Source: a virus. From it: a stretch of DNA of 64,000 bases. The notes under the pieces are model-generated. The model was not told the DNA's origin. It worked only from the letters and a program-made list of their open reading frames with translations, and did no database searches. The stretch covers positions 38,337 to 102,336 of IMG/VR virus record IMGVR_UViG_3300034105_004543; one strand, 5' to 3'. The number at the start of each line of letters is the position of its first letter. The stretch's first letter is position 1. A program made the position numbers and the translations under genes. Positions 1-64,000 of this stretch are shown piece by piece.

Positions 1-1
1 A

Positions 2-478
2 TTAAACGAATCCGGATTTGCTGGAGACTATACAGATCTTACAACAAGAATAGATAGTTTGATAGAATCAGTTAAAACACAAAAAACTGAATCAAATATA
101 AACGAAGCTTCTAAGTCAATGAAGCAAACAGCCAACACACAAAAGGCAGACGAAGTTCTTAACGAAAATGAGAACAAAAACAAAACAGGTCTTAATTTTA
201 TTGACACAATGCCTGAAGAATACACACAAGTTTGGGAATCACTTACTGAAGGACACAAGCAATCAATTATTGCTCAAAGTAACTTCTATAGATTAGATAC
301 ACCTTACCAAGTGAAAAACTTCTGGTCAACACGTCAATTAGGAGCTGCTACTGTTGGAGTTCAAAAATTAGATGAGAGCGAGAATATTGCAATGCCTAAT
401 ACACAAGCAAATGGTTATTCTAACGAATATATGAATGCTATTGCTTCTGCATTAGAGAAAAAATTTCAAACAAGATAA
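2..478 (+). CDS. Prohead core scaffold-like protein, C-terminal part (gp22-like)
   Basis: The reading frame is open from the left edge, so the 5' end is missing. The visible 158 residues are polar, Lys/Glu/Asn-rich and probably helical, and they lie directly upstream of the major capsid gene. T4 gene 22 (the scaffold core) has the same position relative to gene 23. Three sites fit the T4 prohead protease rule (L/I)-x-E: LNE before S at the left edge, LNE before N (158-166) and LTE before G (242-250). T4 gp22 is chopped into peptides by gp21, so several sites in one short stretch would be expected. The sequence itself is not recognisably similar to T4 gp22; the call rests on synteny and the sites. 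It could instead be another core protein. An internal TTG at 59 is not needed as a start because the frame continues upstream. Confidence 0.55.
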   Translation, partial: LNESGFAGDYTDLTTRIDSLIESVKTQKTESNINEASKSMKQTANTQKADEVLNENENKNKTGLNFIDTMPEEYTQVWESLTEGHKQSIIAQSNFYRLDTPYQVKNFWSTRQLGAATVGVQKLDESENIAMPNTQANGYSNEYMNAIASALEKKFQTR

Positions 479-495
479 AAAAAAGTAAATAAATC

Positions 496-2217
496 ATGAA
501 ATTGATTAACGAACAAGAAATCTACGATACCTGGTCACCGCTTATTGAAAGCAAAGCTGGTATTACAGATGAAGGAAAAAAAGGATGGTTGACTAAATAT
601 TGTCACTATCACTCATTAAACGAATCTGCTGGAGCTTATAACTCTTTAGGTGTTGTTAATGGTATGGGTAGCGTTGCTCCCCCTGCATTCCCAGGAATGG
701 GTTCATTCCAAGGTGGTAATGCTAATGGTGGTTTCTATAACACAGGTAACCAAGGATCTGGAGATAAATTCCCATCTTTATTGCCTTTAGCAATTCAAGT
801 TGCTGCAAAAACTATCGGTTTTGATATCGTTCCAGTTATCCCTATGTCGGGTCCAACAGGTATCTTATCTTACTTAGATTATGTTTATGCTGGTGGTAAA
901 ATTGGTGCTTCTGCTGCTTCTACAGCTGCTGATCAATTAGCTTCTGCTCCAACATTAATTAAATTCCCAGTTTATACTGGATCTGGTGCTACTGGTGCTA
1001 CTGGTGCTACTGCAGCTTCATTCCCAACAGTTGGTGCTACAGGTAACATCTCAACATTACAATTAACATTTGTGGGTCTTTCTAGAATTGACGGTTTCCC
1101 AATATTTGAAGTAATGGGTCTGGCTGCTGGACAAAACATCTCTAACTATATTAATGGTACACCAACAGCTCTTACTAACTTTGGTATTGCTGGTCCTGCT
1201 TTATCAACAGGAGCTACTTATTCTCCAAATGGTTATGCACCACAATTAGTTAAAGCTTTAGAAGATCATATCCAAGGTTTCTCTGGTGCTGGTTTCAACA
1301 ACACTACTGACTGGCAAGGTCCTTATGTAGATGGTACTAAAACTTACAATCCAATGTTAAGAGGTGTAGGTGAGTCTACTTACTTCAACTCTATGGGTCT
1401 TTCGACTTTCACTAAATTCGTTGAAGCTGAAACTTTCCAAGTTGCTGCTGCAGTTACAACTGAGCAAATTCAGGATCTTAACAAACAATTCGGTATCGAC
1501 GTTATCTCAATGATCGAGAACGCATTGGTTAATGAGGTATCTCAAGCTATCAACAAACACATCTTAGCAAGAGCATTCGCTTTAGGTTGGTCTAACCACG
1601 TACAGTTCAACAACGTTGAGCAACAAAACTTAAACTTGAATCTAGTGATTGCTGGTTCTGCTGGTACAACTGCTTCTTATATAAATAAATCTGACTCTAA
1701 CGTTAGTATGGCAATTCCTGCTGGTCCTGCTTCAGGTGGTTACGAGAACTTATCAACTCTTCAAAGAAGATTATTCTCTAGAATCCTTGCAGCTGCAAAC
1801 GTAGTAGCTAACAGAGGTAGAAGAGGTCCTGCTAACTTCATCGTTACTAACGCTGCTGTAGCAAGTGCACTTCAAGATATTTCTCAGTTCACTTTCGCAC
1901 CATTCTCTAACACATTAACACAAAACAACGGTACTTTATACCCTGTAGGTTCTCTTGCTGGTATGACAGTATATGTAGATCAGAACATGAACTACAATGA
2001 TACGAGAGTGTTAATCGGAAGAAAAGGTGGTGATGACGAACCAGGATTAAAATTCATGCCTTACATGATGGCGGAGTCTATCCAGACTATCTCAGAGGGT
2101 ACGATGAGTCCAAAAATCGCAGTTAAATCTAGATACGCTTTAGTTGAAGCTGGTTTCTTACCTGAAACTATGTACTTAACATTCTATGTTAACGTACCTG
2201 CTGGTGGTTTAGCATAA
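496..2217 (+). CDS. 23: Major capsid protein, T4 gp23-like
   Basis: This 573-residue protein forms the icosahedral shell. It follows T4 gp23 along its length: an N-terminal propeptide with an INEQEIYDTWSPLIES-type opening, the conserved AFDI..V.PM..PTG-like stretch (here GFDIVPVIPMSGPTG), a central QFGIDVISMIENALVNEVSQAINK helix region, a RRGPANFIV segment and the C-terminal strand region. The propeptide ends with LNE at residues 41-43 (616-624) before Ser, matching the gp21 cleavage rule; the mature chain would be about 530 residues. A low-complexity GATGATGAT stretch lies near residue 165. The start ATG follows an A-rich leader with no Shine-Dalgarno. A strong terminator follows the gene. 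No gp24 vertex-protein paralogue lies next to it, unlike T4. Codons look cleaner than in the neighbours (many ATC, GGT and GCT), as in a highly expressed gene. Confidence 0.93.
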   Translation: MKLINEQEIYDTWSPLIESKAGITDEGKKGWLTKYCHYHSLNESAGAYNSLGVVNGMGSVAPPAFPGMGSFQGGNANGGFYNTGNQGSGDKFPSLLPLAIQVAAKTIGFDIVPVIPMSGPTGILSYLDYVYAGGKIGASAASTAADQLASAPTLIKFPVYTGSGATGATGATAASFPTVGATGNISTLQLTFVGLSRIDGFPIFEVMGLAAGQNISNYINGTPTALTNFGIAGPALSTGATYSPNGYAPQLVKALEDHIQGFSGAGFNNTTDWQGPYVDGTKTYNPMLRGVGESTYFNSMGLSTFTKFVEAETFQVAAAVTTEQIQDLNKQFGIDVISMIENALVNEVSQAINKHILARAFALGWSNHVQFNNVEQQNLNLNLVIAGSAGTTASYINKSDSNVSMAIPAGPASGGYENLSTLQRRLFSRILAAANVVANRGRRGPANFIVTNAAVASALQDISQFTFAPFSNTLTQNNGTLYPVGSLAGMTVYVDQNMNYNDTRVLIGRKGGDDEPGLKFMPYMMAESIQTISEGTMSPKIAVKSRYALVEAGFLPETMYLTFYVNVPAGGLA

Positions 2218-2260
2218 TTTTGACAATCTACCGAATTTTAATTAATTCGGTTTAAATTTA

Positions 2261-2288
2261 AAGCTCCGGTGAAACCCGGAGCTTTTTT
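2261..2288 (+). terminator. Rho-independent terminator after the major capsid gene
   Basis: A 9-bp stem AAGCTCCGG/CCGGAGCTT (2261-2269 and 2276-2284) with a 6-nt loop is followed by a T run. It lies 44 nt after the capsid stop codon and ends the capsid transcript before the homing endonuclease gene. Confidence 0.88.
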
Positions 2289-2329
2289 TATTATATAAGA
2301 TATGTACAATAATAGATATATTTGGACTC

Positions 2330-4081
2330 ATGGAACATTCTAAAGAATTACAATTACTGATAGTTTCTTTAATAGACTGCAGAGATAGGGGAAAAAGCTC
2401 AACTGGAGAGTTTACTAGAATGAGAGGAAAAACATCACTGTTTTCTGAGATTGGTGTACTTACTGCTTATTTGGATGATGAATGTACCGATGTTGGATTA
2501 GCACAAAGATTATATCATCTCCGTGAAAATATTAATTTTGTACAATATTGTGGATGCTGTAGGGAAAGAGGAATTTTAAATTCTAGAAAATTTCATAGAT
2601 TAAGTACCGGTTATTTTGCAACATGTGGTTCTAAAGAATGCAAGAGAAAAACTAAAATTAATTCATTTAGATCAACAATAGAAGAAAAATATGATGGTAA
2701 CTATTTCGGAGAAGGTTCAGTAGCTAGAGAAAAATATAAATCAACAATGATTGGGAAATATGGCGTTGATCATAACTGGAAATCAGGTGAATTGAGGGAT
2801 GCTGCTGAAACGACAATGATTGAGAAATATGGGGTAAAAAATGCTTTGTCTAATCCTGAAATATTGGAAAAAAGAAATCTAACATGTATAAGTAAACATG
2901 GAACGTTAGATTTTATTAATTCAGAAAAATCAAAAGCAACAACTTTTATTAAATATGGTAAGAATAATGCTATGCAAAATGATGCAATAGCAAGAAAAGT
3001 TGCTATGTCCTCATCAGCGACAAAACAGAGGATCTTATCCGATAAATTGGAATTTTTTAATATAACACTTCTTAATTATAATTCAATAAGATCCAAATTT
3101 TTGTGTAATAAATGCTCAACTGTATTTGATAATCACCCAGTTACTATAAATCATAAGATAAGAATAGGATCTGATCCATGTATTAAATGTAATCCACCAA
3201 GCCTTACCTCGTCCATAGCGGAGAATGAATTTTCAGATTTCATCACCACAATATATTCTGGAGAGATTAAAAAAAATGATAGAGAATTATTCAGAGGAAA
3301 TCCAAAATTTTCTGAGGTTGATGTGTATTTACCTGAATTAAATATAGCTTTCGAGTATAATGGCTTATATTGGCATTCCGAAATTTATAAGAATCCCACA
3401 TACCATATTGAAAAAACTCAAAATCTATTATCTAACGGGATTAAGCTGTATCATATTTGGGAGGATGATTGGTTGTATAAGAAGGATATAGTAAAATCGA
3501 TGGTGTCCGCGATATTAGGAACATGTACTAGAATATATGCAAGGAAATGTAGGGTTGATTACGTTACTTCCGCTGAGTATGTAAAATTTACTAAAGAAAA
3601 TCATCTGAAGGGTTATTCAACGGCAAGTAAAGTGATAGGTCTTTATTACAATGATGAACTAATTTCTTTGATGAGTTTTTCGAAAACCCGTAAATTGATA
3701 GATTCAAGTACTAGCTTATATGAATATGAATTAATAAGAAGCTGCACGAAAATGAATTATAGTGTTGTTGGCGGAGCATCCAAATTATTTAATTTTTTCA
3801 ATAATAATATAGGAAGATCATTAGTAACATATTGTGATGTATCATTTTCTCCCGATTTAACGAGTACTGCATATAGTAAATGCGGTATGGAATATTTGAA
3901 ACTAACTAGCCCAGGATATTATTGGGTAATAGACGGAAAAAGATCAAATAGATTAAATTGGACGAAGCAGAAATTAATAGATGCTGGTTATCCACCAGAG
4001 AAAACAGCTGATGAGATTATGACAGGGATTGGTGCATATAAAATATGGGATTGCGGAAACCATAAATTTTCTAAAAAATAA
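2330..4081 (+). mobile_element. Free-standing homing endonuclease, Vsr/Hef-like nuclease with KYG repeats and zinc ribbons
   Basis: This 583-residue protein probably cuts DNA lacking the element and spreads by gap repair. The N-terminal half has Cys pairs (CGCC, CNKC, CIKC) typical of zinc ribbons. It also has at least three repeats of the form T-MIEKYGV-x-N-x(5)-P-E-I, the DNA-binding modules common in phage homing endonucleases. From about residue 325 there is a restriction-like nuclease core with EVDVYLPELNIAFEYNGLYW followed by HSE, and later LYHIWEDDW. These match the Vsr-like EDxHD/Hef-like family. The C-terminal 170 residues (ARKC, ENHLKGY, VVGGASKLF) match the usual tail of Hef-like phage endonucleases. 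The gene sits between two terminators and just upstream of the promoter of the next head gene, as an inserted cassette would. A GATATATT element lies only 8 nt before the ATG, so the start is not certain. Confidence 0.85.
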
Positions 4082-4113
4082 AAGGTCACAGATATTAGTG
4101 GCTTTTTATTTTT
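4081..4113 (+). terminator. Probable terminator after the homing endonuclease
   Basis: The segment AAAGGTCAC, an 8-nt loop and GTGGCTTTT form a stem with two G-T pairs, followed by TATTTTT. It directly follows the endonuclease stop and precedes the GATATATA promoter at 4124. Confidence 0.6.
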
Positions 4114-4123
4114 CATTTCTGTC

Positions 4124-4131
4124 GATATATA
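4124..4131 (+). promoter_or_regulatory. Candidate late promoter GATATATA
   Basis: GATATATA lies after a terminator and 22 nt before the ATG at 4154. If transcription starts a few bases downstream, as at T4 late promoters, the in-frame ATG at 4133 would lie upstream of the message; this decides the start of the next gene. Confidence 0.55.
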
Positions 4132-4153
4132 GATGATAAAAATAAATAAATTT

Positions 4154-5311
4154 ATGAAAATCATTCCATCTTTTGAGGATTTCGAACAGTATGAAGGTCT
4201 TATAGAAAATCTAGATCCATCGTTGCTTAAAGAGTTAAGATCCATAGAAATTCCAGAAATAACATCCCCTATAAATGAGGGTAGAATTGCTAATTTTTTA
4301 ACCAATAAACTTTCGAAGTTCCTTCTTGGATCTTTCTCTGGAGTTGGTATGATAGATGAAGCTATCAAAGTGGTACTTGCCATTGAACTTGATCTTATTC
4401 AGAAATCTAGTGACTTTAAAAAGGAGGTAGCTAAAATTGAAGATCAGATAGACCAGCTCTCCAAGGAAAAAAACACAGATAAAATCACGGCGTTATCGAA
4501 GGAAAGGGAAGCCAAAATGAACGAATTTGATGCATACGAAAAAGCACAGAATCTCAAACTTAAAAAAGCAAGGGATGTAGCTAAACAAATCGTAAATGGC
4601 AATTCTAGAAGAAAGGAATATCTTGATTCCTGTTATGCAGAAAACGAGATAGAAATGGCTGAGCTTGAATATAGATTAGCAAAGGAAAGATCTGAGGATC
4701 AGACAGCATTAAAATCGTACGAGGAGAAACTTGCTAAAGCTAGAGAAGAAGCAGAAGCTAAAGCCAAGGAGATAGAAGAACAGATGAAGAAAGAGGAGGA
4801 TAATAAGGAACCTAAGGAAGTAAAAACTGAGGTTTCGTTTGATGCTGAAAAGGAGAAAAAAATTATATCAAGAAGAAAAGGTGGTGATGTAATTAAAAGA
4901 AAAAATGAACTTGAAAAGGAGATAGCTGATATTAAATCAGATATGGAGAGAAGATTAAATCAAATTTCTAATAAGATAAAGAAATCCACTAAACCACTAA
5001 CGGAAAGATACTTAGAAAATGCAAAACTCGATCTGATAGAGATGGCAACTGCACTTGATTATAAAAAGGAGCTTCTTTCAACATTTAGAAATCTAGGTAA
5101 GAATGCAACTGAAATTGAGAAATCACTTGGTAATAATAAGGAATTTAAGGATGCTATAGATAAGATTAATAAAGGTGCGGGTAATGCTAAACAGATAAAA
5201 GGTGAGGTGTTAAAAGCATTTAGAGATGCATTCTCAACAGTCGGTATTGGTAAATCTGGTGTATTAACTATAGGAATCATAGACAATCTTAAAGAAAAAA
5301 TAAATAAATAA
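4154..5311 (+). CDS. Probable internal head protein, coiled-coil, with prohead-protease site
   Basis: The product has 385 residues. From about residue 75 to the end it is almost continuously charged and helical, with a long Lys/Glu coiled coil and a Gly-poor sequence. The N-terminus (MKIIPSFEDFEQYEGLIENL) resembles an amphipathic capsid-targeting leader. A site INE before GR occurs at residues 40-42 (4271-4279), matching the T4 gp21 rule. The start at ATG 4154 is preferred over 4133 because of the promoter and the AAATAAATAAATTT leader. It is the first of four adjacent genes of the same kind, ending 2 nt before the next ATG. No homologue is recognised. A role inside the prohead (core or internal protein) is inferred from position, leader and cleavage site. 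A tail role is possible but less likely. Confidence 0.6.
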   Translation: MKIIPSFEDFEQYEGLIENLDPSLLKELRSIEIPEITSPINEGRIANFLTNKLSKFLLGSFSGVGMIDEAIKVVLAIELDLIQKSSDFKKEVAKIEDQIDQLSKEKNTDKITALSKEREAKMNEFDAYEKAQNLKLKKARDVAKQIVNGNSRRKEYLDSCYAENEIEMAELEYRLAKERSEDQTALKSYEEKLAKAREEAEAKAKEIEEQMKKEEDNKEPKEVKTEVSFDAEKEKKIISRRKGGDVIKRKNELEKEIADIKSDMERRLNQISNKIKKSTKPLTERYLENAKLDLIEMATALDYKKELLSTFRNLGKNATEIEKSLGNNKEFKDAIDKINKGAGNAKQIKGEVLKAFRDAFSTVGIGKSGVLTIGIIDNLKEKINK

Positions 5312-5313
5312 TC

Positions 5314-6216
5314 ATGACTTTAAAATTTAAAGATTGGGATCAACTCAACGAGGCTAGCATAATCGATAAAGTAAAAAACTGGTTTAGTAGCAAATTTGGC
5401 GGACCTATAGCTAAGATAGATGATATCGTGGAAGAATATAGATCTGCTGAGGGTGATTATGTGGATGAATGGGAAAAACTTAAAGGTGAACTCGACAAAC
5501 TTGATCTTGAGAAGGGTCAAACCAAAAGTGATCCAGCTGAACTTAAAAGAATTGAAAAATTCATAGATAAAAATAATCAGGCATTGGAAGCTGGAGAAAA
5601 GGCCCATGCTAAGAGGATAGATCTTATTATGAAGGAGGTTAAGCAGGAAATCAATGGCGATACAAAACTTAGAAAATACTGGGAATATAATAAAACAAAG
5701 GTTGACGCTGAGGTTGCTGAAGAAATGTATAATAGAGCTAAGAATTTAGCAGATGCAGCATTGGGTAAATCCCTATACAATAAATACAAATCGACTGTTA
5801 TAAAAGCTAAAGAAAAAGATTTAGAATTTAGAAAGTTGTACGGAGATCTCATAGGCGGTACAGGGAGAGGCAAAGAAAATGAGCCAAATTCCACTGTTCC
5901 TGGTGGGGGATCTACTGGATTAAGCGATTCCCAAATGGAACAGTTTTTAAATATGTCCATAACTGATTTTTCAAAAAGCTCTAGAACCATGGATAAGGGT
6001 GATATTAGAGAACTAGTTTCTTTTCTTATAAGAAAAAGAAATGATCTCTACGTACAGATGGATCTTGAAAGAGATGCTCTTAATGAACTAATAGCTAGAA
6101 AGCAAGGTGCTGGTGCAACTAAAGAAAGCGCAGCAACTAAGCTTAAAGAGATACGTGAAAAATACATGGATAAGATCAGGGATCTTAGAGGAAAAATAAC
6201 TGTGGTTAGAAGATGA
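5314..6216 (+). CDS. Probable internal head protein with LNE/A-cleaved leader
   Basis: This 300-residue, highly charged helical protein begins MTLKFKDWDQLNE, then ASIIDK. The leader is 13 residues and ends in L-N-E before Ala (5344-5352). It closely parallels the T4 internal protein leader MKTYQEFIAE cut before A. A short Gly/Pro-rich linker (GGTGRGKENEPNS, about residue 185) splits two coiled-coil halves. The ATG lies 3 nt after the preceding stop, inside the A-rich string AATAAATAATC, with no Shine-Dalgarno. The gene shares an operon with its neighbours and ends with a 4-nt ATGA overlap. The function is inferred: packaged with the core, trimmed by the prohead protease and retained in the head or injected. 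No named family is recognised. Confidence 0.62.
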   Translation: MTLKFKDWDQLNEASIIDKVKNWFSSKFGGPIAKIDDIVEEYRSAEGDYVDEWEKLKGELDKLDLEKGQTKSDPAELKRIEKFIDKNNQALEAGEKAHAKRIDLIMKEVKQEINGDTKLRKYWEYNKTKVDAEVAEEMYNRAKNLADAALGKSLYNKYKSTVIKAKEKDLEFRKLYGDLIGGTGRGKENEPNSTVPGGGSTGLSDSQMEQFLNMSITDFSKSSRTMDKGDIRELVSFLIRKRNDLYVQMDLERDALNELIARKQGAGATKESAATKLKEIREKYMDKIRDLRGKITVVRR

Positions 6217-6473
6217 TAACATTTAATTCGTTTAGATTACTCGAAGAAGAATCAGAGGCAACAAAAATACAGCAACTAAGATTGCAGTTGTCCCAAAATT
6301 TTGATGAGTTAACTGATGCAAAATCTATTAAAAAAGAAGGTGATCCAGCCTCTGAAGCAGCAAGTCTTGATCAGCAAGCAGCAGTTCATATTAAAGTATC
6401 CAATACAATGAAAGCTCTTTCAGCAGAAATTAAAAAACAACCAAAAACAGTAGCTACGCCTGCTGCAACATAA
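6213..6473 (+). CDS. Small probable internal head protein
   Basis: This 86-residue protein begins MITFNSFRLLEEESEATK, a weaker version of the F-x-x-F leader with L-E-E at residues 10-12. The remainder is a single predicted helix rich in Gln, Lys and Ala, ending in a Thr/Ala/Pro tail. Its ATG overlaps the preceding stop codon in ATGA, so the two genes are probably translationally coupled. The small size and composition are reminiscent of the T4 gp67/68 or internal peptides, but there is no visible sequence match. The function is inferred only from operon membership and the leader. Confidence 0.5.
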   Translation: MITFNSFRLLEEESEATKIQQLRLQLSQNFDELTDAKSIKKEGDPASEAASLDQQAAVHIKVSNTMKALSAEIKKQPKTVATPAAT

Positions 6474-6485
6474 ACTAATAAAGAT

Positions 6486-9026
6486 ATGAATCAATATTTA
6501 AAAAATAATCCTGTAGCTAGATCAATATTCGAAAACCATAGGGAGGAGACAATCGGAAATCTATTCGAAAATGAAGTTGTTGATGCACTTTTAAGAACCA
6601 TCTGCGATGCTTGCTTGGATATCTACCAAAAGATAACTTTCGACGTAGCACCGGGTAGTGACAGAAATCCTAATGGTACCAGAGAAAAGCTTAGTCCACT
6701 TGTTGATGCAAAAAGTATTACTAATCTTATAGCTATTCTTAGAAATGACTCAGCAGAAAATGCAGTCAGAAATCCAGCTTATGCTGATTCTAAAAATCTA
6801 TATTTGCAATCCCTTGAAAAATATACAGAGGCCTTAAAAGTTGCATGTGATATAAACAAGTCAAATGAAAAATTCATACTTGATTATATCAAAGCCTGTG
6901 CTAACGTTAAGCAGAAGCAAACCGAATATATGGCAAAAGCATATAAGGATGAAATGGAAGCTAAAGTTAATGATTCTGAATCTTACTATTTTGGGGAAGA
7001 CATCGTGGACGTAAACGAAAGTGGAATTTTTACTGGATATAGAGGTAGAGTCGAGGATCTTAGAAAGATATTGACTAATCTTATACTCTCATCTAAAGAC
7101 AAGACATCAAAGAATGGGTACGGCAGGGATTGGCAAACAACATTTGTTGATCTTGATGAAAAAAGAAAAATCCTGGATATAAACAAGGGAGCATTCGGTG
7201 AGAAGGATAAAAAAGCACTAGATGAATTGGAAAAGCAAGTTGATAAATATAGACTTGAGTTTATAAAAGCTTCCAATATCGCAATAGATAAATCATTAGC
7301 TGCTGTTGAAAATGACGAGGAACTTAATGGAGCTTATGGTGATGTTAATACACTCTGTGACGAAGCTAAATTGTTAAAAACTAGAGCTGAATCCCAATAT
7401 ACAACCGCTATAGTCGCAATAAAGGATGAGCATAAAGAAAAGGAAGAGGTTTTTAATAAGACTTTATTTCCTATAAGTAAGGGTAATACTGATGCGGATG
7501 ATAAATTTAAAGATAGCGGATTAATCTTTGCTATTCAGAAAGCTCTTTGTGATGGTATACCATCGGCTGGAAAATTAATAAGATCTAAAGGTGGACCTAA
7601 TGGTAAATATGGACCAGCTACCAAGTCCGTTATTGCAACTATACAAAAGATGGAGGGAAATAAAAATGTTAATGGTGAAATAGATCAGGCTTTGCTTACT
7701 GATATACTTTCTTCTGATTGGGTCTCCACTGCAAATAAGACAGCAATAAATAAAGCATTGGATATTGCAAAAGTTAAAATGAATGATGGTCTTTCGACTG
7801 TTTTCTCCTTCAGTGATTTCGTGGGTGAGAGTAATAAAGTTAATGAAGGAAAGATTACCATCAATAATGATGATTTTGAAAAAGAATTGGCTTCCCAATA
7901 CAATCAATCTATTTCTGTAGAACCTCTTTCCCAACCCAAAAGTAAATCCCAACCAAAGGAAGGTGAGGAGGATGGTGACACTGATTCAAGTGGATCAAAA
8001 TCAGCGGATGCTAATAAGCTTGCAGAAAAGCTTAGAAGCGTTTATAAAATTGATGTTGAAGGAAAAAACTTTACAAGACCTGATGGATCACTTAAACCTT
8101 CGTATAATCCCAAATTCATGGAAGCTTGGATAAAAGCTTTAGATGGTGTATCTACCTCTCCTGGAGACTATGGATATTTCTTTAATGATGGGGGTTTATA
8201 TAAAATAAACAGAAAAGAAACATCTCTAAAATCACCATCGAATTGGTCTAAATTTGAAAAAGTTGATGAGAAAGACGATGCTTTTCTATTCTTTAAAAAC
8301 AACGCATCACATTTTAAGACAATCGGATATATTAATGGTGCTAAAAAATATGATGCTCTTAATAAATTTGCATCAGCAATTTCTGAAAATAAACTAAAGA
8401 AATTTAATAATATATCAAAAAAGATTGGAAGTATATTAATGAATAAAGAGACTCCCTTCATATCAATGGAAAATATGAAAGGTGATATAAAAACGGTATT
8501 TGATATTGCTTTAGATACCAATTCTACGAATCCTGATATGGGAGTATATGAATTTGTATTATTAAATACACTGCTTGTTTCCGTATCCAATTGTGTAACG
8601 TATGACCCAGATAAGAAAAAATATATTCCTTGTATTAAATGGATTTCTGATAACATTTTAACTGAAGAAGTTTGTCAGGGTGTTGCTGATGATAGATTAT
8701 TAAATGACGATGCTCCCGACGGTTCATTATTAATATTCACTAAGGACACATTAATTAATCCAAAAAGAAGCGATATAGAATCCATATTGAATAAAAAAAA
8801 TAACGACGGATGGTCCAATCAGAAAGAACTTTCATCTCTTGCTCCGCTTATTAAATTGAGACCTGGAACAGGAATGAAGACAGCTAAAGGTATAGTTATC
8901 CTGAATCTTAGAAGAATTTCTAAAACGATATATCCAGCGATTTCTAATCTGTGTAAGAGAATGAATACTGTTGAATTTAAAGATTTTCCTCAGGTGCTAC
9001 CAAATAAATGTATTGAAATAAAATAA
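6486..9026 (+). CDS. Large probable internal head protein (846 aa), unknown fold
   Basis: This is the largest member of the run of head genes after the capsid protein. The N-terminal residues include I-F-E before N (14-16) and L-F-E before N (26-28), possible but weaker prohead-protease sites. Residues about 90-300 are helical and charged. A polar Ser/Asp/Gly-rich linker lies near residue 490 (GEEDGDTDSSGSKS). A more globular C-terminal half follows. A stretch near residues 350-415 (ALCDGIPSAGKLIRSKG, then GKYGPATKSVIATIQKMEG) resembles a peptidoglycan-binding-type repeat (xGxYGPxTxxAVxxFQ), but weakly. A long bidirectional terminator follows the gene. It could be a head protein ejected with DNA; no enzyme motif is visible. 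Confidence 0.5.
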   Translation: MNQYLKNNPVARSIFENHREETIGNLFENEVVDALLRTICDACLDIYQKITFDVAPGSDRNPNGTREKLSPLVDAKSITNLIAILRNDSAENAVRNPAYADSKNLYLQSLEKYTEALKVACDINKSNEKFILDYIKACANVKQKQTEYMAKAYKDEMEAKVNDSESYYFGEDIVDVNESGIFTGYRGRVEDLRKILTNLILSSKDKTSKNGYGRDWQTTFVDLDEKRKILDINKGAFGEKDKKALDELEKQVDKYRLEFIKASNIAIDKSLAAVENDEELNGAYGDVNTLCDEAKLLKTRAESQYTTAIVAIKDEHKEKEEVFNKTLFPISKGNTDADDKFKDSGLIFAIQKALCDGIPSAGKLIRSKGGPNGKYGPATKSVIATIQKMEGNKNVNGEIDQALLTDILSSDWVSTANKTAINKALDIAKVKMNDGLSTVFSFSDFVGESNKVNEGKITINNDDFEKELASQYNQSISVEPLSQPKSKSQPKEGEEDGDTDSSGSKSADANKLAEKLRSVYKIDVEGKNFTRPDGSLKPSYNPKFMEAWIKALDGVSTSPGDYGYFFNDGGLYKINRKETSLKSPSNWSKFEKVDEKDDAFLFFKNNASHFKTIGYINGAKKYDALNKFASAISENKLKKFNNISKKIGSILMNKETPFISMENMKGDIKTVFDIALDTNSTNPDMGVYEFVLLNTLLVSVSNCVTYDPDKKKYIPCIKWISDNILTEEVCQGVADDRLLNDDAPDGSLLIFTKDTLINPKRSDIESILNKKNNDGWSNQKELSSLAPLIKLRPGTGMKTAKGIVILNLRRISKTIYPAISNLCKRMNTVEFKDFPQVLPNKCIEIK

Positions 9027-9034
9027 TAAAATTT

Positions 9035-9079
9035 TACACAAAAAAAGGAGGATCTTAAAAATCCTCCTTTTTTTGTGTA
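9035..9079. terminator. Strong bidirectional terminator
   Basis: A perfect 19-bp stem (9035-9053 with 9061-9079) has a 7-nt loop. The stem has an A run on one side and a T run on the other, so it can work on both strands. It closes the head-protein operon before the kinase gene. Confidence 0.88.
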
Positions 9080-9125
9080 AATTTGTAGGGCCGAAATCAA
9101 ATTAATTTTTGCATCTATAATATTT

Positions 9126-9680
9126 ATGATATACGTATTTGAAGGACCCAGAAATTCGGGAAAGACATACCTTTCCAAAGCTATAGAAAGAAGCTTGCTT
9201 ATAAAAAGATTCCAATTTGACTTTGGTAGCTATTTTAATCTATTGGAATTATCAAGTAAAGATAACAGGGAAGCTCATACATTCTCCATGGGTAAGGAAC
9301 TTATGATAATGCAAATGGCCAGAGATCTTAAAAGATCACTTCCTGATTATATACATGATAGAGGTATATTAACCGTTCTAGCTTGGGGTCTATCAGAGAA
9401 TAGAATAACTGAGGCTGATGTTATAAAGCAGATAGAATTTATAAGGGAGCATGATCTCATGTCCGAAATTACCATTATCTATGTTAATGGTGTGAATCCT
9501 GACAAATCTGATAGAAATAAGGATCAGTGGGATTATGCGGAACTAGATGACAAGGAGAGATCTGCTTTTAAATTTGTTATTTTTAAATTCATGGAACTTG
9601 GATTTCAAAATGTAAAGATCTTCGAAAACAAATTTGATGCCGAGAGCATCGAGACATTAAAGAATTATATAAACGATTAA
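9126..9680 (+). CDS. P-loop kinase, thymidylate/deoxynucleoside monophosphate kinase-like
   Basis: The product has 184 residues. The Walker A loop GPRNSGKT is at residues 7-14 right after the first strand (IYVFE). DRG occurs at residues 78-80, where thymidylate kinases carry the DR(Y/F/H) motif. A lid-like Arg/Lys/Asp-rich segment follows near residues 128-145. This is the architecture of dTMP kinase and related dNMP kinases, at a typical length (about 180-210). The substrate cannot be read from sequence. It would act in the cytoplasm to phosphorylate a nucleotide, or another small molecule. It lies 12 nt upstream of an asparagine-synthetase-like gene, suggesting a shared pathway. No GATATATA element precedes it; TAAATTTG at 9078-9085 resembles the Bacteroidota -7 box and could be a host-type promoter. 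Confidence 0.7.
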   Translation: MIYVFEGPRNSGKTYLSKAIERSLLIKRFQFDFGSYFNLLELSSKDNREAHTFSMGKELMIMQMARDLKRSLPDYIHDRGILTVLAWGLSENRITEADVIKQIEFIREHDLMSEITIIYVNGVNPDKSDRNKDQWDYAELDDKERSAFKFVIFKFMELGFQNVKIFENKFDAESIETLKNYIND

Positions 9681-9692
9681 ATAGATATAATT

Positions 9693-11099
9693 ATGTGTGG
9701 TATAATACTAACAACCGGAGCTGGTACGAATCCCGAAATATTAGATTCTATAAAGCATAGAGGTATAGAAAGTCACAAGGAATCTTTCGGTAACATTACA
9801 TTGTGTCACCATAGGCTTCCAATTCAAACTTTGGATGGTGATAACTGGGGACAACCGATTGAGGTCGCTAAGGACATCTATATGATGTTTAACGGGGAGA
9901 TATTCAATTATGATCAGAACCTATTTTCATCCGATACTGAATATCTATGTAATCTCTTTTCTAAACTAAACGGAGTTAATCTTGAATTCTTCTCCGCTAT
10001 ATACATACCTCACATATGCACATGGGACGGATTTTGGTCGATAGTTTTATATAGCACTGTAACTGGTCAGGTAATATCATTTACTGATCCACTCGGAAAG
10101 AAGTGTCTCTATAAGAATGAACTTGGTGAAATTTGTTCCGAAATTAAAGGTCTATACACCAATAATTCTAAAATAGATGAAAAGTTCATAAGCACAGTTA
10201 GAAAATTTGGATATAATACCGACAACAGAACAGCCTATACAAACATAAAGAGGCTTCTACCAAACACATTGTATTCTTGGAATATGGAATCACCTATGTT
10301 TGAACAGACCTATGCTGAGTATTATAGAATATGGGACACTCCAATTCCTGAGCTTAAAGATGCTGACTATGAAACACATAAAGATTGGTTATGGGACAAG
10401 ATGTTCGAGAGTGTTAATAATAGGCTTGTTTCTAGAAACTATCCTATATCAATATTGGTTTCAGGTGGACTTGATTCCGCGATAATTGCAGCGATTCTGA
10501 AAGAAACTGGTGCTGATGTTAAATGGTTTAGTATAGAGAATGGTGAAACCCCCTTTGTTAATGATTTAGAAGCTCATTTAGAGACTTCTACAAATTTTCT
10601 AGACTATGATATGGACTCGGAAAAAAATGCTCTTATATACGCCCAATGGAACGAATCACCCATAGATCTTGGTTCCGTAATTCCCCAATATCACCTGTTT
10701 GAATCCATTAGAAAAAATACTGATTATAGAATAGTTATAAGTGGCGATGGCTCTGATGAGCTATTTGGTGGTTACTCACGTATACACGAGTACGATTCAC
10801 AAAAATCTGATATATTCCAAGAGCTTAGCTTTTATCATCTGCCAAGACTTGATAAGATGTCAATGGCTCATACTCTAGAATTGAGATCACCATTCTTAAA
10901 TAACGACATCATCAGATTTGCAATGCACCTTCCATTAGAATGGAGAACTGATAAAAAAATACTAAAGGACGCATTTGGTCCGATGCTTCCTGATTCAGTC
11001 GTAAATAGAAAAAAAGAAGCTCTGAAAAATCCTGAAATAAAGGAGAATAAATTAGCATATAGACAAAAAGCTGTGGATTTGTTCCTATCCAAAGCCTAG
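9693..11099 (+). CDS. Asparagine synthetase (glutamine-hydrolysing)-like amidotransferase
   Basis: This 468-residue protein has two domains. The N-terminal class II glutaminase has the nucleophile Cys2 (MCGI), HRG, HHRLPI, the oxyanion-hole NGEIFN, DPLGKKCLY and CSEIKGL. The C-terminal ATP-pyrophosphatase domain has SGGLDS (residues 257-262), SGDGSDELFGGY (about 350) and the substrate-site motif RLDKMSMAHTLELRSPFLN. All catalytic residues expected of AsnB are present, so it should take NH3 from Gln and amidate an adenylated carboxylate. It is about 80-90 residues shorter than bacterial AsnB, with a reduced C-terminus. Aspartate may be the substrate, but AsnB-like enzymes also amidate other carboxylates. 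It is co-directional with the kinase gene and embedded among head-protein genes. Its role in infection is unknown. Confidence 0.9.
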   Translation: MCGIILTTGAGTNPEILDSIKHRGIESHKESFGNITLCHHRLPIQTLDGDNWGQPIEVAKDIYMMFNGEIFNYDQNLFSSDTEYLCNLFSKLNGVNLEFFSAIYIPHICTWDGFWSIVLYSTVTGQVISFTDPLGKKCLYKNELGEICSEIKGLYTNNSKIDEKFISTVRKFGYNTDNRTAYTNIKRLLPNTLYSWNMESPMFEQTYAEYYRIWDTPIPELKDADYETHKDWLWDKMFESVNNRLVSRNYPISILVSGGLDSAIIAAILKETGADVKWFSIENGETPFVNDLEAHLETSTNFLDYDMDSEKNALIYAQWNESPIDLGSVIPQYHLFESIRKNTDYRIVISGDGSDELFGGYSRIHEYDSQKSDIFQELSFYHLPRLDKMSMAHTLELRSPFLNNDIIRFAMHLPLEWRTDKKILKDAFGPMLPDSVVNRKKEALKNPEIKENKLAYRQKAVDLFLSKA

Positions 11100-11123
11100 T
11101 CTTTATTAATCTGAATCTTCTTG

Positions 11124-11131
11124 GATATATA
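11124..11131 (+). promoter_or_regulatory. Candidate late promoter GATATATA
   Basis: GATATATA lies in the 51-nt gap after the asparagine-synthetase-like gene and 19 nt before the ATG at 11151. It implies that the next gene is transcribed independently and that 11151 is the true start. Confidence 0.55.
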
Positions 11132-11150
11132 CATAAATAAAAATCTAAGA

Positions 11151-11804
11151 ATGACAAGAATAGTTAAAAATTTCGATTCTTTCTCAAGAGAGGAGCAAAT
11201 CCATGAAGATTTTGATATTATGGGATTACTAGGTAAAACTGTAGGATATCTGGGCGATGGATTTATCGATACAATAAAACAAAAATTTACTGCTAGACTA
11301 TTAGAAAGATTAGGGATAAAGGAAGATTCATTAGCTTCTGAATTTGTTCAGCAGGTTGTTTCCAGCATAGATATGAAGGAATGGCCAGGGATACTTAGCG
11401 GTGATAATGATAATATGAAATTCTTCATACCTAAAATTGCAGAGGCTATACAATTCACATTAGAAAGGAAGGGATTCGAAGGGATAACAAGTACTTTAGG
11501 TTTAGAACCTAATGGTATGATAATGAGAACTATAGTAAATACTCTACAGGATAAAGGAACAGGTAAAGCTAAAATTGAAAAATTTCTTTTTGAATTACTG
11601 GGCGATGGTAATATTGCATCTGAAACAGTAGCATCCCTGGATGATAAGGATAAAGAAAAGTTTACAAGTGCACTCACAAAAGTAGCTAGTAAAAAAGTAA
11701 ACTATAAACCAGGAACAACCGATTCCAGTACTGATGGCGAATCATTTCTTGGAAATATAATGGGTGGTTTGCTTGGAGGTAACGGAGCAGCAGCAACAGT
11801 ATAA
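11151..11804 (+). CDS. Probable internal head protein with IHE/D leader site
   Basis: This 217-residue protein starts MTRIVKNFDSFSREEQIHED. The leader has the F-x-x-F pattern of the other head genes, and I-H-E (residues 17-19) before Asp is a candidate prohead-protease site (T4 Alt has a comparable E/D junction). The remainder is mostly helical, with a Gly-rich end (FLGNIMGGLLGGNGAAATV). ATG 11151 was chosen over an upstream TTG at 11121 because that TTG overlaps the promoter, and because an A-rich leader precedes the ATG. It is followed after 15 nt by a small gene in the same operon. No family is recognised, and the head assignment is by leader and neighbours. Confidence 0.55.
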   Translation: MTRIVKNFDSFSREEQIHEDFDIMGLLGKTVGYLGDGFIDTIKQKFTARLLERLGIKEDSLASEFVQQVVSSIDMKEWPGILSGDNDNMKFFIPKIAEAIQFTLERKGFEGITSTLGLEPNGMIMRTIVNTLQDKGTGKAKIEKFLFELLGDGNIASETVASLDDKDKEKFTSALTKVASKKVNYKPGTTDSSTDGESFLGNIMGGLLGGNGAAATV

Positions 11805-11819
11805 AAATAAAGACCAGTA

Positions 11820-12155
11820 ATGAATCAAAAAGATGTAAGCAAAAGGGATATATTAGATTTTGAAAAATTTCTAACAAAAGTACATGATGATAAGTATAAG
11901 CCATTTGCTCCGATAAATCAGGAGGATAGAAGTGATGCTAGTGGGTTATCAAAAATAAAAAGGGAGGCAAGATATGATTTCGTCGGTTATGCTGATGCAG
12001 TTTTTGCACATGATTCAAAAATAGATGTACCTGGATATAGAGTTGATGCTGGAGGAAAGTCAGGAATGGCTGATGCTGGTGCTTTTGGTACAGCTTTTAA
12101 TGCCAGTGAATCTGAAAACAATGACGTATTTATTAAGAGATTATCCGATTTTTAA
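11820..12155 (+). CDS. Small conserved-looking phage protein, unknown
   Basis: This 111-residue acidic protein has two visible parts. The N-terminal helix contains FEKFLTKVHDDKYKPFAP; the Gly/Ala/Asp-rich C-terminal half contains VDAGGKSGMADAGAFGTAF. It has no membrane segment, signal peptide or known motif. It is the second gene after the promoter at 11124 and ends just before a bidirectional terminator. A structural or head-associated role is plausible from context only. Confidence 0.5.
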   Translation: MNQKDVSKRDILDFEKFLTKVHDDKYKPFAPINQEDRSDASGLSKIKREARYDFVGYADAVFAHDSKIDVPGYRVDAGGKSGMADAGAFGTAFNASESENNDVFIKRLSDF

Positions 12156-12170
12156 TTAATAATACACACC

Positions 12171-12207
12171 ATAATAAAAAAGGAGCATTATGCTCCTTTT
12201 TTATTAT
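12171..12207. terminator. Bidirectional terminator between convergent genes
   Basis: A perfect 17-bp stem (12171-12187 with 12191-12207) has a 3-nt loop, with A and T runs at its outer ends. It serves both the rightward head operon and the leftward gene, whose stop codon at 12204-12206 lies inside the stem. Confidence 0.9.
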
Positions 12208-12929
12208 GTAATAGTTTCTATGAATCTTTCTTTTGCCAATTTATATATATCCGAATTTTCATCGAAGTCCTCATATATTTCTATTACATATAATTCCGGT
12301 GATACGTTTTTTTCTATTGAGAATGCATCTAATATTTCATGGTATATGAACTCGTAATTCATAGAATACCTAGAATTTTTTAGTATTATTTTTTTCAGTA
12401 CACATATTTTTTTATTGCCATTCTCCGTTTTTAAAGTTACTCCTCCTTGCCAATAATATGGTATGATCTTATCATTCACCATATTTCTTATTATTAATAT
12501 ACCAGAATTAACTGGATCTTCCTTTTCTAGATTAAATTTTGATTGTACTTTGAATATTTTAATTTTCGATTCCTCGTTCTTTAACATATCTAGGAATATT
12601 TCTGAGTATTCATATAGTGTTTCTAGTGAGGATTCTATTATCATCAATATGGATTCTTTTTTCTCCCGATCAAGATTAGCAAAATTAAAATTTTTAAGGT
12701 AACTTTTTTCACTATCTGTCAACTGTGAAATTATAGTTTCCCCTATTTTATTATTCTTTTTAAATTCGTTTAAAGACTTGATTATTTTCGAAACAGCCCT
12801 TAATATTGGATAGCAATTTTTAGAATTTATATTTTTACTTATGGATTTCAAGTAATCCAATAGAACATATTCTTTATGCTCTGGGTCTATTGGTTCTTTA
12901 ATGAACCAGATGGTGCTTAGGTTTTTCAT
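12204..12929 (-). CDS. Antisense-strand protein of unknown function
   Basis: This 241-residue protein is one of only three - strand genes in the window. It is Lys/Ile/Asn-rich and appears soluble, with an N-terminal all-helical part (residues about 20-120) and a more mixed C-terminal part (GILIIRNMVNDKIIPYYWQG near 145-165). The opening LSTIWFIKEPIDPEHKEYVL looks like a conserved N-terminal signature, but I cannot name the family. No + strand gene overlaps it, a bidirectional terminator closes it, and an AATATATA element lies upstream on its own strand. These support a real gene. It may be regulatory rather than structural, given its orientation. Confidence 0.6.
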   Translation of the reverse strand: MKNLSTIWFIKEPIDPEHKEYVLLDYLKSISKNINSKNCYPILRAVSKIIKSLNEFKKNNKIGETIISQLTDSEKSYLKNFNFANLDREKKESILMIIESSLETLYEYSEIFLDMLKNEESKIKIFKVQSKFNLEKEDPVNSGILIIRNMVNDKIIPYYWQGGVTLKTENGNKKICVLKKIILKNSRYSMNYEFIYHEILDAFSIEKNVSPELYVIEIYEDFDENSDIYKLAKERFIETIT

Positions 12930-12956
12930 CTTTAACTTTTAGAAGTTTGATCTGTT

Positions 12957-12964
12957 TATATATT
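12957..12964 (-). promoter_or_regulatory. Possible variant late promoter AATATATA (leftward)
   Basis: Read on the - strand this is AATATATA, one base from the GATATATA motif, 27 nt before the leftward start at 12929. It forms a divergent pair with the + strand element at 12988. Confidence 0.3.
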
Positions 12965-12987
12965 TACACCATAAATTTTTTAAAATT

Positions 12988-12995
12988 GATATATA
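12988..12995 (+). promoter_or_regulatory. Candidate late promoter GATATATA
   Basis: GATATATA lies 18 nt before the ATG at 13014, in the divergent 84-nt gap after the antisense gene. Confidence 0.55.
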
Positions 12996-13013
12996 CTTTA
13001 AAAATTTATATCA

Positions 13014-13460
13014 ATGAAAAAAATAAACGAGGGAAGGATCTATGATTATTCAGCTTTTACTGATAGTAAGAAACCAACTAATACCAGTGATTACACATTT
13101 GGGATGGAATTGGGATATACCGATATCGACATATATAATAGACCGGAAGAATATGATAACATTTCTGATGCTAAGATTTTTATAGATTATTCAGTTAACC
13201 TTATAATAAAAAAATCCGGTATAGACAGCATAGATATGGTTGTTAATTCAATGGAGCTCGATTTTGAAATTGATGATTATCCCAACGATACTAGAGAATT
13301 CGATATTGATCTCATCCCAGGCAGAACAATAGATTATAATCAAATATCCATTGATAAAGGGGAAGTTCTTATACCATCCTATCCTAAAGAAGTAAAAATT
13401 GATATGGGAAAATCAACAGATGCTAAAAATTTTAAAATAAATGTGATTTTTGGATCATAA
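13014..13460 (+). CDS. Probable head-associated protein with INE/G leader
   Basis: This 148-residue acidic protein starts MKKINE before GRIYDYSAF. The (L/I)-x-E rule is met after only six residues, and the following GRI matches the GRI after the cut site in the protein at 4154. The rest is a mixed sequence rich in Asp and Ile with several short predicted strands (SIDMVVNSMELDFEID). It is the first gene of a two-gene operon from the promoter at 12988. No homologue is recognised. Head association is inferred from the shared start. Confidence 0.5.
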   Translation: MKKINEGRIYDYSAFTDSKKPTNTSDYTFGMELGYTDIDIYNRPEEYDNISDAKIFIDYSVNLIIKKSGIDSIDMVVNSMELDFEIDDYPNDTREFDIDLIPGRTIDYNQISIDKGEVLIPSYPKEVKIDMGKSTDAKNFKINVIFGS

Positions 13461-13472
13461 TTAAAGAAATAT

Positions 13473-14435
13473 ATGAAGATTTTAAACTTTAAAAATTTTA
13501 TATTGAATGAAGCAACCTCCCAGATATATGATGAAATTAGCGGGGTTAATTCCATGTCTGATAATGGGTACGAATTAGAAGCTGAGAAATTTGATAATGA
13601 AAATCATACTGCACCATTTGGAAAGATTCTTCTAACCAAGAATTTAGCAAATAATATAAGATTGTCTTTTAATAATTATAAAGGTAAAAAAATTAGTGAT
13701 TTGTGGATACCTAAAGACCATTGCGATGTTAGTGATATTAATGACGATACCACTAAAATAACAATACCAGGAAATAGTGCATGGCTAGAAATTGATGATA
13801 ATAGATCCAAAGTAGAGGATTTTATAGAGGATCTTTATAATAGTAAGATGAGAGAAAAATTATATTCCGGTGATTTAGTTGACACCATAAGGGACGACAT
13901 ATATTTCATAATGAATATAATTGGGATACCGTGTGAGGTTATCGATGTTAAAAAATTAGACGGTGATAATGAATATGAGGTTATTCTCGATAATGGAATT
14001 TCAATAGATGTTAATAAAAAATCATCTGAACAGTTAATAGGAAGCTTTAAAATGTATAAAAATAATGGTGAATCATCACCATCGGTTGAAATAAAGAGCA
14101 AAAACGGGAAACATAACTTTTATTTTTATAATGAAGATCTACCAAATCTGGATGACGAATCGGATCTATCCGATGTAAAAAAGAATCATAGACTTTATTA
14201 CCTATTAAAAAAGTCATTAGGTGTGGACGATAATGATGATAGAGAAAATTTTTATAAATATTTTGAAGAAAAATTAGGTAATTTTAAAGACGAAAATGAC
14301 ACTAATCTAAGTCCAGAGATGAAAAAATCTAGGATTGATGATGGAAAAAAATTGAAGGATCTTAAAAATATAGCAAATACGTTTAAGAACGAGGACGAAA
14401 TAAGAAAAATATTTCCAAAAAACTTAGTAAATTAA
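13473..14435 (+). CDS. Probable internal head protein with LNE/A-cleaved leader
   Basis: This 320-residue, Asp/Asn/Lys-rich protein begins MKILNFKNFILNE, then ATSQ. Like the protein at 5314 it has a 13-residue leader ending in L-N-E before Ala. This is the clearest pair of candidate capsid-targeting sequences in the window and resembles those of T4 internal proteins. The region around residues 145-185 (IPCEVIDVKKLDGDNEYEVI) has short alternating strands as in a small beta domain. The C-terminal 70 residues are charged helix. It is 12 nt downstream of the previous gene, and a terminator follows at 14453. The function beyond probable packaging in the head is unknown. Confidence 0.58.
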   Translation: MKILNFKNFILNEATSQIYDEISGVNSMSDNGYELEAEKFDNENHTAPFGKILLTKNLANNIRLSFNNYKGKKISDLWIPKDHCDVSDINDDTTKITIPGNSAWLEIDDNRSKVEDFIEDLYNSKMREKLYSGDLVDTIRDDIYFIMNIIGIPCEVIDVKKLDGDNEYEVILDNGISIDVNKKSSEQLIGSFKMYKNNGESSPSVEIKSKNGKHNFYFYNEDLPNLDDESDLSDVKKNHRLYYLLKKSLGVDDNDDRENFYKYFEEKLGNFKDENDTNLSPEMKKSRIDDGKKLKDLKNIANTFKNEDEIRKIFPKNLVN

Positions 14436-14452
14436 TACTAAAATAACGAAAC

Positions 14453-14496
14453 AAAACTCCATTATATAATCTACAATGTTTATGCAATGGAGTTTT
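14453..14496 (+). terminator. Terminator ending the head-protein region
   Basis: An 11-bp stem AAAACTCCATT/AATGGAGTTTT (14453-14463 and 14486-14496) has a 22-nt AT-rich loop and a T run in the 3' arm. The loop contains TATATAATCT, which also follows the GA of the promoter at 40468. Confidence 0.7.
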
Positions 14497-14539
14497 TGTA
14501 TACAAAGGATCCTAAATTGAAAAAAGAAAAATAAATAAA

Positions 14540-15196
14540 ATGGTATTTAGTATTAAAAATCTTTTTTCGTCAAAAAATAAAAAACAGAAAAGAATGAATT
14601 TAGCTGAAATTAAAACTGTGGATGAAATAAGAGCCATATATGGTAATATGGAATTTCAATGGATTAAAGGTGATAATATGGGATCGATTGAATCTTATAA
14701 GAATGTTACCTCAATCGGTGAAGATTATTTTATTGAATTTACCAGTGGAAAAAGGATGAACATTAATCTGTTAGATGAGTTTTTAATGTATTATCCAGCT
14801 CCGCCTAAGCAAGATTTAGGTCTAAGAGCCGAATTTACTGAGGTTATGAGTAAGCCATCCAGTGTAACATCAATAGTATACAGTGATGCTTATCCTATAA
14901 ACCAATCTGAAGAATCACCGATATATAAGTTACTTAGAAAGCAGAAAAAAAATTCAGTAGAGGTTTCAATAAAGCTCAAATTGAATTTACCATCAAAGGA
15001 ACTTTATAGTGTTTTGTCTAGCTCTTTCGATGATGCAGAGAAGGATATAATAGATTTTGTTCTTTCCGGTGTTGATATAGAAGATATAAAAGCATCACTT
15101 GCTGATTCGATAAGACAATCATATTATGTTTCCGAAAAAAAAGAAACAACAAAATCGGGAAAAAATCAGTTGAATAAAAAAGAAGACGATGAATAA
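14540..15196 (+). CDS. Unknown protein at the head of the tail/baseplate operon
   Basis: This 218-residue protein has a basic N-terminus (SIKNLFSSKNKKQKR) and then a mixed alpha/beta core. Visible strands include EDYFIEFTSGKRMNINLLDE near 63-82 and SVEVSIKLKLNLP near 140-152. The acidic-basic tail is probably disordered. It is the first gene after the terminator at 14453, yet no GATATATA element precedes it; the ATG follows AAAAATAAATAAA. Its end overlaps the Nudix gene by 8 nt. No family is recognised. It could be a tail-assembly or connector protein, judging from what follows. Confidence 0.5.
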   Translation: MVFSIKNLFSSKNKKQKRMNLAEIKTVDEIRAIYGNMEFQWIKGDNMGSIESYKNVTSIGEDYFIEFTSGKRMNINLLDEFLMYYPAPPKQDLGLRAEFTEVMSKPSSVTSIVYSDAYPINQSEESPIYKLLRKQKKNSVEVSIKLKLNLPSKELYSVLSSSFDDAEKDIIDFVLSGVDIEDIKASLADSIRQSYYVSEKKETTKSGKNQLNKKEDDE

Positions 15197-15776
15197 AAAA
15201 GAAAAAATACTATTAGAAACACCAAAATTTAAGGTTGTTGAGAGGAATGAAAAACCTGGTGTAGTATCGAGCGTTGAAACGGTTATGATACTGCCGTTTA
15301 TAAGTGATGATCAGGGACTTCCGCTAATGATCGGTGTTCTCAAGGAAGAGAATCTTTTTAGGGAGGGCGGTAATTCTCAAAGCTTAATAACAGGAACCTG
15401 CGAGGATGAGGATCCAGATTATTTGGCAACAGCAAAAAGAGAATTATTAGAGGAATCTGGGTATGATGTTGCTGATAGTAATAAGTGGTATTTTTTAGGA
15501 ACAGTATCCGGAAATAAATTTGTCGACAAGGAATATCCTGCTTTTGCTGTTGATGTTACTGGAATAGAAAAGGGTAAAGCCAAGGGTGATGGATCTAAAC
15601 AAGAAAAGAATGCAGTCTTTCATTTTATACCAGCGAATGATGTTGTGAAAGCAAGGGATATATTTATACCTGGTCTTTTTCTAAAATTGTTTAAATTTGT
15701 AGTTGGTATGGATTTATATAACAGAGAAGATTCAGTTTTTGGTAAACCCAGTGGATTTAGTGAGGTTGAACTTTAG
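15189..15776 (+). CDS. Nudix hydrolase
   Basis: This 195-residue protein has the core Nudix motif RELLEESGY at residues 84-92, preceded by an acidic loop (EDEDPDYLATAK). The upstream Gly-x5-Glu part of the box is imperfect, with Pro where the first Glu is expected. The catalytic helix Glu residues are all present, so metal-dependent hydrolysis of a nucleoside diphosphate derivative is likely; the substrate cannot be told. The opening (TVMILPFISD, then LPLMIGVLKEEN) is the usual first beta strands. It is odd to find it inside a tail operon, overlapping the preceding gene by 8 nt. Phage Nudix enzymes are known to clean nucleotide pools or decap RNA; which applies here is open. Confidence 0.85.
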   Translation: MNKKEKILLETPKFKVVERNEKPGVVSSVETVMILPFISDDQGLPLMIGVLKEENLFREGGNSQSLITGTCEDEDPDYLATAKRELLEESGYDVADSNKWYFLGTVSGNKFVDKEYPAFAVDVTGIEKGKAKGDGSKQEKNAVFHFIPANDVVKARDIFIPGLFLKLFKFVVGMDLYNREDSVFGKPSGFSEVEL

Positions 15777-15788
15777 CATTTAATTTTT

Positions 15789-16079
15789 ATGAGCAACAGA
15801 AAAGAAAGAAGACATATTTTAAGATCTATGGGACTTTTGAATGTATCTAAAAATGATCCATTTAATAATAAGCTTAAACTCGAGGAGGGTAAGAATAAAC
15901 ATAGAATACATTTACAGAGAATTAAAAACGAACAAATAAAGAAGGAAAATAGAGGAGATTCGAGTGATGATTTCTTTATATATAGACAGCAGGAATCCGA
16001 ATATTCTTCATTTCGATCCATGTTGATCGAAAGAGATTGGAATAACCTGGAATCAAATGATGATAATGCAGGAAATTAA
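15789..16079 (+). CDS. Small basic protein, unknown
   Basis: This 96-residue protein is strongly basic in its first 60 residues (NRKERRHILRSMGLL, then KNKHRIHLQRIKNEQIKK) and acidic afterwards. One long helix is likely. Its 3' end overlaps the next start by 23 nt. It has no motif or membrane segment. The charge pattern would allow nucleic-acid or scaffold binding, but nothing specific can be concluded. Confidence 0.5.
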   Translation: MSNRKERRHILRSMGLLNVSKNDPFNNKLKLEEGKNKHRIHLQRIKNEQIKKENRGDSSDDFFIYRQQESEYSSFRSMLIERDWNNLESNDDNAGN

Positions 16080-16392
16080 AGTAAATTTTTATTTATCAAA
16101 ATATTCACCAAAGGAAGCCAAGAAAAGATCCACCATCGGATCTGATTTTTATGTTGTTGATATATCAAAAATTATAAGGGATCTTGGCTATGAACTTGAT
16201 AATCTTACCAGTGAATCAGAGTTCGTGATAAACTACACTATTCGAAAGAAAATACTACAAGGAATATATAGTACAAAGTGTGATGGTATACTTGTGTGCT
16301 ATAAGAATATAAATCAGGATTTTATAGAGAATCTTGAGAATCTACTAGACGAACACCCAGAAGAAATACAGTATACCATTCACGATCTTTAA
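16057..16392 (+). CDS. Small protein, unknown
   Basis: This 111-residue protein appears compact and mixed alpha/beta: VNFYLSKYSPKEAKKRS, SDFYVVDISKIIRDLGYELD, CDGILVCYKNINQDFIENLE. In-frame ATG codons at 16057, 16060 and 16066 are all possible. The last gives the shortest overlap (14 nt) and a start MQEIKVNFYLSK directly on the first strand. The strand-helix alternation could be a small assembly chaperone or tail-terminator-like fold, but I do not recognise a family. It ends 16 nt before the next structural gene. Confidence 0.5.
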   Translation: MMIMQEIKVNFYLSKYSPKEAKKRSTIGSDFYVVDISKIIRDLGYELDNLTSESEFVINYTIRKKILQGIYSTKCDGILVCYKNINQDFIENLENLLDEHPEEIQYTIHDL

Positions 16393-16408
16393 AAAAGATT
16401 AGTGATAT

Positions 16409-18259
16409 ATGAATCCAATATTTAACAGCGGAGCTAGCGCTCCTTCTCTAGAGGAATTAAGAGGTAAGGGTGTAGTAAATGACATTGTACAAAAATGGAG
16501 TAATTTAGGTTCCGGCAATATATTTAAGGGTCCTACCGCAAGGACCCTTTTCTACGAGGCGGGAAAGAGAAAACCCGGTAAATATGGACAATTTCTATTT
16601 TATTCGCTGGGAAATCACGAGAACAACTTTATTGATGCCTATTATAGATCTGAAAATAGACAATATAATAGATCAATATCTTCGAAAAAATCCAAAAATC
16701 CATCTGCTGGTTTTCTAGTAAGAGAAACCTCTGCTCTTGAAGCTGTGTCTGTCAATTGTAATAGTATATTTAGCGGATTCACAACAAATTTCGAAAAAAA
16801 CATAGTTGGTGGCATGGCAGCTCCGTATTACTGGAAGGATTTCCTTTTCTGTAAGTATTATGCAACAATACCGAATAACTATATGCTAACATTAAGAAGA
16901 TTCCCAACACCAGTTCTCGATAATCTTTCTGTTCCAGCCGCTCTTAAATCATCATCAGCTTATAATGCGGAGGGTGTAGGTAGACCTGTTGCGCAAGCTG
17001 TAACTTGGTTTGGTGGTAATACCGGTAATAAATTAAATGATATTATTCAATTTAGTACTGGTATAAAATGGAAATCAAAGGAACAGTCAGCTGAAGTTAT
17101 ACAGCAAGCTATGTCCCAGGGTTTTCTAGATGATACCAGTAGAATTTTTGGAGATATTTTTGGTGGTCTTGGTGATGGCGCTGAAATAAGAAATACTAAA
17201 GCACTTCTTAATGCAGCTGTCATAGCGTCTGATCCAAATAATACTAGTGTTGCTAATACTAAGTTTATGAAGTTTAGAGATTTGATGAAGAATGGTGAGA
17301 AAAATGCTGGTCTTCTTAGTGAATACATATGGACATCCGTAGATGTAGTAAACAAAACTAATATTAGGGATATTGGTCTACCGTTCACCTGGGGAGCTGG
17401 AGACGGTATAACGGTTACTTTTGAATATGATCTAACTTCAGTTGGAGAGGTAAACACAAAAGCTTCCATGCTGGATATAATAGGTAATCTATTAAGTATT
17501 GGAACAAATTACGGATCTTTTTTAACCCCCGATTTTAGATACAATTCTAATTTTCCAGCTTTTGGTTTTCCTGGTGGTAGCAGAGGACTTGAAATGTTCT
17601 ATAGAGACCCAATACAATTTGTTCTTGATTATGCAGAAGAGCTAGTAAATCCAGCATCCAGCGCCAAGACATCAGCTGATATTAATAAAGGTTCCTTTGG
17701 CGATAATAACGATATATCTAAATTAAAGAATGCTCTCGAAACTGTTACCAAAAACAACGGGAATCCTGCTGCCGCTATAGAGGCTATAAAAAAAGAATTT
17801 GGCGGAGCTGCTGGGAGATTATTACAAACTACATTTACGCCAGGATTTTTTGAACAATATCAATTTCCTGCCAGTTTGTTGACGGGAGCTCCTATTGGTG
17901 AATGGCATCTTGTTGTTGGTAATCCATGTAACCCTATAGCAATGATAGGTAATCTTATATGCGAAAAAGTGAAAATAGATTTTGGCGAAGCATTGGGACC
18001 CGATGATTTTCCAACCTCAGTTAAAGCAGTATTCAGCTTGAAACACGGTAGGGATAGGGAAAGAGGTGAGATAGAGAGTATATTTAATAGAGGTGACGGT
18101 AGATTATATCAATCATCTATGCCGACAACAGCCAATGCACAGTCTTACGATGCTATTTCAACGGTTGACGGAAGAACATTAAAAAATGCAGTGTCCGACA
18201 TTTTCGATCAGAGAGCATATGGTGGATTCTCTAGTGATCAAACATCTCCAGGTAGATAA
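16409..18259 (+). CDS. Tail or baseplate structural protein, unknown class
   Basis: This 616-residue protein lacks enzyme motifs and is rich in Gly, Asn and aromatic residues. Apparently conserved segments are PYYWKDFLFCKYYATIPNNY (about 135-155) and a C-terminal block with GEWHLVVGNPCNPIAMIGNL, GPDDFPTSVKA and RGEIESIFNRGDGRLY (about 490-575). The last block has the look of a tail-tube or baseplate protein that packs against identical subunits. It opens the run of baseplate genes (LysM/gp53-like, hub-like, spike). A tube-initiator role such as T4 gp48 or gp54 is possible from position, but there is no direct sequence match I can see. Confidence 0.6.
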   Translation: MNPIFNSGASAPSLEELRGKGVVNDIVQKWSNLGSGNIFKGPTARTLFYEAGKRKPGKYGQFLFYSLGNHENNFIDAYYRSENRQYNRSISSKKSKNPSAGFLVRETSALEAVSVNCNSIFSGFTTNFEKNIVGGMAAPYYWKDFLFCKYYATIPNNYMLTLRRFPTPVLDNLSVPAALKSSSAYNAEGVGRPVAQAVTWFGGNTGNKLNDIIQFSTGIKWKSKEQSAEVIQQAMSQGFLDDTSRIFGDIFGGLGDGAEIRNTKALLNAAVIASDPNNTSVANTKFMKFRDLMKNGEKNAGLLSEYIWTSVDVVNKTNIRDIGLPFTWGAGDGITVTFEYDLTSVGEVNTKASMLDIIGNLLSIGTNYGSFLTPDFRYNSNFPAFGFPGGSRGLEMFYRDPIQFVLDYAEELVNPASSAKTSADINKGSFGDNNDISKLKNALETVTKNNGNPAAAIEAIKKEFGGAAGRLLQTTFTPGFFEQYQFPASLLTGAPIGEWHLVVGNPCNPIAMIGNLICEKVKIDFGEALGPDDFPTSVKAVFSLKHGRDRERGEIESIFNRGDGRLYQSSMPTTANAQSYDAISTVDGRTLKNAVSDIFDQRAYGGFSSDQTSPGR

Positions 18260-18274
18260 AAATAAAATATTTAT

Positions 18275-18868
18275 ATGTCAAGTTTTCTTATAGATACAAT
18301 AGCAAAAAATAAAAGCGTGTTCAATCCGAATCCAATGCAAGATGCAAATTCTTATGGAATATGGAACCTTACTGAGGCATCTGTTAATTATGCTGGTGGT
18401 ATGAGTCTGGATGATTTTTTTGTTGTTACTGAGTATTATCAGATGAGACCTGATCTTGTTGCTGCAATAAAATACGGTGATCATGGTAAAGTTGGATCGT
18501 TACTTAAATTTAATGGTATAAGTAATCCATTTGCCATCAGGGAGGGAAATGTTCTTCTTATACCGAATCCAAAATCCATCGATGATTCATTTAATACCAG
18601 AAAAATATTAAGCCAATCTCAAGCTCAAGCAGATAATAATACAAATACTAATCAGAATACAGTGTTTAAGAAAAATCAGGAAAGCAAGAAATTTAAGGTT
18701 AGCGATGCTAGAAGAAAATTTCTTGAACAGAAAGTTAAAAATCAACCAAATATTGTTTTACCTCCTAATGTATTGCAACCAGACGAGAAAACAATAATGA
18801 AGAAGGATGGATTCTTGGTATTTGCACCTAGTGCAGGCGGGGGAGGATTTAATAAACCTACCAATTAA
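18275..18868 (+). CDS. Baseplate protein with LysM-like segment (gp53-like)
   Basis: This is a 197-residue protein. Residues about 45-105 read as a LysM/gp53-type module: LDDFFVVTEYYQMRPDLVAA, then a helix and LKFNGISNPFAIREGNVLLI ending in PNP. T4 gp53 and many baseplate proteins share the R-P-(D/E) start of this module, and the closing G-x-x-L-x-I-P is typical of LysM. The C-terminal 90 residues are low-complexity Asn/Gln/Lys with a Gly-rich end, probably a flexible arm. It would bind neighbouring baseplate subunits or peptidoglycan. It lies between two structural genes, only 2 nt before the hub-like gene. Confidence 0.55.
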   Translation: MSSFLIDTIAKNKSVFNPNPMQDANSYGIWNLTEASVNYAGGMSLDDFFVVTEYYQMRPDLVAAIKYGDHGKVGSLLKFNGISNPFAIREGNVLLIPNPKSIDDSFNTRKILSQSQAQADNNTNTNQNTVFKKNQESKKFKVSDARRKFLEQKVKNQPNIVLPPNVLQPDEKTIMKKDGFLVFAPSAGGGGFNKPTN

Positions 18869-18870
18869 TA

Positions 18871-20412
18871 ATGACGGAAAAGGATATAAAAATAAATTCT
18901 ATAGCTCTCAATAACATCAAACTTGATGAGATGATTATGGTTGATAATGCGGATGGTTCGGAAGATCCTAATATTAAGAGGGAAACTAATTCCTCCGCAG
19001 AAAAAGCTACTGGTCTAAATTCTCCATTTGTTGTTATTAACGGATATAGCGTTTCCAGATACATGCGAAATTTCAGCTTGGACCTTTGCGGATTTATCCC
19101 AGTTATAAAATTTACTTTTGCCGCAGCGGATACTATATTTATGTCAGTAAATTATCCCAAGGATGGTGATATAGTTTCTGTTTATATAAGATCAGCAGAC
19201 AATTATTATAAACCATTTAGAATGGATTTTTTAATACTTAGTGTGCTAGGTGACGTTTCCAGTGCATATTCGGAGAGAGGAACAGATCCGGAGGGTGAAT
19301 ATTTTAGATTTAGTATTGTTGCTGAATGCTATATTCCTGGTTTATATAAGCAGAGAATAAAAGCATTTCCTAATATTCCTTCGATTGATGCTTTGTTAGA
19401 GGTGTCACAGGAACTGAATTTAGGATTCTCTACCAACGACAAATCCACTAATGATATAATGTCATGGATCTGTCCTAATTATTCATACTATGACTTTATA
19501 CAGGAAGTTTCAATTAGGGCATATAAGGATGATGAAACAAGTTTTTATGATTGCTGGATAGATTCTTATTATAACTTGAATTTTGTAAATTTAGGCTCAC
19601 AATTTTCTTTTGAAGGTATATCTAAAGAAACAGCTTATTTTACTCCTGGGTATACGCCTGATGGAATAAAGGTTGATGCTGCTGTTCCCGGAACACCAGC
19701 TCCAAAAACAGAAGCTGTTCCATTGGTTCTAACAAACTTTGCTGGTTCCAATATAACCCCATTTTTTATAAATGGTTATACATTAACATCCAGAGCCGGT
19801 AATAATTCAAATTCTATGGGTTATGTAACTAATATAGGATTCTATGATGATATAGATCAGAAGGTTGATCCGAAAGAAAAATATGTAAAATATAATATCG
19901 AGTCATTAACGACCGATGTAGTTTCCACCGGTATAATGTTACAAAAAGGTAGGGTTAGAAGTTCGGATTATAAGGAAGAAACAAGATCAGAGTGGTTAGG
20001 TGTCCTTAATAGATTTTCAGATGGCTCTGGTGTACATCAAAATTATTTGCATTCAAAATTTCAGAATTTAATAAATATTAATGATGTAACAAAAATAACA
20101 TTAGAAGTTGAGATTTCGACATATTATCCGGGTATAATAAGGGGACAAGTTATACCAGTTTCTATATATGTTACCAAATCTGGTAATAGACAACAGAACG
20201 TTGGACAGGTTCCAAATAATAAACCAAACAACACAAGTACACCAACTCTGGATTCGTTCCTTTCCGGTAATTATGTTGTTATGGGAATGGAAGTTACCTG
20301 GTCATCCACAGGTAAGATGCGGGAAAAATTGATATTATCTAAGAGAACATGGCAGGCTAATTCGTCTGGTCCGGTTCAAAGATCTTTCCCTAATAATATA
20401 GTGAATAAATAA
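18871..20412 (+). CDS. Probable baseplate hub protein (gp27/gpD-like)
   Basis: This 513-residue protein begins after a polar N-terminus with SPFVVINGYSVSRYMRNFSL and FIPVIKFTFAAADTIFMSVN, followed by KDGDIVSVYIRSADNYYKPF. Strand-rich domains of this layout, with an INGY-style opening and a PxxxDxVxVYI strand, are typical of tail hub proteins that start the tube (T4 gp27, Mu gpP, P2 gpD). A second half has Gly/Asn loops and ends with VVMGMEVTWSSTGKMREKLI. The 3' neighbours include a gp5-like spike protein, the usual partner of gp27. The hub call is from fold-like pattern and context and is not proven by a signature motif. Confidence 0.5.
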   Translation: MTEKDIKINSIALNNIKLDEMIMVDNADGSEDPNIKRETNSSAEKATGLNSPFVVINGYSVSRYMRNFSLDLCGFIPVIKFTFAAADTIFMSVNYPKDGDIVSVYIRSADNYYKPFRMDFLILSVLGDVSSAYSERGTDPEGEYFRFSIVAECYIPGLYKQRIKAFPNIPSIDALLEVSQELNLGFSTNDKSTNDIMSWICPNYSYYDFIQEVSIRAYKDDETSFYDCWIDSYYNLNFVNLGSQFSFEGISKETAYFTPGYTPDGIKVDAAVPGTPAPKTEAVPLVLTNFAGSNITPFFINGYTLTSRAGNNSNSMGYVTNIGFYDDIDQKVDPKEKYVKYNIESLTTDVVSTGIMLQKGRVRSSDYKEETRSEWLGVLNRFSDGSGVHQNYLHSKFQNLININDVTKITLEVEISTYYPGIIRGQVIPVSIYVTKSGNRQQNVGQVPNNKPNNTSTPTLDSFLSGNYVVMGMEVTWSSTGKMREKLILSKRTWQANSSGPVQRSFPNNIVNK

Positions 20413-20427
20413 AATAATTGAAAGCCA

Positions 20428-22875
20428 TTGGGAGCAACAGATAAAGAGAGAAGTTTATTTCTAAAAGGATTTAAACTTTCTAAGCAAGGTCAATATGAAG
20501 ATCCAACATATTTAGGATTTAAGATTGTTATAGATTTTGGAAATCTACCTATAAATGGCGAGGACGGATTACCTCCTAGTCCACTCTTTAGAGAAACAAG
20601 TTATAATAACGATAGAGGTAATGATTTCTTTGGTAGGAATCCATTTGGACAGGAACAATACGATTTTAGGACCCAAACAAATACCTCTTTCTATAGTGCT
20701 ATAAGCTATTTGGAGGAGAGAGAAGCTGACTTTAGCAATTCTGGTGGTAAAAGAGCGGATATGTTAAAGCAATTCAAAAACACATTCAATGATTTATTAA
20801 CAAATTCCCCTTGGTTTATACAATCGATAACTGGTCTGGATGAGCTTATGAAGGTTCCTAGAGGTGGATATCAAACGCAATCCGAGACATCATCGGTATT
20901 TAATGTTCAAAGAACAATGGGCAAAACCTTAACTTTTAATACTTTGGAATCTATGAATCTTAGGGTAACAGCTATGGCAGACCTTTATAACCAAGCAACT
21001 TTCGATTATGATTTTATGCGTGAACTTGTACCAAGGAATCTTAGAAAATTTACGATGTACATATTTGTTTCTGAGATAAGAAACTTCTTTAAGACCTCGA
21101 GATTACTAGGGTCATCAACAGCTTTAACAGCACTAGACGGCTTATCTTCCCTGCTGGCTTCTGGTAATAACCCAGGAACCAATATCGCTTCTTCAACCAA
21201 CGTCGCTCAAGAACAAAATAAAACTTTTAGTAATGGTGGTCCAGGTAATATAAATCCTGCCAGTCCTTTTAACGCCTTCGTTGGTAATATATTTAATCAA
21301 GCTGGACTTGATAATGATTTTTCTTTATTGAAAAATCAACAGGACCAATCTGGTATAAAGCCTATGCTTGTTTTTGAATGTAAAAATTGTGAATTTGACT
21401 TCAGTGAAAGTACACCCATACAGAATCAATTGTATGCTGGTACCAATCAAGGTAGTGCCACTCCAGAAGCACAGAAGTTTAAAATACATGTTGGTAAAGT
21501 GAGAATGAGAAACCAATATCCTAATATAAGATCGGACGGTAAACCATTAATCCTTGGTGATAGCTGGGATTCCGCTAGATCATCCGTCCAAAAATCTCCT
21601 CCCGCTGACATAAATGATATATTAAGTGTAGGTGGTGAATTACTAACAAATTTTGTAAGTAATTCATTGAATGACCTTATAAATGAAGGTGTTACAAATC
21701 TTGCTAAAAATTTGGAGGGAATAGATAAGGCAATTTTAGGTAATGCATATAGTTTCAACCCAAGCGAGCTTTTGTCAAATCTTTCATTCAACAGTGCTCA
21801 GGATTTTCTTTCCCAACTAGGAGGAGCAAATATAGGAATAACCAAAACAACACTACCGAATCCGCAATCGATGGGTCTTGGTGGTCCTCCAAATAGGGTT
21901 TATAATTCACCCTCTGGTGATGCTTATCCAAAATCACCCGGAGGTGATCTTGGTCTTCCGCAAAGAATCTATAATGCACCTTCCGATGATGCTTATCCAA
22001 AATCACCTGGTGATGACCTTGGTCTTCCGCAGAGAGTTTACCCAGCTCCTGTTGGAGATGTATATTCAGAATCACCTGGACCTGATTTAGGTTTGCCCGA
22101 TAGAATCTATCCTGCTCCTGTAGGTGACGAATACCCAACATCACCAGGATCTGATCTTGGATCTCCGGATAGAATCTATCCGCCAACGACAGGTGACGAA
22201 TACCCAACATCACCAGGATCTGATCTTGGATCTCCGGATAGAATCTATCCGCCAACGACAGGTGACGAATACCCAACATCACCAGGATCTGATTTAGGTG
22301 CACCTGATAGGACATATCCGCCAACGACAGGAGACGAATACCCAACATCACCAGGATCTGATCTTGGATCTCCAGATAGAATCTATCCGCCAACGACGGG
22401 TGACGAGTATATTAAATCACCAGGACCCGATTTAGGTGCACCTTCACGAATATACAAATCTCCAAGTGGTGATGAATACCCAGGATCACCAGGACCTGAC
22501 TTAGGTTTACCCGGTAGAATTTATAAGAATGCTTCTGGCGATGAATACGTGGGATCACCAGGACCTGATTTAGGTTTACCCAACAGATCATATGAAGGTG
22601 TAAATGAAAATGTGTACCCGAATCAAGGGGTTGTTTCCGCTAATGGAAGATTGATAAACGAGAATAATAGTTTTCAACAATCACCAGGAAGTGTTTATAC
22701 TTCACCACCGATAAACACAAACCCAATATCAAGGGGAGATATGGGTAAAATATATCCACCCACAAGCGGGGACTTTTCTTTAGAAACACCACTAAATCTC
22801 GGGAACCTAAAGCCACATACTAAATATAATATAAGTACTGATGGATTTAATGGTGATATAAATGATTTTGAATAA
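20428..22875 (+). CDS. Baseplate/tail protein with ten tandem 23-residue repeats
   Basis: This is an 815-residue protein. Residues 1-480 are a globular structural part (LKGFKLSKQGQYEDPTYLGF at the start, RNLRKFTMYIFVSEIRNFF near 205, PMLVFECKNCEFDFSES near 312). Residues 490-719 are ten Pro/Gly/Asp-rich tandem repeats; a polar Asn/Pro-rich tail follows. The start is unusual: a stop codon lies at 20419-20421 in this frame and the only reasonable start before the conserved segment is TTG at 20428, since the first downstream ATG is about 110 codons in. The gene lies between the hub-like and spike genes, so the product is probably part of the central baseplate. The repeat tail could wrap or tether partner subunits; this is inference. 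Confidence 0.7.
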   Translation: MGATDKERSLFLKGFKLSKQGQYEDPTYLGFKIVIDFGNLPINGEDGLPPSPLFRETSYNNDRGNDFFGRNPFGQEQYDFRTQTNTSFYSAISYLEEREADFSNSGGKRADMLKQFKNTFNDLLTNSPWFIQSITGLDELMKVPRGGYQTQSETSSVFNVQRTMGKTLTFNTLESMNLRVTAMADLYNQATFDYDFMRELVPRNLRKFTMYIFVSEIRNFFKTSRLLGSSTALTALDGLSSLLASGNNPGTNIASSTNVAQEQNKTFSNGGPGNINPASPFNAFVGNIFNQAGLDNDFSLLKNQQDQSGIKPMLVFECKNCEFDFSESTPIQNQLYAGTNQGSATPEAQKFKIHVGKVRMRNQYPNIRSDGKPLILGDSWDSARSSVQKSPPADINDILSVGGELLTNFVSNSLNDLINEGVTNLAKNLEGIDKAILGNAYSFNPSELLSNLSFNSAQDFLSQLGGANIGITKTTLPNPQSMGLGGPPNRVYNSPSGDAYPKSPGGDLGLPQRIYNAPSDDAYPKSPGDDLGLPQRVYPAPVGDVYSESPGPDLGLPDRIYPAPVGDEYPTSPGSDLGSPDRIYPPTTGDEYPTSPGSDLGSPDRIYPPTTGDEYPTSPGSDLGAPDRTYPPTTGDEYPTSPGSDLGSPDRIYPPTTGDEYIKSPGPDLGAPSRIYKSPSGDEYPGSPGPDLGLPGRIYKNASGDEYVGSPGPDLGLPNRSYEGVNENVYPNQGVVSANGRLINENNSFQQSPGSVYTSPPINTNPISRGDMGKIYPPTSGDFSLETPLNLGNLKPHTKYNISTDGFNGDINDFE
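21895..22584 (+). repeat. Ten tandem 69-bp repeats (23 aa each)
   Basis: Units start at 21895, 21964, 22033 and every 69 nt to 22516. The consensus is R-I-Y-P-P-T-T-G-D-E-Y-P-T-S-P-G-S-D-L-G-S-P-D. Units 4-8 (from 22102) are nearly identical in DNA, the outer ones diverged. The core SPG-x-DLG-x-P is kept in all ten. The phase is exactly in frame. Confidence 0.95.
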
Positions 22876-22877
22876 TT

Positions 22878-23555
22878 ATGCCTAGTGAAAAAACATACCT
22901 TGGACAGATAGTTGATATTAACGATCCTCTTAAGCAGGGAAGAGCCAGAGTTTCTGTATTTGGGTTGTTCGATGATTTAGCAGTTGAGAATATACCCTGG
23001 GCGGAACAAAATTCGTGTTTATCTTTTGGTGCCAATTATGGTGGCGGTAATATAACAGTTCCTAGATTGGGTGCTGTTGTATCTGTTCATTTTGAGGAGG
23101 AAAACTACTATAAGATAACATACGATTATATAAAGGAGCAATCCCATGATATTGCTGCCGAATTGCAAGAAGAAAATTCATACGAGGGAACGCAGTCTCT
23201 AGTTTATGATGGTGAAGCTCTCCCTGGTGCGCTTAAGATAATATACACTAGAAAGAAGGGTCTTGTCATATCCCTTGGCGATGCTAAGGTTCAATTGGAT
23301 ACACAAAATGGTGGTGAGCTTAGAATCGTTGTTAAAATGGGAGAGGATGAGATACGGATGGAAAAAAAGAAAGTAATCGTAAAGTGTGAAAATATAGAAC
23401 TTGGAGAAGGTGCTATAGAAAAGCTAGTTAAAGGTAGTACTTTCTTAAAATATTTCAATACCCACACGCACCCGACCGGAGTAGGTCCATCTGGAACACC
23501 CATTGTTAAAATGACTGATAAACAGCACCTAAGTCAGGTATCAAAAACTAAATAA
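22878..23555 (+). CDS. Baseplate central spike protein, gp5/gpV-like
   Basis: The product has 225 residues. The N-terminal OB-fold domain typical of gp5/VgrG/gpV spikes is visible: YLGQIVDINDPLKQGRARVS, then VENIPWAEQNS and VPRLGAVVSVHFEEENYYK. A strand-rich beta-helix part follows (LKIIYTRKKGLVISLGDAKV). It closes with YFNTHTHPTGVGPSGTP, the stretch found near the tip or C-terminus of many such spikes. There is no lysozyme domain between OB and helix, unlike T4 gp5, so cell-wall digestion must come from elsewhere. It follows the repeat protein by 2 nt and precedes another structural gene by 2 nt. Confidence 0.82.
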   Translation: MPSEKTYLGQIVDINDPLKQGRARVSVFGLFDDLAVENIPWAEQNSCLSFGANYGGGNITVPRLGAVVSVHFEEENYYKITYDYIKEQSHDIAAELQEENSYEGTQSLVYDGEALPGALKIIYTRKKGLVISLGDAKVQLDTQNGGELRIVVKMGEDEIRMEKKKVIVKCENIELGEGAIEKLVKGSTFLKYFNTHTHPTGVGPSGTPIVKMTDKQHLSQVSKTK

Positions 23556-23557
23556 TA

Positions 23558-25411
23558 ATGGCAGCAGATTGGGTAACATTCATAACTAAGGTTAGTGATA
23601 AATTGGGATCTCAGTCCATTAAATCCTATGATGAAATGGCGGATTTTCTTAAAAAGGAATACATCTCTGCGACAGTTGGTAAAGCGGCATCACCCTATGG
23701 GGAAATCCACGTCAAGGGAAAGGATAAAGTCATGTTGGATGGTTTTAAAAAGGGATTTAAGATGCTTTATGAGAAGGGCGATCTATCATTTGAGGATAAG
23801 CAAACAAATCCAGAATACGCAGATTTAGATGTGCAGCCACCTACTGTAGATATATCGGATGCTGCGGATCAGGTGGAACTTGATTTTAGAGATTGGACTG
23901 ATACAAACAAAGCGACAATACCAGATTTTACATATTCACAATTTTTTTCCCAATATCCAAATTTTCCCGCTGATAGGAATCAAGCAGTTATAGAGATAGC
24001 TAGAAAAATATTGCATCAATTTGATGGTACTGGTTCATATTTGCAATGGATGTATTCCTTGAGAACAGGAGCATACAGTAACTGGGGAAATTTAATAATG
24101 GATCAGGTGGTGAAATTAATAAAATCTGAAGTTGATCGTCCTCTTCAGCCCGGGGATCTTGTTAGAGGTTATGCGAAGTATAGGAACGCCGACACAATAT
24201 ATTTTGTTAAAACGATCGACGGTGGTATTAATGCAAGCTCATATACCACAACCGAACCTTCTGGATTCAACAGCGGCTTTGGAAATTTCACAAACCAATC
24301 GAGTTTAAAATTGAAAGATGCATTTAATTTAATAAAGGGTGATGTGAATGTAGATAGCATGGACCTTACTAGTTCAGCTATCGGTGTTACTAATAAAGAA
24401 AAATACCCCCTTGATAGAAGTGATCTTGTGGAGGGAAAAATTGTATCCGTATCTGGTTTGGATGGAGCTAAAACAACAAAAATATCAATTTTTAGTAAGC
24501 AGTATAATAGAACTTTAATAAAGACACTAATTCCAGGAACTATAAACAGAAAGCTAGATGTGAAGGAGATTGCTGCAAATTTGCCCTCAGTTTTACTAAG
24601 TGATAAATTATTACAAGAACAACATTATGCAAATCCAAAAAAAATACCTGATTATCTTACCGCTGAATTTATAACCACTTTTACATACTCTGCTAAATAT
24701 GATACTAAGTATTTGAAGGCCTGGCTGGGGTCAAATAATCTTTCGGATTCAATCATAAAGAAAATAGAATCTGAATTTGATGATTCATATCAGTATGCTG
24801 ATGAAATATTTGGCTTATTTTCTAATAATCTTGCAAGAAGTGGATTTTTTACTAGAAATATAAATTATCTGGGTGGAAATCAGTCAAATATAAATTATAA
24901 ATTCAATTTTAATTCAGAAAAGCAACGACGCGATCGAAATAAAAGAATCGAATATGGAGCGGAGGAGGAAAGATACAGAAATCTTAAAATTAGATGGATC
25001 AATGAGATAGCTGAGGAAGCTAGAAAAAACTCAGATCTAGATAAGCCCGAGGATCCTTATGATGTTATGGCTAAAGGGGTACTTGATTATTGGAAATCTT
25101 GTGCACAAAAACCACTATCAAAGGAACCCGCTGCTCCACCGTGTGTTATTTCCCTTCCGCAAGGTGGTCTTTACGTTCCTATATATTATGGAAGCCAGAC
25201 AATGCTTGGTAATAATATGAGAAGAGCTTTCAATACAGGAAAAAGATTTAATGAACCATTCGAAAAACCAATTGCTTCCAAATTGGTAGCATCAGCCCTT
25301 GCCTATTCTTTTGGTATGCATTTGCTCGAATTAAAATTCATTTATCGTGGTGGTATACCTGGTCCGAATGGTCCAGTTCCTATGATTGGCTTTATACCGC
25401 TCGTCTACTAA
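23558..25411 (+). CDS. Baseplate/tail structural protein, unknown class
   Basis: This 617-residue protein has no recognised family. The first 110 residues are helical (DKLGSQSIKSYDEMADFLKK). The middle is mixed with SH3-like strands (DLVRGYAKYRNADTIYFVKT near 205-225). Residues about 465-500 carry a charged helix (EEERYRNLKIRWINEIAEEA). The C-terminus is hydrophobic and Gly/Pro-rich (FIYRGGIPGPNGPVPMIGFI). It is the last gene of the operon that includes hub and spike, suggesting a place in the inner baseplate. No enzyme motif is visible. Confidence 0.6.
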   Translation: MAADWVTFITKVSDKLGSQSIKSYDEMADFLKKEYISATVGKAASPYGEIHVKGKDKVMLDGFKKGFKMLYEKGDLSFEDKQTNPEYADLDVQPPTVDISDAADQVELDFRDWTDTNKATIPDFTYSQFFSQYPNFPADRNQAVIEIARKILHQFDGTGSYLQWMYSLRTGAYSNWGNLIMDQVVKLIKSEVDRPLQPGDLVRGYAKYRNADTIYFVKTIDGGINASSYTTTEPSGFNSGFGNFTNQSSLKLKDAFNLIKGDVNVDSMDLTSSAIGVTNKEKYPLDRSDLVEGKIVSVSGLDGAKTTKISIFSKQYNRTLIKTLIPGTINRKLDVKEIAANLPSVLLSDKLLQEQHYANPKKIPDYLTAEFITTFTYSAKYDTKYLKAWLGSNNLSDSIIKKIESEFDDSYQYADEIFGLFSNNLARSGFFTRNINYLGGNQSNINYKFNFNSEKQRRDRNKRIEYGAEEERYRNLKIRWINEIAEEARKNSDLDKPEDPYDVMAKGVLDYWKSCAQKPLSKEPAAPPCVISLPQGGLYVPIYYGSQTMLGNNMRRAFNTGKRFNEPFEKPIASKLVASALAYSFGMHLLELKFIYRGGIPGPNGPVPMIGFIPLVY

Positions 25412-25443
25412 AAAATCCTGCAATTTAAAGGAACTAAAGATGT

Positions 25444-25451
25444 GATATATA
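25444..25451 (+). promoter_or_regulatory. Candidate late promoter GATATATA
   Basis: GATATATA lies in the 83-nt gap before the S1-like gene, 43 nt before its ATG, the longest spacing of the set. It would give an A/T-rich untranslated leader of roughly 35 nt. Confidence 0.5.
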
Positions 25452-25494
25452 GTATAATTAATAGTAATGTATAATCATCTAAAAACTAAAAAAA

Positions 25495-26655
25495 ATGAAT
25501 TCAGATTTCTTAGAAAATTTTGAATGGGAGCTACCTAACGGATTATCCCTCAATTCTAAAATCAAATCACCGGCAGGATCTAGAATATATTGCCACGAAC
25601 CTTACGCTGAGGAGCTAGCGAAACTTTATTTTTCGAGTAATGATAAATTTGAGGGCGGATCTAAGGATCTTTCCGATGGTGGAGTTTACACCTGTACAAT
25701 CGTAAGTGTTAAAGCTGATGAGGCTCTAGCTCAGACTGATTCAGGTCAAACGATTTATATCGATCTCAAAAGGGAGAGAAGAGATGCTGAAAAGTTGAAT
25801 ATAACTGGAATAGGTTTCTATCCTGGTGAAGAACTTAAAGCAAGAGTTAGAAAAATGAATGGAAGCTATTCAGGTTCCGTTATAGAATATTACATACACA
25901 GTCTTAGAGCTGAATTATTTGAGCAAATTAAGAAAGAAAGCAACGCTTATCTTATTAAGATTATTAGCATTAATAAAGGTGGATATATTGCTGAATTGTC
26001 AGGAATTAAATGCTTTATGCCTGGATCATTAGCAGCTGCAAATAAAATAACCGATTTTGAATCATACATCGGGAAAGAGATGCATGTTATGATTGAAGGT
26101 TACGTAGAAGCTAAGGATATATTTATTGTTTCTTACAAGAAATACCTTAATAGAATCATGGATTCTAAAATACAGGAGCTTGATCTTACTAAGAAATATA
26201 GAGGATATGTTACAGGAACAAGCGATTTTGGTGTGTTTGTTGAATGGGATGATATTTATACAGGTCTTATTCATAAGACTGAGTTTGCAGAGGGTAACAG
26301 TCTATCCGCTCTTTCACCAGGTATAGAAATAGAATTCTATGTTAAGGAGATCAAAGACAATAATAGACTGACTCTTACTTTGGACCAACCTCTTGAAAGA
26401 AACGTTATTATACAGGATCTTGAATCTCAGGTAAATGACGGAACTGTTGAACCGATGGAAGCAAAAGTTAAACATAAAAGAAAGAATGGCGCTCTAGTTG
26501 AAATTGGGGAGTTAGGACTTTTAGCGCTAATACCCCAAGATAAATTGGGTAAGAGAGGAAACAACATAAGGGTCGGTGACGACGTAACTGTAATTCCTTA
26601 CGAGGTTGAAACCATCTCGGGAAAAATATTCGTTAAAGTAGTAGATGTCGGATAA
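25495..26655 (+). CDS. Ribosomal protein S1-like RNA-binding protein (multiple S1 domains)
   Basis: This 386-residue protein is built from S1/OB-type domains. The third (residues about 234-298) is textbook S1: YRGYVTGTSDFGVFVEWDDI, TGLIHKTEF, GIEIEFYVKEIKDNNRLTLT. The second (149-216) has AYLIKIISINKGGYIAELSG and IKCFMPGSL. The first (about 62-135) and fourth (about 316-386, KVKHKRKNGALVEIGELGLL) are more diverged. S1 domains bind single-stranded RNA. In bacteria ribosomal S1 recruits mRNA to the 30S subunit, especially without a Shine-Dalgarno. It probably helps translate phage messages, or protects or routes them. It has its own promoter and overlaps the next gene by 11 nt. It could instead be an RNA-decay or antitermination factor. 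Confidence 0.85.
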   Translation: MNSDFLENFEWELPNGLSLNSKIKSPAGSRIYCHEPYAEELAKLYFSSNDKFEGGSKDLSDGGVYTCTIVSVKADEALAQTDSGQTIYIDLKRERRDAEKLNITGIGFYPGEELKARVRKMNGSYSGSVIEYYIHSLRAELFEQIKKESNAYLIKIISINKGGYIAELSGIKCFMPGSLAAANKITDFESYIGKEMHVMIEGYVEAKDIFIVSYKKYLNRIMDSKIQELDLTKKYRGYVTGTSDFGVFVEWDDIYTGLIHKTEFAEGNSLSALSPGIEIEFYVKEIKDNNRLTLTLDQPLERNVIIQDLESQVNDGTVEPMEAKVKHKRKNGALVEIGELGLLALIPQDKLGKRGNNIRVGDDVTVIPYEVETISGKIFVKVVDVG

Positions 26656-28051
26656 TAGAACACATTTTGATAAGTTAAATGCACTCAGCTCAGCCGTAAT
26701 AGGATTCGAATTTGAATTCTACACAGATCTTTTAAAAGGTAAGGCTGCTGAAGCATTATCCCAGCTTGTCAAAAAGAAAGTTATAGTTTCAGAAAAATAT
26801 CACTCAAAAACTCCTGTAGATGCTAATAACTTTAAGTTAGAACCCGATTATTCGGGTGGTAACAAAATGGTAGAGCTTATTACAGGACCACTTCCATATC
26901 TGGAGGCAATTCCAATTTTAATAAAAATATTAAAATGGATAGACGAGAATGGATGGACAAACGATAGATGTGCATTTCAATTTTCGGTAAGCTTCGATAA
27001 AAACAGAAAAGACGTAAAGGATAAAATCGAAACGATGGATAAACTTAAGTTTATATTAGGCCTTGATGAAGGTCTAATATACTCTAAGTTTGGTTCGAGA
27101 GAGAAGAACGTCTATGCAAAATCTGTAAAAAAAGTACTACCTAGAAATAGATTTTCAATACTTGAAAATATCACCACCATAGATCCTAAAATGTATAAAA
27201 TACCGGAGGACAAATATTATGGTGTAAATTTTACTAAAATGCCCAAAGGTTATATAGAATTTAGATATCTGGGTAACAGAGATTATCAGAAAAAAATTAA
27301 GGATATAAGAGAAATAATAGATTATATAATTCTCTATCTTTATGATCTATTAAGTGGTAGAATATCAGGTTATAGCAAACAGGACCTTGCTACTTTGCAG
27401 GGAATGATGAATAAATACGCTAAAGTTGTAAGGTCATTCAGTGATCCTGATATTTTTTTTAAAAATTATCCAGATTTCCATATATTCATAGATCTCAAAG
27501 GCTGGGACGAAAATGTTAAAACGTACTTCTTTGCGATAAGAGAAAAAATATTTGATCTCATAGTTGATGGTAATATAACATCATGTTATTTTAATTATGA
27601 CACGACTACGGGAAGATGCCAGATAAAAGAAGCTAGAAGTAGGGGAGCATTTGAGATTGAAGGTGTTGATCTTATATTATGTGATATAAAAAATGCAACA
27701 GTTAGAAATTGTAATATTTATAACTGCTCAATAAAAAAATCATGCATCGAGGACTCTGCCATTTTCGGTGGGACCAAGGTTATCTCATCGAAAATCAAAG
27801 CAACGATTGTTGATTTTAGTAATGAATTAAAAGATTGTTTTATTGATTGTGAAAATAAAAACATAAACTGTAAAATTGTTGGTGGTGTTTTTAGAGGCGG
27901 TATACTCGGTGATAATTCGGAGCTTAGCAAAGAAACGATGAAGGTAAAAGCTCCAGAGGATATAAGAATGACCAGATTTGTTACTGATAGCAGACTTAAG
28001 AATCTTAACGATCAGTACGGTGGTTCAAAGTTCGGTAATATGAACTACTAA
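26645..28051 (+). CDS. Amidoligase-like (COOH-NH2 ligase) protein with C-terminal beta-helix
   Basis: This is a 468-residue protein. Residues about 18-120 follow the amidoligase/glutamate-cysteine-ligase-like pattern: VIGFEFEFY with the paired Glu (22, 24), EPDYSGG (67-72), MVELITGPLP (75-84), then a helix and CAFQFSVSFD (109-118), where the family often has HVH. Such enzymes join an amine to a carboxylate using ATP. Residues about 335-425 are short five-residue-like turns rich in C, N and I (NCNIYNCSIKKSCIEDSAI), as in pentapeptide-repeat right-handed helices. The fusion is unusual. The missing His pair leaves activity uncertain. It overlaps the S1-like gene by 11 nt and precedes a structural gene, so it may modify a virion protein or a host peptide. 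Confidence 0.6.
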   Translation: MSDNRTHFDKLNALSSAVIGFEFEFYTDLLKGKAAEALSQLVKKKVIVSEKYHSKTPVDANNFKLEPDYSGGNKMVELITGPLPYLEAIPILIKILKWIDENGWTNDRCAFQFSVSFDKNRKDVKDKIETMDKLKFILGLDEGLIYSKFGSREKNVYAKSVKKVLPRNRFSILENITTIDPKMYKIPEDKYYGVNFTKMPKGYIEFRYLGNRDYQKKIKDIREIIDYIILYLYDLLSGRISGYSKQDLATLQGMMNKYAKVVRSFSDPDIFFKNYPDFHIFIDLKGWDENVKTYFFAIREKIFDLIVDGNITSCYFNYDTTTGRCQIKEARSRGAFEIEGVDLILCDIKNATVRNCNIYNCSIKKSCIEDSAIFGGTKVISSKIKATIVDFSNELKDCFIDCENKNINCKIVGGVFRGGILGDNSELSKETMKVKAPEDIRMTRFVTDSRLKNLNDQYGGSKFGNMNY

Positions 28052-28065
28052 AATAAAAACTTAAT

Positions 28066-28854
28066 ATGACACAAGACGAATTAATACAGGAAATCACCGA
28101 TGCATTAAATTTTAGTTGTGCATTACCTTATAGCTTAAACGCAACTGAAATTGAAAGAATCATAAAAAGAGCTAAAGCCTGGTTTTATGATAATTATCAG
28201 TATGCTGTTGAGGATAGGGTTTTTGTTATAGCTAATAATATATTTGCTCATCCTGAATTTAAAAGAACACGCCAAATAACACTTCCCAAGTCAATAATAG
28301 GTGTATATGAAGTTAGAGAATTAGGTGGATCTGGAGTATCGGGAACACCGGATAGAGACTTTGGCGATTCTAAATTACTTGGATCTGAATTATTACTTTC
28401 CCCCTTCATGGGAGACAATATGGTTTATAGAACTGTAATGTATTCATACTTTGATCTAGCAAAAGCGTATCAACTGAATACCTTTGCATATAGATATAAT
28501 AAAAACACAAAAGCATTAACTATATTAGGTAGGGATCCGAATAGATCGGGTAAAGGCGGACAACAAGCCCAGCTTGCTCAGGGATTTGGTGTTGGTGGTA
28601 TTGATGTGTCTGTTAGATGCCATGTTGCTATTCCCGACGAATATCTTTTTGATGATGAGCTTTTTGTTAGATATTGCATAGCTAAGTCCAAAATATCGCT
28701 TTCGCAGATGCTTAGTGTTTTCACGTATAATCTTCCTGGTGGCGTTACTATAAACGCTAGTGAAATAGGATCTCAGGGAACTACCGAGCTTCAGGAGGTA
28801 ATGGACATGATAAATGGGGAAAACACAAGTTCTTACTTTTTGCAGTGGAATTAA
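28066..28854 (+). CDS. Virion structural protein, possibly neck or connector
   Basis: This 262-residue protein has a helical start (TEIERIIKRAKAWFYDNYQY), a beta-strand segment with TLPKSIIGVYEVRELGGSG, and a C-terminal part with VAIPDEYLFDDELFVRYCIA and an acidic, Ser-rich end. The length and mix resemble T4-like neck or tail-completion proteins (gp13, gp14, gp15 class), but I cannot match one. It is the last gene before a bidirectional terminator and the antisense homing endonuclease. Confidence 0.5.
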   Translation: MTQDELIQEITDALNFSCALPYSLNATEIERIIKRAKAWFYDNYQYAVEDRVFVIANNIFAHPEFKRTRQITLPKSIIGVYEVRELGGSGVSGTPDRDFGDSKLLGSELLLSPFMGDNMVYRTVMYSYFDLAKAYQLNTFAYRYNKNTKALTILGRDPNRSGKGGQQAQLAQGFGVGGIDVSVRCHVAIPDEYLFDDELFVRYCIAKSKISLSQMLSVFTYNLPGGVTINASEIGSQGTTELQEVMDMINGENTSSYFLQWN

Positions 28855-28862
28855 CAGTAATC

Positions 28863-28899
28863 TAACGATATTTCTGATAATATATCAGAAATATCGTTA
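28863..28899. terminator. Bidirectional terminator between convergent genes
   Basis: A perfect 17-bp stem (28863-28879 with 28883-28899) has a minimal loop. The sequence is AT-rich, with TTATTTTT to its right. It lies 9 nt after the stop of the structural gene and 8 nt from the end of the leftward endonuclease gene. Confidence 0.82.
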
Positions 28900-28906
28900 A
28901 TTATTT

Positions 28907-30238
28907 TTATATATTTACTAGATTACCTTTGCTATCAAATATCATGAATTCAAAATCCATACCCATTTCGAGACATCTTTGCATTTTCATTATATTTTTA
29001 TCTTCGTGCATTTTATAAGTATATGGGCTTTTAACTTCCAATATTTTATTTATTGATTTTATATAGATATCGGGGTAATATCTATTTCCCCCACTGTATA
29101 TTATTTGGCCGGTTATATTTGATATATCATGCATATCTGTAAGTATATCATTCTCTTCGAATTGAGTCAATAATATATCCATTGCAAACTTTTCGTAGCC
29201 CTGAAGTTTTATGATTTTTCCACTCGGCAATGTATAATCATAATACCTTCTCATTCCTAACATTGCTTTTTCGTGTATTTCTGGGATTCTCATATTGTGT
29301 TCAACCCCGTACTTTTCAAGCATTGATTTTTTCATAAGATCTATATCCATTAATGCGCACTTAAATCCATATTTTCCAATACTGGTTTTATATTTTTTAT
29401 CCTTTGTTGATTGGTGGCTTGTTGGATGTTTCCCGTCCCAATCCAGATTGTACTTCTTTGTGCATTTTTCTCTGAATTGATTTGTGCTGGTATAATATTT
29501 AGCACCATGTCTTTCCAGATTAGTCTTCTCTATGCCTTCTCTATATCCAGGTATATCCCAAGGATTTTCGATACCATATTTATTAAGCATTCCATTTTTG
29601 GAACCTTTTACTGTTGCTTTTTTTTTGCAAATTTCAGAATTACATGCTTTCGAATAGTTTGAATCCTTTTTATCTCGTATTTCAGAGAATTTATTCATAA
29701 AGCCATATTTCCTTGGTTTCCCACAAAATTCACACAATTCCAACTCCATTTTATTAAAGAATACATGATAGAATCTTTGGGAATCACTTATGTTTGTATA
29801 TTCTTCATCCAGGAACATAGTCAGCGAAAGCAGTTGATTTCTGGTATCTGTGTCTCCCGATATTTTTGCTATTAGCGAACCATATCCCTGTTTGCTATTG
29901 CCTCTTTCTTTAAAGTCATCTATTAGGCAGCTAACTGAACCGCAATGTGTGTAATAGTTTGAATCCTTTTTATCAATCTTATCCGAGAATCTATCATACA
30001 CTGAAAATTTGGCATTTCTTGCACAGTATTTACATTTTATTATGTTGTGCTCATTAAACCATACATGGTAGAATCTTTGTCCTATAGACACATTATCATA
30101 TTCTGTGTCCAGGTATCGTGTTGATTCCTCTAATTCTGAGATCATACCTGAATCCCGTTTCATTTTATTTATAAATGGTCCTAAAACTTTGGTTTCCTTA
30201 TTTTTCTCTTTCTCTATTAATTCTTCTAAATTTTTCAT
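28907..30238 (-). mobile_element. Free-standing homing endonuclease, zinc-ribbon and PD-(D/E)xK-like, antisense
   Basis: This 443-residue protein has two copies of a unit that starts with (D/E)-EY-N-x(2)-x-x-QRFYHV-(W/F)-FN and carries Cys pairs (CKYC with CGSVSC, then CEFC with CNSEIC), probable zinc-binding DNA readers. KYG-type repeats follow (MLNKYGIENPWDIP, SIGKYGFKCALMD, MLEKYGVEHNMRIPE). Near the C-terminus YPDIYIKSINKILEVKSPY gives a D-x(n)-E-x-K nuclease signature. The N-terminal QRFYH unit also occurs as AQRLYHL in the endonuclease at 2330, though the nuclease cores differ. It has its own GATATATA promoter on the - strand and sits between the terminator at 28863 and the promoter of the gp25 operon. 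That fits insertion between two intact transcription units. Confidence 0.82.
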
Positions 30239-30256
30239 ATCTTGGTGTGTTTTCTC

Positions 30257-30264
30257 TATATATC
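30257..30264 (-). promoter_or_regulatory. Candidate late promoter GATATATA (leftward)
   Basis: On the - strand the sequence reads GATATATA, 18 nt before the start of the antisense endonuclease. Because the same octamer and spacing appear on the opposite strand, it behaves as an oriented promoter signal. Confidence 0.5.
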
Positions 30265-30308
30265 ATATTTGAATTTATTATTTTAATTTATCATCGTCAA
30301 ATTTTATT

Positions 30309-30316
30309 GATATATA
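30309..30316 (+). promoter_or_regulatory. Candidate late promoter GATATATA for the wedge operon
   Basis: GATATATA lies 17 nt before the gp25 ATG at 30334, after a 95-nt divergent gap. It would drive gp25, the gp6-like gene, the 176-residue gene and the giant gp7-like gene. Confidence 0.58.
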
Positions 30317-30333
30317 GGATGAATTAATTCACT

Positions 30334-30705
30334 ATGAGAGAAATTTATAATAGAGATCCCAACGATCCAAAGTACAATCCCTACCAACTTGAGGTATCAG
30401 ATCCTGTGGAGATCTGTACAGGTCAGCTTAAAATGCTACTACTTACAAACAAAGGGGAAGTTTTAGGCGATCCTAAATTTGGATTGAATTTGGAGGATCT
30501 TATTTTTAATCTGGAGCTTTCTGAATATAGTATAAAAAAGGAACTTGATCTTAACCTTAAGGTCTATGTTCCTCTTTTTGCGGCATTGGGTGGTACATAT
30601 CAATTGAATTTTTATGTTGGCACACAAAGGGATATAGCAACACTTGATTTTAATATAGAATCTGACGGAGGACTTAGTCCGCTGGTTACACTAAAATTAA
30701 CATAA
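30334..30705 (+). CDS. 25: Baseplate wedge protein gp25-like
   Basis: This 123-residue protein has the gp25/lysozyme-like wedge fold common to contractile tails and type VI secretion (TssE). An N-terminal helix enters ICTGQLKMLLLTNKGEVLGD, followed by PKFGLNLEDLIF, the segment equivalent to the (E/G)-x-R/P-x-FG core that contacts the sheath initiator. A C-terminal pair of strands follows (NFYVGTQRDIATLDFNI). The length is typical (T4 gp25 is 132 residues). It is the first gene of the wedge operon, 7 nt upstream of the gp6-like gene, the order seen in many phages. Confidence 0.87.
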   Translation: MREIYNRDPNDPKYNPYQLEVSDPVEICTGQLKMLLLTNKGEVLGDPKFGLNLEDLIFNLELSEYSIKKELDLNLKVYVPLFAALGGTYQLNFYVGTQRDIATLDFNIESDGGLSPLVTLKLT

Positions 30706-30712
30706 CAAAGAA

Positions 30713-32437
30713 ATGAATATATTTAAAAAAAATAATATACTTATAGATGGATTATTAGGTGATACCTTTGCATTCCTTCAGAGCACGTATAATCAGACAG
30801 CTAATGTCTTTACTGTTGCATCAGCATGGGGACAGATACTTTTTGTTCTGCAGAATCTCTCACAGCTTATACTTTATTTTATAGAAGATTCGATAACCGA
30901 ATTAAATATTCAGCAAGCAACCAGGGATTATTCGGTTAGAAGTTTGGCTAGAATTGCGGGTTATGATCCAGGTAGAGCATCAGCAGCTCAGGGTGAAGTT
31001 TCTATTTCGTGGAATACCAGGGATGGAGATGTTAGTGGTGGTGCTGTTATAATAAAGAATAATTCACAGATAAGATGCTTGCAAAATGGTAAAATATATT
31101 CTCTTAGATTTGGTAGTAACGAAATTACTATCCCATTGGTAAGAGGAAACTCCATATCCGCTAAGATAGTTCAAGGAAATTTCGAGAGCGCGACCCTTAC
31201 CGGGGGTGGTACAGCTTTGCAAAGCTTCAATCTGCCATCAACTGCAGGAGCATACATAGATCAATTTTATATAGATGTTTATGTCAACGAGGAAAAATGG
31301 AGAAGATATGATTCACTTTATGATATACCTCTTAATGGGAAGGGATATTTAATTAGAAGCGGTATTCAGGAGGGTATAGATCTTTATTTTGGTAATTCTA
31401 ATTTTGGTATGGTCCCACAACCAGGATCAATGATAAGAGTTGAATACCTACAAACTAGTGGCATAAGTGGTAATAGTAATTCAACAAAGGAAACCCCTCT
31501 CACTTACAAATTTGTAACATCAGGAACGGATCTTTTTGGCGGCGAAGTTGATTTGAATTTATACATAGACATTAAAAACAATATAGATCCCACCTTTGGT
31601 ACCAACCCCGAAAGTATATCACTTATAAGGTTGGTTGCTCCAAAAACTAGTAGATCTTTTGTTTTTGCAAGACCTGAAAATTATGAGATATTCTTAACTA
31701 AATTTGGTGTATTTTCTCAAATCCAGGCATTTTCAACATTTGATGATGATTATCTCGATGATGATAACATAGTTTATCTTTATTTAGTACCCGATATAAC
31801 TCTAAATTTAACAACTAACGAGGATTATTTTAGTGTTCCTTATGCTAACTTTCTCCTAACTGCACAACAGAAAACAAAAATATTAAATCTGATACAGGAT
31901 ACGGGATCGATGATAGCAACCACAGTCGTGAAGATAGTTGAACCAGTTATAGCAAGATATGTTATTAATATTATTATATCAATTTTTGAAGGTAATGACC
32001 CAGAGACTATAAAGCAGTCCATTAGGAAGGGAATTTCTGATTATATGTTAAATAATAAAAGGAGAGATAAAATACCTAAATCTGATTTTATAGCTCTTAT
32101 TGAGGGAATAGATGGTGTTGATTCAGTTTCACTTTTCTTCATAGGCCAGAAAAATGAGGAGAATCAAATAGCAATTAAAAATCTTACTAATGTTAGTAAT
32201 GCACAATATGAAGAGATTATAGGAATGGATAGTTTTGGCGATATAATTATAGGTAGAAACGAACTAGTTATACTAAGAGGAGGATGGGATGATAGAAACG
32301 GAACATCTTTCACTGAGGGTGTAGTAGCAGGTAAGCCTGGACCACTTAATATAACTGTTGCTTCCCTAGTCCCTAGAAATTTTAGAAGCGAATTGACAGC
32401 TGATTTAAAAACTAGATTAGCCGCTCAAAATAAATAA
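30713..32437 (+). CDS. 6: Baseplate wedge protein gp6-like (baseplate J family)
   Basis: This is a 574-residue protein. N-terminal helices (TYNQTANVFTVASAWGQILF) lead to the conserved baseplate-J region: SVRSLARIAGYDPGRASAAQ, then GEVSISW and later YLIRSGIQEGIDLYFGNSNF, equivalent to the G-(x)-FG(D/N) segment of gp6/gpJ proteins. The C-terminal half alternates helices and strands. Length and position directly after gp25 agree with T4 gp6 (660 residues), which forms the wedge ring. It ends 5 nt before the next gene. Confidence is high for the superfamily, lower for strict orthology. Confidence 0.78.
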   Translation: MNIFKKNNILIDGLLGDTFAFLQSTYNQTANVFTVASAWGQILFVLQNLSQLILYFIEDSITELNIQQATRDYSVRSLARIAGYDPGRASAAQGEVSISWNTRDGDVSGGAVIIKNNSQIRCLQNGKIYSLRFGSNEITIPLVRGNSISAKIVQGNFESATLTGGGTALQSFNLPSTAGAYIDQFYIDVYVNEEKWRRYDSLYDIPLNGKGYLIRSGIQEGIDLYFGNSNFGMVPQPGSMIRVEYLQTSGISGNSNSTKETPLTYKFVTSGTDLFGGEVDLNLYIDIKNNIDPTFGTNPESISLIRLVAPKTSRSFVFARPENYEIFLTKFGVFSQIQAFSTFDDDYLDDDNIVYLYLVPDITLNLTTNEDYFSVPYANFLLTAQQKTKILNLIQDTGSMIATTVVKIVEPVIARYVINIIISIFEGNDPETIKQSIRKGISDYMLNNKRRDKIPKSDFIALIEGIDGVDSVSLFFIGQKNEENQIAIKNLTNVSNAQYEEIIGMDSFGDIIIGRNELVILRGGWDDRNGTSFTEGVVAGKPGPLNITVASLVPRNFRSELTADLKTRLAAQNK

Positions 32438-32442
32438 TAACG

Positions 32443-32973
32443 ATGCAATCATATTCCCCATTTTTTCCCGATTCTGATTTGAGTATTAATTATACAGTTA
32501 AAGGAATAACACCCAAAACTACTAATACGACTTTCTATGATAAGAAGGATTTATATCCAACAGTCGATCTTGCTACCAGCAGGGCCTATAATATAGGATG
32601 CTCCGGATATAGAGCTATTACTGCAAACGCTAATGGTAGTTATATGTTTGGTCCATGCTCCTCAGTTTCGGATTATAAAAAAATAATGAAGGAGCTTTCT
32701 CCTGAAAATGTTGATAGAAGATATTATGATTTTGATCCTGATCAGAATTTATATGACGTGAGGGATGCACAGAATGACAATTTATACAATGGATTTAATT
32801 ATAGAGAGCAGATTCTTAGAAGAAGCTTATCCAATGTTATATATAAGGATCCCGTTAAGGAAGGGATTCTAAGCTATTTTGAAAGGGTAGTATATGGATT
32901 GATTGAATCAACAAAGGAGATAAAAAACTTTGTTAATTATACAGTTAAAAGAAACAATAAAAGAGTTTTCTAA
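32443..32973 (+). CDS. Small baseplate-associated protein, unknown
   Basis: This 176-residue, Tyr/Asn/Asp-rich protein contains YNIGCSGYRAITANANGSYM and DRRYYDFDPDQNLYDVRDAQ. The C-terminal helix is basic (LIESTKEIKNFVNYTVKRNN). Its place between gp6-like and gp7-like genes, with 5-6 nt gaps, makes it a probable wedge or wedge-accessory component. I recognise no family; T4 has no gene here. Confidence 0.55.
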   Translation: MQSYSPFFPDSDLSINYTVKGITPKTTNTTFYDKKDLYPTVDLATSRAYNIGCSGYRAITANANGSYMFGPCSSVSDYKKIMKELSPENVDRRYYDFDPDQNLYDVRDAQNDNLYNGFNYREQILRRSLSNVIYKDPVKEGILSYFERVVYGLIESTKEIKNFVNYTVKRNNKRVF

Positions 32974-32979
32974 TTTAAA

Positions 32980-35900
32980 ATGGCAAATCTAAATCTTAAT
33001 TTTTATAATAAAAACGGTAATCCATTAAATTTTGATTACATAGGAGCAACCGGTCCAACCCCTCTTGATACCAAGTTTTCTCATATCTTAGGTGCTTCCG
33101 CATCTACGTCTGGTTATTTTCAATGGAGTGAAACATCCGATGATTATTCGCTGGTTTTTAATATAGCTGATGTAAATAGTACGGATCTTTATAAATGGTG
33201 TTTAGAAGTAAATGATTTTATAAATAAAGGTGCAACTGTTTATCTCAATGGTTATATAGCAGTTGCTAATACAAACTTTAAAGGTAAAATCACAAGCGTT
33301 AGTAATATTGGTTCAACCTTTACTATTACCTTACCCAAGAGTTATTTTCTTGGTCAGAATATAATAAGCTATGACACCCAAATTTATTTCGAGGGAACAT
33401 ACGATAACAGACCTGGCGGGTACTTTAAAGGTAATATCTATTTTGATCCGATATCAACTGGTCTCTATGAGAACCAGCAGGTTTTTGTGGTGCAAGAATT
33501 TATAAATGGTTCTGGCGATGTTGAATATGGTCTTCCACACACCTCGAATATTGGTTTAACCGGTGCAAGATGGAGAACTAGATGGTATAATAATAATTAT
33601 GGTGATGTTGATGTTTCTGAGATTATATTCACTTATGCGATAGAGGATCAGTTAAGTGGTGGGGAGGGTCAACCTTTAATTATCAGTTATCCAAATATGG
33701 CTATTCCTGTTGGATCTTCTGTGGGAGATTCCTATTCCAATGGATTAATTGTTACTAGCAATATTGAATCTGATGCTATAGCAATAAACGTAGCACTAAA
33801 TTCACCGGATGATCTGGATAATGTTTATGAGAGGAAACTTATCATTGAAGACATAACAACAGATACTCCACAGAAAGTTATAGAAATTGATTTCTATGGA
33901 CAGACCGTTGCGGAGGACGAAAGATTTAAGGTTCTTCTTGAAAATATAGGAAGATCATTTTATAACAGTGACTCTATCATACTAAGAGATCATGATCCGG
34001 CTGAACCTGTTCCAAATTTCGTGGAAATCAACGAAAAGAGAAAAGAATTGCTTATAGCAGGTGATGAAATATTTCCCTATATTGGTAGCTATAAGGGTCT
34101 TATTAATGCTCTTAAGTTCTTTGGGTACCAGGACATGAGGATAAAGGAGTATTGGTTAAATCTAAACTATAAAAATCTAAAATTAGAATCACCATTACAA
34201 CAAAACCAAACCTTTCTTAATAAGATAAAGAGTGGAGAATCTAAAAATGGATATTCGCAATCGTATAACGTTGGCGATGTTTTGGATAATGAAAATTCCG
34301 GGAAATATAAGCTTATACAGACTTATGGTCCCGATGGTGATGGAAATTATGTGCTTAATGTCACTTCCGAAAATACACAACTACCTAGTAAATCCATTAA
34401 AAAAACATCTCTATTTGGACTTTATTATGATCTGAATAAGGTTACCGGTGACATTGACGAATATGGGTATCCTATTGTTACTGATGCTTTTAAATTTACG
34501 CAGGAGGAGATATTAATAAAAATATTTGCTTTAAAGGAAAGACTTAAAAGAGATTATCTGCCATTAAATGCCAGAATAATTGACATAACTGGGGAAGGTG
34601 TTTATTTCATGATACAGAATACAAAATCATGGACAGATCAGATGATAAGATCTGATATAAACATAGGGTATGATTTCGATTTTTTTCCTAATCCCGATTT
34701 TGGTTTTATTGAGGATCTTAGAAATTTTAACATAAGACCAAATTCCAATTATATACAAACTCCAAGTTCCTATGACAATTCATATGAACTGGATGTTAGT
34801 TTTCCTGGTGGAACCGGAAGTGCCATTAGATTTTCTGGTAGTATACCATATGGTATCACTGGAGACAATCCCACTATAAAATTAGAAGCTGGTAAAACAT
34901 ATAATTTCAAAGTTAATGATTCATCCGGATATGGACTGGATTTTAATATAACAAACTATGCGGAATTTCCTAACAATCAGCAATTATGGAATTCTAATGT
35001 GCCATCGGGTATAATTAATAACGGAGCTACTGGCGGTAGTTCCCTGGAGTGGTATATAGCTCCTGGTGCTACTGGCACAATCCATTATTATTCAAATAAT
35101 AATCCGGTTTCTTTATCCGGCAGTGTTGAAATAATACCTGCCACATTATCGGACCTTGGTAATATAGTGAATCCCCTGGATTTTCAACAAAATTATACAC
35201 CTGCTCAAAACGAATCCCTATTGTTGGCTATTGATAAATTTTATAATCTAAAGCAAAATGGCAAGATAGTGGAGCTGGGTGATGATAGATTTGATTCACC
35301 TGAATATATCGATCCGTTAACTGGAATTCCGTACGAAACCCCTGTTGGTATGCCAATAATTCTTGAATTATCGACAGATAGATGGGAATGGAATGAATTA
35401 AATATAGATTGGGATGCACTGCTGATACCAACGTATAGACCTGGGGATAGAGTTAAGGTTAAATCGACAGGCATATTTGGTACCGTTAGAGTTGTCTATT
35501 ATAGCACCGGCGAATATGAGATAGCATTAGATAATTCAACGACAGCAATTTTCGGCGAGACTGAGCTTTTTTCAACAGTTCAGAATTACACCATATTAAA
35601 CTGGAAGAATGTTGATTTCTCTAATATGGTGGAAATTGAATGGCTGCTAAATAAATCTGCAACCCAACCGGGTACTCCATATAATTTCGCATTTAGAGGG
35701 TCTATAGTGGACTATTATAAACTTGCCCACTTCTTACCTTACACTGGGGAATATCAGGTTATATGTAACACCTATGATGCTTTTAATACGAAAACCACAG
35801 TTATTAAGAATGCATCAATATTTGTAGATCCTAAAACCATTGATATAGATTCATGGACAAGATACAGGGAGGTTGAGAATTATCTATGGGACAATGTGGA

Positions 35901-38475
35901 TCGGGAATGGAAGGAATATGAATCCATATGGGAGTACCCAGCGGAGGGATCAACAATAGACACTCTTAGAAAAACTATACCTACTGAGATACTTGACTTT
36001 GCAACATATGGAAATAAGGCCGATGACGGTCAGGATCTATTGGTTAGAACCACAGAGTCACCAACTGGAGCTTATGGCACCATAATATTGAATCAGGAAA
36101 TTCTTGTAGTTTCTAGTGTAATATCGAATCAGATCACGATTGGCCAGTACGGGTATGCAATAGTCACAACAACAACCCCACACTCTTTACAAAATGGTGA
36201 TAATGCAACATTAACTGGAAGTATACCAGAGATCAATGGTAGATGGCCAGTAACAGTTACTGGTGCGTCATCTTTCTATATACCAGTTACCCTCAGTTAT
36301 GCATGGTCCGGTGTTTTATTAGAAATGACACCAATAAACTATCTGTATGTTGATATCTCCATATACACATCTCAGGAAATTCTAAGTATCGGATCAATAT
36401 CCATTTATGTTAATAATAGACTGATTGGAAATAGTAAAACCGGCGACACTTTATATAACACAGCAAATGAGATAACGTCATCTATAAATTCTCTTAGAAC
36501 ATATCCGGATTACTTTGCATCGTGCGAGAATCCACAGGAAAATCCAGTGACAATCACAATATATGCACCGGGTGAGCTTGGAGCGGAACAAAATGGTGTG
36601 CCTTTGAGGGTTGAAGAAACCGGATCTGTAAATGTCATTTCATATTCACCAGTTTTAAGCGGCGGTATTAATTCTAGTGATTATTATGTTTATTGGGACG
36701 AGAACGGCGAGAATTATCCAAACCCAAATCTTAAATATTGGGGAACGAAGAGATTAAATTGGCAGATATTTAATGATAGTACATGGGATAATGGCTATGC
36801 CCATTCTTGGTATGATTATGAGTTTAATAACGATTGGTTGGGTGGATATGAATTACATTCAATTGTAGCAAACGATAAACTTAGAATTTCCACTGGTAAT
36901 GAGACTTATCCATTTCCAAGCACTCTAACTTTTTCTGGTGGTTATAATCTAACCTTATCGGAAGCAGCAGCACAGCTTAATGCTGCTGATTCACATATAA
37001 CAAATTTTTACTATAGAGTAATTCCAGACGATACAGGTTCGTTGCTAACAGTAAATGGTCCAATGAATATCGATATGGGTAATTCGATATTGAATAATGG
37101 ACCATATCCACCGCCTCCATCATTGATCGGGGGAAGTCCATTACTTGTGGTTGATTTTGGTTATGCCGGGGGATCTCCTGTTACAACATCAACGACAACA
37201 ACAAGTACAACAAGTACAACAACAACGACAACCACGACAGCTGCTCCTACAACAAGTACCACCACCACAACAACATTACCTACGACTTATAGTTATCAAG
37301 CAATTATTTATGATTGTGTGACATGTACTCCTACTGGAAGCAATGTTAGCTTTACGAATGGTGAATTATTAACTGTAGGTAAATGGTATGCATGGGAAAA
37401 TTACTCAACTGGAATTTATTATAAAATCTTAATTGATGTTTATAATGGTACAATTGGAGGTACTCCTAATGCGATACTATATGATGTAGATAAGAAAGAT
37501 ACCTGTGCGGAGGTAGTCTGTACGGATTGCGCATTTGCTGGGGGTACCGCTGTTTTTGTACCTGCAACCACAACCACAACAAGTACTACTAGCACAACAA
37601 CAACCACAACAATACCGGTTCCTGTTTCTAGTAAATATGGAGATACTGCAAATAACCCAAGATTTATGGTTATGGATTCCTCTGGTAATCTTTATGTAAC
37701 AACTTCTTATTCAAATATTATAACAAAAATAACACCTGGAGGTGTATCAAGTACTTTTGCAACAGTGGGAACTGGTCAGCAGGGTCCGATGGGAATTACT
37801 ATTGACCCTTCAAATAATCTCTATGTTGCAAATGAATTTGCAAGTACTGTTTCAAAAATAACACCTGCTGGTGTAGTTACTATTTTTGCAACTACTGGAT
37901 CTGGTCCATGGGGAATTGTTAGGGATCGTTTTGGGTATTTTTATACTTCAAATAGTAATGCAAATAGTGTTACGAAAATAACTCCGGGAGGGGCTTCTAG
38001 TCAATACGGAGGCACGATAGGAGCTGCTCCCCGTGGAATTGTTATTGATTACGATGGTAATGTCTATGTAGCATGTCAGGGTTCAAATTCAGTTTGGAAA
38101 ATTACACCTACTGGAACTACTTCTAAATTAGCAGATACCGGAATTAGTCCAAATGGAATTGTTATGGATTCATCGGGTAATATTTATACTGCAAATACAG
38201 GATCTGATAATGTTACAAAAATAACGCCTGCGGGTGCAGTTACTACTCCTTTTGCAACTACTGGCGATGCGCCAATTTCGATTGCTATTGATCCTTCGGG
38301 TAATCTTTATACTTCAAATTATGGATCTAATAATGTTTCAAAAATTACTACATCAGGGGTATCTACAATATTAGGAACTACTGGAAATAATCCATATGGA
38401 ATTTTTCTTGATCCTTTGAATAATGTATATACAGCGAATTTGAATTCGAACACAGTAACAAAAATAACAGTTTAA
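32980..38475 (+). CDS. Giant gp7-like baseplate protein with poly-Thr linkers and a seven-bladed beta-propeller
   Basis: This is a 1831-residue protein. The first ~550 residues are baseplate-like. A block near residues 305-385 (ERFKVLLENIGRSFYNSD, YKGLINALKFFGYQDMRIKE) belongs to the large wedge protein found beside gp6 in T4-like phages (gp7-like). Ig/PKD-like and SH3-like strand domains follow (RVKVKSTGIFGTVRVVYYST near 825). From about residue 1402 there is a Thr/Ser tract, a roughly 90-residue Cys-containing domain (CVTC, CAEVVCTDC), a second Thr tract, and seven repeats of the form (P-x-G-I-x-x-D-x-x-G-N-x-Y-x-x-N ... V-x-K-I-T), a propeller of the NHL/Vgb-like type. The propeller end is unlike any T4 wedge protein and is probably a displayed adhesin domain. 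Confidence 0.78.
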   Translation: MANLNLNFYNKNGNPLNFDYIGATGPTPLDTKFSHILGASASTSGYFQWSETSDDYSLVFNIADVNSTDLYKWCLEVNDFINKGATVYLNGYIAVANTNFKGKITSVSNIGSTFTITLPKSYFLGQNIISYDTQIYFEGTYDNRPGGYFKGNIYFDPISTGLYENQQVFVVQEFINGSGDVEYGLPHTSNIGLTGARWRTRWYNNNYGDVDVSEIIFTYAIEDQLSGGEGQPLIISYPNMAIPVGSSVGDSYSNGLIVTSNIESDAIAINVALNSPDDLDNVYERKLIIEDITTDTPQKVIEIDFYGQTVAEDERFKVLLENIGRSFYNSDSIILRDHDPAEPVPNFVEINEKRKELLIAGDEIFPYIGSYKGLINALKFFGYQDMRIKEYWLNLNYKNLKLESPLQQNQTFLNKIKSGESKNGYSQSYNVGDVLDNENSGKYKLIQTYGPDGDGNYVLNVTSENTQLPSKSIKKTSLFGLYYDLNKVTGDIDEYGYPIVTDAFKFTQEEILIKIFALKERLKRDYLPLNARIIDITGEGVYFMIQNTKSWTDQMIRSDINIGYDFDFFPNPDFGFIEDLRNFNIRPNSNYIQTPSSYDNSYELDVSFPGGTGSAIRFSGSIPYGITGDNPTIKLEAGKTYNFKVNDSSGYGLDFNITNYAEFPNNQQLWNSNVPSGIINNGATGGSSLEWYIAPGATGTIHYYSNNNPVSLSGSVEIIPATLSDLGNIVNPLDFQQNYTPAQNESLLLAIDKFYNLKQNGKIVELGDDRFDSPEYIDPLTGIPYETPVGMPIILELSTDRWEWNELNIDWDALLIPTYRPGDRVKVKSTGIFGTVRVVYYSTGEYEIALDNSTTAIFGETELFSTVQNYTILNWKNVDFSNMVEIEWLLNKSATQPGTPYNFAFRGSIVDYYKLAHFLPYTGEYQVICNTYDAFNTKTTVIKNASIFVDPKTIDIDSWTRYREVENYLWDNVDREWKEYESIWEYPAEGSTIDTLRKTIPTEILDFATYGNKADDGQDLLVRTTESPTGAYGTIILNQEILVVSSVISNQITIGQYGYAIVTTTTPHSLQNGDNATLTGSIPEINGRWPVTVTGASSFYIPVTLSYAWSGVLLEMTPINYLYVDISIYTSQEILSIGSISIYVNNRLIGNSKTGDTLYNTANEITSSINSLRTYPDYFASCENPQENPVTITIYAPGELGAEQNGVPLRVEETGSVNVISYSPVLSGGINSSDYYVYWDENGENYPNPNLKYWGTKRLNWQIFNDSTWDNGYAHSWYDYEFNNDWLGGYELHSIVANDKLRISTGNETYPFPSTLTFSGGYNLTLSEAAAQLNAADSHITNFYYRVIPDDTGSLLTVNGPMNIDMGNSILNNGPYPPPPSLIGGSPLLVVDFGYAGGSPVTTSTTTTSTTSTTTTTTTTAAPTTSTTTTTTLPTTYSYQAIIYDCVTCTPTGSNVSFTNGELLTVGKWYAWENYSTGIYYKILIDVYNGTIGGTPNAILYDVDKKDTCAEVVCTDCAFAGGTAVFVPATTTTTSTTSTTTTTTIPVPVSSKYGDTANNPRFMVMDSSGNLYVTTSYSNIITKITPGGVSSTFATVGTGQQGPMGITIDPSNNLYVANEFASTVSKITPAGVVTIFATTGSGPWGIVRDRFGYFYTSNSNANSVTKITPGGASSQYGGTIGAAPRGIVIDYDGNVYVACQGSNSVWKITPTGTTSKLADTGISPNGIVMDSSGNIYTANTGSDNVTKITPAGAVTTPFATTGDAPISIAIDPSGNLYTSNYGSNNVSKITTSGVSTILGTTGNNPYGIFLDPLNNVYTANLNSNTVTKITV
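37183..37287 (+). repeat. Poly-Thr/Ser coding tract 1
   Basis: Runs of ACA, ACG, ACC and AGT codons give about 35 residues that are nearly all Thr with some Ser, broken by AAP and LP. It joins the baseplate body to the Cys-containing domain. The DNA resembles the tracts at 37567 and 38826. Confidence 0.93.
37567..37611 (+). repeat. Poly-Thr/Ser coding tract 2
   Basis: Fifteen Thr/Ser codons between the Cys-containing domain and the beta-propeller. It is probably an extended linker. Confidence 0.9.
37642..38475 (+). repeat. Seven beta-propeller repeats (NHL/Vgb-like)
   Basis: Seven units of about 40 residues each contain a G-I-x-x-D-x-x-G/N-N-x-Y segment and end in x-K-I-T-(P/T)-x-G. By hand count, Ile is ATT about twice as often as ATA here, whereas ATA leads in the first 800 nt of the gene. 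That hints at a separate origin. Confidence 0.85.
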
Positions 38476-38609
38476 GTAAATAAAACCAAATGATAGTATT
38501 CCTAATATTAGTCACTAAGCTGGGATTAGTTTATGTATACACATTTAAACGCATCTCCTGGTTAAAACCACTTTAATTATGAGCTTATATTAATAGAAAT
38601 ATAAAATAA

Positions 38610-39368
38610 ATGAAAACAACTCTTGTAACAATAAATACCCCAGGCATAACAACTGGACCAACTTTCGATATATTTTCCAATGTGGATCTTATTATACCGC
38701 TGGTTTCTGGTGTGGCAAAAAGTTCACTCCTTTCTGGTTACAGTGTAACGAATGTACCTGATGCAGCCACTAGCATCAGAGTTCAATCTATAGGAACATG
38801 CACAACATATGTAGATCTCTCTATAACAACACCAACTACCACCACAACTAGTACCACCACTAGTACAACTACCACCAGTACAACTACCACAAGTACAACA
38901 ACGATTTTATCCTGGCCATCGGCATTATTTTCGTTTTATTATGCTACTGGGGGAATAAACAATTGGGAAATTTATGGATACAGCGATCAATCTTCACCGA
39001 TAAATATTCTCGGCGGTGGTCAGGATTTTGGTTCATTAGCAGTCCCAACGGACCCTGCATTTAATAATTTCGAAGTTGTTACATTTCAGTGGTACGGAGA
39101 AACGTGGGCAGGACCTGGCTATAGAAATACAGTTGTTACACTCACAATAAAAGGTGCAACATCTGAACCTACAGGTTGGTCTAATATAACAGTTAATTAC
39201 GCTGGAACAATAACAACACTACCTAGAATAGGACCTAATACCGTAGTTCAAATATACAATGAGCAGGATGGTTTTGGAATTTATAATAATTATGTTACAT
39301 GGAGATGGACCAATGTTACTCCTATACCTTTTGGATATAACTGGTCAGTTACTGTTGATGTTAACTAG
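38610..39368 (+). CDS. Tail-fibre/adhesin-like protein with poly-Thr linker
   Basis: This is a 252-residue protein. Residues 1-72 form a small strand domain (TTGPTFDIFSNVDLIIPLVS, then SVTNVPDAATSIRVQS). A poly-Thr/Ser tract lies at about 73-98. The C-terminal 150 residues are strand-rich (NNFEVVTFQWYGETWAGPGY, VTWRWTNVTPIPFGYNWSVT) and probably a carbohydrate-binding-like or fibre-tip domain. The layout, short head domain then Thr linker then globular tip, parallels the 3' end of the preceding giant protein. A 134-nt gap upstream has no GATATATA and no clear hairpin, so promoter and terminator are unclear. The start follows AAATATAAAATAA. Confidence 0.6.
   Translation: MKTTLVTINTPGITTGPTFDIFSNVDLIIPLVSGVAKSSLLSGYSVTNVPDAATSIRVQSIGTCTTYVDLSITTPTTTTTSTTTSTTTTSTTTTSTTTILSWPSALFSFYYATGGINNWEIYGYSDQSSPINILGGGQDFGSLAVPTDPAFNNFEVVTFQWYGETWAGPGYRNTVVTLTIKGATSEPTGWSNITVNYAGTITTLPRIGPNTVVQIYNEQDGFGIYNNYVTWRWTNVTPIPFGYNWSVTVDVN
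38826..38903 (+). repeat. Poly-Thr/Ser coding tract 3
   Basis: Twenty-six Thr/Ser/Pro codons, mainly ACC, ACA, ACT and AGT, form a third linker in a second gene. Similar DNA in 37183-37287 could allow recombination between the two genes. Confidence 0.92.
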
Positions 39369-39483
39369 TATAATTATGAATATGATAGAATAAAAAAATA
39401 AATCATTCAGGTTTTGATTGTAATTTCATATACACGAAACAATAAATATTCATCATTCTATAACTTTTAAATATTTTTAACCT

Positions 39484-40446
39484 ATGCTGAATAAGGTCGT
39501 TTTCATTTGTGCTCAACCCGATGTTCCATATTTTCATTGGCAGGTTGAGGTTTTCATACATAATGCTATGAAAAATGGCATAAATCCCAATTGGATTGAG
39601 ATTGTATTTGGTTATGATGCTTCACCATCTGCGGAGGGTATGGCTCTTGCTGGAAGATACCCATATGTTAGAGTTTTCTTTTATAAGCAGGATAAAATTG
39701 AAAATTATGGATATATCCCAGTACTGAGGCCAAACATCCTCTCCAAGCATTTCGATGTTTATCCTGAACTTACCAATGAGAATATATTTTATCATGATTC
39801 TGATATTATATTCAGGGAGCTTCCTGATTTTGATCTTTTAACAAATGATGATGTCTGGTATCTTAGTGATACTGTTTCTTATATAGGATCAAATTATATA
39901 AAAAGTAAATCTGAGGATCTATTTATGGATATGTGCAATATTGCTGGTATTGATCCTGTAATCGTTTCTAAAAATAATCAAAATTCCGGAGGTGCTCAGT
40001 ATTTAATGAAAGGAATAGATAGTGAATTTTGGAAGGAAGTTGAATTTCTATCTCTTGATCTTTATAAATATATGAGCGATAGAGAATCCTCGGAGAGATC
40101 CAATATGCATGCAGCGGATATTGCTTCATATAATCCAATTCAAAAATGGTGTGCAGATATGTGGGCTGTTTTTTGGTGCGGATTAAAGAGAGGTAATACC
40201 ATTAGAATATCGGATGAACTTGGGTTTAGTTGGGGTTCATTCCACGGGAGAAGCGAATGGGAAAGGCATAAAATTATGCATAATGCTGGAGTTGTCGATA
40301 ACGGGAATGGTAAATTTTTCTATAAAGGAGAATTTATAAACAAGTCACCATGGGAAGCGGATTTTAGTCAAATTGATCCACATCACAATTCATACAACTA
40401 CGTTCAAGCAATATTGTATGCTAAGGAAAGAAGGAATCTTCCATAG
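39484..40446 (+). CDS. Putative GT-A glycosyltransferase
   Basis: This is a 320-residue protein. The start (VVFICAQPDVPYFHWQVEVF) is a first strand and helix of a nucleotide-sugar-binding fold. NIFYHDSDIIF (100-110) places a DxD-type motif, DSD, at the end of a strand, as in GT-A enzymes that bind a metal and UDP-sugar. NSGGAQYLMKGI (167-178) and WCADMWAVFWCGLKRG near 223-238 match the acceptor side of enzymes that copy this layout. Similar blocks occur in plant-type peptide O-glycosyltransferases (HPAT/serine galactosyltransferase-like), but resemblance is modest. It has no signal peptide or membrane anchor, so it should act in the host cytoplasm. It lies between a poly-Thr fibre gene and another adhesin gene; modifying those virion proteins is a reasonable but untested idea. 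Confidence 0.65.
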   Translation: MLNKVVFICAQPDVPYFHWQVEVFIHNAMKNGINPNWIEIVFGYDASPSAEGMALAGRYPYVRVFFYKQDKIENYGYIPVLRPNILSKHFDVYPELTNENIFYHDSDIIFRELPDFDLLTNDDVWYLSDTVSYIGSNYIKSKSEDLFMDMCNIAGIDPVIVSKNNQNSGGAQYLMKGIDSEFWKEVEFLSLDLYKYMSDRESSERSNMHAADIASYNPIQKWCADMWAVFWCGLKRGNTIRISDELGFSWGSFHGRSEWERHKIMHNAGVVDNGNGKFFYKGEFINKSPWEADFSQIDPHHNSYNYVQAILYAKERRNLP

Positions 40447-40467
40447 TTTTTGTGTCGATTTTTTTTA

Positions 40468-40475
40468 GATATATA
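40468..40475 (+). promoter_or_regulatory. Candidate late promoter GATATATA
   Basis: GATATATA lies 20 nt before the ATG at 40496, after the glycosyltransferase gene. It would drive the two large adhesin genes that follow. Confidence 0.55.
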
Positions 40476-40495
40476 ATCTGAATAAAAATCTATAA

Positions 40496-42340
40496 ATGGC
40501 AGATGTACAATTAGGCATAAATCAGGGAGATCGTATATATTATTATGATCTTAGTCAAGGAGGTGTATCCAGACAATGGACATTCCAGGGTGGTACGCCA
40601 GCTACTGGTGCTGCATATGGACCTGATATTATGTACTATGGAGTTAACTACAGTGGATACGACACTGGTTTAGTCGTAACTGGGGCAGGTGGATTAACTG
40701 CGGAAGCTTACAAATCCGGTATAGTGGTTGTTTATCCCGAGATATTTGATCCATCTATGCTGATAACTACAGGAATTCCAGTTGATGTTGTAAGTAGATC
40801 ATCTCTGGGTAAAACCCTCACTTATGGGGTGACTGGAACTGTGAGTAGTGGAATAGATTTGTATAGCTGGACAATACCACAATTGGGGCCAAGTAATTCT
40901 CCAACTGTGGATTTTACTTATAATGATTGGTATTTATTAACTGGTACATATTTAGGAAGCCCAAATTCATCCTATATTACAAATGTTACCGCTGGTGTTG
41001 TATCTGTAGTTGGTAACGAGACACTATTAACCAAACAAATAGATTTTAGAAAAATCGGGGTTACAGAGAGTGTTAATTACTGGTCTCCTGGTACTTATGC
41101 AACCTCAGGTAAATATTATGATTGTTCAGTTATGCCACAGAGAACCTCCGCTTTAGGGCTCGGCGGAAACTCTCTTGTAATTAAGATAGATTTTAGCCAG
41201 TATTCCCCTAGATGGAATAATACAAGTTTTCATTCGACGCAGGAGGCAGTATATCTATTACCAAATAGTCCGGATCTATCCAAGACATATTCACCAATAA
41301 AAACAAATATTATTTTGAATGGCGATGTACTTGTTAATATTGGTGCAACGGGAGGATATTCTACTCAGCCCGGAGTTATGCTAGGAAATTATATAATACC
41401 TAATGATATAGCATCCAGATTTGCAAGCAAATTTTTTATAACTGACCAGTCTTTAGGCGGTGTGATAACTGCATTGGTGGATGGTAATAGAAAATGGAAT
41501 AATAATGCCGTATCCGATTTTATGGAAAATAAGTATTATCTTTCAGGTTCTAGTAAATTTATAGAATTAGGTGGATTCTACCAAACTGCACTAGATGGTG
41601 CTACTGTTAATTTACCCAATGTCAATCTTGCCTCTGGGATGGGATTTATGAATGAAAGTGGAAATTATACCTGGGACGGCGGATGGCCAAATGTGGATGG
41701 ACCTCCATTCCCGAGTGAATGGTTTCATGGAGTTTCTATACCTTCCAGTCGTCTTTTGTATGATCTATATAATTATACAGTTAATATTGATGTCAGATTG
41801 AAACTTAGAGATTCTGCTGGATCCATCATAGATGATTTTCAATTTATAATTTCTCCCGTCAACGGGGAAGGAAATACACCAGATTATTTAATGATAACTG
41901 CAAGTGAAACCAGCTACGGTAGCTCCAATGGTTTAGATTATTTAATCAATAGCGGAATAGCCTCCAGGGGAGGAGGATTATCTAACAATATAATATTTGA
42001 AAATAATCAGGATCTTTCTCCTTACAATGACACACCCACTGGACTTTATAATGGATATGGGGCTTTTGGTGCTCTCAAAATGTCAATAATAGATCCCAGA
42101 ACTAGCTCGTCATATTCAAATCGTTATATACATTCACTAGAAATAACTTGGGGAACACAAATGTCCGAATTTTTATTTTATATGGTTGGTGATCAAGTAA
42201 ATTTCCCATCTTTCCCATTTGCATCGGATGTTAATGGACCTACAATATCATGGACTGGATTACCTAGTAAAATAACAGTACCAACATCGTCATATACCAA
42301 TTACTTTAGAGGCTGGTACATAGGCGGTGGATTATCATAA
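40496..42340 (+). CDS. Adhesin or fibre protein with PKD-like domain
   Basis: This 614-residue, strand-rich protein has Gly, Ser, Asn and Tyr in abundance. Residues about 20-80 fit a PKD domain: SRQWTFQGGTPATGAAYGPD, then YYGVNYSGYDTGLVVTGAGG and IVVVYPE. The rest has several lectin-like or fibre-like sandwiches but no named motif (GGFYQTALDGATVNLPNVNL near 360). There is no signal peptide. It follows its own promoter and precedes a propeller-containing protein by 20 nt. It is probably on the virion surface and part of host attachment. Confidence 0.55.
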   Translation: MADVQLGINQGDRIYYYDLSQGGVSRQWTFQGGTPATGAAYGPDIMYYGVNYSGYDTGLVVTGAGGLTAEAYKSGIVVVYPEIFDPSMLITTGIPVDVVSRSSLGKTLTYGVTGTVSSGIDLYSWTIPQLGPSNSPTVDFTYNDWYLLTGTYLGSPNSSYITNVTAGVVSVVGNETLLTKQIDFRKIGVTESVNYWSPGTYATSGKYYDCSVMPQRTSALGLGGNSLVIKIDFSQYSPRWNNTSFHSTQEAVYLLPNSPDLSKTYSPIKTNIILNGDVLVNIGATGGYSTQPGVMLGNYIIPNDIASRFASKFFITDQSLGGVITALVDGNRKWNNNAVSDFMENKYYLSGSSKFIELGGFYQTALDGATVNLPNVNLASGMGFMNESGNYTWDGGWPNVDGPPFPSEWFHGVSIPSSRLLYDLYNYTVNIDVRLKLRDSAGSIIDDFQFIISPVNGEGNTPDYLMITASETSYGSSNGLDYLINSGIASRGGGLSNNIIFENNQDLSPYNDTPTGLYNGYGAFGALKMSIIDPRTSSSYSNRYIHSLEITWGTQMSEFLFYMVGDQVNFPSFPFASDVNGPTISWTGLPSKITVPTSSYTNYFRGWYIGGGLS

Positions 42341-42360
42341 AATTAATAAAAAATAAATAA

Positions 42361-45300
42361 ATGGCAAGTTACGGCTTAATAATGAATCAAATAGCTTTGG
42401 ATAGCGAATTCTATGTTTGGGGGAGCGGGCAGGATATTAGAAAATATAACGGAACAAGCTGGGAATATTACGACCATACTAATTCTGCTGTCCCTAGCGG
42501 ATCCCCATATTTTTTAGATACTAGAAGTATAGATATAGATAATGAGGATGTTTTGTGGGCTGGCGTTGCACAAGGACCAACCTCTGGATTGAATGAATTT
42601 GCTGTTTTTTCCATGGATATAAAGGATGTGTCGGTTGGTAATAAATGGAAATTTTCGGACCTTGGTGTTTTTGATCAACCACAGGAAATATCTCTTGTTT
42701 ATGCTTGCCCCTTCGGTGATGACGTACTTGTATTTTCAACACCATTGAATGGCATTGGTGGAACAGGAGCTTCTGGATACACTGAAGTTAGTGGTGTTAC
42801 TGGTGGTAGACTTTTTTATTATCTTAAGACGATTGATAAATGGCGGGAAACTGTACCTGGATATAAATGGCCACATATTTATGATATAAAAGCTAAGGGA
42901 TATGACGGAAATGATTATTTTTATTATGTTGCGACATCCGAAGGGTTATATATAATGCCGGAGGGATCACAAGAGATCCAATACCTTAATGGCACAGGTG
43001 AAATAATAGAACAGGTTGAGGTTTATAATACGAAAACATCTGGTATATTATCAGATAATATTCATTCTTTGGATCTTGACGAGGATGGAAATTTATGGAT
43101 AGGTACAGATCTGGGTATTTCCTTTTTTGACGGGAAAAAATTCTGGAATTACTCATTCGAAGATTATCTTGGTTATAATGCACCTGCTACTAAAATAATT
43201 TCTAGACCAAATGGACATGTATACTTTACATTAGGTGATGGAGAATTGCAGCAGGGAACAGGATTCTGGCACTTTAATGGGTCTACTTTTGACCAGTTCG
43301 ATACAAGCAACAATTCGATAAAGATGACCAATAATAATGTTCTGGATCTAAAACTCATAAAGCATAATACAAAGCAGGGGGATACCACGTTATATGAGAA
43401 TTCTTTATGGGTTCTTTGTTATAATGATCTAGCTTATTTCAATTACGATCAGCCACATATTTATGGTTCATCCAAATATGCAGGTGCAACTGGATGGAAC
43501 TTTACATACTTTAATGATTACGAATTGCCTATTGCTATTTCCTTACCAAAAGTTAATAAATATACATGGACGTATCCAGAATGGATGGTATATCAGGATG
43601 AATATCTGGTTAATAGATTTCCAGGTCTCGATGAAAGAAATCTTTTTCTAACAACGAGACTTAGCGATATAGCTGATGGTAAAGCAGGTAAACAGGCATA
43701 TTGGAATAATTGGCCAATTGAATCTTTTGAGGAAACACAAATCGGGAACTCGATAAATTCGCCATATTTCCAGGATCAAATAACTCTACTCCAATTATCA
43801 CCGCCAGGTTCGGGAGGAATATATGTGGGCGATATCACTATTACCTGCTCCACAACAATAAAAACGAGAAATGGTACAAAGTATTACATCGGGGGTTACC
43901 TGACTGGTAATGTTTTAGCTACCTTTGGTTACAGAAATAGATATCAAGGAGAACCTGCGACACTAAGAAATCTTAACCCAACTCTAGGTGGAGTTTGTAA
44001 TAGCTTATCTTATCCATCATATTCACAGGATTATGGGACTATGGGTTTTGTTGTTTGCTACAATGAATATGGCGAGGTCGAAGCGATAGCGCCTTTCAGG
44101 GGATATAAAACATATGTCCAAGATATAGCCCCTTCTGAGGATGGTAACTTTGTGGCTGTCTCTGGATATTTTTCCAGATTTATTGAGGATGGTCCATATA
44201 TCTGGGATTCATTGGAGGGAGAAAATGCATTGAGAGGCGGACCAACAGGAGCTCCTGCTGGTTTAACTAATATTAATTATTACAATGAGCATAGCACAGA
44301 GTATCCCTGGATAGGAGGTGGAAACTCAATCGCAGGAAGCGGGGATTGGCTATATGCAACAGCCGATCCGCCAACTTTTGGTGGTTTTGGGATCGGTTTT
44401 GAGAATAATCAGGTTTTGGAAGAGATTATATGGTTTTCTTTTAACTATAATGATACTGTTCCTGACAACCAAACAGGTTTATTGCGATCGCTAGTAACCG
44501 GTAATTCTATAACTATTACCGGTGTCTCGTCGTATCTGATTGAATCAATTCAATCTGTTCCTGGCTATACTGGATTAAAGTATAATGTAAAATATGCTAG
44601 CGGAGCAAAGGGTTCATTACCCCAATCTATTGGTGATACGTTCACCTTTACGTTTTATGATTATGCGTCAGATGTGTTTCCTCTAGTTAGATTATTGAGA
44701 AGTAGAACAAGTTCCTGGAATACAAATTCGTGGATAAATGATAGTCCATTCGTTGCTAAAATAGGAAGGGATCTTGGTGGTGTAACATCATTTAGTGGTC
44801 TTGGTTCCAATTCCGATTACCATAGTGACGTTAGAAAATCATATAGAGGTTTAGGGTTTAGACATTTTCCTGCAATATACGCATCTATAGGAACCGATAT
44901 TAAGGAGAGCAAGGTTGATGTCACTAAATATTCGATAGATCTTTCCCTTAAATCGCAAGTCGACCTTCGATTAAACGGGAGAAATCCTGGTGATATGTCG
45001 ACATTAAAGAATTTATGGAATAGATCCAATGATGGTTACTACACATCTGACAAAATACTTGGTACGACGTATCCAATTTCCCAATCAACCGCATGGTGGG
45101 GCGATTCTGTATTATCGTATGTTAGATTGCTATCTGATGATCTTTCTCTTGCGGCAACAATTACCTCAGCAACATATCAGACTTTTCCGCAGGGAACAAA
45201 AATAAGGGCAACAAGGTTTCTTAGTAGCACAAAATCTATGCAAAATGATACTAGCACCATCATAACTGGTGTTTCCAGTACGTCATTCAGTATGGCTGGT

Positions 45301-46455
45301 ATTGATTTTATAAATATCTATGGAGGAAGTTACTATGAGCAATTCTATTTGCTTGTTGATAGAAATGGAATTGGTTTAACCGGTGGCTACCTTGAAGGTT
45401 CAGCTGGGACTATACAATTGCCGAAGGCAACCAACGATCAATCAGTTTATTATATAACAACAGAATTTTCAGCATCGGGTAGCTATTTTGGAAATGATTT
45501 CATAGCAGATTCCAATACTGGTACATATTTTCTTACTGCTACTATAACCGAACAAGGAACACCTAAATCATTTTATAAAACATTTGTTGATCAGCCATCA
45601 GCTTCGCTATATCTGCTTGACGTTGGGCTTTCCGGTTCAGATCAATACTATATAGCATATAGAAATAGCGCAAGTGTGGCTTTGCCACTTTATAACGTAG
45701 TTAAAACAGATATGAACGGGACTATTTTATCTAATATTAATTTTGGAAATGCTGCTATAAACTCATTCGCAACAACTTCCGATGCGGATGGTAGCATCTT
45801 TATGTCCGGTTATTATACTAATTATACTGGTATTACTGGAGATTCATACATATATTTGCCCCCTAATAGCGGATTTAGTTTATTATCCAAAAGATATAAA
45901 CCCGAACTTGGACTTAATATGGGACAAATAATATCTAGACCTGGATCCGGAGCTTGGACATGGTGTGATGTACATTCGGCAGATAGCGGAATGAAAATAC
46001 CACTTATGACTACTGTAGTTTTCAATAATTATGCATCGAATCTATATGGCAAGAAAAATAACAAATGGATACTTGGTAACTCCATAACGGGGGAGGAAAT
46101 TTTAAACGTAAAGAACACACCTTATTTCATTTATACCTTTACAACCTCTGGTAACTATACTATTTATAATAGTGTTGAGGACGCAGCTGGTAATGTGTAT
46201 ATAAAGACCAATCCTGGGTACATTGAAGTTATAGACCATAAACAAAAAAATCCGGACGATAAACGACCGGATTCTGTGGATTCTTTTGATTATGGAGAAC
46301 CTGATGTTTTTCCTGGCAGGGATTATCAAGCCGCTAAATTAGCTAAGGATCTTGCTGAGGAAGAGTCATCAATACTTAGTGATAATATCATCCCGTTTGG
46401 TGTAGGATTCACAGTTTATAATAATCCTGATGCAACATTTAGGAAGGATGTGTAA
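42361..46455 (+). CDS. Large tail protein with two-component-regulator-type propeller repeats
   Basis: This is a 1364-residue protein. Residues about 10-390 show repeated blade-like units. The clearest, SDNIHSLDLDEDGNLWIGTD then LGISFFDGKKFWNY (about 228-262), is a close match to the Reg_prop repeat known from periplasmic sensor propellers of Bacteroidota. Less strict copies occur before and after it (DVLWAGVAQG near 63, NSLWVLCYNDLAYFN near 350). From about 400 to the end there are Gly/Ser/Thr-rich strand domains and a short charged C-terminus (AAKLAKDLAEEE). It has no signal peptide or transmembrane segment, so it is not a sensor; a virion adhesin is most likely. It converges on the leftward phoH gene with a 16-nt gap. 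Confidence 0.65.
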   Translation: MASYGLIMNQIALDSEFYVWGSGQDIRKYNGTSWEYYDHTNSAVPSGSPYFLDTRSIDIDNEDVLWAGVAQGPTSGLNEFAVFSMDIKDVSVGNKWKFSDLGVFDQPQEISLVYACPFGDDVLVFSTPLNGIGGTGASGYTEVSGVTGGRLFYYLKTIDKWRETVPGYKWPHIYDIKAKGYDGNDYFYYVATSEGLYIMPEGSQEIQYLNGTGEIIEQVEVYNTKTSGILSDNIHSLDLDEDGNLWIGTDLGISFFDGKKFWNYSFEDYLGYNAPATKIISRPNGHVYFTLGDGELQQGTGFWHFNGSTFDQFDTSNNSIKMTNNNVLDLKLIKHNTKQGDTTLYENSLWVLCYNDLAYFNYDQPHIYGSSKYAGATGWNFTYFNDYELPIAISLPKVNKYTWTYPEWMVYQDEYLVNRFPGLDERNLFLTTRLSDIADGKAGKQAYWNNWPIESFEETQIGNSINSPYFQDQITLLQLSPPGSGGIYVGDITITCSTTIKTRNGTKYYIGGYLTGNVLATFGYRNRYQGEPATLRNLNPTLGGVCNSLSYPSYSQDYGTMGFVVCYNEYGEVEAIAPFRGYKTYVQDIAPSEDGNFVAVSGYFSRFIEDGPYIWDSLEGENALRGGPTGAPAGLTNINYYNEHSTEYPWIGGGNSIAGSGDWLYATADPPTFGGFGIGFENNQVLEEIIWFSFNYNDTVPDNQTGLLRSLVTGNSITITGVSSYLIESIQSVPGYTGLKYNVKYASGAKGSLPQSIGDTFTFTFYDYASDVFPLVRLLRSRTSSWNTNSWINDSPFVAKIGRDLGGVTSFSGLGSNSDYHSDVRKSYRGLGFRHFPAIYASIGTDIKESKVDVTKYSIDLSLKSQVDLRLNGRNPGDMSTLKNLWNRSNDGYYTSDKILGTTYPISQSTAWWGDSVLSYVRLLSDDLSLAATITSATYQTFPQGTKIRATRFLSSTKSMQNDTSTIITGVSSTSFSMAGIDFINIYGGSYYEQFYLLVDRNGIGLTGGYLEGSAGTIQLPKATNDQSVYYITTEFSASGSYFGNDFIADSNTGTYFLTATITEQGTPKSFYKTFVDQPSASLYLLDVGLSGSDQYYIAYRNSASVALPLYNVVKTDMNGTILSNINFGNAAINSFATTSDADGSIFMSGYYTNYTGITGDSYIYLPPNSGFSLLSKRYKPELGLNMGQIISRPGSGAWTWCDVHSADSGMKIPLMTTVVFNNYASNLYGKKNNKWILGNSITGEEILNVKNTPYFIYTFTTSGNYTIYNSVEDAAGNVYIKTNPGYIEVIDHKQKNPDDKRPDSVDSFDYGEPDVFPGRDYQAAKLAKDLAEEESSILSDNIIPFGVGFTVYNNPDATFRKDV

Positions 46456-46471
46456 ATATGTATAGTTCCTA

Positions 46472-47245
46472 CTAATCTAAATTATTTTCCTCCTTATATT
46501 TTTCATAATTATCGGTAAGTTCAACAAGAATTGGGTTTCTAACTATATCATCCCTTGTAAAAGTAAATGAATCGCATTGACCCACTCCATTCGCTATTTT
46601 TTCGTAAAAAGTTAGTAGATCTTTTTTTCTTGTTTTCAAGTCCCATTGTGTAACATCCCCACATATGATTATTCTTGAATTGTGACCCATTCTGGTTACA
46701 ACCAACATTATTTGCCTAAGATCCGCATTTTGTGCTTCGTCCAATATAAGTATCGTGTCATCAAAAGTTCGGCTCCTCATGAATGCTAAAGGTTGCATAT
46801 CGATGGTTTTTGTATCAGTCATCAGCTTTATTTTTTCCTTAGCTTTAAGTATTTTTTCCATATTAGAAATATATCCCTCCATATAGGGAGCTATTTTTTC
46901 ATCAACAGATCCCGGAAGAAACCCTAAGTTTTCACCGGCTTCAACTGCTGGTCTTGCTAGAATTATTTTGGAATGCTCCCCTTTTCTTATAAGATCCAGT
47001 GCTGCATAGCATGCAACAAAGGTTTTCGCTGTACCTGCGGGACCTGTACAAACTGTTAGAAAATTATTTTCAATCGTTTTGAAGAATTTTAACTGGGAAT
47101 CAGTAAATTTGATGTAATTAAAATCTTCTTTTTGAAGAATTGGACCTTTCGGTGTGCTGTCAGTTTTAGTTATTCCTGTTGATTTAATTTGATTTTTTTC
47201 AACGTTAACCGGGATTGGTTCATTTTTTGTTTTTTTTCTTGGCAT
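46472..47245 (-). CDS. phoH: PhoH-like ATPase
   Basis: This 257-residue protein has the PhoH P-loop ATPase core: Walker A GPAGTAKT (residues 68-75), KIILARPAVEAGENLGFLPG, Walker B TILILDEAQN, TRMGHNSRIIICGDVTQWD, and the sensor/arginine part FTRDDIVRNPILVELTDNY. All usual catalytic residues are present. The N-terminal 40 residues are polar and unstructured. PhoH is common in phages of many hosts; it has been linked to phosphate stress and RNA metabolism, but its phage role is not settled. It lies on the - strand between late fibre genes. No GATATATA precedes it on its own strand, so it may be transcribed early or middle. Confidence 0.95.
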   Translation of the reverse strand: MPRKKTKNEPIPVNVEKNQIKSTGITKTDSTPKGPILQKEDFNYIKFTDSQLKFFKTIENNFLTVCTGPAGTAKTFVACYAALDLIRKGEHSKIILARPAVEAGENLGFLPGSVDEKIAPYMEGYISNMEKILKAKEKIKLMTDTKTIDMQPLAFMRSRTFDDTILILDEAQNADLRQIMLVVTRMGHNSRIIICGDVTQWDLKTRKKDLLTFYEKIANGVGQCDSFTFTRDDIVRNPILVELTDNYEKYKEENNLD

Positions 47246-47325
47246 TTGAAAATTTGTTTTGTTTTATTTATTTAATAAGAACATTTTAAATCAACATTAA
47301 GGTTTGTAGTGTTGATTTGAACATA

Positions 47326-47333
47326 GATATATA
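47326..47333 (+). promoter_or_regulatory. Candidate late promoter GATATATA
   Basis: GATATATA lies in the 116-nt divergent gap between phoH and the next + strand gene, 28 nt before the ATG at 47362. The leader is A-rich (AAAAAACAAATAAAAGAAAA). Confidence 0.55.
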
Positions 47334-47361
47334 TTTAACTTAAAAAACAAATAAAAGAAAA

Positions 47362-48267
47362 ATGGCAACAGTAAACATTAATGAAATCTTAGGATCCGAC
47401 TCCATTTCTGGATCTAGAGTAACTATAAATTCTAACTTTCTCGTACTCCAAAATTGGATTAATGGTTATGTTAGCGTTTTCGGTATAGATACAACAAACG
47501 GTATATTGGATCTTTCCGGTGCTTCGACAGGTAAAGTTCAGGCAAAGATAGGTAGATTCGATTCCTTATCACTTCCATCGAGTGGTACTTCAGCAGCATC
47601 AATCAGCTCCGCTGGAGCAGCTTTATTTTCCAGTGTACAGACAACAACATTTATTTCCTCCGGAGCTTTATATGCAAATGGATCTGTAGCATTCGGGACA
47701 AGTTCAAGTTTTACCGTTGGTGGAACAGCATCCTTTAATTCCCAGCTGGTAGCAAATTCTGCTATTTTATTAGGACCACAAGGAAGAATAACTGGGCAGA
47801 ACACAACATTTGTTAATGGTGCTACTGTTGGACAAGCATTTGCTGCTAATAATGTAGGGGGAGGTGGGGTAGCTACATCATTAAACTCCCCATATTCGAT
47901 AACAGGTTTAGAAGATGTTATCTATGCAAATTGTGGTTCCACCGGATTTTATATGAAAGTTTGTGACGGCACTTCGCCAGTCGGTGGTACCGCTCCTAGT
48001 ATAGCAGCAGGTACGAGAATAACTATAATTAATACTTCAGCTTCAGCTGGATATATCGTAACTGGAGTTACAGGATCTCCTACATATTACACTGGATTTA
48101 ATACTGCAGCGTTATATGGTGGATTCAATTCACCAGGTATAACTGCTTCAGCTGGTAAAGCTTATAGATCTTCAGTAACTCTTCAATGGGAACCAAGAGT
48201 TGGTAAGGGTCAAGCAACACAAAATGGATCTTGGGTAGTTCTAAGCCATAGTAATATGACATTATAA
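47362..48267 (+). CDS. Fibre-like or decoration virion protein
   Basis: This 301-residue protein is Ser/Thr/Gly/Ala-rich with few charges. It opens MATVNINEILGSDSISGSRV, then INSNFLVLQNWINGY, which resembles the (K/R)-(I/L)-N-x-NF opening of the fibre paralogues at 60652, 62233 and 63924. The middle is beta-repeat-like (SGALYANGSVAFGTSSSFTV). The C-terminal domain includes VIYANCGSTGFYMKVCDGTS. It is the first gene after the promoter. The composition and clean codon use suggest an abundant virion component; the exact place (fibre, decoration) is open. Confidence 0.55.
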   Translation: MATVNINEILGSDSISGSRVTINSNFLVLQNWINGYVSVFGIDTTNGILDLSGASTGKVQAKIGRFDSLSLPSSGTSAASISSAGAALFSSVQTTTFISSGALYANGSVAFGTSSSFTVGGTASFNSQLVANSAILLGPQGRITGQNTTFVNGATVGQAFAANNVGGGGVATSLNSPYSITGLEDVIYANCGSTGFYMKVCDGTSPVGGTAPSIAAGTRITIINTSASAGYIVTGVTGSPTYYTGFNTAALYGGFNSPGITASAGKAYRSSVTLQWEPRVGKGQATQNGSWVVLSHSNMTL

Positions 48268-48277
48268 AATAAAATAT

Positions 48278-49144
48278 ATGCAAGTAATTTATAAAATAAA
48301 AAATATTTTGGATTCTAAATTTTATATAGGTAGTTCCATTGATTTCGATAGGAGAAGAGAAAGACATATATATGAACTCAGAAAGGGTATACACGCAAAT
48401 AAACATTTATTGAATGCGTGGAAAAAATTTGGTGAGCCCTCGTTTATATTTGAAATAGTGGAGATAGTAAACGATTCAAAAATTTTATTGGAAAGAGAAC
48501 AGTATTATATCGATACTACGGAAGCTTGCGATTGTAAAATTGGTTATAATATTTCGAAAACTGCTGGCAGCTGGTTGGGCAATAGACATACGGAGGAAAC
48601 TAAAAATAAAATAAGTAAAAAAATATCTGGTACTATACATAGCGACGAATCAAAAAAACTGATGTCAAAAAATAGTCCTAGACTTTCCGGCGATAAGCAT
48701 CCTATGTATGGTATTAAACATTCCGATGAATCTGTGAATAAAATGAAAAATTCTAGTAAAAGAATTTCTGGGTATAATCATCCAATGTTTGGAAAAAAAT
48801 TAACTGATGATCAGATTTGTGTGTTATCTGAAAAATCTTCCGGTGAAAATAATCCCATGTATGGCATTAATGTATATAATACATGGATAGAAAAATATGG
48901 CTATGATATTGCAAAAGAAATGTGGAACGATTGTAATAAAAGAAGATCTCTAAATTGTTTAAATAAAGGAACAAAGGGTGTAATCCAAATGACTATTTTA
49001 GGTAAGTATATTTGTGAATTTATATCATTAACAGAGGCATTTACTAATACAGGAATAAATGTTAGTTCAATATCGCAGGTATGTAAAGGTAATAAAAATA
49101 CCGCAGGCGGATATAAATGGGAATATAAAAATAAAATAAATTAA
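48278..49144 (+). mobile_element. Free-standing GIY-YIG homing endonuclease
   Basis: This is a 288-residue protein. The N-terminal GIY-YIG nuclease domain covers about residues 1-95: VIYKI stands at the GIY position, FYIGSS (15-20), a catalytic Arg within DRRRERH, and the metal-binding Glu near LLEREQYYID. Several NUMOD3-type repeats follow (GNRHTEETKNKIS, GYNHPMFGKKLT, GENNPMYGI). The last 55 residues are a NUMOD1/IENR-like helix-turn-helix (ISQVCKGNKNTAGGYKW). It sits 10 nt after one virion gene and 5 nt before the next with no promoter of its own, so it is co-transcribed with them. Nothing suggests an intron. Confidence 0.93.
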
Positions 49145-49149
49145 ATAAT

Positions 49150-51366
49150 ATGGCAAAAACCCCATTTGTGAGGCCCCTTCAGGTCCAGGGAGGTACATTC
49201 TATAGTTTCTCTTCGTCAGCGGAGGATCTTTCATTTACATTTAATAACACATCCAATAAATTTAGATTCTCTAAATTTGCACTTCTAAACATACCTAATT
49301 TTGATGACGGTACGGGTACCACTGGGGGATTTGCTAATTACGCTAAGCTAAATGCACCTGATAGTGCATTCTTGGATTATGCAAATTCATCTAGAGTAAT
49401 CATAACGGGAAATGGAAATATAGATTTCTCCCAGAGTTTTCAAAGCTATTGCTTGAACCTGGAATCAACCATAACCGGAACCGATGATTATGATTCATCG
49501 CTTAAGCAAAACGTATCGGAGAGAATATTTTTTAAGTGGTTAAAGGAGATTGGTGCTATAAGATGGAGAAATGCAAATAATAGTGAGGTCGCAGGATCAT
49601 TGAATCAGACAATAGTAACATACGATTCTGCTGGTTTACCAGTAACACAAAAAAGATATGCAGAGGGTGATGCTCCTGCAGGTACAACTGGATCTAGAGG
49701 AATGACTGGTGCTGGATATAATAGAGTTGTTCAGTATGTTGGTAATCTTGATATAGTAAATTCTGTAAAAAATTCAACAAATGCATATTCAGAAGTTTAT
49801 GTTTATGTTCCTACCAAAGATGGTAATTCACCCACGGTTTTATTTAAAAATGTGGTTGATACCAATTATTATCCCGATTATCAATGGACTAATAATCCAC
49901 CAAATCCACTTAATGATGAATATCTGCATGGTAGAAATTATGACGAGACAAATCCTAGTGGTCTTACGAACCTTGCTATATTTGATGATGATGTTCTAGG
50001 ATCACCTACATCTTCATACATTGACACCTATACTGGTACATCATATACTGGAAATTGGTATTCACCTAGAGATACAGCAAATACATATTTTACTGATTCC
50101 CAATCGGCATTTACTGATCCTTCAAATTATCTTATAACCAAGAGTGCTAATAATATTGATGTAACCTACGTTAGAAGTAAACTTGATTCAATAGGTATAG
50201 ATTTTGATCCCAACTCATACCAGGGTATAATAGGCAATCCTAATATATCAACACTTGAAGAATTTAATGCAACTGCTGATTCATCGGATTTTGAATTCAA
50301 TGCTATTTTGATATACTATGATGTTTATGATCCTGCTACACCTTCCAATGTGGCTACTAATCTTTATGGTGTACTGTTTATTGATGATGTTAATCTAAAT
50401 AGCGGTGATACATTTATACCTAGACTTCAAAAAAATAGACCAAATCCAGTAACTAAATTAAATGGTAATTCCTATGGATTTAAGATCAATCTTAAATTTG
50501 ATACTGATATAGACCAAACCGGGGTTGAACAAGCTATAAATGATTACTCCCCCTTCTCATTGTCCATGTTTATGGACTCTATGAATGTGTTACAAGACGC
50601 TAGCTCAACATTAAATAATGCTGCAACTGAATTCATAGATCTTAGCAACAGGGTCACTAATTTAGAAAATATAACCCTATCGTCATCGACAACAATCAAT
50701 ATTGATAGAAGAATATCACAACTGGAACAAGCATTTGCAGCTAATCAGGCATTATTTAATAACACTCAAGCGGTAATGGGGCTTATAAATCAGAATTATG
50801 ATTTGGTTAGAGCTATTATTAACAATCAAACTAGTGTTGAAGTAACATATAATTTAGATGTTTTAAAACAAGGTCCGGGTGTCCTCTTAGATAGATCAAC
50901 CCCAAATCAGGTTGTTATCACTAATGCGAGTCAGGATTTTAATATGATAAACACATTAGGAGTTGGTACATTTACACAAAATGGTGATAATACGATAGAA
51001 CTTTTAACTTTCTCCAATTATTATAAACATATAAACAATTCCACTCCATTAACGCTGACTGGTGATTTAACAATAAGAATAGATGACAGTAAAACAAATT
51101 GGAAGAATGGGCAGAGATTTAGATTGTCTTTCGGCGATGAAATATTTCCGGGTAATTACATAATAAATATAGTTACCAATGCCCTTGGTAAATACCCTAT
51201 TTCCAATCCTACAACAAGTGCATATTCCACAATTATAGTATCTTTAGACGATAGTGTATTTTTATCCCAGGAATATGAACCAGTTTTTGATATAGTCTGT
51301 ATAGACGGGGATAATCTCAAATTCCAGGTTGATGTGATAGGAAAAAGTTTAACAAATAATCAATAA
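49150..51366 (+). CDS. Tail/baseplate structural protein
   Basis: This is a 738-residue protein. Strand-rich N-terminal domains (GGTFYSFSSSAEDLSFTFNN, LSNV-like repeats) are followed by the block SFQSYCLNLESTIT and KQNVSERIFFKWLKEIGAIR near 105-145, which looks conserved. A predicted coiled-coil stretch (ATEFIDLSNRVTNLENI, RRISQLEQAFAANQALFNN) lies near residues 495-545. A C-terminal domain follows. Coiled coil plus head and tail domains suit a trimeric fibre or wedge-attached protein. No specific family is recognised. It is in the operon from the promoter at 47326, separated from its neighbour by the homing endonuclease. Confidence 0.6.
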   Translation: MAKTPFVRPLQVQGGTFYSFSSSAEDLSFTFNNTSNKFRFSKFALLNIPNFDDGTGTTGGFANYAKLNAPDSAFLDYANSSRVIITGNGNIDFSQSFQSYCLNLESTITGTDDYDSSLKQNVSERIFFKWLKEIGAIRWRNANNSEVAGSLNQTIVTYDSAGLPVTQKRYAEGDAPAGTTGSRGMTGAGYNRVVQYVGNLDIVNSVKNSTNAYSEVYVYVPTKDGNSPTVLFKNVVDTNYYPDYQWTNNPPNPLNDEYLHGRNYDETNPSGLTNLAIFDDDVLGSPTSSYIDTYTGTSYTGNWYSPRDTANTYFTDSQSAFTDPSNYLITKSANNIDVTYVRSKLDSIGIDFDPNSYQGIIGNPNISTLEEFNATADSSDFEFNAILIYYDVYDPATPSNVATNLYGVLFIDDVNLNSGDTFIPRLQKNRPNPVTKLNGNSYGFKINLKFDTDIDQTGVEQAINDYSPFSLSMFMDSMNVLQDASSTLNNAATEFIDLSNRVTNLENITLSSSTTINIDRRISQLEQAFAANQALFNNTQAVMGLINQNYDLVRAIINNQTSVEVTYNLDVLKQGPGVLLDRSTPNQVVITNASQDFNMINTLGVGTFTQNGDNTIELLTFSNYYKHINNSTPLTLTGDLTIRIDDSKTNWKNGQRFRLSFGDEIFPGNYIINIVTNALGKYPISNPTTSAYSTIIVSLDDSVFLSQEYEPVFDIVCIDGDNLKFQVDVIGKSLTNNQ

Positions 51367-51379
51367 AAAATAAACAAAA

Positions 51380-54300
51380 ATGTCAGGAACACAAAATACC
51401 ATAAGTTCTTTAGTAGCTCAGTTTCTAAGACTTCAGAAGAATTCTCTCGAAATAATGAACGGGTTGAATCAAGTGGCTGTATCAACAAACAATACGGTGT
51501 CAATAGAGGTTCTTGATGAACAGGGTTTACCTAAAACCGCAAATATACCTTCCTATGGATTTCTTAGAGGTGAAATAGATAGATTGGATTCAAATATAAA
51601 ATCTCTTGCAGGAATCGGGGATTCCTCATCGACCGTTAGAAATCCTGATGGAACATATTCTCAGGTTTTTAAAGTGGAAACACTAAAAAATCCACCTAGT
51701 TTATCCAATCTAGCTGTACCTAGTACATTTAGCGTCAAAGACAATTGGTTCTTTGAAAGTTTTTTAAGTCCCCTTCTTTATATAAGCATAAACGTAACTG
51801 GGCAGATAGCAGATGGCGCGGATAGAATAGTCGTTAAAAGGGTAATAGCAAACACACAAACCGATGAGCAGAAATCTTATTTTGATTCTGCTATAAAGGG
51901 AAGAAACGATTTAACATACGATCAATATTTAGCTGCATTAAGTGATAATGGTATAGGCTATTTTGTTGATGAGGACATAGTCCAATTACCGCTAAGAACC
52001 ATAAGATACATTGGAAATTTTGGAGTTATAAGTTATTATGATGATACTGTTACTACGGTGGATCAGAATGGAAATTCATTCCAAGAGACCAGAAGAAACT
52101 ATAAACTCGATAAGATAACATATACTGACGCATCAACAGAGATAAAGGACGGAAAGAGTCTGAATGTTAATGATCAAATATCGACACCAGATGGAAGCTT
52201 ATACAAGATAACTTCAGTGGATAGGGATCAAGCATCAATACAGGCTAAAAGAGTTTCTGGCTATCAGCCTATACAGATAGGTGCGAATAGTATATCCATA
52301 TCATCAACCGACTTTGGACCTAGATATGTCCAAGTAAATGTCGGGTATAATGAAAGACAAGGAGTATTCTTCAAGACCATAGACGATAATTTTAACATTG
52401 TTAGTGCTAATTGGTCAACTGGTGTTGTTTTCTGGAGCAATGAATTAAAAACCAAAAATTCTAAGGGAGAGGTAGTAAATCTTGAAACGTATTATCTCAA
52501 TGAGGTTTCTGATCTGGGTAAGGTTTTCCTTGGCACTGCAAAGGAAAATAGGATTCCTGCCATACAGGGTCTTAGACCTGATGCACCTCTGGTAACTATT
52601 GATAGTTTTAAAGTTGTACAAATAAACAAGCAAGTTACTGATTCAACATCGGTTAAGGTTGTTGAAGATAAATTAAATCTTAAAACCACTCTAAAAAGCG
52701 AAATTGATTCATTGGATCAGTCAATAGCAGGAACCAGACTTGAGCTTAATGCAAGTTTATCCAGATTCGTTACACGCTCAAGAGGTATCCGTAGATTTTT
52801 TGACAATAGATTCGGATTTGATAATGATAACGGTATCAATGTTCCAAATAGAAACTATGATAATATCATAACCAATAGTAATATAACCTCTCCACCAGGA
52901 ACTGACGTTTCCTCAATAAGAGCAAATTTAAACAGTTTGATTGACGAGAGAACGAAGAAAGCTCAGCTATATGCTTCCCTTGTTGATGAGGTTAATGTTC
53001 TTGTTAAGGATGTTCCACAGATAGTTGAACCTCCAAAATATAGAGTTAGAGGATTTTGGCCCTTTCCTGCTCCCAAAATTGATCCAACAACGGGGGCTCA
53101 GGAAGTTATACAATTTAACGTAAAGTATAGATATCTTAGTAATGGTGGTGCTTCACAGCCAGCCGAGCAGATAGAATTTGTTGATAATGACGGTGCAAAA
53201 AAGAATGCGGCATTCTCGAATTGGACTGAGTATAAAACCGATATAAGAAAGAAAAATTATGACGAGACTAAAGGTATCTATGTTTGGTCATCTGAGGTAA
53301 CTTCTGATGCAAATGTGCAAAATGTGAATCAACTCGATATACCTATAACTAAAGGTGAGAGAGTGGAAATACAAATATCATCAGTATCTGAGGCAGGTTG
53401 GCCGGAAAATCCTTTAGTGTCAGATTATTCGGCTTCTGTAATTATACAGTTTCCAGATAATTTAGCAGTTACTGGTGTGGCTGATACTCTTAATGCTAAT
53501 ATTCAGGATGCTGCTCTAGTTCAGATGCAAAGAACACTCGATTCCCAAGGTTTGCCTTCGCATCTTTCGCAACAATTTACAGCGGGAAATAATACATTTT
53601 ATCACGACACCAACGGAATAGCTAGTGGATTTTTTACTAGTTCAGGAACTGTAATAAGTTTATTTGATAAAATAACGGATCTTCAGAATCAGATAACATT
53701 ACTTACTTCTCAATTAAGTAGGGCTAAAGGTGTACTTGAAATTTATATTCTAGATTCAAATAATAATAAGATCAAGGTATCTAAGGGATCTACAGTTAAA
53801 ATAACTTCTGGTTTCTATGCCGATATATTTTCTGATCCCCTTGGGTCTGATGCAGGTAGAACAGCATCATTCACATATAATCTCCAGCTTTTTAATCAAC
53901 AAGCATCGAGTGTTGAACTTGCATCCATTATACCAGGAGGTCTCTCACAGAGAGCTCCATCTACAGTAGCCTCGACTTTTCCTGTCGGTTATAATGATAA
54001 TCTTAGATATGGTGATTGTCCGATTTCAATAACTTCTTTAACGCTGGCTGATCCCTCGATAGCTAGCAATGAATCATTTAGACAAGCTCCTCCTTTTGCA
54101 TCAGCCAATGCTTATTCACAGTATGTGTATCCTAGATTTAAAACTGTTGGTTACGATCAGCCTCTTTATCAGAGTGATCCATCACTAGCTAATTATTTTA
54201 CTAGCTCTTTTGATAATAGTTACAAATACGACGGTAGTGGTAACACTCTAATAACCAATTTCAATATTACAAAAAATGGTACCACCTCAACATATCCACA

Positions 54301-55069
54301 AAATGGCACTTGTATGATTCCGTATGATCCTTCTCCCACTGTAACGCCACCACCTGAATCGGGATCTCCCGTTTCGTCAATCTGGAATGGTACATATAGC
54401 TCTGGAACGGGCGGAACTCCTGTTGGTGGTGGAAATATAACCGAATTCTGTATCCATAAGGATCACCCGTATTTGATTAATATTGGTGCCAGATCAGGTT
54501 ATAATGGATATGCTAGTATGGTTAAGCCATTTGTAGCAGGTGGTAAGGTTTATCCTCCTTTCCGACATACGCAGACATTTTGGGGTGATACAACACTTGA
54601 TTATTATTGGGTACAACAAACATATAGATCTCCAGTAACATTTGCACAGGTATTAACGGATCCAAAAACAGATTCTATGTACTCAGATAAGCTAGGATTT
54701 ACTGTTAATGATCAGTATCTTATAGGTAAATATTCATGTGGCGCATATCTATATCTAGCACCTCAATCATCATCCTCACTACAGGTATCTGGAACAACAT
54801 CTTTATCAACATTATCCCTTGGCACTGGGGAAACTAATGCAATAAATATACCTATAATATTTCAATTTAGAGCAGTTGATAAGCTTGGTTATATTGGGGG
54901 ATGGAGAAAATCAGGAAATTTATCGAATATAACATACACCAAGAAAATTGGTGTTGATTTACAGGTTCTGAATGAAGATTCATTCACATTTGATATACAG
55001 GTTACTGGATCTTATAAAAATGACACGCTGGTTGCTCCTAATTTCGATAGTGGGCTCAGTACTAATTAA
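51380..55069 (+). CDS. Very large tail structural protein with coiled coils and FN3-like domain
   Basis: This is a 1229-residue protein. The first ~100 residues contain heptad-like stretches (LRGEIDRLDSNIKSLAG). A long helical pair lies near 430-545 (LKSEIDSLDQSIAGTRLELN, INSLIDERTKKAQLYASLVD-like). An FN3-like sandwich lies near 555-700 (FNVKYRYLSNGG, RVEIQISSVSEAGWPENPL). Another coiled coil is near 770 (ITDLQNQITLLTSQLSRAKG). The C-terminal domain is rich in Ser, Tyr and Gly. The architecture is a long fibrous virion protein attached near the baseplate; no known family is recognised. The stop is followed by a short AT repeat before the next gene. Confidence 0.6.
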   Translation: MSGTQNTISSLVAQFLRLQKNSLEIMNGLNQVAVSTNNTVSIEVLDEQGLPKTANIPSYGFLRGEIDRLDSNIKSLAGIGDSSSTVRNPDGTYSQVFKVETLKNPPSLSNLAVPSTFSVKDNWFFESFLSPLLYISINVTGQIADGADRIVVKRVIANTQTDEQKSYFDSAIKGRNDLTYDQYLAALSDNGIGYFVDEDIVQLPLRTIRYIGNFGVISYYDDTVTTVDQNGNSFQETRRNYKLDKITYTDASTEIKDGKSLNVNDQISTPDGSLYKITSVDRDQASIQAKRVSGYQPIQIGANSISISSTDFGPRYVQVNVGYNERQGVFFKTIDDNFNIVSANWSTGVVFWSNELKTKNSKGEVVNLETYYLNEVSDLGKVFLGTAKENRIPAIQGLRPDAPLVTIDSFKVVQINKQVTDSTSVKVVEDKLNLKTTLKSEIDSLDQSIAGTRLELNASLSRFVTRSRGIRRFFDNRFGFDNDNGINVPNRNYDNIITNSNITSPPGTDVSSIRANLNSLIDERTKKAQLYASLVDEVNVLVKDVPQIVEPPKYRVRGFWPFPAPKIDPTTGAQEVIQFNVKYRYLSNGGASQPAEQIEFVDNDGAKKNAAFSNWTEYKTDIRKKNYDETKGIYVWSSEVTSDANVQNVNQLDIPITKGERVEIQISSVSEAGWPENPLVSDYSASVIIQFPDNLAVTGVADTLNANIQDAALVQMQRTLDSQGLPSHLSQQFTAGNNTFYHDTNGIASGFFTSSGTVISLFDKITDLQNQITLLTSQLSRAKGVLEIYILDSNNNKIKVSKGSTVKITSGFYADIFSDPLGSDAGRTASFTYNLQLFNQQASSVELASIIPGGLSQRAPSTVASTFPVGYNDNLRYGDCPISITSLTLADPSIASNESFRQAPPFASANAYSQYVYPRFKTVGYDQPLYQSDPSLANYFTSSFDNSYKYDGSGNTLITNFNITKNGTTSTYPQNGTCMIPYDPSPTVTPPPESGSPVSSIWNGTYSSGTGGTPVGGGNITEFCIHKDHPYLINIGARSGYNGYASMVKPFVAGGKVYPPFRHTQTFWGDTTLDYYWVQQTYRSPVTFAQVLTDPKTDSMYSDKLGFTVNDQYLIGKYSCGAYLYLAPQSSSSLQVSGTTSLSTLSLGTGETNAINIPIIFQFRAVDKLGYIGGWRKSGNLSNITYTKKIGVDLQVLNEDSFTFDIQVTGSYKNDTLVAPNFDSGLSTN

Positions 55070-55088
55070 TAATAAATAATAAATAATA
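55068..55088 (+). repeat. Three tandem copies of AATAATA before the next start
   Basis: Three perfect 7-bp copies overlap the preceding stop codon and lead into the start of the next gene at 55097. The repeat could alter the spacing of the A-rich leader by slippage. Confidence 0.7.
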
Positions 55089-55096
55089 AATGACAT

Positions 55097-58000
55097 ATGT
55101 CGCAATCAAAACTTTTTGATTATAATTCATCATTTATGGTTATTCGAACAAATCCCAGAATAACTGGAAATTTGAGAATAACTATTGATTCAACCAGCAG
55201 GGTTTCGTTCAATTCTATGAATGCAAATCAAACTCTTAGTAATGATAGATTTAAGAATTTTAATATAAATGGTGAGAATACCTTCGCTCTAGACGTATTT
55301 AATTTTTTTGATAAAGGAAAATTAGAAAGTAATATAATATTTGAGGCAGCAAGATTCACCAGAGGAGACCAGGAAGTTTCAAAGATCTTTTCCGATCAGT
55401 ATGACTTTTTCTACGCTAGCGGGGCATCGGCTTTAGCTGATAAGAACTATAATGAATCATTTAGCTATTTTGCTCCGCTATGGTTAAAAAGCGAAATACC
55501 TGATTATTTTGTTATTTTTAAGGTACCTGGTCCTTTAAGTTATGATTATTCGAAGAACGAAACCTTAATAGAGGAAGGAGTAAGATACAAGACAGTAAAA
55601 AATTATGACAGCGATGACGATTTTATTATATCCTATGGCAAAACCCCAACAGGTGAACCTGTATTTATAAATAGCGGTTCAATATTTACTGGTTCTAGTG
55701 AATATCAATCTTATACAATAACTAGTGGATCTGGTATAGTTTGTGTTTTTGATGAATTGTATAATATAGATCTTGTTGATGATATAGAAACTACATTTAA
55801 GGATAAGATTCTACCCAATTGTTCGGTTATAAAAACATTCGATCTTACTAAAAATTCAAGGATTGGAAACTATATAAGAAATATAGTAAACGATAAAAAT
55901 TTTACGGATTCGCCTATCGATGTTAACTGGGGTCCGAATTCATACACATATTATAACGGTGTTTCTATACGAGAAGGAATATACACAAGAAAGGGCGAGA
56001 TACTTTCGGAGTATTTATCGAGTGATTCATCAGATAGGATGATAGATTTTGAATCCTATATTACTGGTGGATTTTTAAGAAATGGAATTATATCTCCGAA
56101 TTTACTCAATATTGAGTTTCTTTTTGATGATGACGATTCAGATAACTATACAATAAATAGATACTTCGGTATGTATGTTTCTAGAAACGATTTGAATGAA
56201 ATAAGATCCAATGGCGAGTTTTATTATAAATTTAAAGATCTAGAGGGAAATGAGAATCTACCAAAACCAACAAGAGATTCAGTTGGATATTATTATAACA
56301 ACGAGAGCTACGGGATAACTGCCGATTCCGGGGTTAGACTATTTTACGAGAAGAATATTCCCATACCGGATGATGGCATTTATAGTCCCGGAATATTCCC
56401 AGGATCTGATAATGTCAACATATTTGATTCAAGTAAACTTTATTATGTAACTGATAAGGGAGGTAATTTTCACAGTTTAAAAAGAGATGAGGGATATACA
56501 ACACCCGGTGGAAATTCACCAAAATATGCATATGGTCCGTATGATCCATCGAATGAAACCTTTGGAACTACTGGTTCAAATTTTACCTTAACTACAGGAA
56601 GCTTAGTTTTACAGGATACCAAAATAGACCTGCTTGATTTCACCGGTATAACTGAAAAAATATCAACCATACCAGCAACACGTGCAACAACTCCGGGTAG
56701 AGCATACATGGAAATTAATTTTCTAAAAAATTATACACAGCCTAAACCACTTGTGTTCAAATTATATTGGCCTAATGGTACAAGCATAGAAGGAACCAAA
56801 AGATATGATATCATATCCTCAGCCGACCTCTCGGCTGTGCTCGTTTGGATAGATGGTTCGTATTATTCGACTGGATCGTCATTTTACTTTAATGCTGCTA
56901 CCGGGAATCAGAGTGACGCTGCTCTTGCTCTTGCTGGTGTCATCGGCGAGGTTGATACAGTAACGTGGGATGCAGCTGTAAATTTGAATTCCACAGTAAT
57001 ACGTCTGAGAGATTATGGTGAATATGGAAATAATGTTTATTCACTTGGAGTTTTTAGTGATTATGAAAATTTTGTTTCTAGGTTCAGGTGGGAATGGTCA
57101 AATAGTGAAACATATTATTATCTTGACGTTGTTCTCTATATGGATAAATATTATACTCCGGTCTCTACTGTTTATCCCTCATATACATCACCTGAATTGG
57201 ATGATGCCAATTGGGAACCGTATTATAGTTTTGCCGGTGCTGAATATATTGAAATTAATGGACTTGATGCGTCAACTATTAGTGGTACCTCCAAATTTAT
57301 AGGCGGGACAAAAAAGGCGGGAAGCAGATTGATTTTCCAATCCGATTATTTAAAATTTATAAATCCTGGTGATTTTATAAATACTAAATCTGGGTACGCT
57401 AAGGTTAATTCTATAACAAGATATGTTGATAACCCTGAAAGTGACCCAATAAGCGGGAAGGTTACTGGTTTTGAGAATTTTACATATGACTATGTTTTAA
57501 ATATAGATGATAACATAGAGGTTGATTTGGGCTATGATAGGTCATTCAATGTTTATAAATCAGCTAAAATGTTCATAGGTATATTTAGTTTCTTTGATGT
57601 TAAGGAATTTGATTTTGATTTTTGGAGTTCAGATTATGGCTATACCCCGACACCGGAGACCTATAAATATTTTCAAATACCAACTGGTGTAAATGGACTT
57701 ATAAAGGAGAATGTACCATATTTGGTTAAACAGGGTCAGGTTGAATATGCTGGAGAGGTTTACCCACAGCAGGGAGATGATGGTTCTGTCATAAAATCCA
57801 ATCTTTTCTATGGAATTTCTGGATTCACGTCAATAAAAAATGCTAGTCCTGACCTTTTCAAGGAACTCGTTGTTATACCCGCGGAGTATTCGGATATTGA
57901 TTATAACACTTCATCCAATGTTATATACGGAGGAACTGGAAGTCCAGCACCAATTGGGTATAATAAGGATTTTGATGCATTCAACGGATTTATAGGGATT

Positions 58001-60649
58001 CAAGATTTGTCACCTAATCCAGTTTCGATAGATGCATCAAAATTGGAAATATTTAATAGAGGGAAGCTTCAAACAGAATACGAGTACCTTAATGAAAATT
58101 ATAGTTCGGATGTATCAAATACGTCTAGAATAGTTCCTATTATTAATAAATGGGGATATACTGAAGGCACCGATGCTAGGGGAAATCAATATAGATTAAA
58201 TTCTAGTCCTGCATTCTCACCAACCAATTTTTCACCAAGTATCGATAAAAATAATGCTGATTCCAGATATCTTACACATGAATGGTTTTTACTTGAGCAA
58301 CCTCCTAGAAATTTCCCGATAGAGGCTATGAGGAATCAAAATAGTTATCTTCCCCAAAAGATAGATCTTGATTTGGCTACTGGTGCAGGAAATTATCTTG
58401 AATCATATTTTACTGTTGATCCCTCCGATTATCCTTTGGAATTTAGAGATCTTAAATCCTATACTAAGGAACTGTTCACTACGTTCTCGTATAACAAATC
58501 TAATGGCTTCTACGAGACTCTTTTCAGAGGTGTTAAGATTGTTCTTAAAAAAAGATCTAATCTCTCTAATAGCGTTGCAGATTCCTTAGATCGGTATGTA
58601 CCAAAATATAGAAATTATGAGAATTATAAATTTGCTGCAATATTAAGACCAATATCCGAAAATAATGATGTGATACAGGAACCTGTTAGATATAGAATAA
58701 TAGAAAATCAGAATCAAAAATTTATATTATTTATTTGTGATGTTGTTATGAGAGACTATAAATCCATGGGTGTTGGATATACCGGCGGTACTGGGGGTAA
58801 TCCCATATTGGATTATACACTTTTATACTCCATAAATAACAAGGAGAATTTAAGGTACCCCTTAGTAAATGGATCAAGATTATATGACATATCTGATATT
58901 AAATTGAGTGCAGCACTGAATCTTGCTGTTGGTTCCAATTCAAATGTTACCACAACAGGGGGTGGAAGAATAGGAATAATAAGTGATTCTGAATATGATA
59001 CTGATTTAAGGGAGGAAGTTCATACTTTCTTTAGCGAGAACTCCGCTGATGCCATAAATGGACCATCAGCAACTGGTCCTGGTAGTTTTTATGTTGATAA
59101 ATTCACTCCAATTGCAACATATCCCTGGCCGGTTGGGGTTGGACCGGATTATGTGGACTTTGGTAAGATAGTTCCTGCCGGAACTTCAGGACCTGTATAT
59201 ACTTTTGATTTATATTTTTCAGTACAATCACCAGTTGTAATCCCTGTGGGTCCTCAATCCATTTATATAGGTAAGCCAGTTTTCCAAAAAAACGGGGGAA
59301 CTAGTTACTATAGTTCCATACTACAGAGGATATCCCTCTCCGGTATTTCATCCAGAATAAATTCTGGATCATCCTATATTAGGTATGAGACATATAAGGA
59401 AAATAGCGACGTGGTACTTAATGATTTCGAATTTCGTATTGATAAACCATCCAAAATAGTAAAATCTGAGGGATCAAGATCCAGTAAATATTTCGGTGGA
59501 CCTCAGACTCTAGGTGAGTCTGTACCAACTGGATATACAATAGAATCAGGTTTGGATTTACCGTCAATATTGCTTAGATATTCTGGTGGATATGAACCAA
59601 TATTTAGAAAAATAATACATTTCGATAGGGATAAGAACGATTGTCCATTTCAGGTTCAGCAAGATCCAAATAACTACAGTCTAGCATTTAGAAACTGTAA
59701 TTTTGCTCCATATAAGAGATACTTTGGTATATCTAGGAACCTTTCATTTACTAAAGTTTCACCAGACGCGAATATATTATCTCTTAGCCAAAATCTACCG
59801 GAAGGTCCAGTATATCCTCTTGTTGGTCAATCTCCTATATGGAAAAAAGATTTTAATGTATTCTCTTCCTCGTGGGATCCTGGATACTATGAAAGATTTA
59901 CGAGTCCATTGACCTATGAAAGAGTTGCTGGTACAAGATCTATGAAGGAGTATAAAGGATTTCTTGGATCTAAAATAATGAAGACACCAGGTTCTTTGGA
60001 TTTTGATAATTATATAACCCTACAGATAGTTAGAGATGGCTCAGGATCATCTGATGTTACGAATATAAATTCACAAATAAATTCTTTTATAAAACCAATA
60101 CAATATATCGATGAAACCAATTCAGGAACAGGTATAGGAAGATCTGATCCTTACAATTCTGGTGTTGATTATGATAAATTGGATCTTGGAATTTTTAGTA
60201 ATGCTGAATTAGTCTGGCAGTATTTTCCTTCCGTTAATAAAGTTAAGGGGATAGTTAGACTTGATCGTATGTTAAGTAGATACTTATTAAATGACGGGGT
60301 AAAACAGGTTTTTATAGATACTATAATATCAGAGTTTGGTGTGGGTAATCCTGATTCCATAGATGATGATGTCACTGAATACATAACAGATAATGTTTCC
60401 CCGCTATATGCGGGGGATAACCTGGAATTGTATGTTCAGAAGGAAGCAATAGCAGATTCACAGTCGAGTAGTTCGATATTATTAATTAGAGGTGATATAG
60501 TAACGTCTGATAGATACCAACTGGAATACTATTATGAAGCTGATTATAAATTAACAAAATTAAGTAATTTAATATATACATTCGAATACAATCTTGATAA
60601 TAATTATGGGTATTCACTTCTATTTAACTTAGGAATAATCAAAATATAA
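55097..60649 (+). CDS. Giant virion structural protein (1850 aa), unknown fold
   Basis: This is the longest gene in the window. The opening SKLFDYNSSFMVIRTNPRIT, then GNLRITIDSTSRVSFNSMNA and LSNDRFKNFNINGENTFALD, looks like a conserved domain of large tail proteins. The body is a chain of strand-rich domains rich in Tyr, Ser, Asp and Gly (YFVIFKVPGPLSYDYSKNET near 140). No enzyme motif, Thr linker or collagen repeat is present. There is no signal peptide. It could be a baseplate-attached ring or sheath-associated fibre, or a tail-tip structural scaffold. It lies in the same operon as the two large genes before it and 2 nt upstream of the collagen-like fibre gene. Function is inferred only from context. 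Confidence 0.6.
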   Translation: MSQSKLFDYNSSFMVIRTNPRITGNLRITIDSTSRVSFNSMNANQTLSNDRFKNFNINGENTFALDVFNFFDKGKLESNIIFEAARFTRGDQEVSKIFSDQYDFFYASGASALADKNYNESFSYFAPLWLKSEIPDYFVIFKVPGPLSYDYSKNETLIEEGVRYKTVKNYDSDDDFIISYGKTPTGEPVFINSGSIFTGSSEYQSYTITSGSGIVCVFDELYNIDLVDDIETTFKDKILPNCSVIKTFDLTKNSRIGNYIRNIVNDKNFTDSPIDVNWGPNSYTYYNGVSIREGIYTRKGEILSEYLSSDSSDRMIDFESYITGGFLRNGIISPNLLNIEFLFDDDDSDNYTINRYFGMYVSRNDLNEIRSNGEFYYKFKDLEGNENLPKPTRDSVGYYYNNESYGITADSGVRLFYEKNIPIPDDGIYSPGIFPGSDNVNIFDSSKLYYVTDKGGNFHSLKRDEGYTTPGGNSPKYAYGPYDPSNETFGTTGSNFTLTTGSLVLQDTKIDLLDFTGITEKISTIPATRATTPGRAYMEINFLKNYTQPKPLVFKLYWPNGTSIEGTKRYDIISSADLSAVLVWIDGSYYSTGSSFYFNAATGNQSDAALALAGVIGEVDTVTWDAAVNLNSTVIRLRDYGEYGNNVYSLGVFSDYENFVSRFRWEWSNSETYYYLDVVLYMDKYYTPVSTVYPSYTSPELDDANWEPYYSFAGAEYIEINGLDASTISGTSKFIGGTKKAGSRLIFQSDYLKFINPGDFINTKSGYAKVNSITRYVDNPESDPISGKVTGFENFTYDYVLNIDDNIEVDLGYDRSFNVYKSAKMFIGIFSFFDVKEFDFDFWSSDYGYTPTPETYKYFQIPTGVNGLIKENVPYLVKQGQVEYAGEVYPQQGDDGSVIKSNLFYGISGFTSIKNASPDLFKELVVIPAEYSDIDYNTSSNVIYGGTGSPAPIGYNKDFDAFNGFIGIQDLSPNPVSIDASKLEIFNRGKLQTEYEYLNENYSSDVSNTSRIVPIINKWGYTEGTDARGNQYRLNSSPAFSPTNFSPSIDKNNADSRYLTHEWFLLEQPPRNFPIEAMRNQNSYLPQKIDLDLATGAGNYLESYFTVDPSDYPLEFRDLKSYTKELFTTFSYNKSNGFYETLFRGVKIVLKKRSNLSNSVADSLDRYVPKYRNYENYKFAAILRPISENNDVIQEPVRYRIIENQNQKFILFICDVVMRDYKSMGVGYTGGTGGNPILDYTLLYSINNKENLRYPLVNGSRLYDISDIKLSAALNLAVGSNSNVTTTGGGRIGIISDSEYDTDLREEVHTFFSENSADAINGPSATGPGSFYVDKFTPIATYPWPVGVGPDYVDFGKIVPAGTSGPVYTFDLYFSVQSPVVIPVGPQSIYIGKPVFQKNGGTSYYSSILQRISLSGISSRINSGSSYIRYETYKENSDVVLNDFEFRIDKPSKIVKSEGSRSSKYFGGPQTLGESVPTGYTIESGLDLPSILLRYSGGYEPIFRKIIHFDRDKNDCPFQVQQDPNNYSLAFRNCNFAPYKRYFGISRNLSFTKVSPDANILSLSQNLPEGPVYPLVGQSPIWKKDFNVFSSSWDPGYYERFTSPLTYERVAGTRSMKEYKGFLGSKIMKTPGSLDFDNYITLQIVRDGSGSSDVTNINSQINSFIKPIQYIDETNSGTGIGRSDPYNSGVDYDKLDLGIFSNAELVWQYFPSVNKVKGIVRLDRMLSRYLLNDGVKQVFIDTIISEFGVGNPDSIDDDVTEYITDNVSPLYAGDNLELYVQKEAIADSQSSSSILLIRGDIVTSDRYQLEYYYEADYKLTKLSNLIYTFEYNLDNNYGYSLLFNLGIIKI

Positions 60650-60651
60650 TT

Positions 60652-62202
60652 ATGCCAATAACCGATATAAAATTTATAAACTACAGCGATTCACAGAATT
60701 TTGCCATAGATAAAATAAATCACAATTTTGATGAAATTGTAGAGTTTCATGGCGGATCTGTTGGTGAAACCGGACCCACCGGTGATCGTGGTTCTATAGG
60801 TCTTAATGGACCCATTGGACCAACCGGAAATTCTGGTCAAAGGGGAACAAAATGGTTTGTACAGAGTTCACCCCCTGGCGGAAATGTTGGTGTCTCGTAT
60901 GGTGACTATTGGGTAGATAGTGGAGATAGTTCAATAAAACTATTTAGTGATTCTGGTTGGAATAATAGCGGGTATACCTTATCCTCGGATGGTAATATTT
61001 TTAATGATATTCAAACATATTTTACTAGTGGTGGTACAGGTATTTCTGTAAAAATGGATCAGACAGATCCTGATAAATATACTTTTGTAGTAGCTGATAA
61101 ATCTCCACAGTCTGGTATAATAAACCAAAAATTAGCTAAATTATTAATTTCTACCGATCCATCGAGAAATCCTTCACCTCTTTTGGAGTTTATGAAAAGT
61201 GATCTTATTTCATCTGGTCCTGGAGTTTATGCTTTACAACCAACTATATCATGGTACACTAGAGTCCTTGGTGATAATTCACTAAAATTTGATATTCCTG
61301 GCGGATCATTTTTAATTGGAGCTTCTGGCGGGTTTAACTCATATTCCCAATCTATTAATGTTTCTGCTGGAACATCGGTGGATATAACATATGGGATAAC
61401 CTCAGGATCTGGAATATCTGCTACTGGAGGTATTTCTTTATTGTCTCAATCTGGTGCTTTAATAATTAATAGCGACAACCTAGATATTGGGACCAATGTA
61501 GCTAATTTTAAAAGTAACGTTGGTGTTGGTGGGAATTCTGCCAATAATAATCCATCCATATCGATGGAGATCGGCGGAACTGGAGGATTTAAAACTGAGA
61601 GAAGAGCCGATAGTTTTAATAGCTTGTCAAATTCAGTTTATAACGTTTCATTAGAAACATTGAGTGATAGGGAATTCTATATAAACACGAAGGGAAAGAT
61701 AAGAACTAAAAAAATTAGATCTGGTGTAACATACCAGAGTTACCAAGATCCTGCTGGTGTTTTTAGTACAGGCGGATCCACCATAGAATGGTATTTTGTG
61801 TCAAGACCTGGTGGTCCTGTACAATCAACACCCATAAAAAATGGTAATACAGCAATAATAACACCAAGTGATCCTGGAGCAACAGGATATGTTGGAATTG
61901 GCCTTTATAATGATCCATTATATTCGTTATGGGGTCCAACCGGTGGAATAGATTCTGGTCAATCAATGGATATAAATGTATATTGTAGTCCTGATAGTAG
62001 TAGCTATGATGCATCCACAAGATCATTATTTAAGTACATAGGTATTGGCACAACATCAGGTGTAGTAAGTGTGGTAACTCTTCCCGAACCTGCTATTTCT
62101 GTAGATTTCACTATAGCTAAAGGCGTTCCAACTGGTGCATCCACAGTTTATTATAAGGCGTACATGATTTCTGGAGGAACAGGAGGATCTTTTCAAGTTT
62201 GA
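60652..62202 (+). CDS. Collagen-like tail-fibre protein, paralogue 1
   Basis: This is a 516-residue protein. The N-terminal module MPITDIKFINYSDSQ, then IDKINHNFDEIVEFHGG, is shared with the next two genes. A short collagen-like stretch GETGPTGDRGSIGLNGPIGP then TGNSGQRGT lies at about residues 38-66. Strand-rich fibre body follows, and a C-terminal domain with SLFKYIGIGTTSG is repeated in the next paralogue. The collagen segment suggests trimerisation. A GATATATA element overlaps its stop, so the next gene has its own promoter. It is probably a tail fibre; which receptor it binds cannot be read. Confidence 0.72.
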   Translation: MPITDIKFINYSDSQNFAIDKINHNFDEIVEFHGGSVGETGPTGDRGSIGLNGPIGPTGNSGQRGTKWFVQSSPPGGNVGVSYGDYWVDSGDSSIKLFSDSGWNNSGYTLSSDGNIFNDIQTYFTSGGTGISVKMDQTDPDKYTFVVADKSPQSGIINQKLAKLLISTDPSRNPSPLLEFMKSDLISSGPGVYALQPTISWYTRVLGDNSLKFDIPGGSFLIGASGGFNSYSQSINVSAGTSVDITYGITSGSGISATGGISLLSQSGALIINSDNLDIGTNVANFKSNVGVGGNSANNNPSISMEIGGTGGFKTERRADSFNSLSNSVYNVSLETLSDREFYINTKGKIRTKKIRSGVTYQSYQDPAGVFSTGGSTIEWYFVSRPGGPVQSTPIKNGNTAIITPSDPGATGYVGIGLYNDPLYSLWGPTGGIDSGQSMDINVYCSPDSSSYDASTRSLFKYIGIGTTSGVVSVVTLPEPAISVDFTIAKGVPTGASTVYYKAYMISGGTGGSFQV

Positions 62203-62208
62203 TATATA
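62201..62208 (+). promoter_or_regulatory. Candidate late promoter GATATATA
   Basis: GATATATA begins inside the stop codon of the preceding gene, 24 nt before the ATG at 62233. Confidence 0.55.
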
Positions 62209-62232
62209 GACTAAGATAATTAAACTATATAG

Positions 62233-63915
62233 ATGGCTCTTATAAAATTACTAAGAATAGAGGACGGTGACTCACAGAAGAATCTAACAGATAAGTTAAA
62301 CTATAACTTTGGTAGAATTGTTTCCTTTGAGGGTGGACCCTATGGAAGGAGAGGACCTAAAGGTCCAGTAGGACCTAAGGGACCGGTAGGACCAAGAGGA
62401 TCATACGGAGATCCTGGTATAAGAGGTACATCATGGTCGGTTGGTGTATGCCAGCCTTCCTCAGCATCATCCATTGATGGCGACTATTGGATGAACACAG
62501 CCTTAGATAATCAAGTTTATCAATTCACCACATTGGACGGGTGGAAATATGATGGGTTTGACATAAAGTCTAATGACCTATTTGACGTGGTTTCCCCACT
62601 TTCGACATTAAGCGGAGTAACACCATATGGCGGATATTTCATATCCTCGCAAACACCAATAGATTATTCTATAGTTATAAGCGATAATGATTTATCCAGT
62701 GGTACCGGCGTAACAGGGCCGAACAAATTTGTCAATCCCCAATATTCCAAATTTGTTATTGCAACGAATAGTACTATTCTTAGTAAAAATTTACTAGAGT
62801 TTAATAAAAGTGACTATGCAGAAATCCCGAGTTTCACACCAAAAACTCCCAGATTTTTATGGAATCCTGGATTAGCAGCAGCTGTTGGGCCATATGGACT
62901 TATGTGGAAAAACGATTTTCTTAATGTGAATCTTAGAGGAATAAACGGAAATGGAAATTTTAATATAAAATCTATTAATAAAAATTTTTTAGTAAACTCG
63001 ACGGGATTTAATTACTTTTCAAATTTCTCGCAGGTCTCCAATTTTAAATCAACCAGTAACATAACGCTGGATTTTGGATCTGGCAAATCTTTGTTCTCAA
63101 CAAAGAATTTATCATGGAATGCTAATAAATTTTATCTTAATGCATCATTGAACCTAATTACTGGGACCACTAATAGCGGATTTATATTGAATTTGATATC
63201 TGATGATCCAAACTCTGGTAATCTTAGGTATATTTACAATTCGACAAATTCCAGCGATGCAGTTCTTATGAGCTTCTATCAAAATAGTCCATCATATTAT
63301 CAACTATTTTCTGTTACTGGTGACGGGATAACATATGCGGATAAAATAGTAAGCTCCATGCAAGCAAAACAATCACTTACGCAAAGCGGCAGCAGTTCAA
63401 CTCCAAATGGCACGGTTAGGTGGGTTTCCTTAGTTCCTTCGATCATGACAACTGGATCGTCGGGAGGGTGCTTCTATGTTAATAATGGGGGTAATTATAT
63501 TATAGGCAAATCACAAGGTGCAGCATCAGGAAATAGAGGAATCTCTATATTTACACCAGCAACAGGTGGATATATTAATGGTGCAAATGGGGGATGGCTG
63601 AATCTTCTCGATAATTACGAATCAATCAGTTTCAGAGTACATAGTGATAATCCAGGTGCAACTGGAAGCTGCTTTAAATACATTGGTCTAAATACGGGTT
63701 ACCTGGAGCAAACTCCTCCAATTGTGCTAGGTAACCAGTCAAATGAGATTTCTGGGTATGCTTCTACCGTCGATATAACAATAATAAATATGGCAGGATC
63801 CGGAGGTGCTACAATAAATAATTCATGGTTTAAAGTTTATTATTCAGCATGGGGAGGCACACTATCCTCACCTCAGTGTGGGGTTTTATCAACTTATAAT
63901 TCATCATCAAATTAA
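62233..63915 (+). CDS. Collagen-like tail-fibre protein, paralogue 2
   Basis: This 560-residue protein begins MALIKLLRIEDGDSQ, then LTDKLNYNFGRIVSFEGG, clearly related to the opening of the previous gene. A collagen-like run follows (GRRGPKGPVGPKGPVGPRG, then SYGDPGIRGTSW) at about residues 38-70. The fibre body is strand-rich, and the C-terminal domain includes SCFKYIGLNTG, equivalent to SLFKYIGIGTTSG in paralogue 1. The body between is diverged. It has its own promoter. The shared start and end with a different middle fit gene duplication followed by divergence of the receptor-binding part. Confidence 0.72.
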   Translation: MALIKLLRIEDGDSQKNLTDKLNYNFGRIVSFEGGPYGRRGPKGPVGPKGPVGPRGSYGDPGIRGTSWSVGVCQPSSASSIDGDYWMNTALDNQVYQFTTLDGWKYDGFDIKSNDLFDVVSPLSTLSGVTPYGGYFISSQTPIDYSIVISDNDLSSGTGVTGPNKFVNPQYSKFVIATNSTILSKNLLEFNKSDYAEIPSFTPKTPRFLWNPGLAAAVGPYGLMWKNDFLNVNLRGINGNGNFNIKSINKNFLVNSTGFNYFSNFSQVSNFKSTSNITLDFGSGKSLFSTKNLSWNANKFYLNASLNLITGTTNSGFILNLISDDPNSGNLRYIYNSTNSSDAVLMSFYQNSPSYYQLFSVTGDGITYADKIVSSMQAKQSLTQSGSSSTPNGTVRWVSLVPSIMTTGSSGGCFYVNNGGNYIIGKSQGAASGNRGISIFTPATGGYINGANGGWLNLLDNYESISFRVHSDNPGATGSCFKYIGLNTGYLEQTPPIVLGNQSNEISGYASTVDITIINMAGSGGATINNSWFKVYYSAWGGTLSSPQCGVLSTYNSSSN

Positions 63916-63923
63916 TACATATC

Positions 63924-64000
63924 ATGCATTTTAATACTAAATACATATTTAAGGGTGACACAGGAAGGGAAGTAATTGGAAAAATTAATTATAATTTTGA
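63924..64000 (+). CDS. Start of a third fibre paralogue (partial)
   Basis: The gene runs off the right edge after 25 full codons. The visible part, MHFNTKYIFKGDTGREVIGK then INYNF, repeats the K-(I/L)-N-x-NF opening of the two preceding fibre genes. No GATATATA element is visible in the 8-nt gap, so it is probably co-transcribed with paralogue 2. Confidence 0.6.
   Translation, partial: MHFNTKYIFKGDTGREVIGKINYNF

Follow-up and report, generated by a model that had tools for sequence, protein, structure and literature searches.

A viral stretch of 64,000 nucleotides (positions 38,337 to 102,336 of IMG/VR record IMGVR_UViG_3300034105_004543; hereafter the window) carries a putative glycosyltransferase (GT) gene next to genes whose products contain poly-Thr/Ser tracts, which raises the question of whether this virus attaches sugars to its own structural proteins. 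The features on which the question turns are as follows.

32980..38475, + strand: baseplate-type protein of 1831 aa, predicted acceptor, whose C-terminal extension contains poly-Thr (ORF)
37183..37275, + strand: poly-Thr/Ser tract 1 of the 1831-aa protein, two runs (37183 and 37249) split by AAP
37567..37611, + strand: poly-Thr/Ser tract 2 of the 1831-aa protein, TTTTTSTTSTTTTTT
37651..38463, + strand: C-terminal NHL-repeat/Vgb-lyase-type beta-propeller, after the tracts of the 1831-aa protein (PF24684, E=8e-32)
38610..39368, + strand: 252-aa protein, predicted acceptor, with a poly-Thr/Ser tract in its interior; its gene directly precedes the GT gene (ORF)
38835..38903, + strand: poly-Thr/Ser tract of the 252-aa protein, TTTTTSTTTSTTTTSTTTTSTTT, encoded by mixed Thr codons
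39484..40446, + strand: GT gene, 320 aa, PHROG 4417 family (E=1e-62), predicted GT-A fold (ORF, AlphaFold2, Foldseek)
39796..39804, + strand: DSD (DxD) motif, residues 105-107, predicted metal/nucleotide-sugar site; D105 and D107 invariant in alignments A1 and A2
39982..40002, + strand: NSGGAQY motif, residues 167-173 (44-sequence alignment)
40279..40281, + strand: His266 of the HNAG motif, candidate third metal ligand, invariant in the 31- and 44-sequence alignments

The glycosyltransferase and its neighbours

The three open reading frames described in the first-pass annotation (38610-39368, 39484-40446 and 40496-42340) were recovered at those positions, together with the DSD and NSGGAQY motifs. 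Residues 7-313 of the window GT matched positions 3-291 of the 293 in the PHROG 4417 profile, that is, its full length (E=1.1e-62); the family is labelled "unknown function", and its members are also called "prophage pi2 protein 34" or hypothetical protein. The active-site residues D105, D107, G170, Q172 and H266 were invariant in the alignments, and S168, G169 and A171 of the NSGGAQY motif were nearly so among the 44 aligned sequences; the role of His266 as a metal ligand is inferred by analogy with GT-A enzymes. No Pfam or NCBIfam GT profile matched any of 31 members of the family, and a sequence search of the PDB with the window GT returned only noise, without finding any GT, so that a fold search was needed. 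Membership in GT8 or in any other named Pfam, NCBIfam or CAZy-type GT family was rejected for lack of a significant profile match.

The earlier description of the enzyme as GT-A-like was borne out by an AlphaFold2 model (pLDDT 95.6, pTM 0.92), whose top 50 Foldseek matches in the PDB were all GT-A enzymes. Those with a Foldseek probability of 1.00 included WbbM, UGGT, Skp1 galactosyltransferase, LARGE1, xyloside xylosyltransferase and glycogenin; for UGGT, Skp1 galactosyltransferase and glycogenin the substrates are proteins or glycoproteins. The nearest folds were GT8/GT24-type enzymes, and the retaining-type GT8 glycogenin/LgtC, GT24 UGGT and Skp1 galactosyltransferase have the same overall fold, DxD motif and late His as the window GT, although they share only 7-14% sequence identity with it and do not include it as a member by sequence. 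Because the TM-scores were modest (about 0.4-0.5), the substrate class could not be read from the fold. On the strength of the structural model, the product of 39484-40446 is a genuine glycosyltransferase of the Rossmann-like GT-A fold, for which sugar transfer is inferred.

The GT gene does lie directly after a poly-Thr/Ser gene, as had been noticed before, and the two further tracts nearby both belong to the 1831-aa gene. Within the whole 102,336-base record, poly-Thr tracts were confined to these two genes just upstream of the GT gene, and their mixed Thr codons rule out a simple DNA repeat. Whereas the tracts are real, their designation as fibre linkers was not upheld in full, the 1831-aa product being a baseplate-type protein with a beta-propeller and not a proven fibre. 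Its gene is preceded by a baseplate-wedge-like gene at 30713-32437 (PHROG 219). The 252-aa protein had no Pfam or PHROG match, and the 614-aa ORF at 40496-42340, with no family match, had no demonstrated part in the system. The nearest cultured relative of the window phage is Chryseobacterium phage MA9V-3, and the window phage itself probably infects Bacteroidota.

Co-occurrence of the GT and poly-Thr

The first-pass annotation had proposed that the association be checked in related phages, where it proved nearly perfect. With poly-Thr defined as a run of at least six Ser/Thr residues including at least five Thr, 58 of 60 GT-bearing IMG/VR loci contained it, and in 55 of these it was encoded by the gene just before the GT gene. 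Poly-Thr was found in none of 17 random control loci and in 1 of 120 loci of a poly-Ala control set, which was added because the random 15-mer control had yielded only those 17. The GT loci of 12/13 phages and 32/45 bacterial-genome loci also contained poly-Thr, usually directly upstream. The proximity of the GT and poly-Thr is thus far beyond chance. In the reverse direction, contigs chosen solely by poly-Thr carried the GT in 11 of 50 cases and poly-Ala control contigs in none of 50 (Fisher p=5e-4). The GT was absent from the remaining 39 poly-Thr contigs, many of which are fragments, and poly-Thr alone is insufficient evidence of the GT because it is common in phages that lack the enzyme. 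Since only 1 of 44 neighbours of GT-less poly-Thr genes was another GT, glycosylation is not claimed for phage poly-Thr as a whole.

Related structural proteins were then compared between phages with and without the GT. A close-relative search with the 1831-aa gene returned GT-bearing phages only, and GT-less homologues were obtained through a profile search. Poly-Thr was present in 20/20 homologues from GT-bearing phages and in 0/47 from GT-less ones (Fisher 2e-17), the latter mostly ending near residue 1340-1490. Two tail-tube families from Gram-positive phages, A3 and A4, which are unrelated to each other, gave the same contrast: 18/18 versus 0/58 in A3 (p=8e-18) and 17/19 versus 1/32 in A4 (p=2e-10), the three exceptions in these families involving cut or broken sequences. 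Acceptors not linked to the GT followed the same pattern: upstream of the tail protein gene, poly-Thr was found in 18/18 GT-bearing phages versus 2/44 others, and in 15/16 versus 1/21; nearly all of these upstream genes occupy the major-capsid position and encode proteins of about 280-410 aa. C-terminal ends of such capsid and tail proteins read, for example, …TTTTTTSHA and …TTTTTTTSK, and GT-bearing phages include Lactococcus phage CHPC836 and Lacticaseibacillus phages iLp84 and R3.3. The genes for the capsid protein, a head-tail protein of about 105 aa and the tail protein gained poly-Thr only together with the GT. Among supported independent lineage pairs, 5/5, 2/2 and 4/4 (pooled, 11/11) were concordant. 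As judged from predicted proteins, GT presence is shown to track structural-protein poly-Thr across three unrelated acceptor families, and in hundreds of unrelated viruses of bacteria the two come and go together.

The position of the GT gene varies among phages, following either the capsid gene or the tail-protein gene, and the tails persist in both arrangements. In the tail-protein families, the GT and the tails may in part descend as one cassette. One locus (L395) encodes a poly-Thr protein without any GT in its 12.6 kb.

GT homologues without poly-Thr nearby, which the first-pass annotation would have taken as a refutation, were limited to two jumbo-type records and to bacterial cousins in Bacteroidota. 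The jumbo-type records carry poly-Thr at a distance of about 39 kb from the unlinked GT, and three of the cousins are located in peptide-modification (RiPP) clusters; neither case contradicts a peptide O-glycosyltransferase.

Alternative explanations

Phage GTs that act on a host surface polymer or on phage DNA are well known (PMC12619734), and most loci show physical linkage of the GT gene to one poly-Thr gene; the enzyme could then serve seroconversion, superinfection exclusion or DNA modification and merely travel with poly-Thr in a late-gene cassette. This explanation appears quite unlikely. It does not account for the acquisition of poly-Thr by capsid, head-tail and tail genes only with the GT, nor for the persistence of the tails when the GT position differs by lineage; moreover, the jumbo-type records keep poly-Thr in spite of an unlinked GT, and the three bacterial cousins occur in peptide-modification clusters. 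The tracts might alternatively be unmodified linkers, flexible or stiff, whose co-occurrence with the GT reflects shared ecology or mosaic exchange, as the many phages with GT-less poly-Thr would allow. We regard this as very unlikely, given that the contrasts within families are nearly all-or-none, that every supported lineage pair is concordant and that the GT is absent from the random and poly-Ala controls.

Bacteroidota possess a general O-glycosylation system, which acts in the periplasm with a preference for a D-S/T motif, and the first-pass annotation had suggested that it could modify the tracts, in which case the phage GT would merely extend the glycan or be unrelated. The probable host of the window phage makes this conceivable, but the suggestion is disfavoured because the same pairing exists in Firmicutes phages; it also occurs in Arcanobacterium phages, and we know of no general O-glycosylation system in either group of hosts. 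The tracts of the window are uninterrupted Thr/Ser runs without Asp, which do not meet the D-S/T-x motif and were rejected as targets on that ground; in addition, they are located on proteins assembled in the cytoplasm, and tracts vanish in related phages without the phage GT. Modification by the host system thus seems extremely unlikely.

Proposed function and relation to known systems

The comparative pairing supports the idea that the phage glycosylates its own proteins, a modification that remains unobserved, but the predicted acceptors are wider than the fibre linkers originally envisaged: in phages of Gram-positive bacteria they include the major capsid and major tail proteins, by way of their C-terminal tails, and in the window phage baseplate-type proteins. 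We consider it very likely that the window GT is a phage protein O-glycosyltransferase decorating virion poly-Thr tails or linkers, no glycan having been observed. The enzyme would probably use a UDP-sugar and a metal ion to transfer sugar onto Thr/Ser hydroxyls in the poly-Thr tracts of structural proteins that the phage itself encodes, which in the window phage would be the 1831-aa and 252-aa proteins. The tracts as acceptors, the O-linkage and a cytoplasmic modification that precedes or accompanies assembly are all inferred. Linkers or tails modified in this way would be stiff, coated with sugar and mucin-like, and the virion may benefit from greater stiffness, protection against proteases, altered adsorption or shielding from antibodies.

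It also seems likely, with somewhat less assurance, that a poly-Thr tag and its own peptide-type O-glycosyltransferase form a portable module that spread through phages infecting Bacteroidota, Firmicutes and an actinobacterial host, was pasted onto capsid, head-tail connector, tail-tube and baseplate proteins to yield mucin-like glycan brushes, and shares ancestry with GTs of bacterial peptide natural-product clusters. If so, a family of "unknown function", unrelated to mycobacteriophage GTs, would mark glycosylated virions in at least three bacterial phyla, and its acceptor could be read from sequence as a poly-Thr tag, so that genome annotation would yield testable predictions of the sugar-bearing virion proteins. 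The reading would also account for a low-complexity feature that is common in phage proteins, and the compact enzyme/tag pair could be used for protein sugar labelling. The pairing points to widespread, largely unrecognised sugar-coating of viruses by themselves.

Virion glycosylation has been demonstrated in a few mycobacteriophages: according to papers that cite their work (PMC12619734, PMC12363180), Freeman et al. (2023) reported that phage GTs of Che8, Corndog and Myrna glycosylate capsid and tail-tube subunits, with the glycans at subunit C-termini. Those enzymes are unrelated to the window GT, and the virions carry no poly-Thr. Che8 gp108, gp109 and gp110 had no profile similarity to the window GT family (hhalign probability <1%), which excluded the window GT as a Che8-type enzyme, and no mycobacteriophage was among the 74 phage records matched by the GT. 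In Che8, neither the capsid nor the tail C-termini carry poly-Thr, and the GT genes are distant from those for structural proteins.

The PHROG 4417 proteins of lactococcal, enterococcal and staphylococcal phages belong to the same family as the window GT, with 28-41% identity over most of their length. No role or acceptor was assigned to PHROG 4417 or "prophage pi2 protein 34" in the records or literature searched, and the literature search found no description of poly-Thr tags or PHROG 4417-type GTs in phages. The bacterial cousins from Bacteroidota, which are 36-40% identical to the window GT, have in most cases two domains (the GT domain plus Glyco_transf_7C). In contrast to the window GT, these two-domain enzymes have no phage genes nearby and no poly-Thr acceptor; they adjoin peptide maturases and precursor peptides in grasp-with-spasm RiPP clusters (three shown), such as those of Chitinophaga and Spirosoma. 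If the proposed function is right, this suggests a common enzyme lineage for the glycosylation of phage virions and of bacterial glycopeptides (RiPPs).

The candidate enzyme and its neighbouring poly-Thr genes

The ORFs named in the first-pass annotation were recovered at their places in the window, which spans positions 38337-102336 of an IMG/VR virus record of 102,336 bases, and a scan of the whole record located poly-Thr tracts only in the genes for the 1831-aa and 252-aa proteins. The tracts are not a simple DNA repeat, because their Thr codons are mixed.

Features of the locus (window positions)
32980-38475: gene for the 1831-aa baseplate-type protein, with poly-Thr/Ser runs around residues 1402-1432 and 1530-1544
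37651-38463: NHL/Vgb-lyase beta-propeller (PF24684, E=8e-32), C-terminal in the 1831-aa protein, after the tracts
38610-39368: gene for the 252-aa protein, with one further poly-Thr/Ser tract
39484-40446: candidate enzyme, 320 aa, with both poly-Thr genes directly upstream

The third ORF of that annotation (40496-42340) has no demonstrated part in the system. The Virginiamycin-B-lyase/NHL-type beta-propeller is joined via a poly-Thr linker to a phage baseplate-type protein, and it is possibly a receptor-binding or glycan-binding domain. Elsewhere in the window (21901-22506), a tandem 69-bp unit codes for a repeated peptide within an 815-aa ORF.

The 320-aa protein had no sequence relatives in Pfam, NCBIfam or the PDB, and it matched PHROG 4417 ('unknown function', E=1e-62). 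An AlphaFold2 model built from 44 window and IMG/VR sequences (mean pLDDT 95.6, pTM 0.92) matched GT-A glycosyltransferases in the PDB, i.e. WbbM, UGGT, Skp1 galactosyltransferase, LARGE1, xyloside xylosyltransferase, glycogenin and LgtC. Residues D105, D107, G170, Q172 and H266 are invariant across phages of Bacteroidota, Firmicutes and Arcanobacterium, as would be expected for an active metal-dependent glycosyltransferase (GT). On the basis of its modelled fold and conserved site, the protein is thus a predicted GT, its activity being inferred.

Co-occurrence of the enzyme with poly-Thr proteins

Homologues of the GT were found in 74 phage records, 60 IMG/VR loci, 8 plasmid records and 45 bacterial-genome loci. 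The check whether GT and poly-Thr genes co-occur across related phages came out positive: a run of at least 6 Ser/Thr including at least 5 Thr was present in 58/60 of the IMG/VR loci, 12/13 of the annotated phages and 32/45 of the genome loci, and in 0/17 random and 1/120 poly-Ala control loci. It lay in the gene immediately upstream of the GT in 55, 9 and 29 of these loci, respectively. As for the exceptions, the poly-Thr gene of locus L379 does exist and had been overlooked by the automatic ORF choice, locus L384 has a Ser-rich tail, and Lactobacillus phage SAC12B carries a TTVKP/TTVAP repeat tail instead of pure poly-Thr. The SAC12B gene just 5' of the GT (L190, 9428-9985) ends in TTVKPTTVAP repeats, hinting that the enzyme may tolerate Val/Pro spacers. 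In two jumbo-type records (L018 and L059) the poly-Thr lies ~39 kb away from the GT, which therefore would act in trans.

When 50 contigs chosen solely by an in-frame Thr-codon run were searched whole, 11 encoded the GT (E below 1e-84), which in most of them immediately follows the poly-Thr gene, versus 0/50 poly-Ala contigs (Fisher p=5e-4). The GT was absent from the other 39, many of them fragments. Because many poly-Thr phages lack the GT, poly-Thr alone should not be taken as glycosylated.

In Gram-positive phages the GT directly or nearly directly follows one of two structural genes: that for the major capsid protein in iLp84, CHPC836, R3.3 and VPE25, and that for the major tail protein in phiFL1A, PMBT8, RQ1 and TPWB06. 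The capsid and tail proteins predicted for these phages have poly-Thr at their C-termini. Firmicutes prophages have similar tails, and six is the commonest length of the pure-Thr run.

C-termini of predicted structural proteins
CHPC836 capsid: ...APTTTTTTQATTTTTSHA
CHPC836 tail protein: ...STTTTTTTHA
VPE25 tail protein: ...TTTTTTTTTTAGK
phiFL1A tail protein: ...TTTTSTTTTTTSSTTTTTTTQASSK

In Staphylococcus phage RQ1 (L187, 9560-9930) and Arcanobacterium phage TPWB06 (L191, 9680-9925), the final Thr codons of the major tail protein are followed by CCC-TAA, and an overlapping +1-frame ORF codes for another ~55-85 residues rich in poly-Thr. This arrangement suggests that programmed +1 frameshifting may place a long poly-Thr brush on a minority of tail subunits.

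Poly-Thr tails within structural-protein families

A search with the first 1389 residues of the 1831-aa protein gave 78 homologues, of which 11 on too-short contigs were excluded. Among the others, poly-Thr was present in 20/20 with a GT nearby, always on a C-terminal extension, versus 0/47 without (Fisher 2e-17); most GT-less members stop at ~1340-1490 residues. Bacillaceae-type major tail proteins carried the tail in 18/18 cases with GT and 0/58 without, and phiFL1A-type tail proteins in 17/19 and 1/32. In the two GT-positive exceptions the tail-protein gene is cut (L519) or broken (L517), and the contig of the GT-less one (L489) stops short of the expected GT position. In these two tail-protein families, genes that precede the tail protein, chiefly one of ~280-410 aa at the capsid position, had poly-Thr in 18/18 versus 2/44 and 15/16 versus 1/21 of the loci with and without GT. 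In the GT-less locus L395, the tail protein (gene at 5977) lacks poly-Thr and a ~105-aa gene ~1.2 kb upstream bears it, either as a remnant or with a GT located elsewhere.

Counting solely well-supported, phylogenetically independent lineage pairs, 11/11 were concordant (5 + 2 + 4; two-sided sign test p ~0.001), and therefore common ancestry does not explain the pattern. Nor can linkage alone account for the restriction of tails, on several separate genes, to loci that have the GT.

Proposed role and related systems

We propose that the GT would be produced late, together with the structural proteins, and would O-glycosylate the tracts at their Thr/Ser residues, either ahead of assembly or as it proceeds, yielding glycan-coated tails or linkers that would be extended, hydrophilic and protease-resistant. 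The analysis shows the fold, the conserved site and the co-variation; O-linkage, sugar, timing and benefit are all inferred, without biochemical evidence.

Phage-encoded GTs of mycobacteriophages Che8, Corndog and Myrna are known to glycosylate virions, reportedly at capsid and tail-tube C-termini (PMC12619734, PMC12363180), and antibody shielding has been reported for this mycobacteriophage glycosylation (PMC12363180); here, shielding would be a secondary role. Che8 gp108-110 are unrelated to the family of the window GT by profile comparison, and the Che8 capsid and tail termini, unlike the acceptors predicted here, lack poly-Thr. A literature search, with incomplete subscription coverage so that a prior mention is possible, returned no account of poly-Thr tags or of a function for PHROG 4417 / 'prophage pi2 protein 34'.

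Non-phage relatives in Bacteroidota (36-40% identity) are mostly longer proteins, and a second GT domain, Glyco_transf_7C, is present in the longer ones examined. The two-domain GT of Chitinophaga (L346), Deminuibacter (L352) and Spirosoma (L353) lies within grasp-with-spasm RiPP clusters (called by TIGR04192 and TIGR04193, above curated cut-offs) with LanC-like proteins in 3/3, short precursor-like peptides in 2/3 and, in Spirosoma, a peptidase-ABC exporter. The GT domain was thus found in two contexts, Thr-tract virion proteins and peptide-maturation clusters, and the latter lends independent support to a peptide acceptor. The three clusters possibly represent a class of glycosylated RiPPs. 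Another two-domain cousin, annotated 'galactosyltransferase-related protein', adjoins a recombinase-family gene on the mobilizable Rhizosphaericola mali plasmid pB3-10 (L063, 15001-16743).
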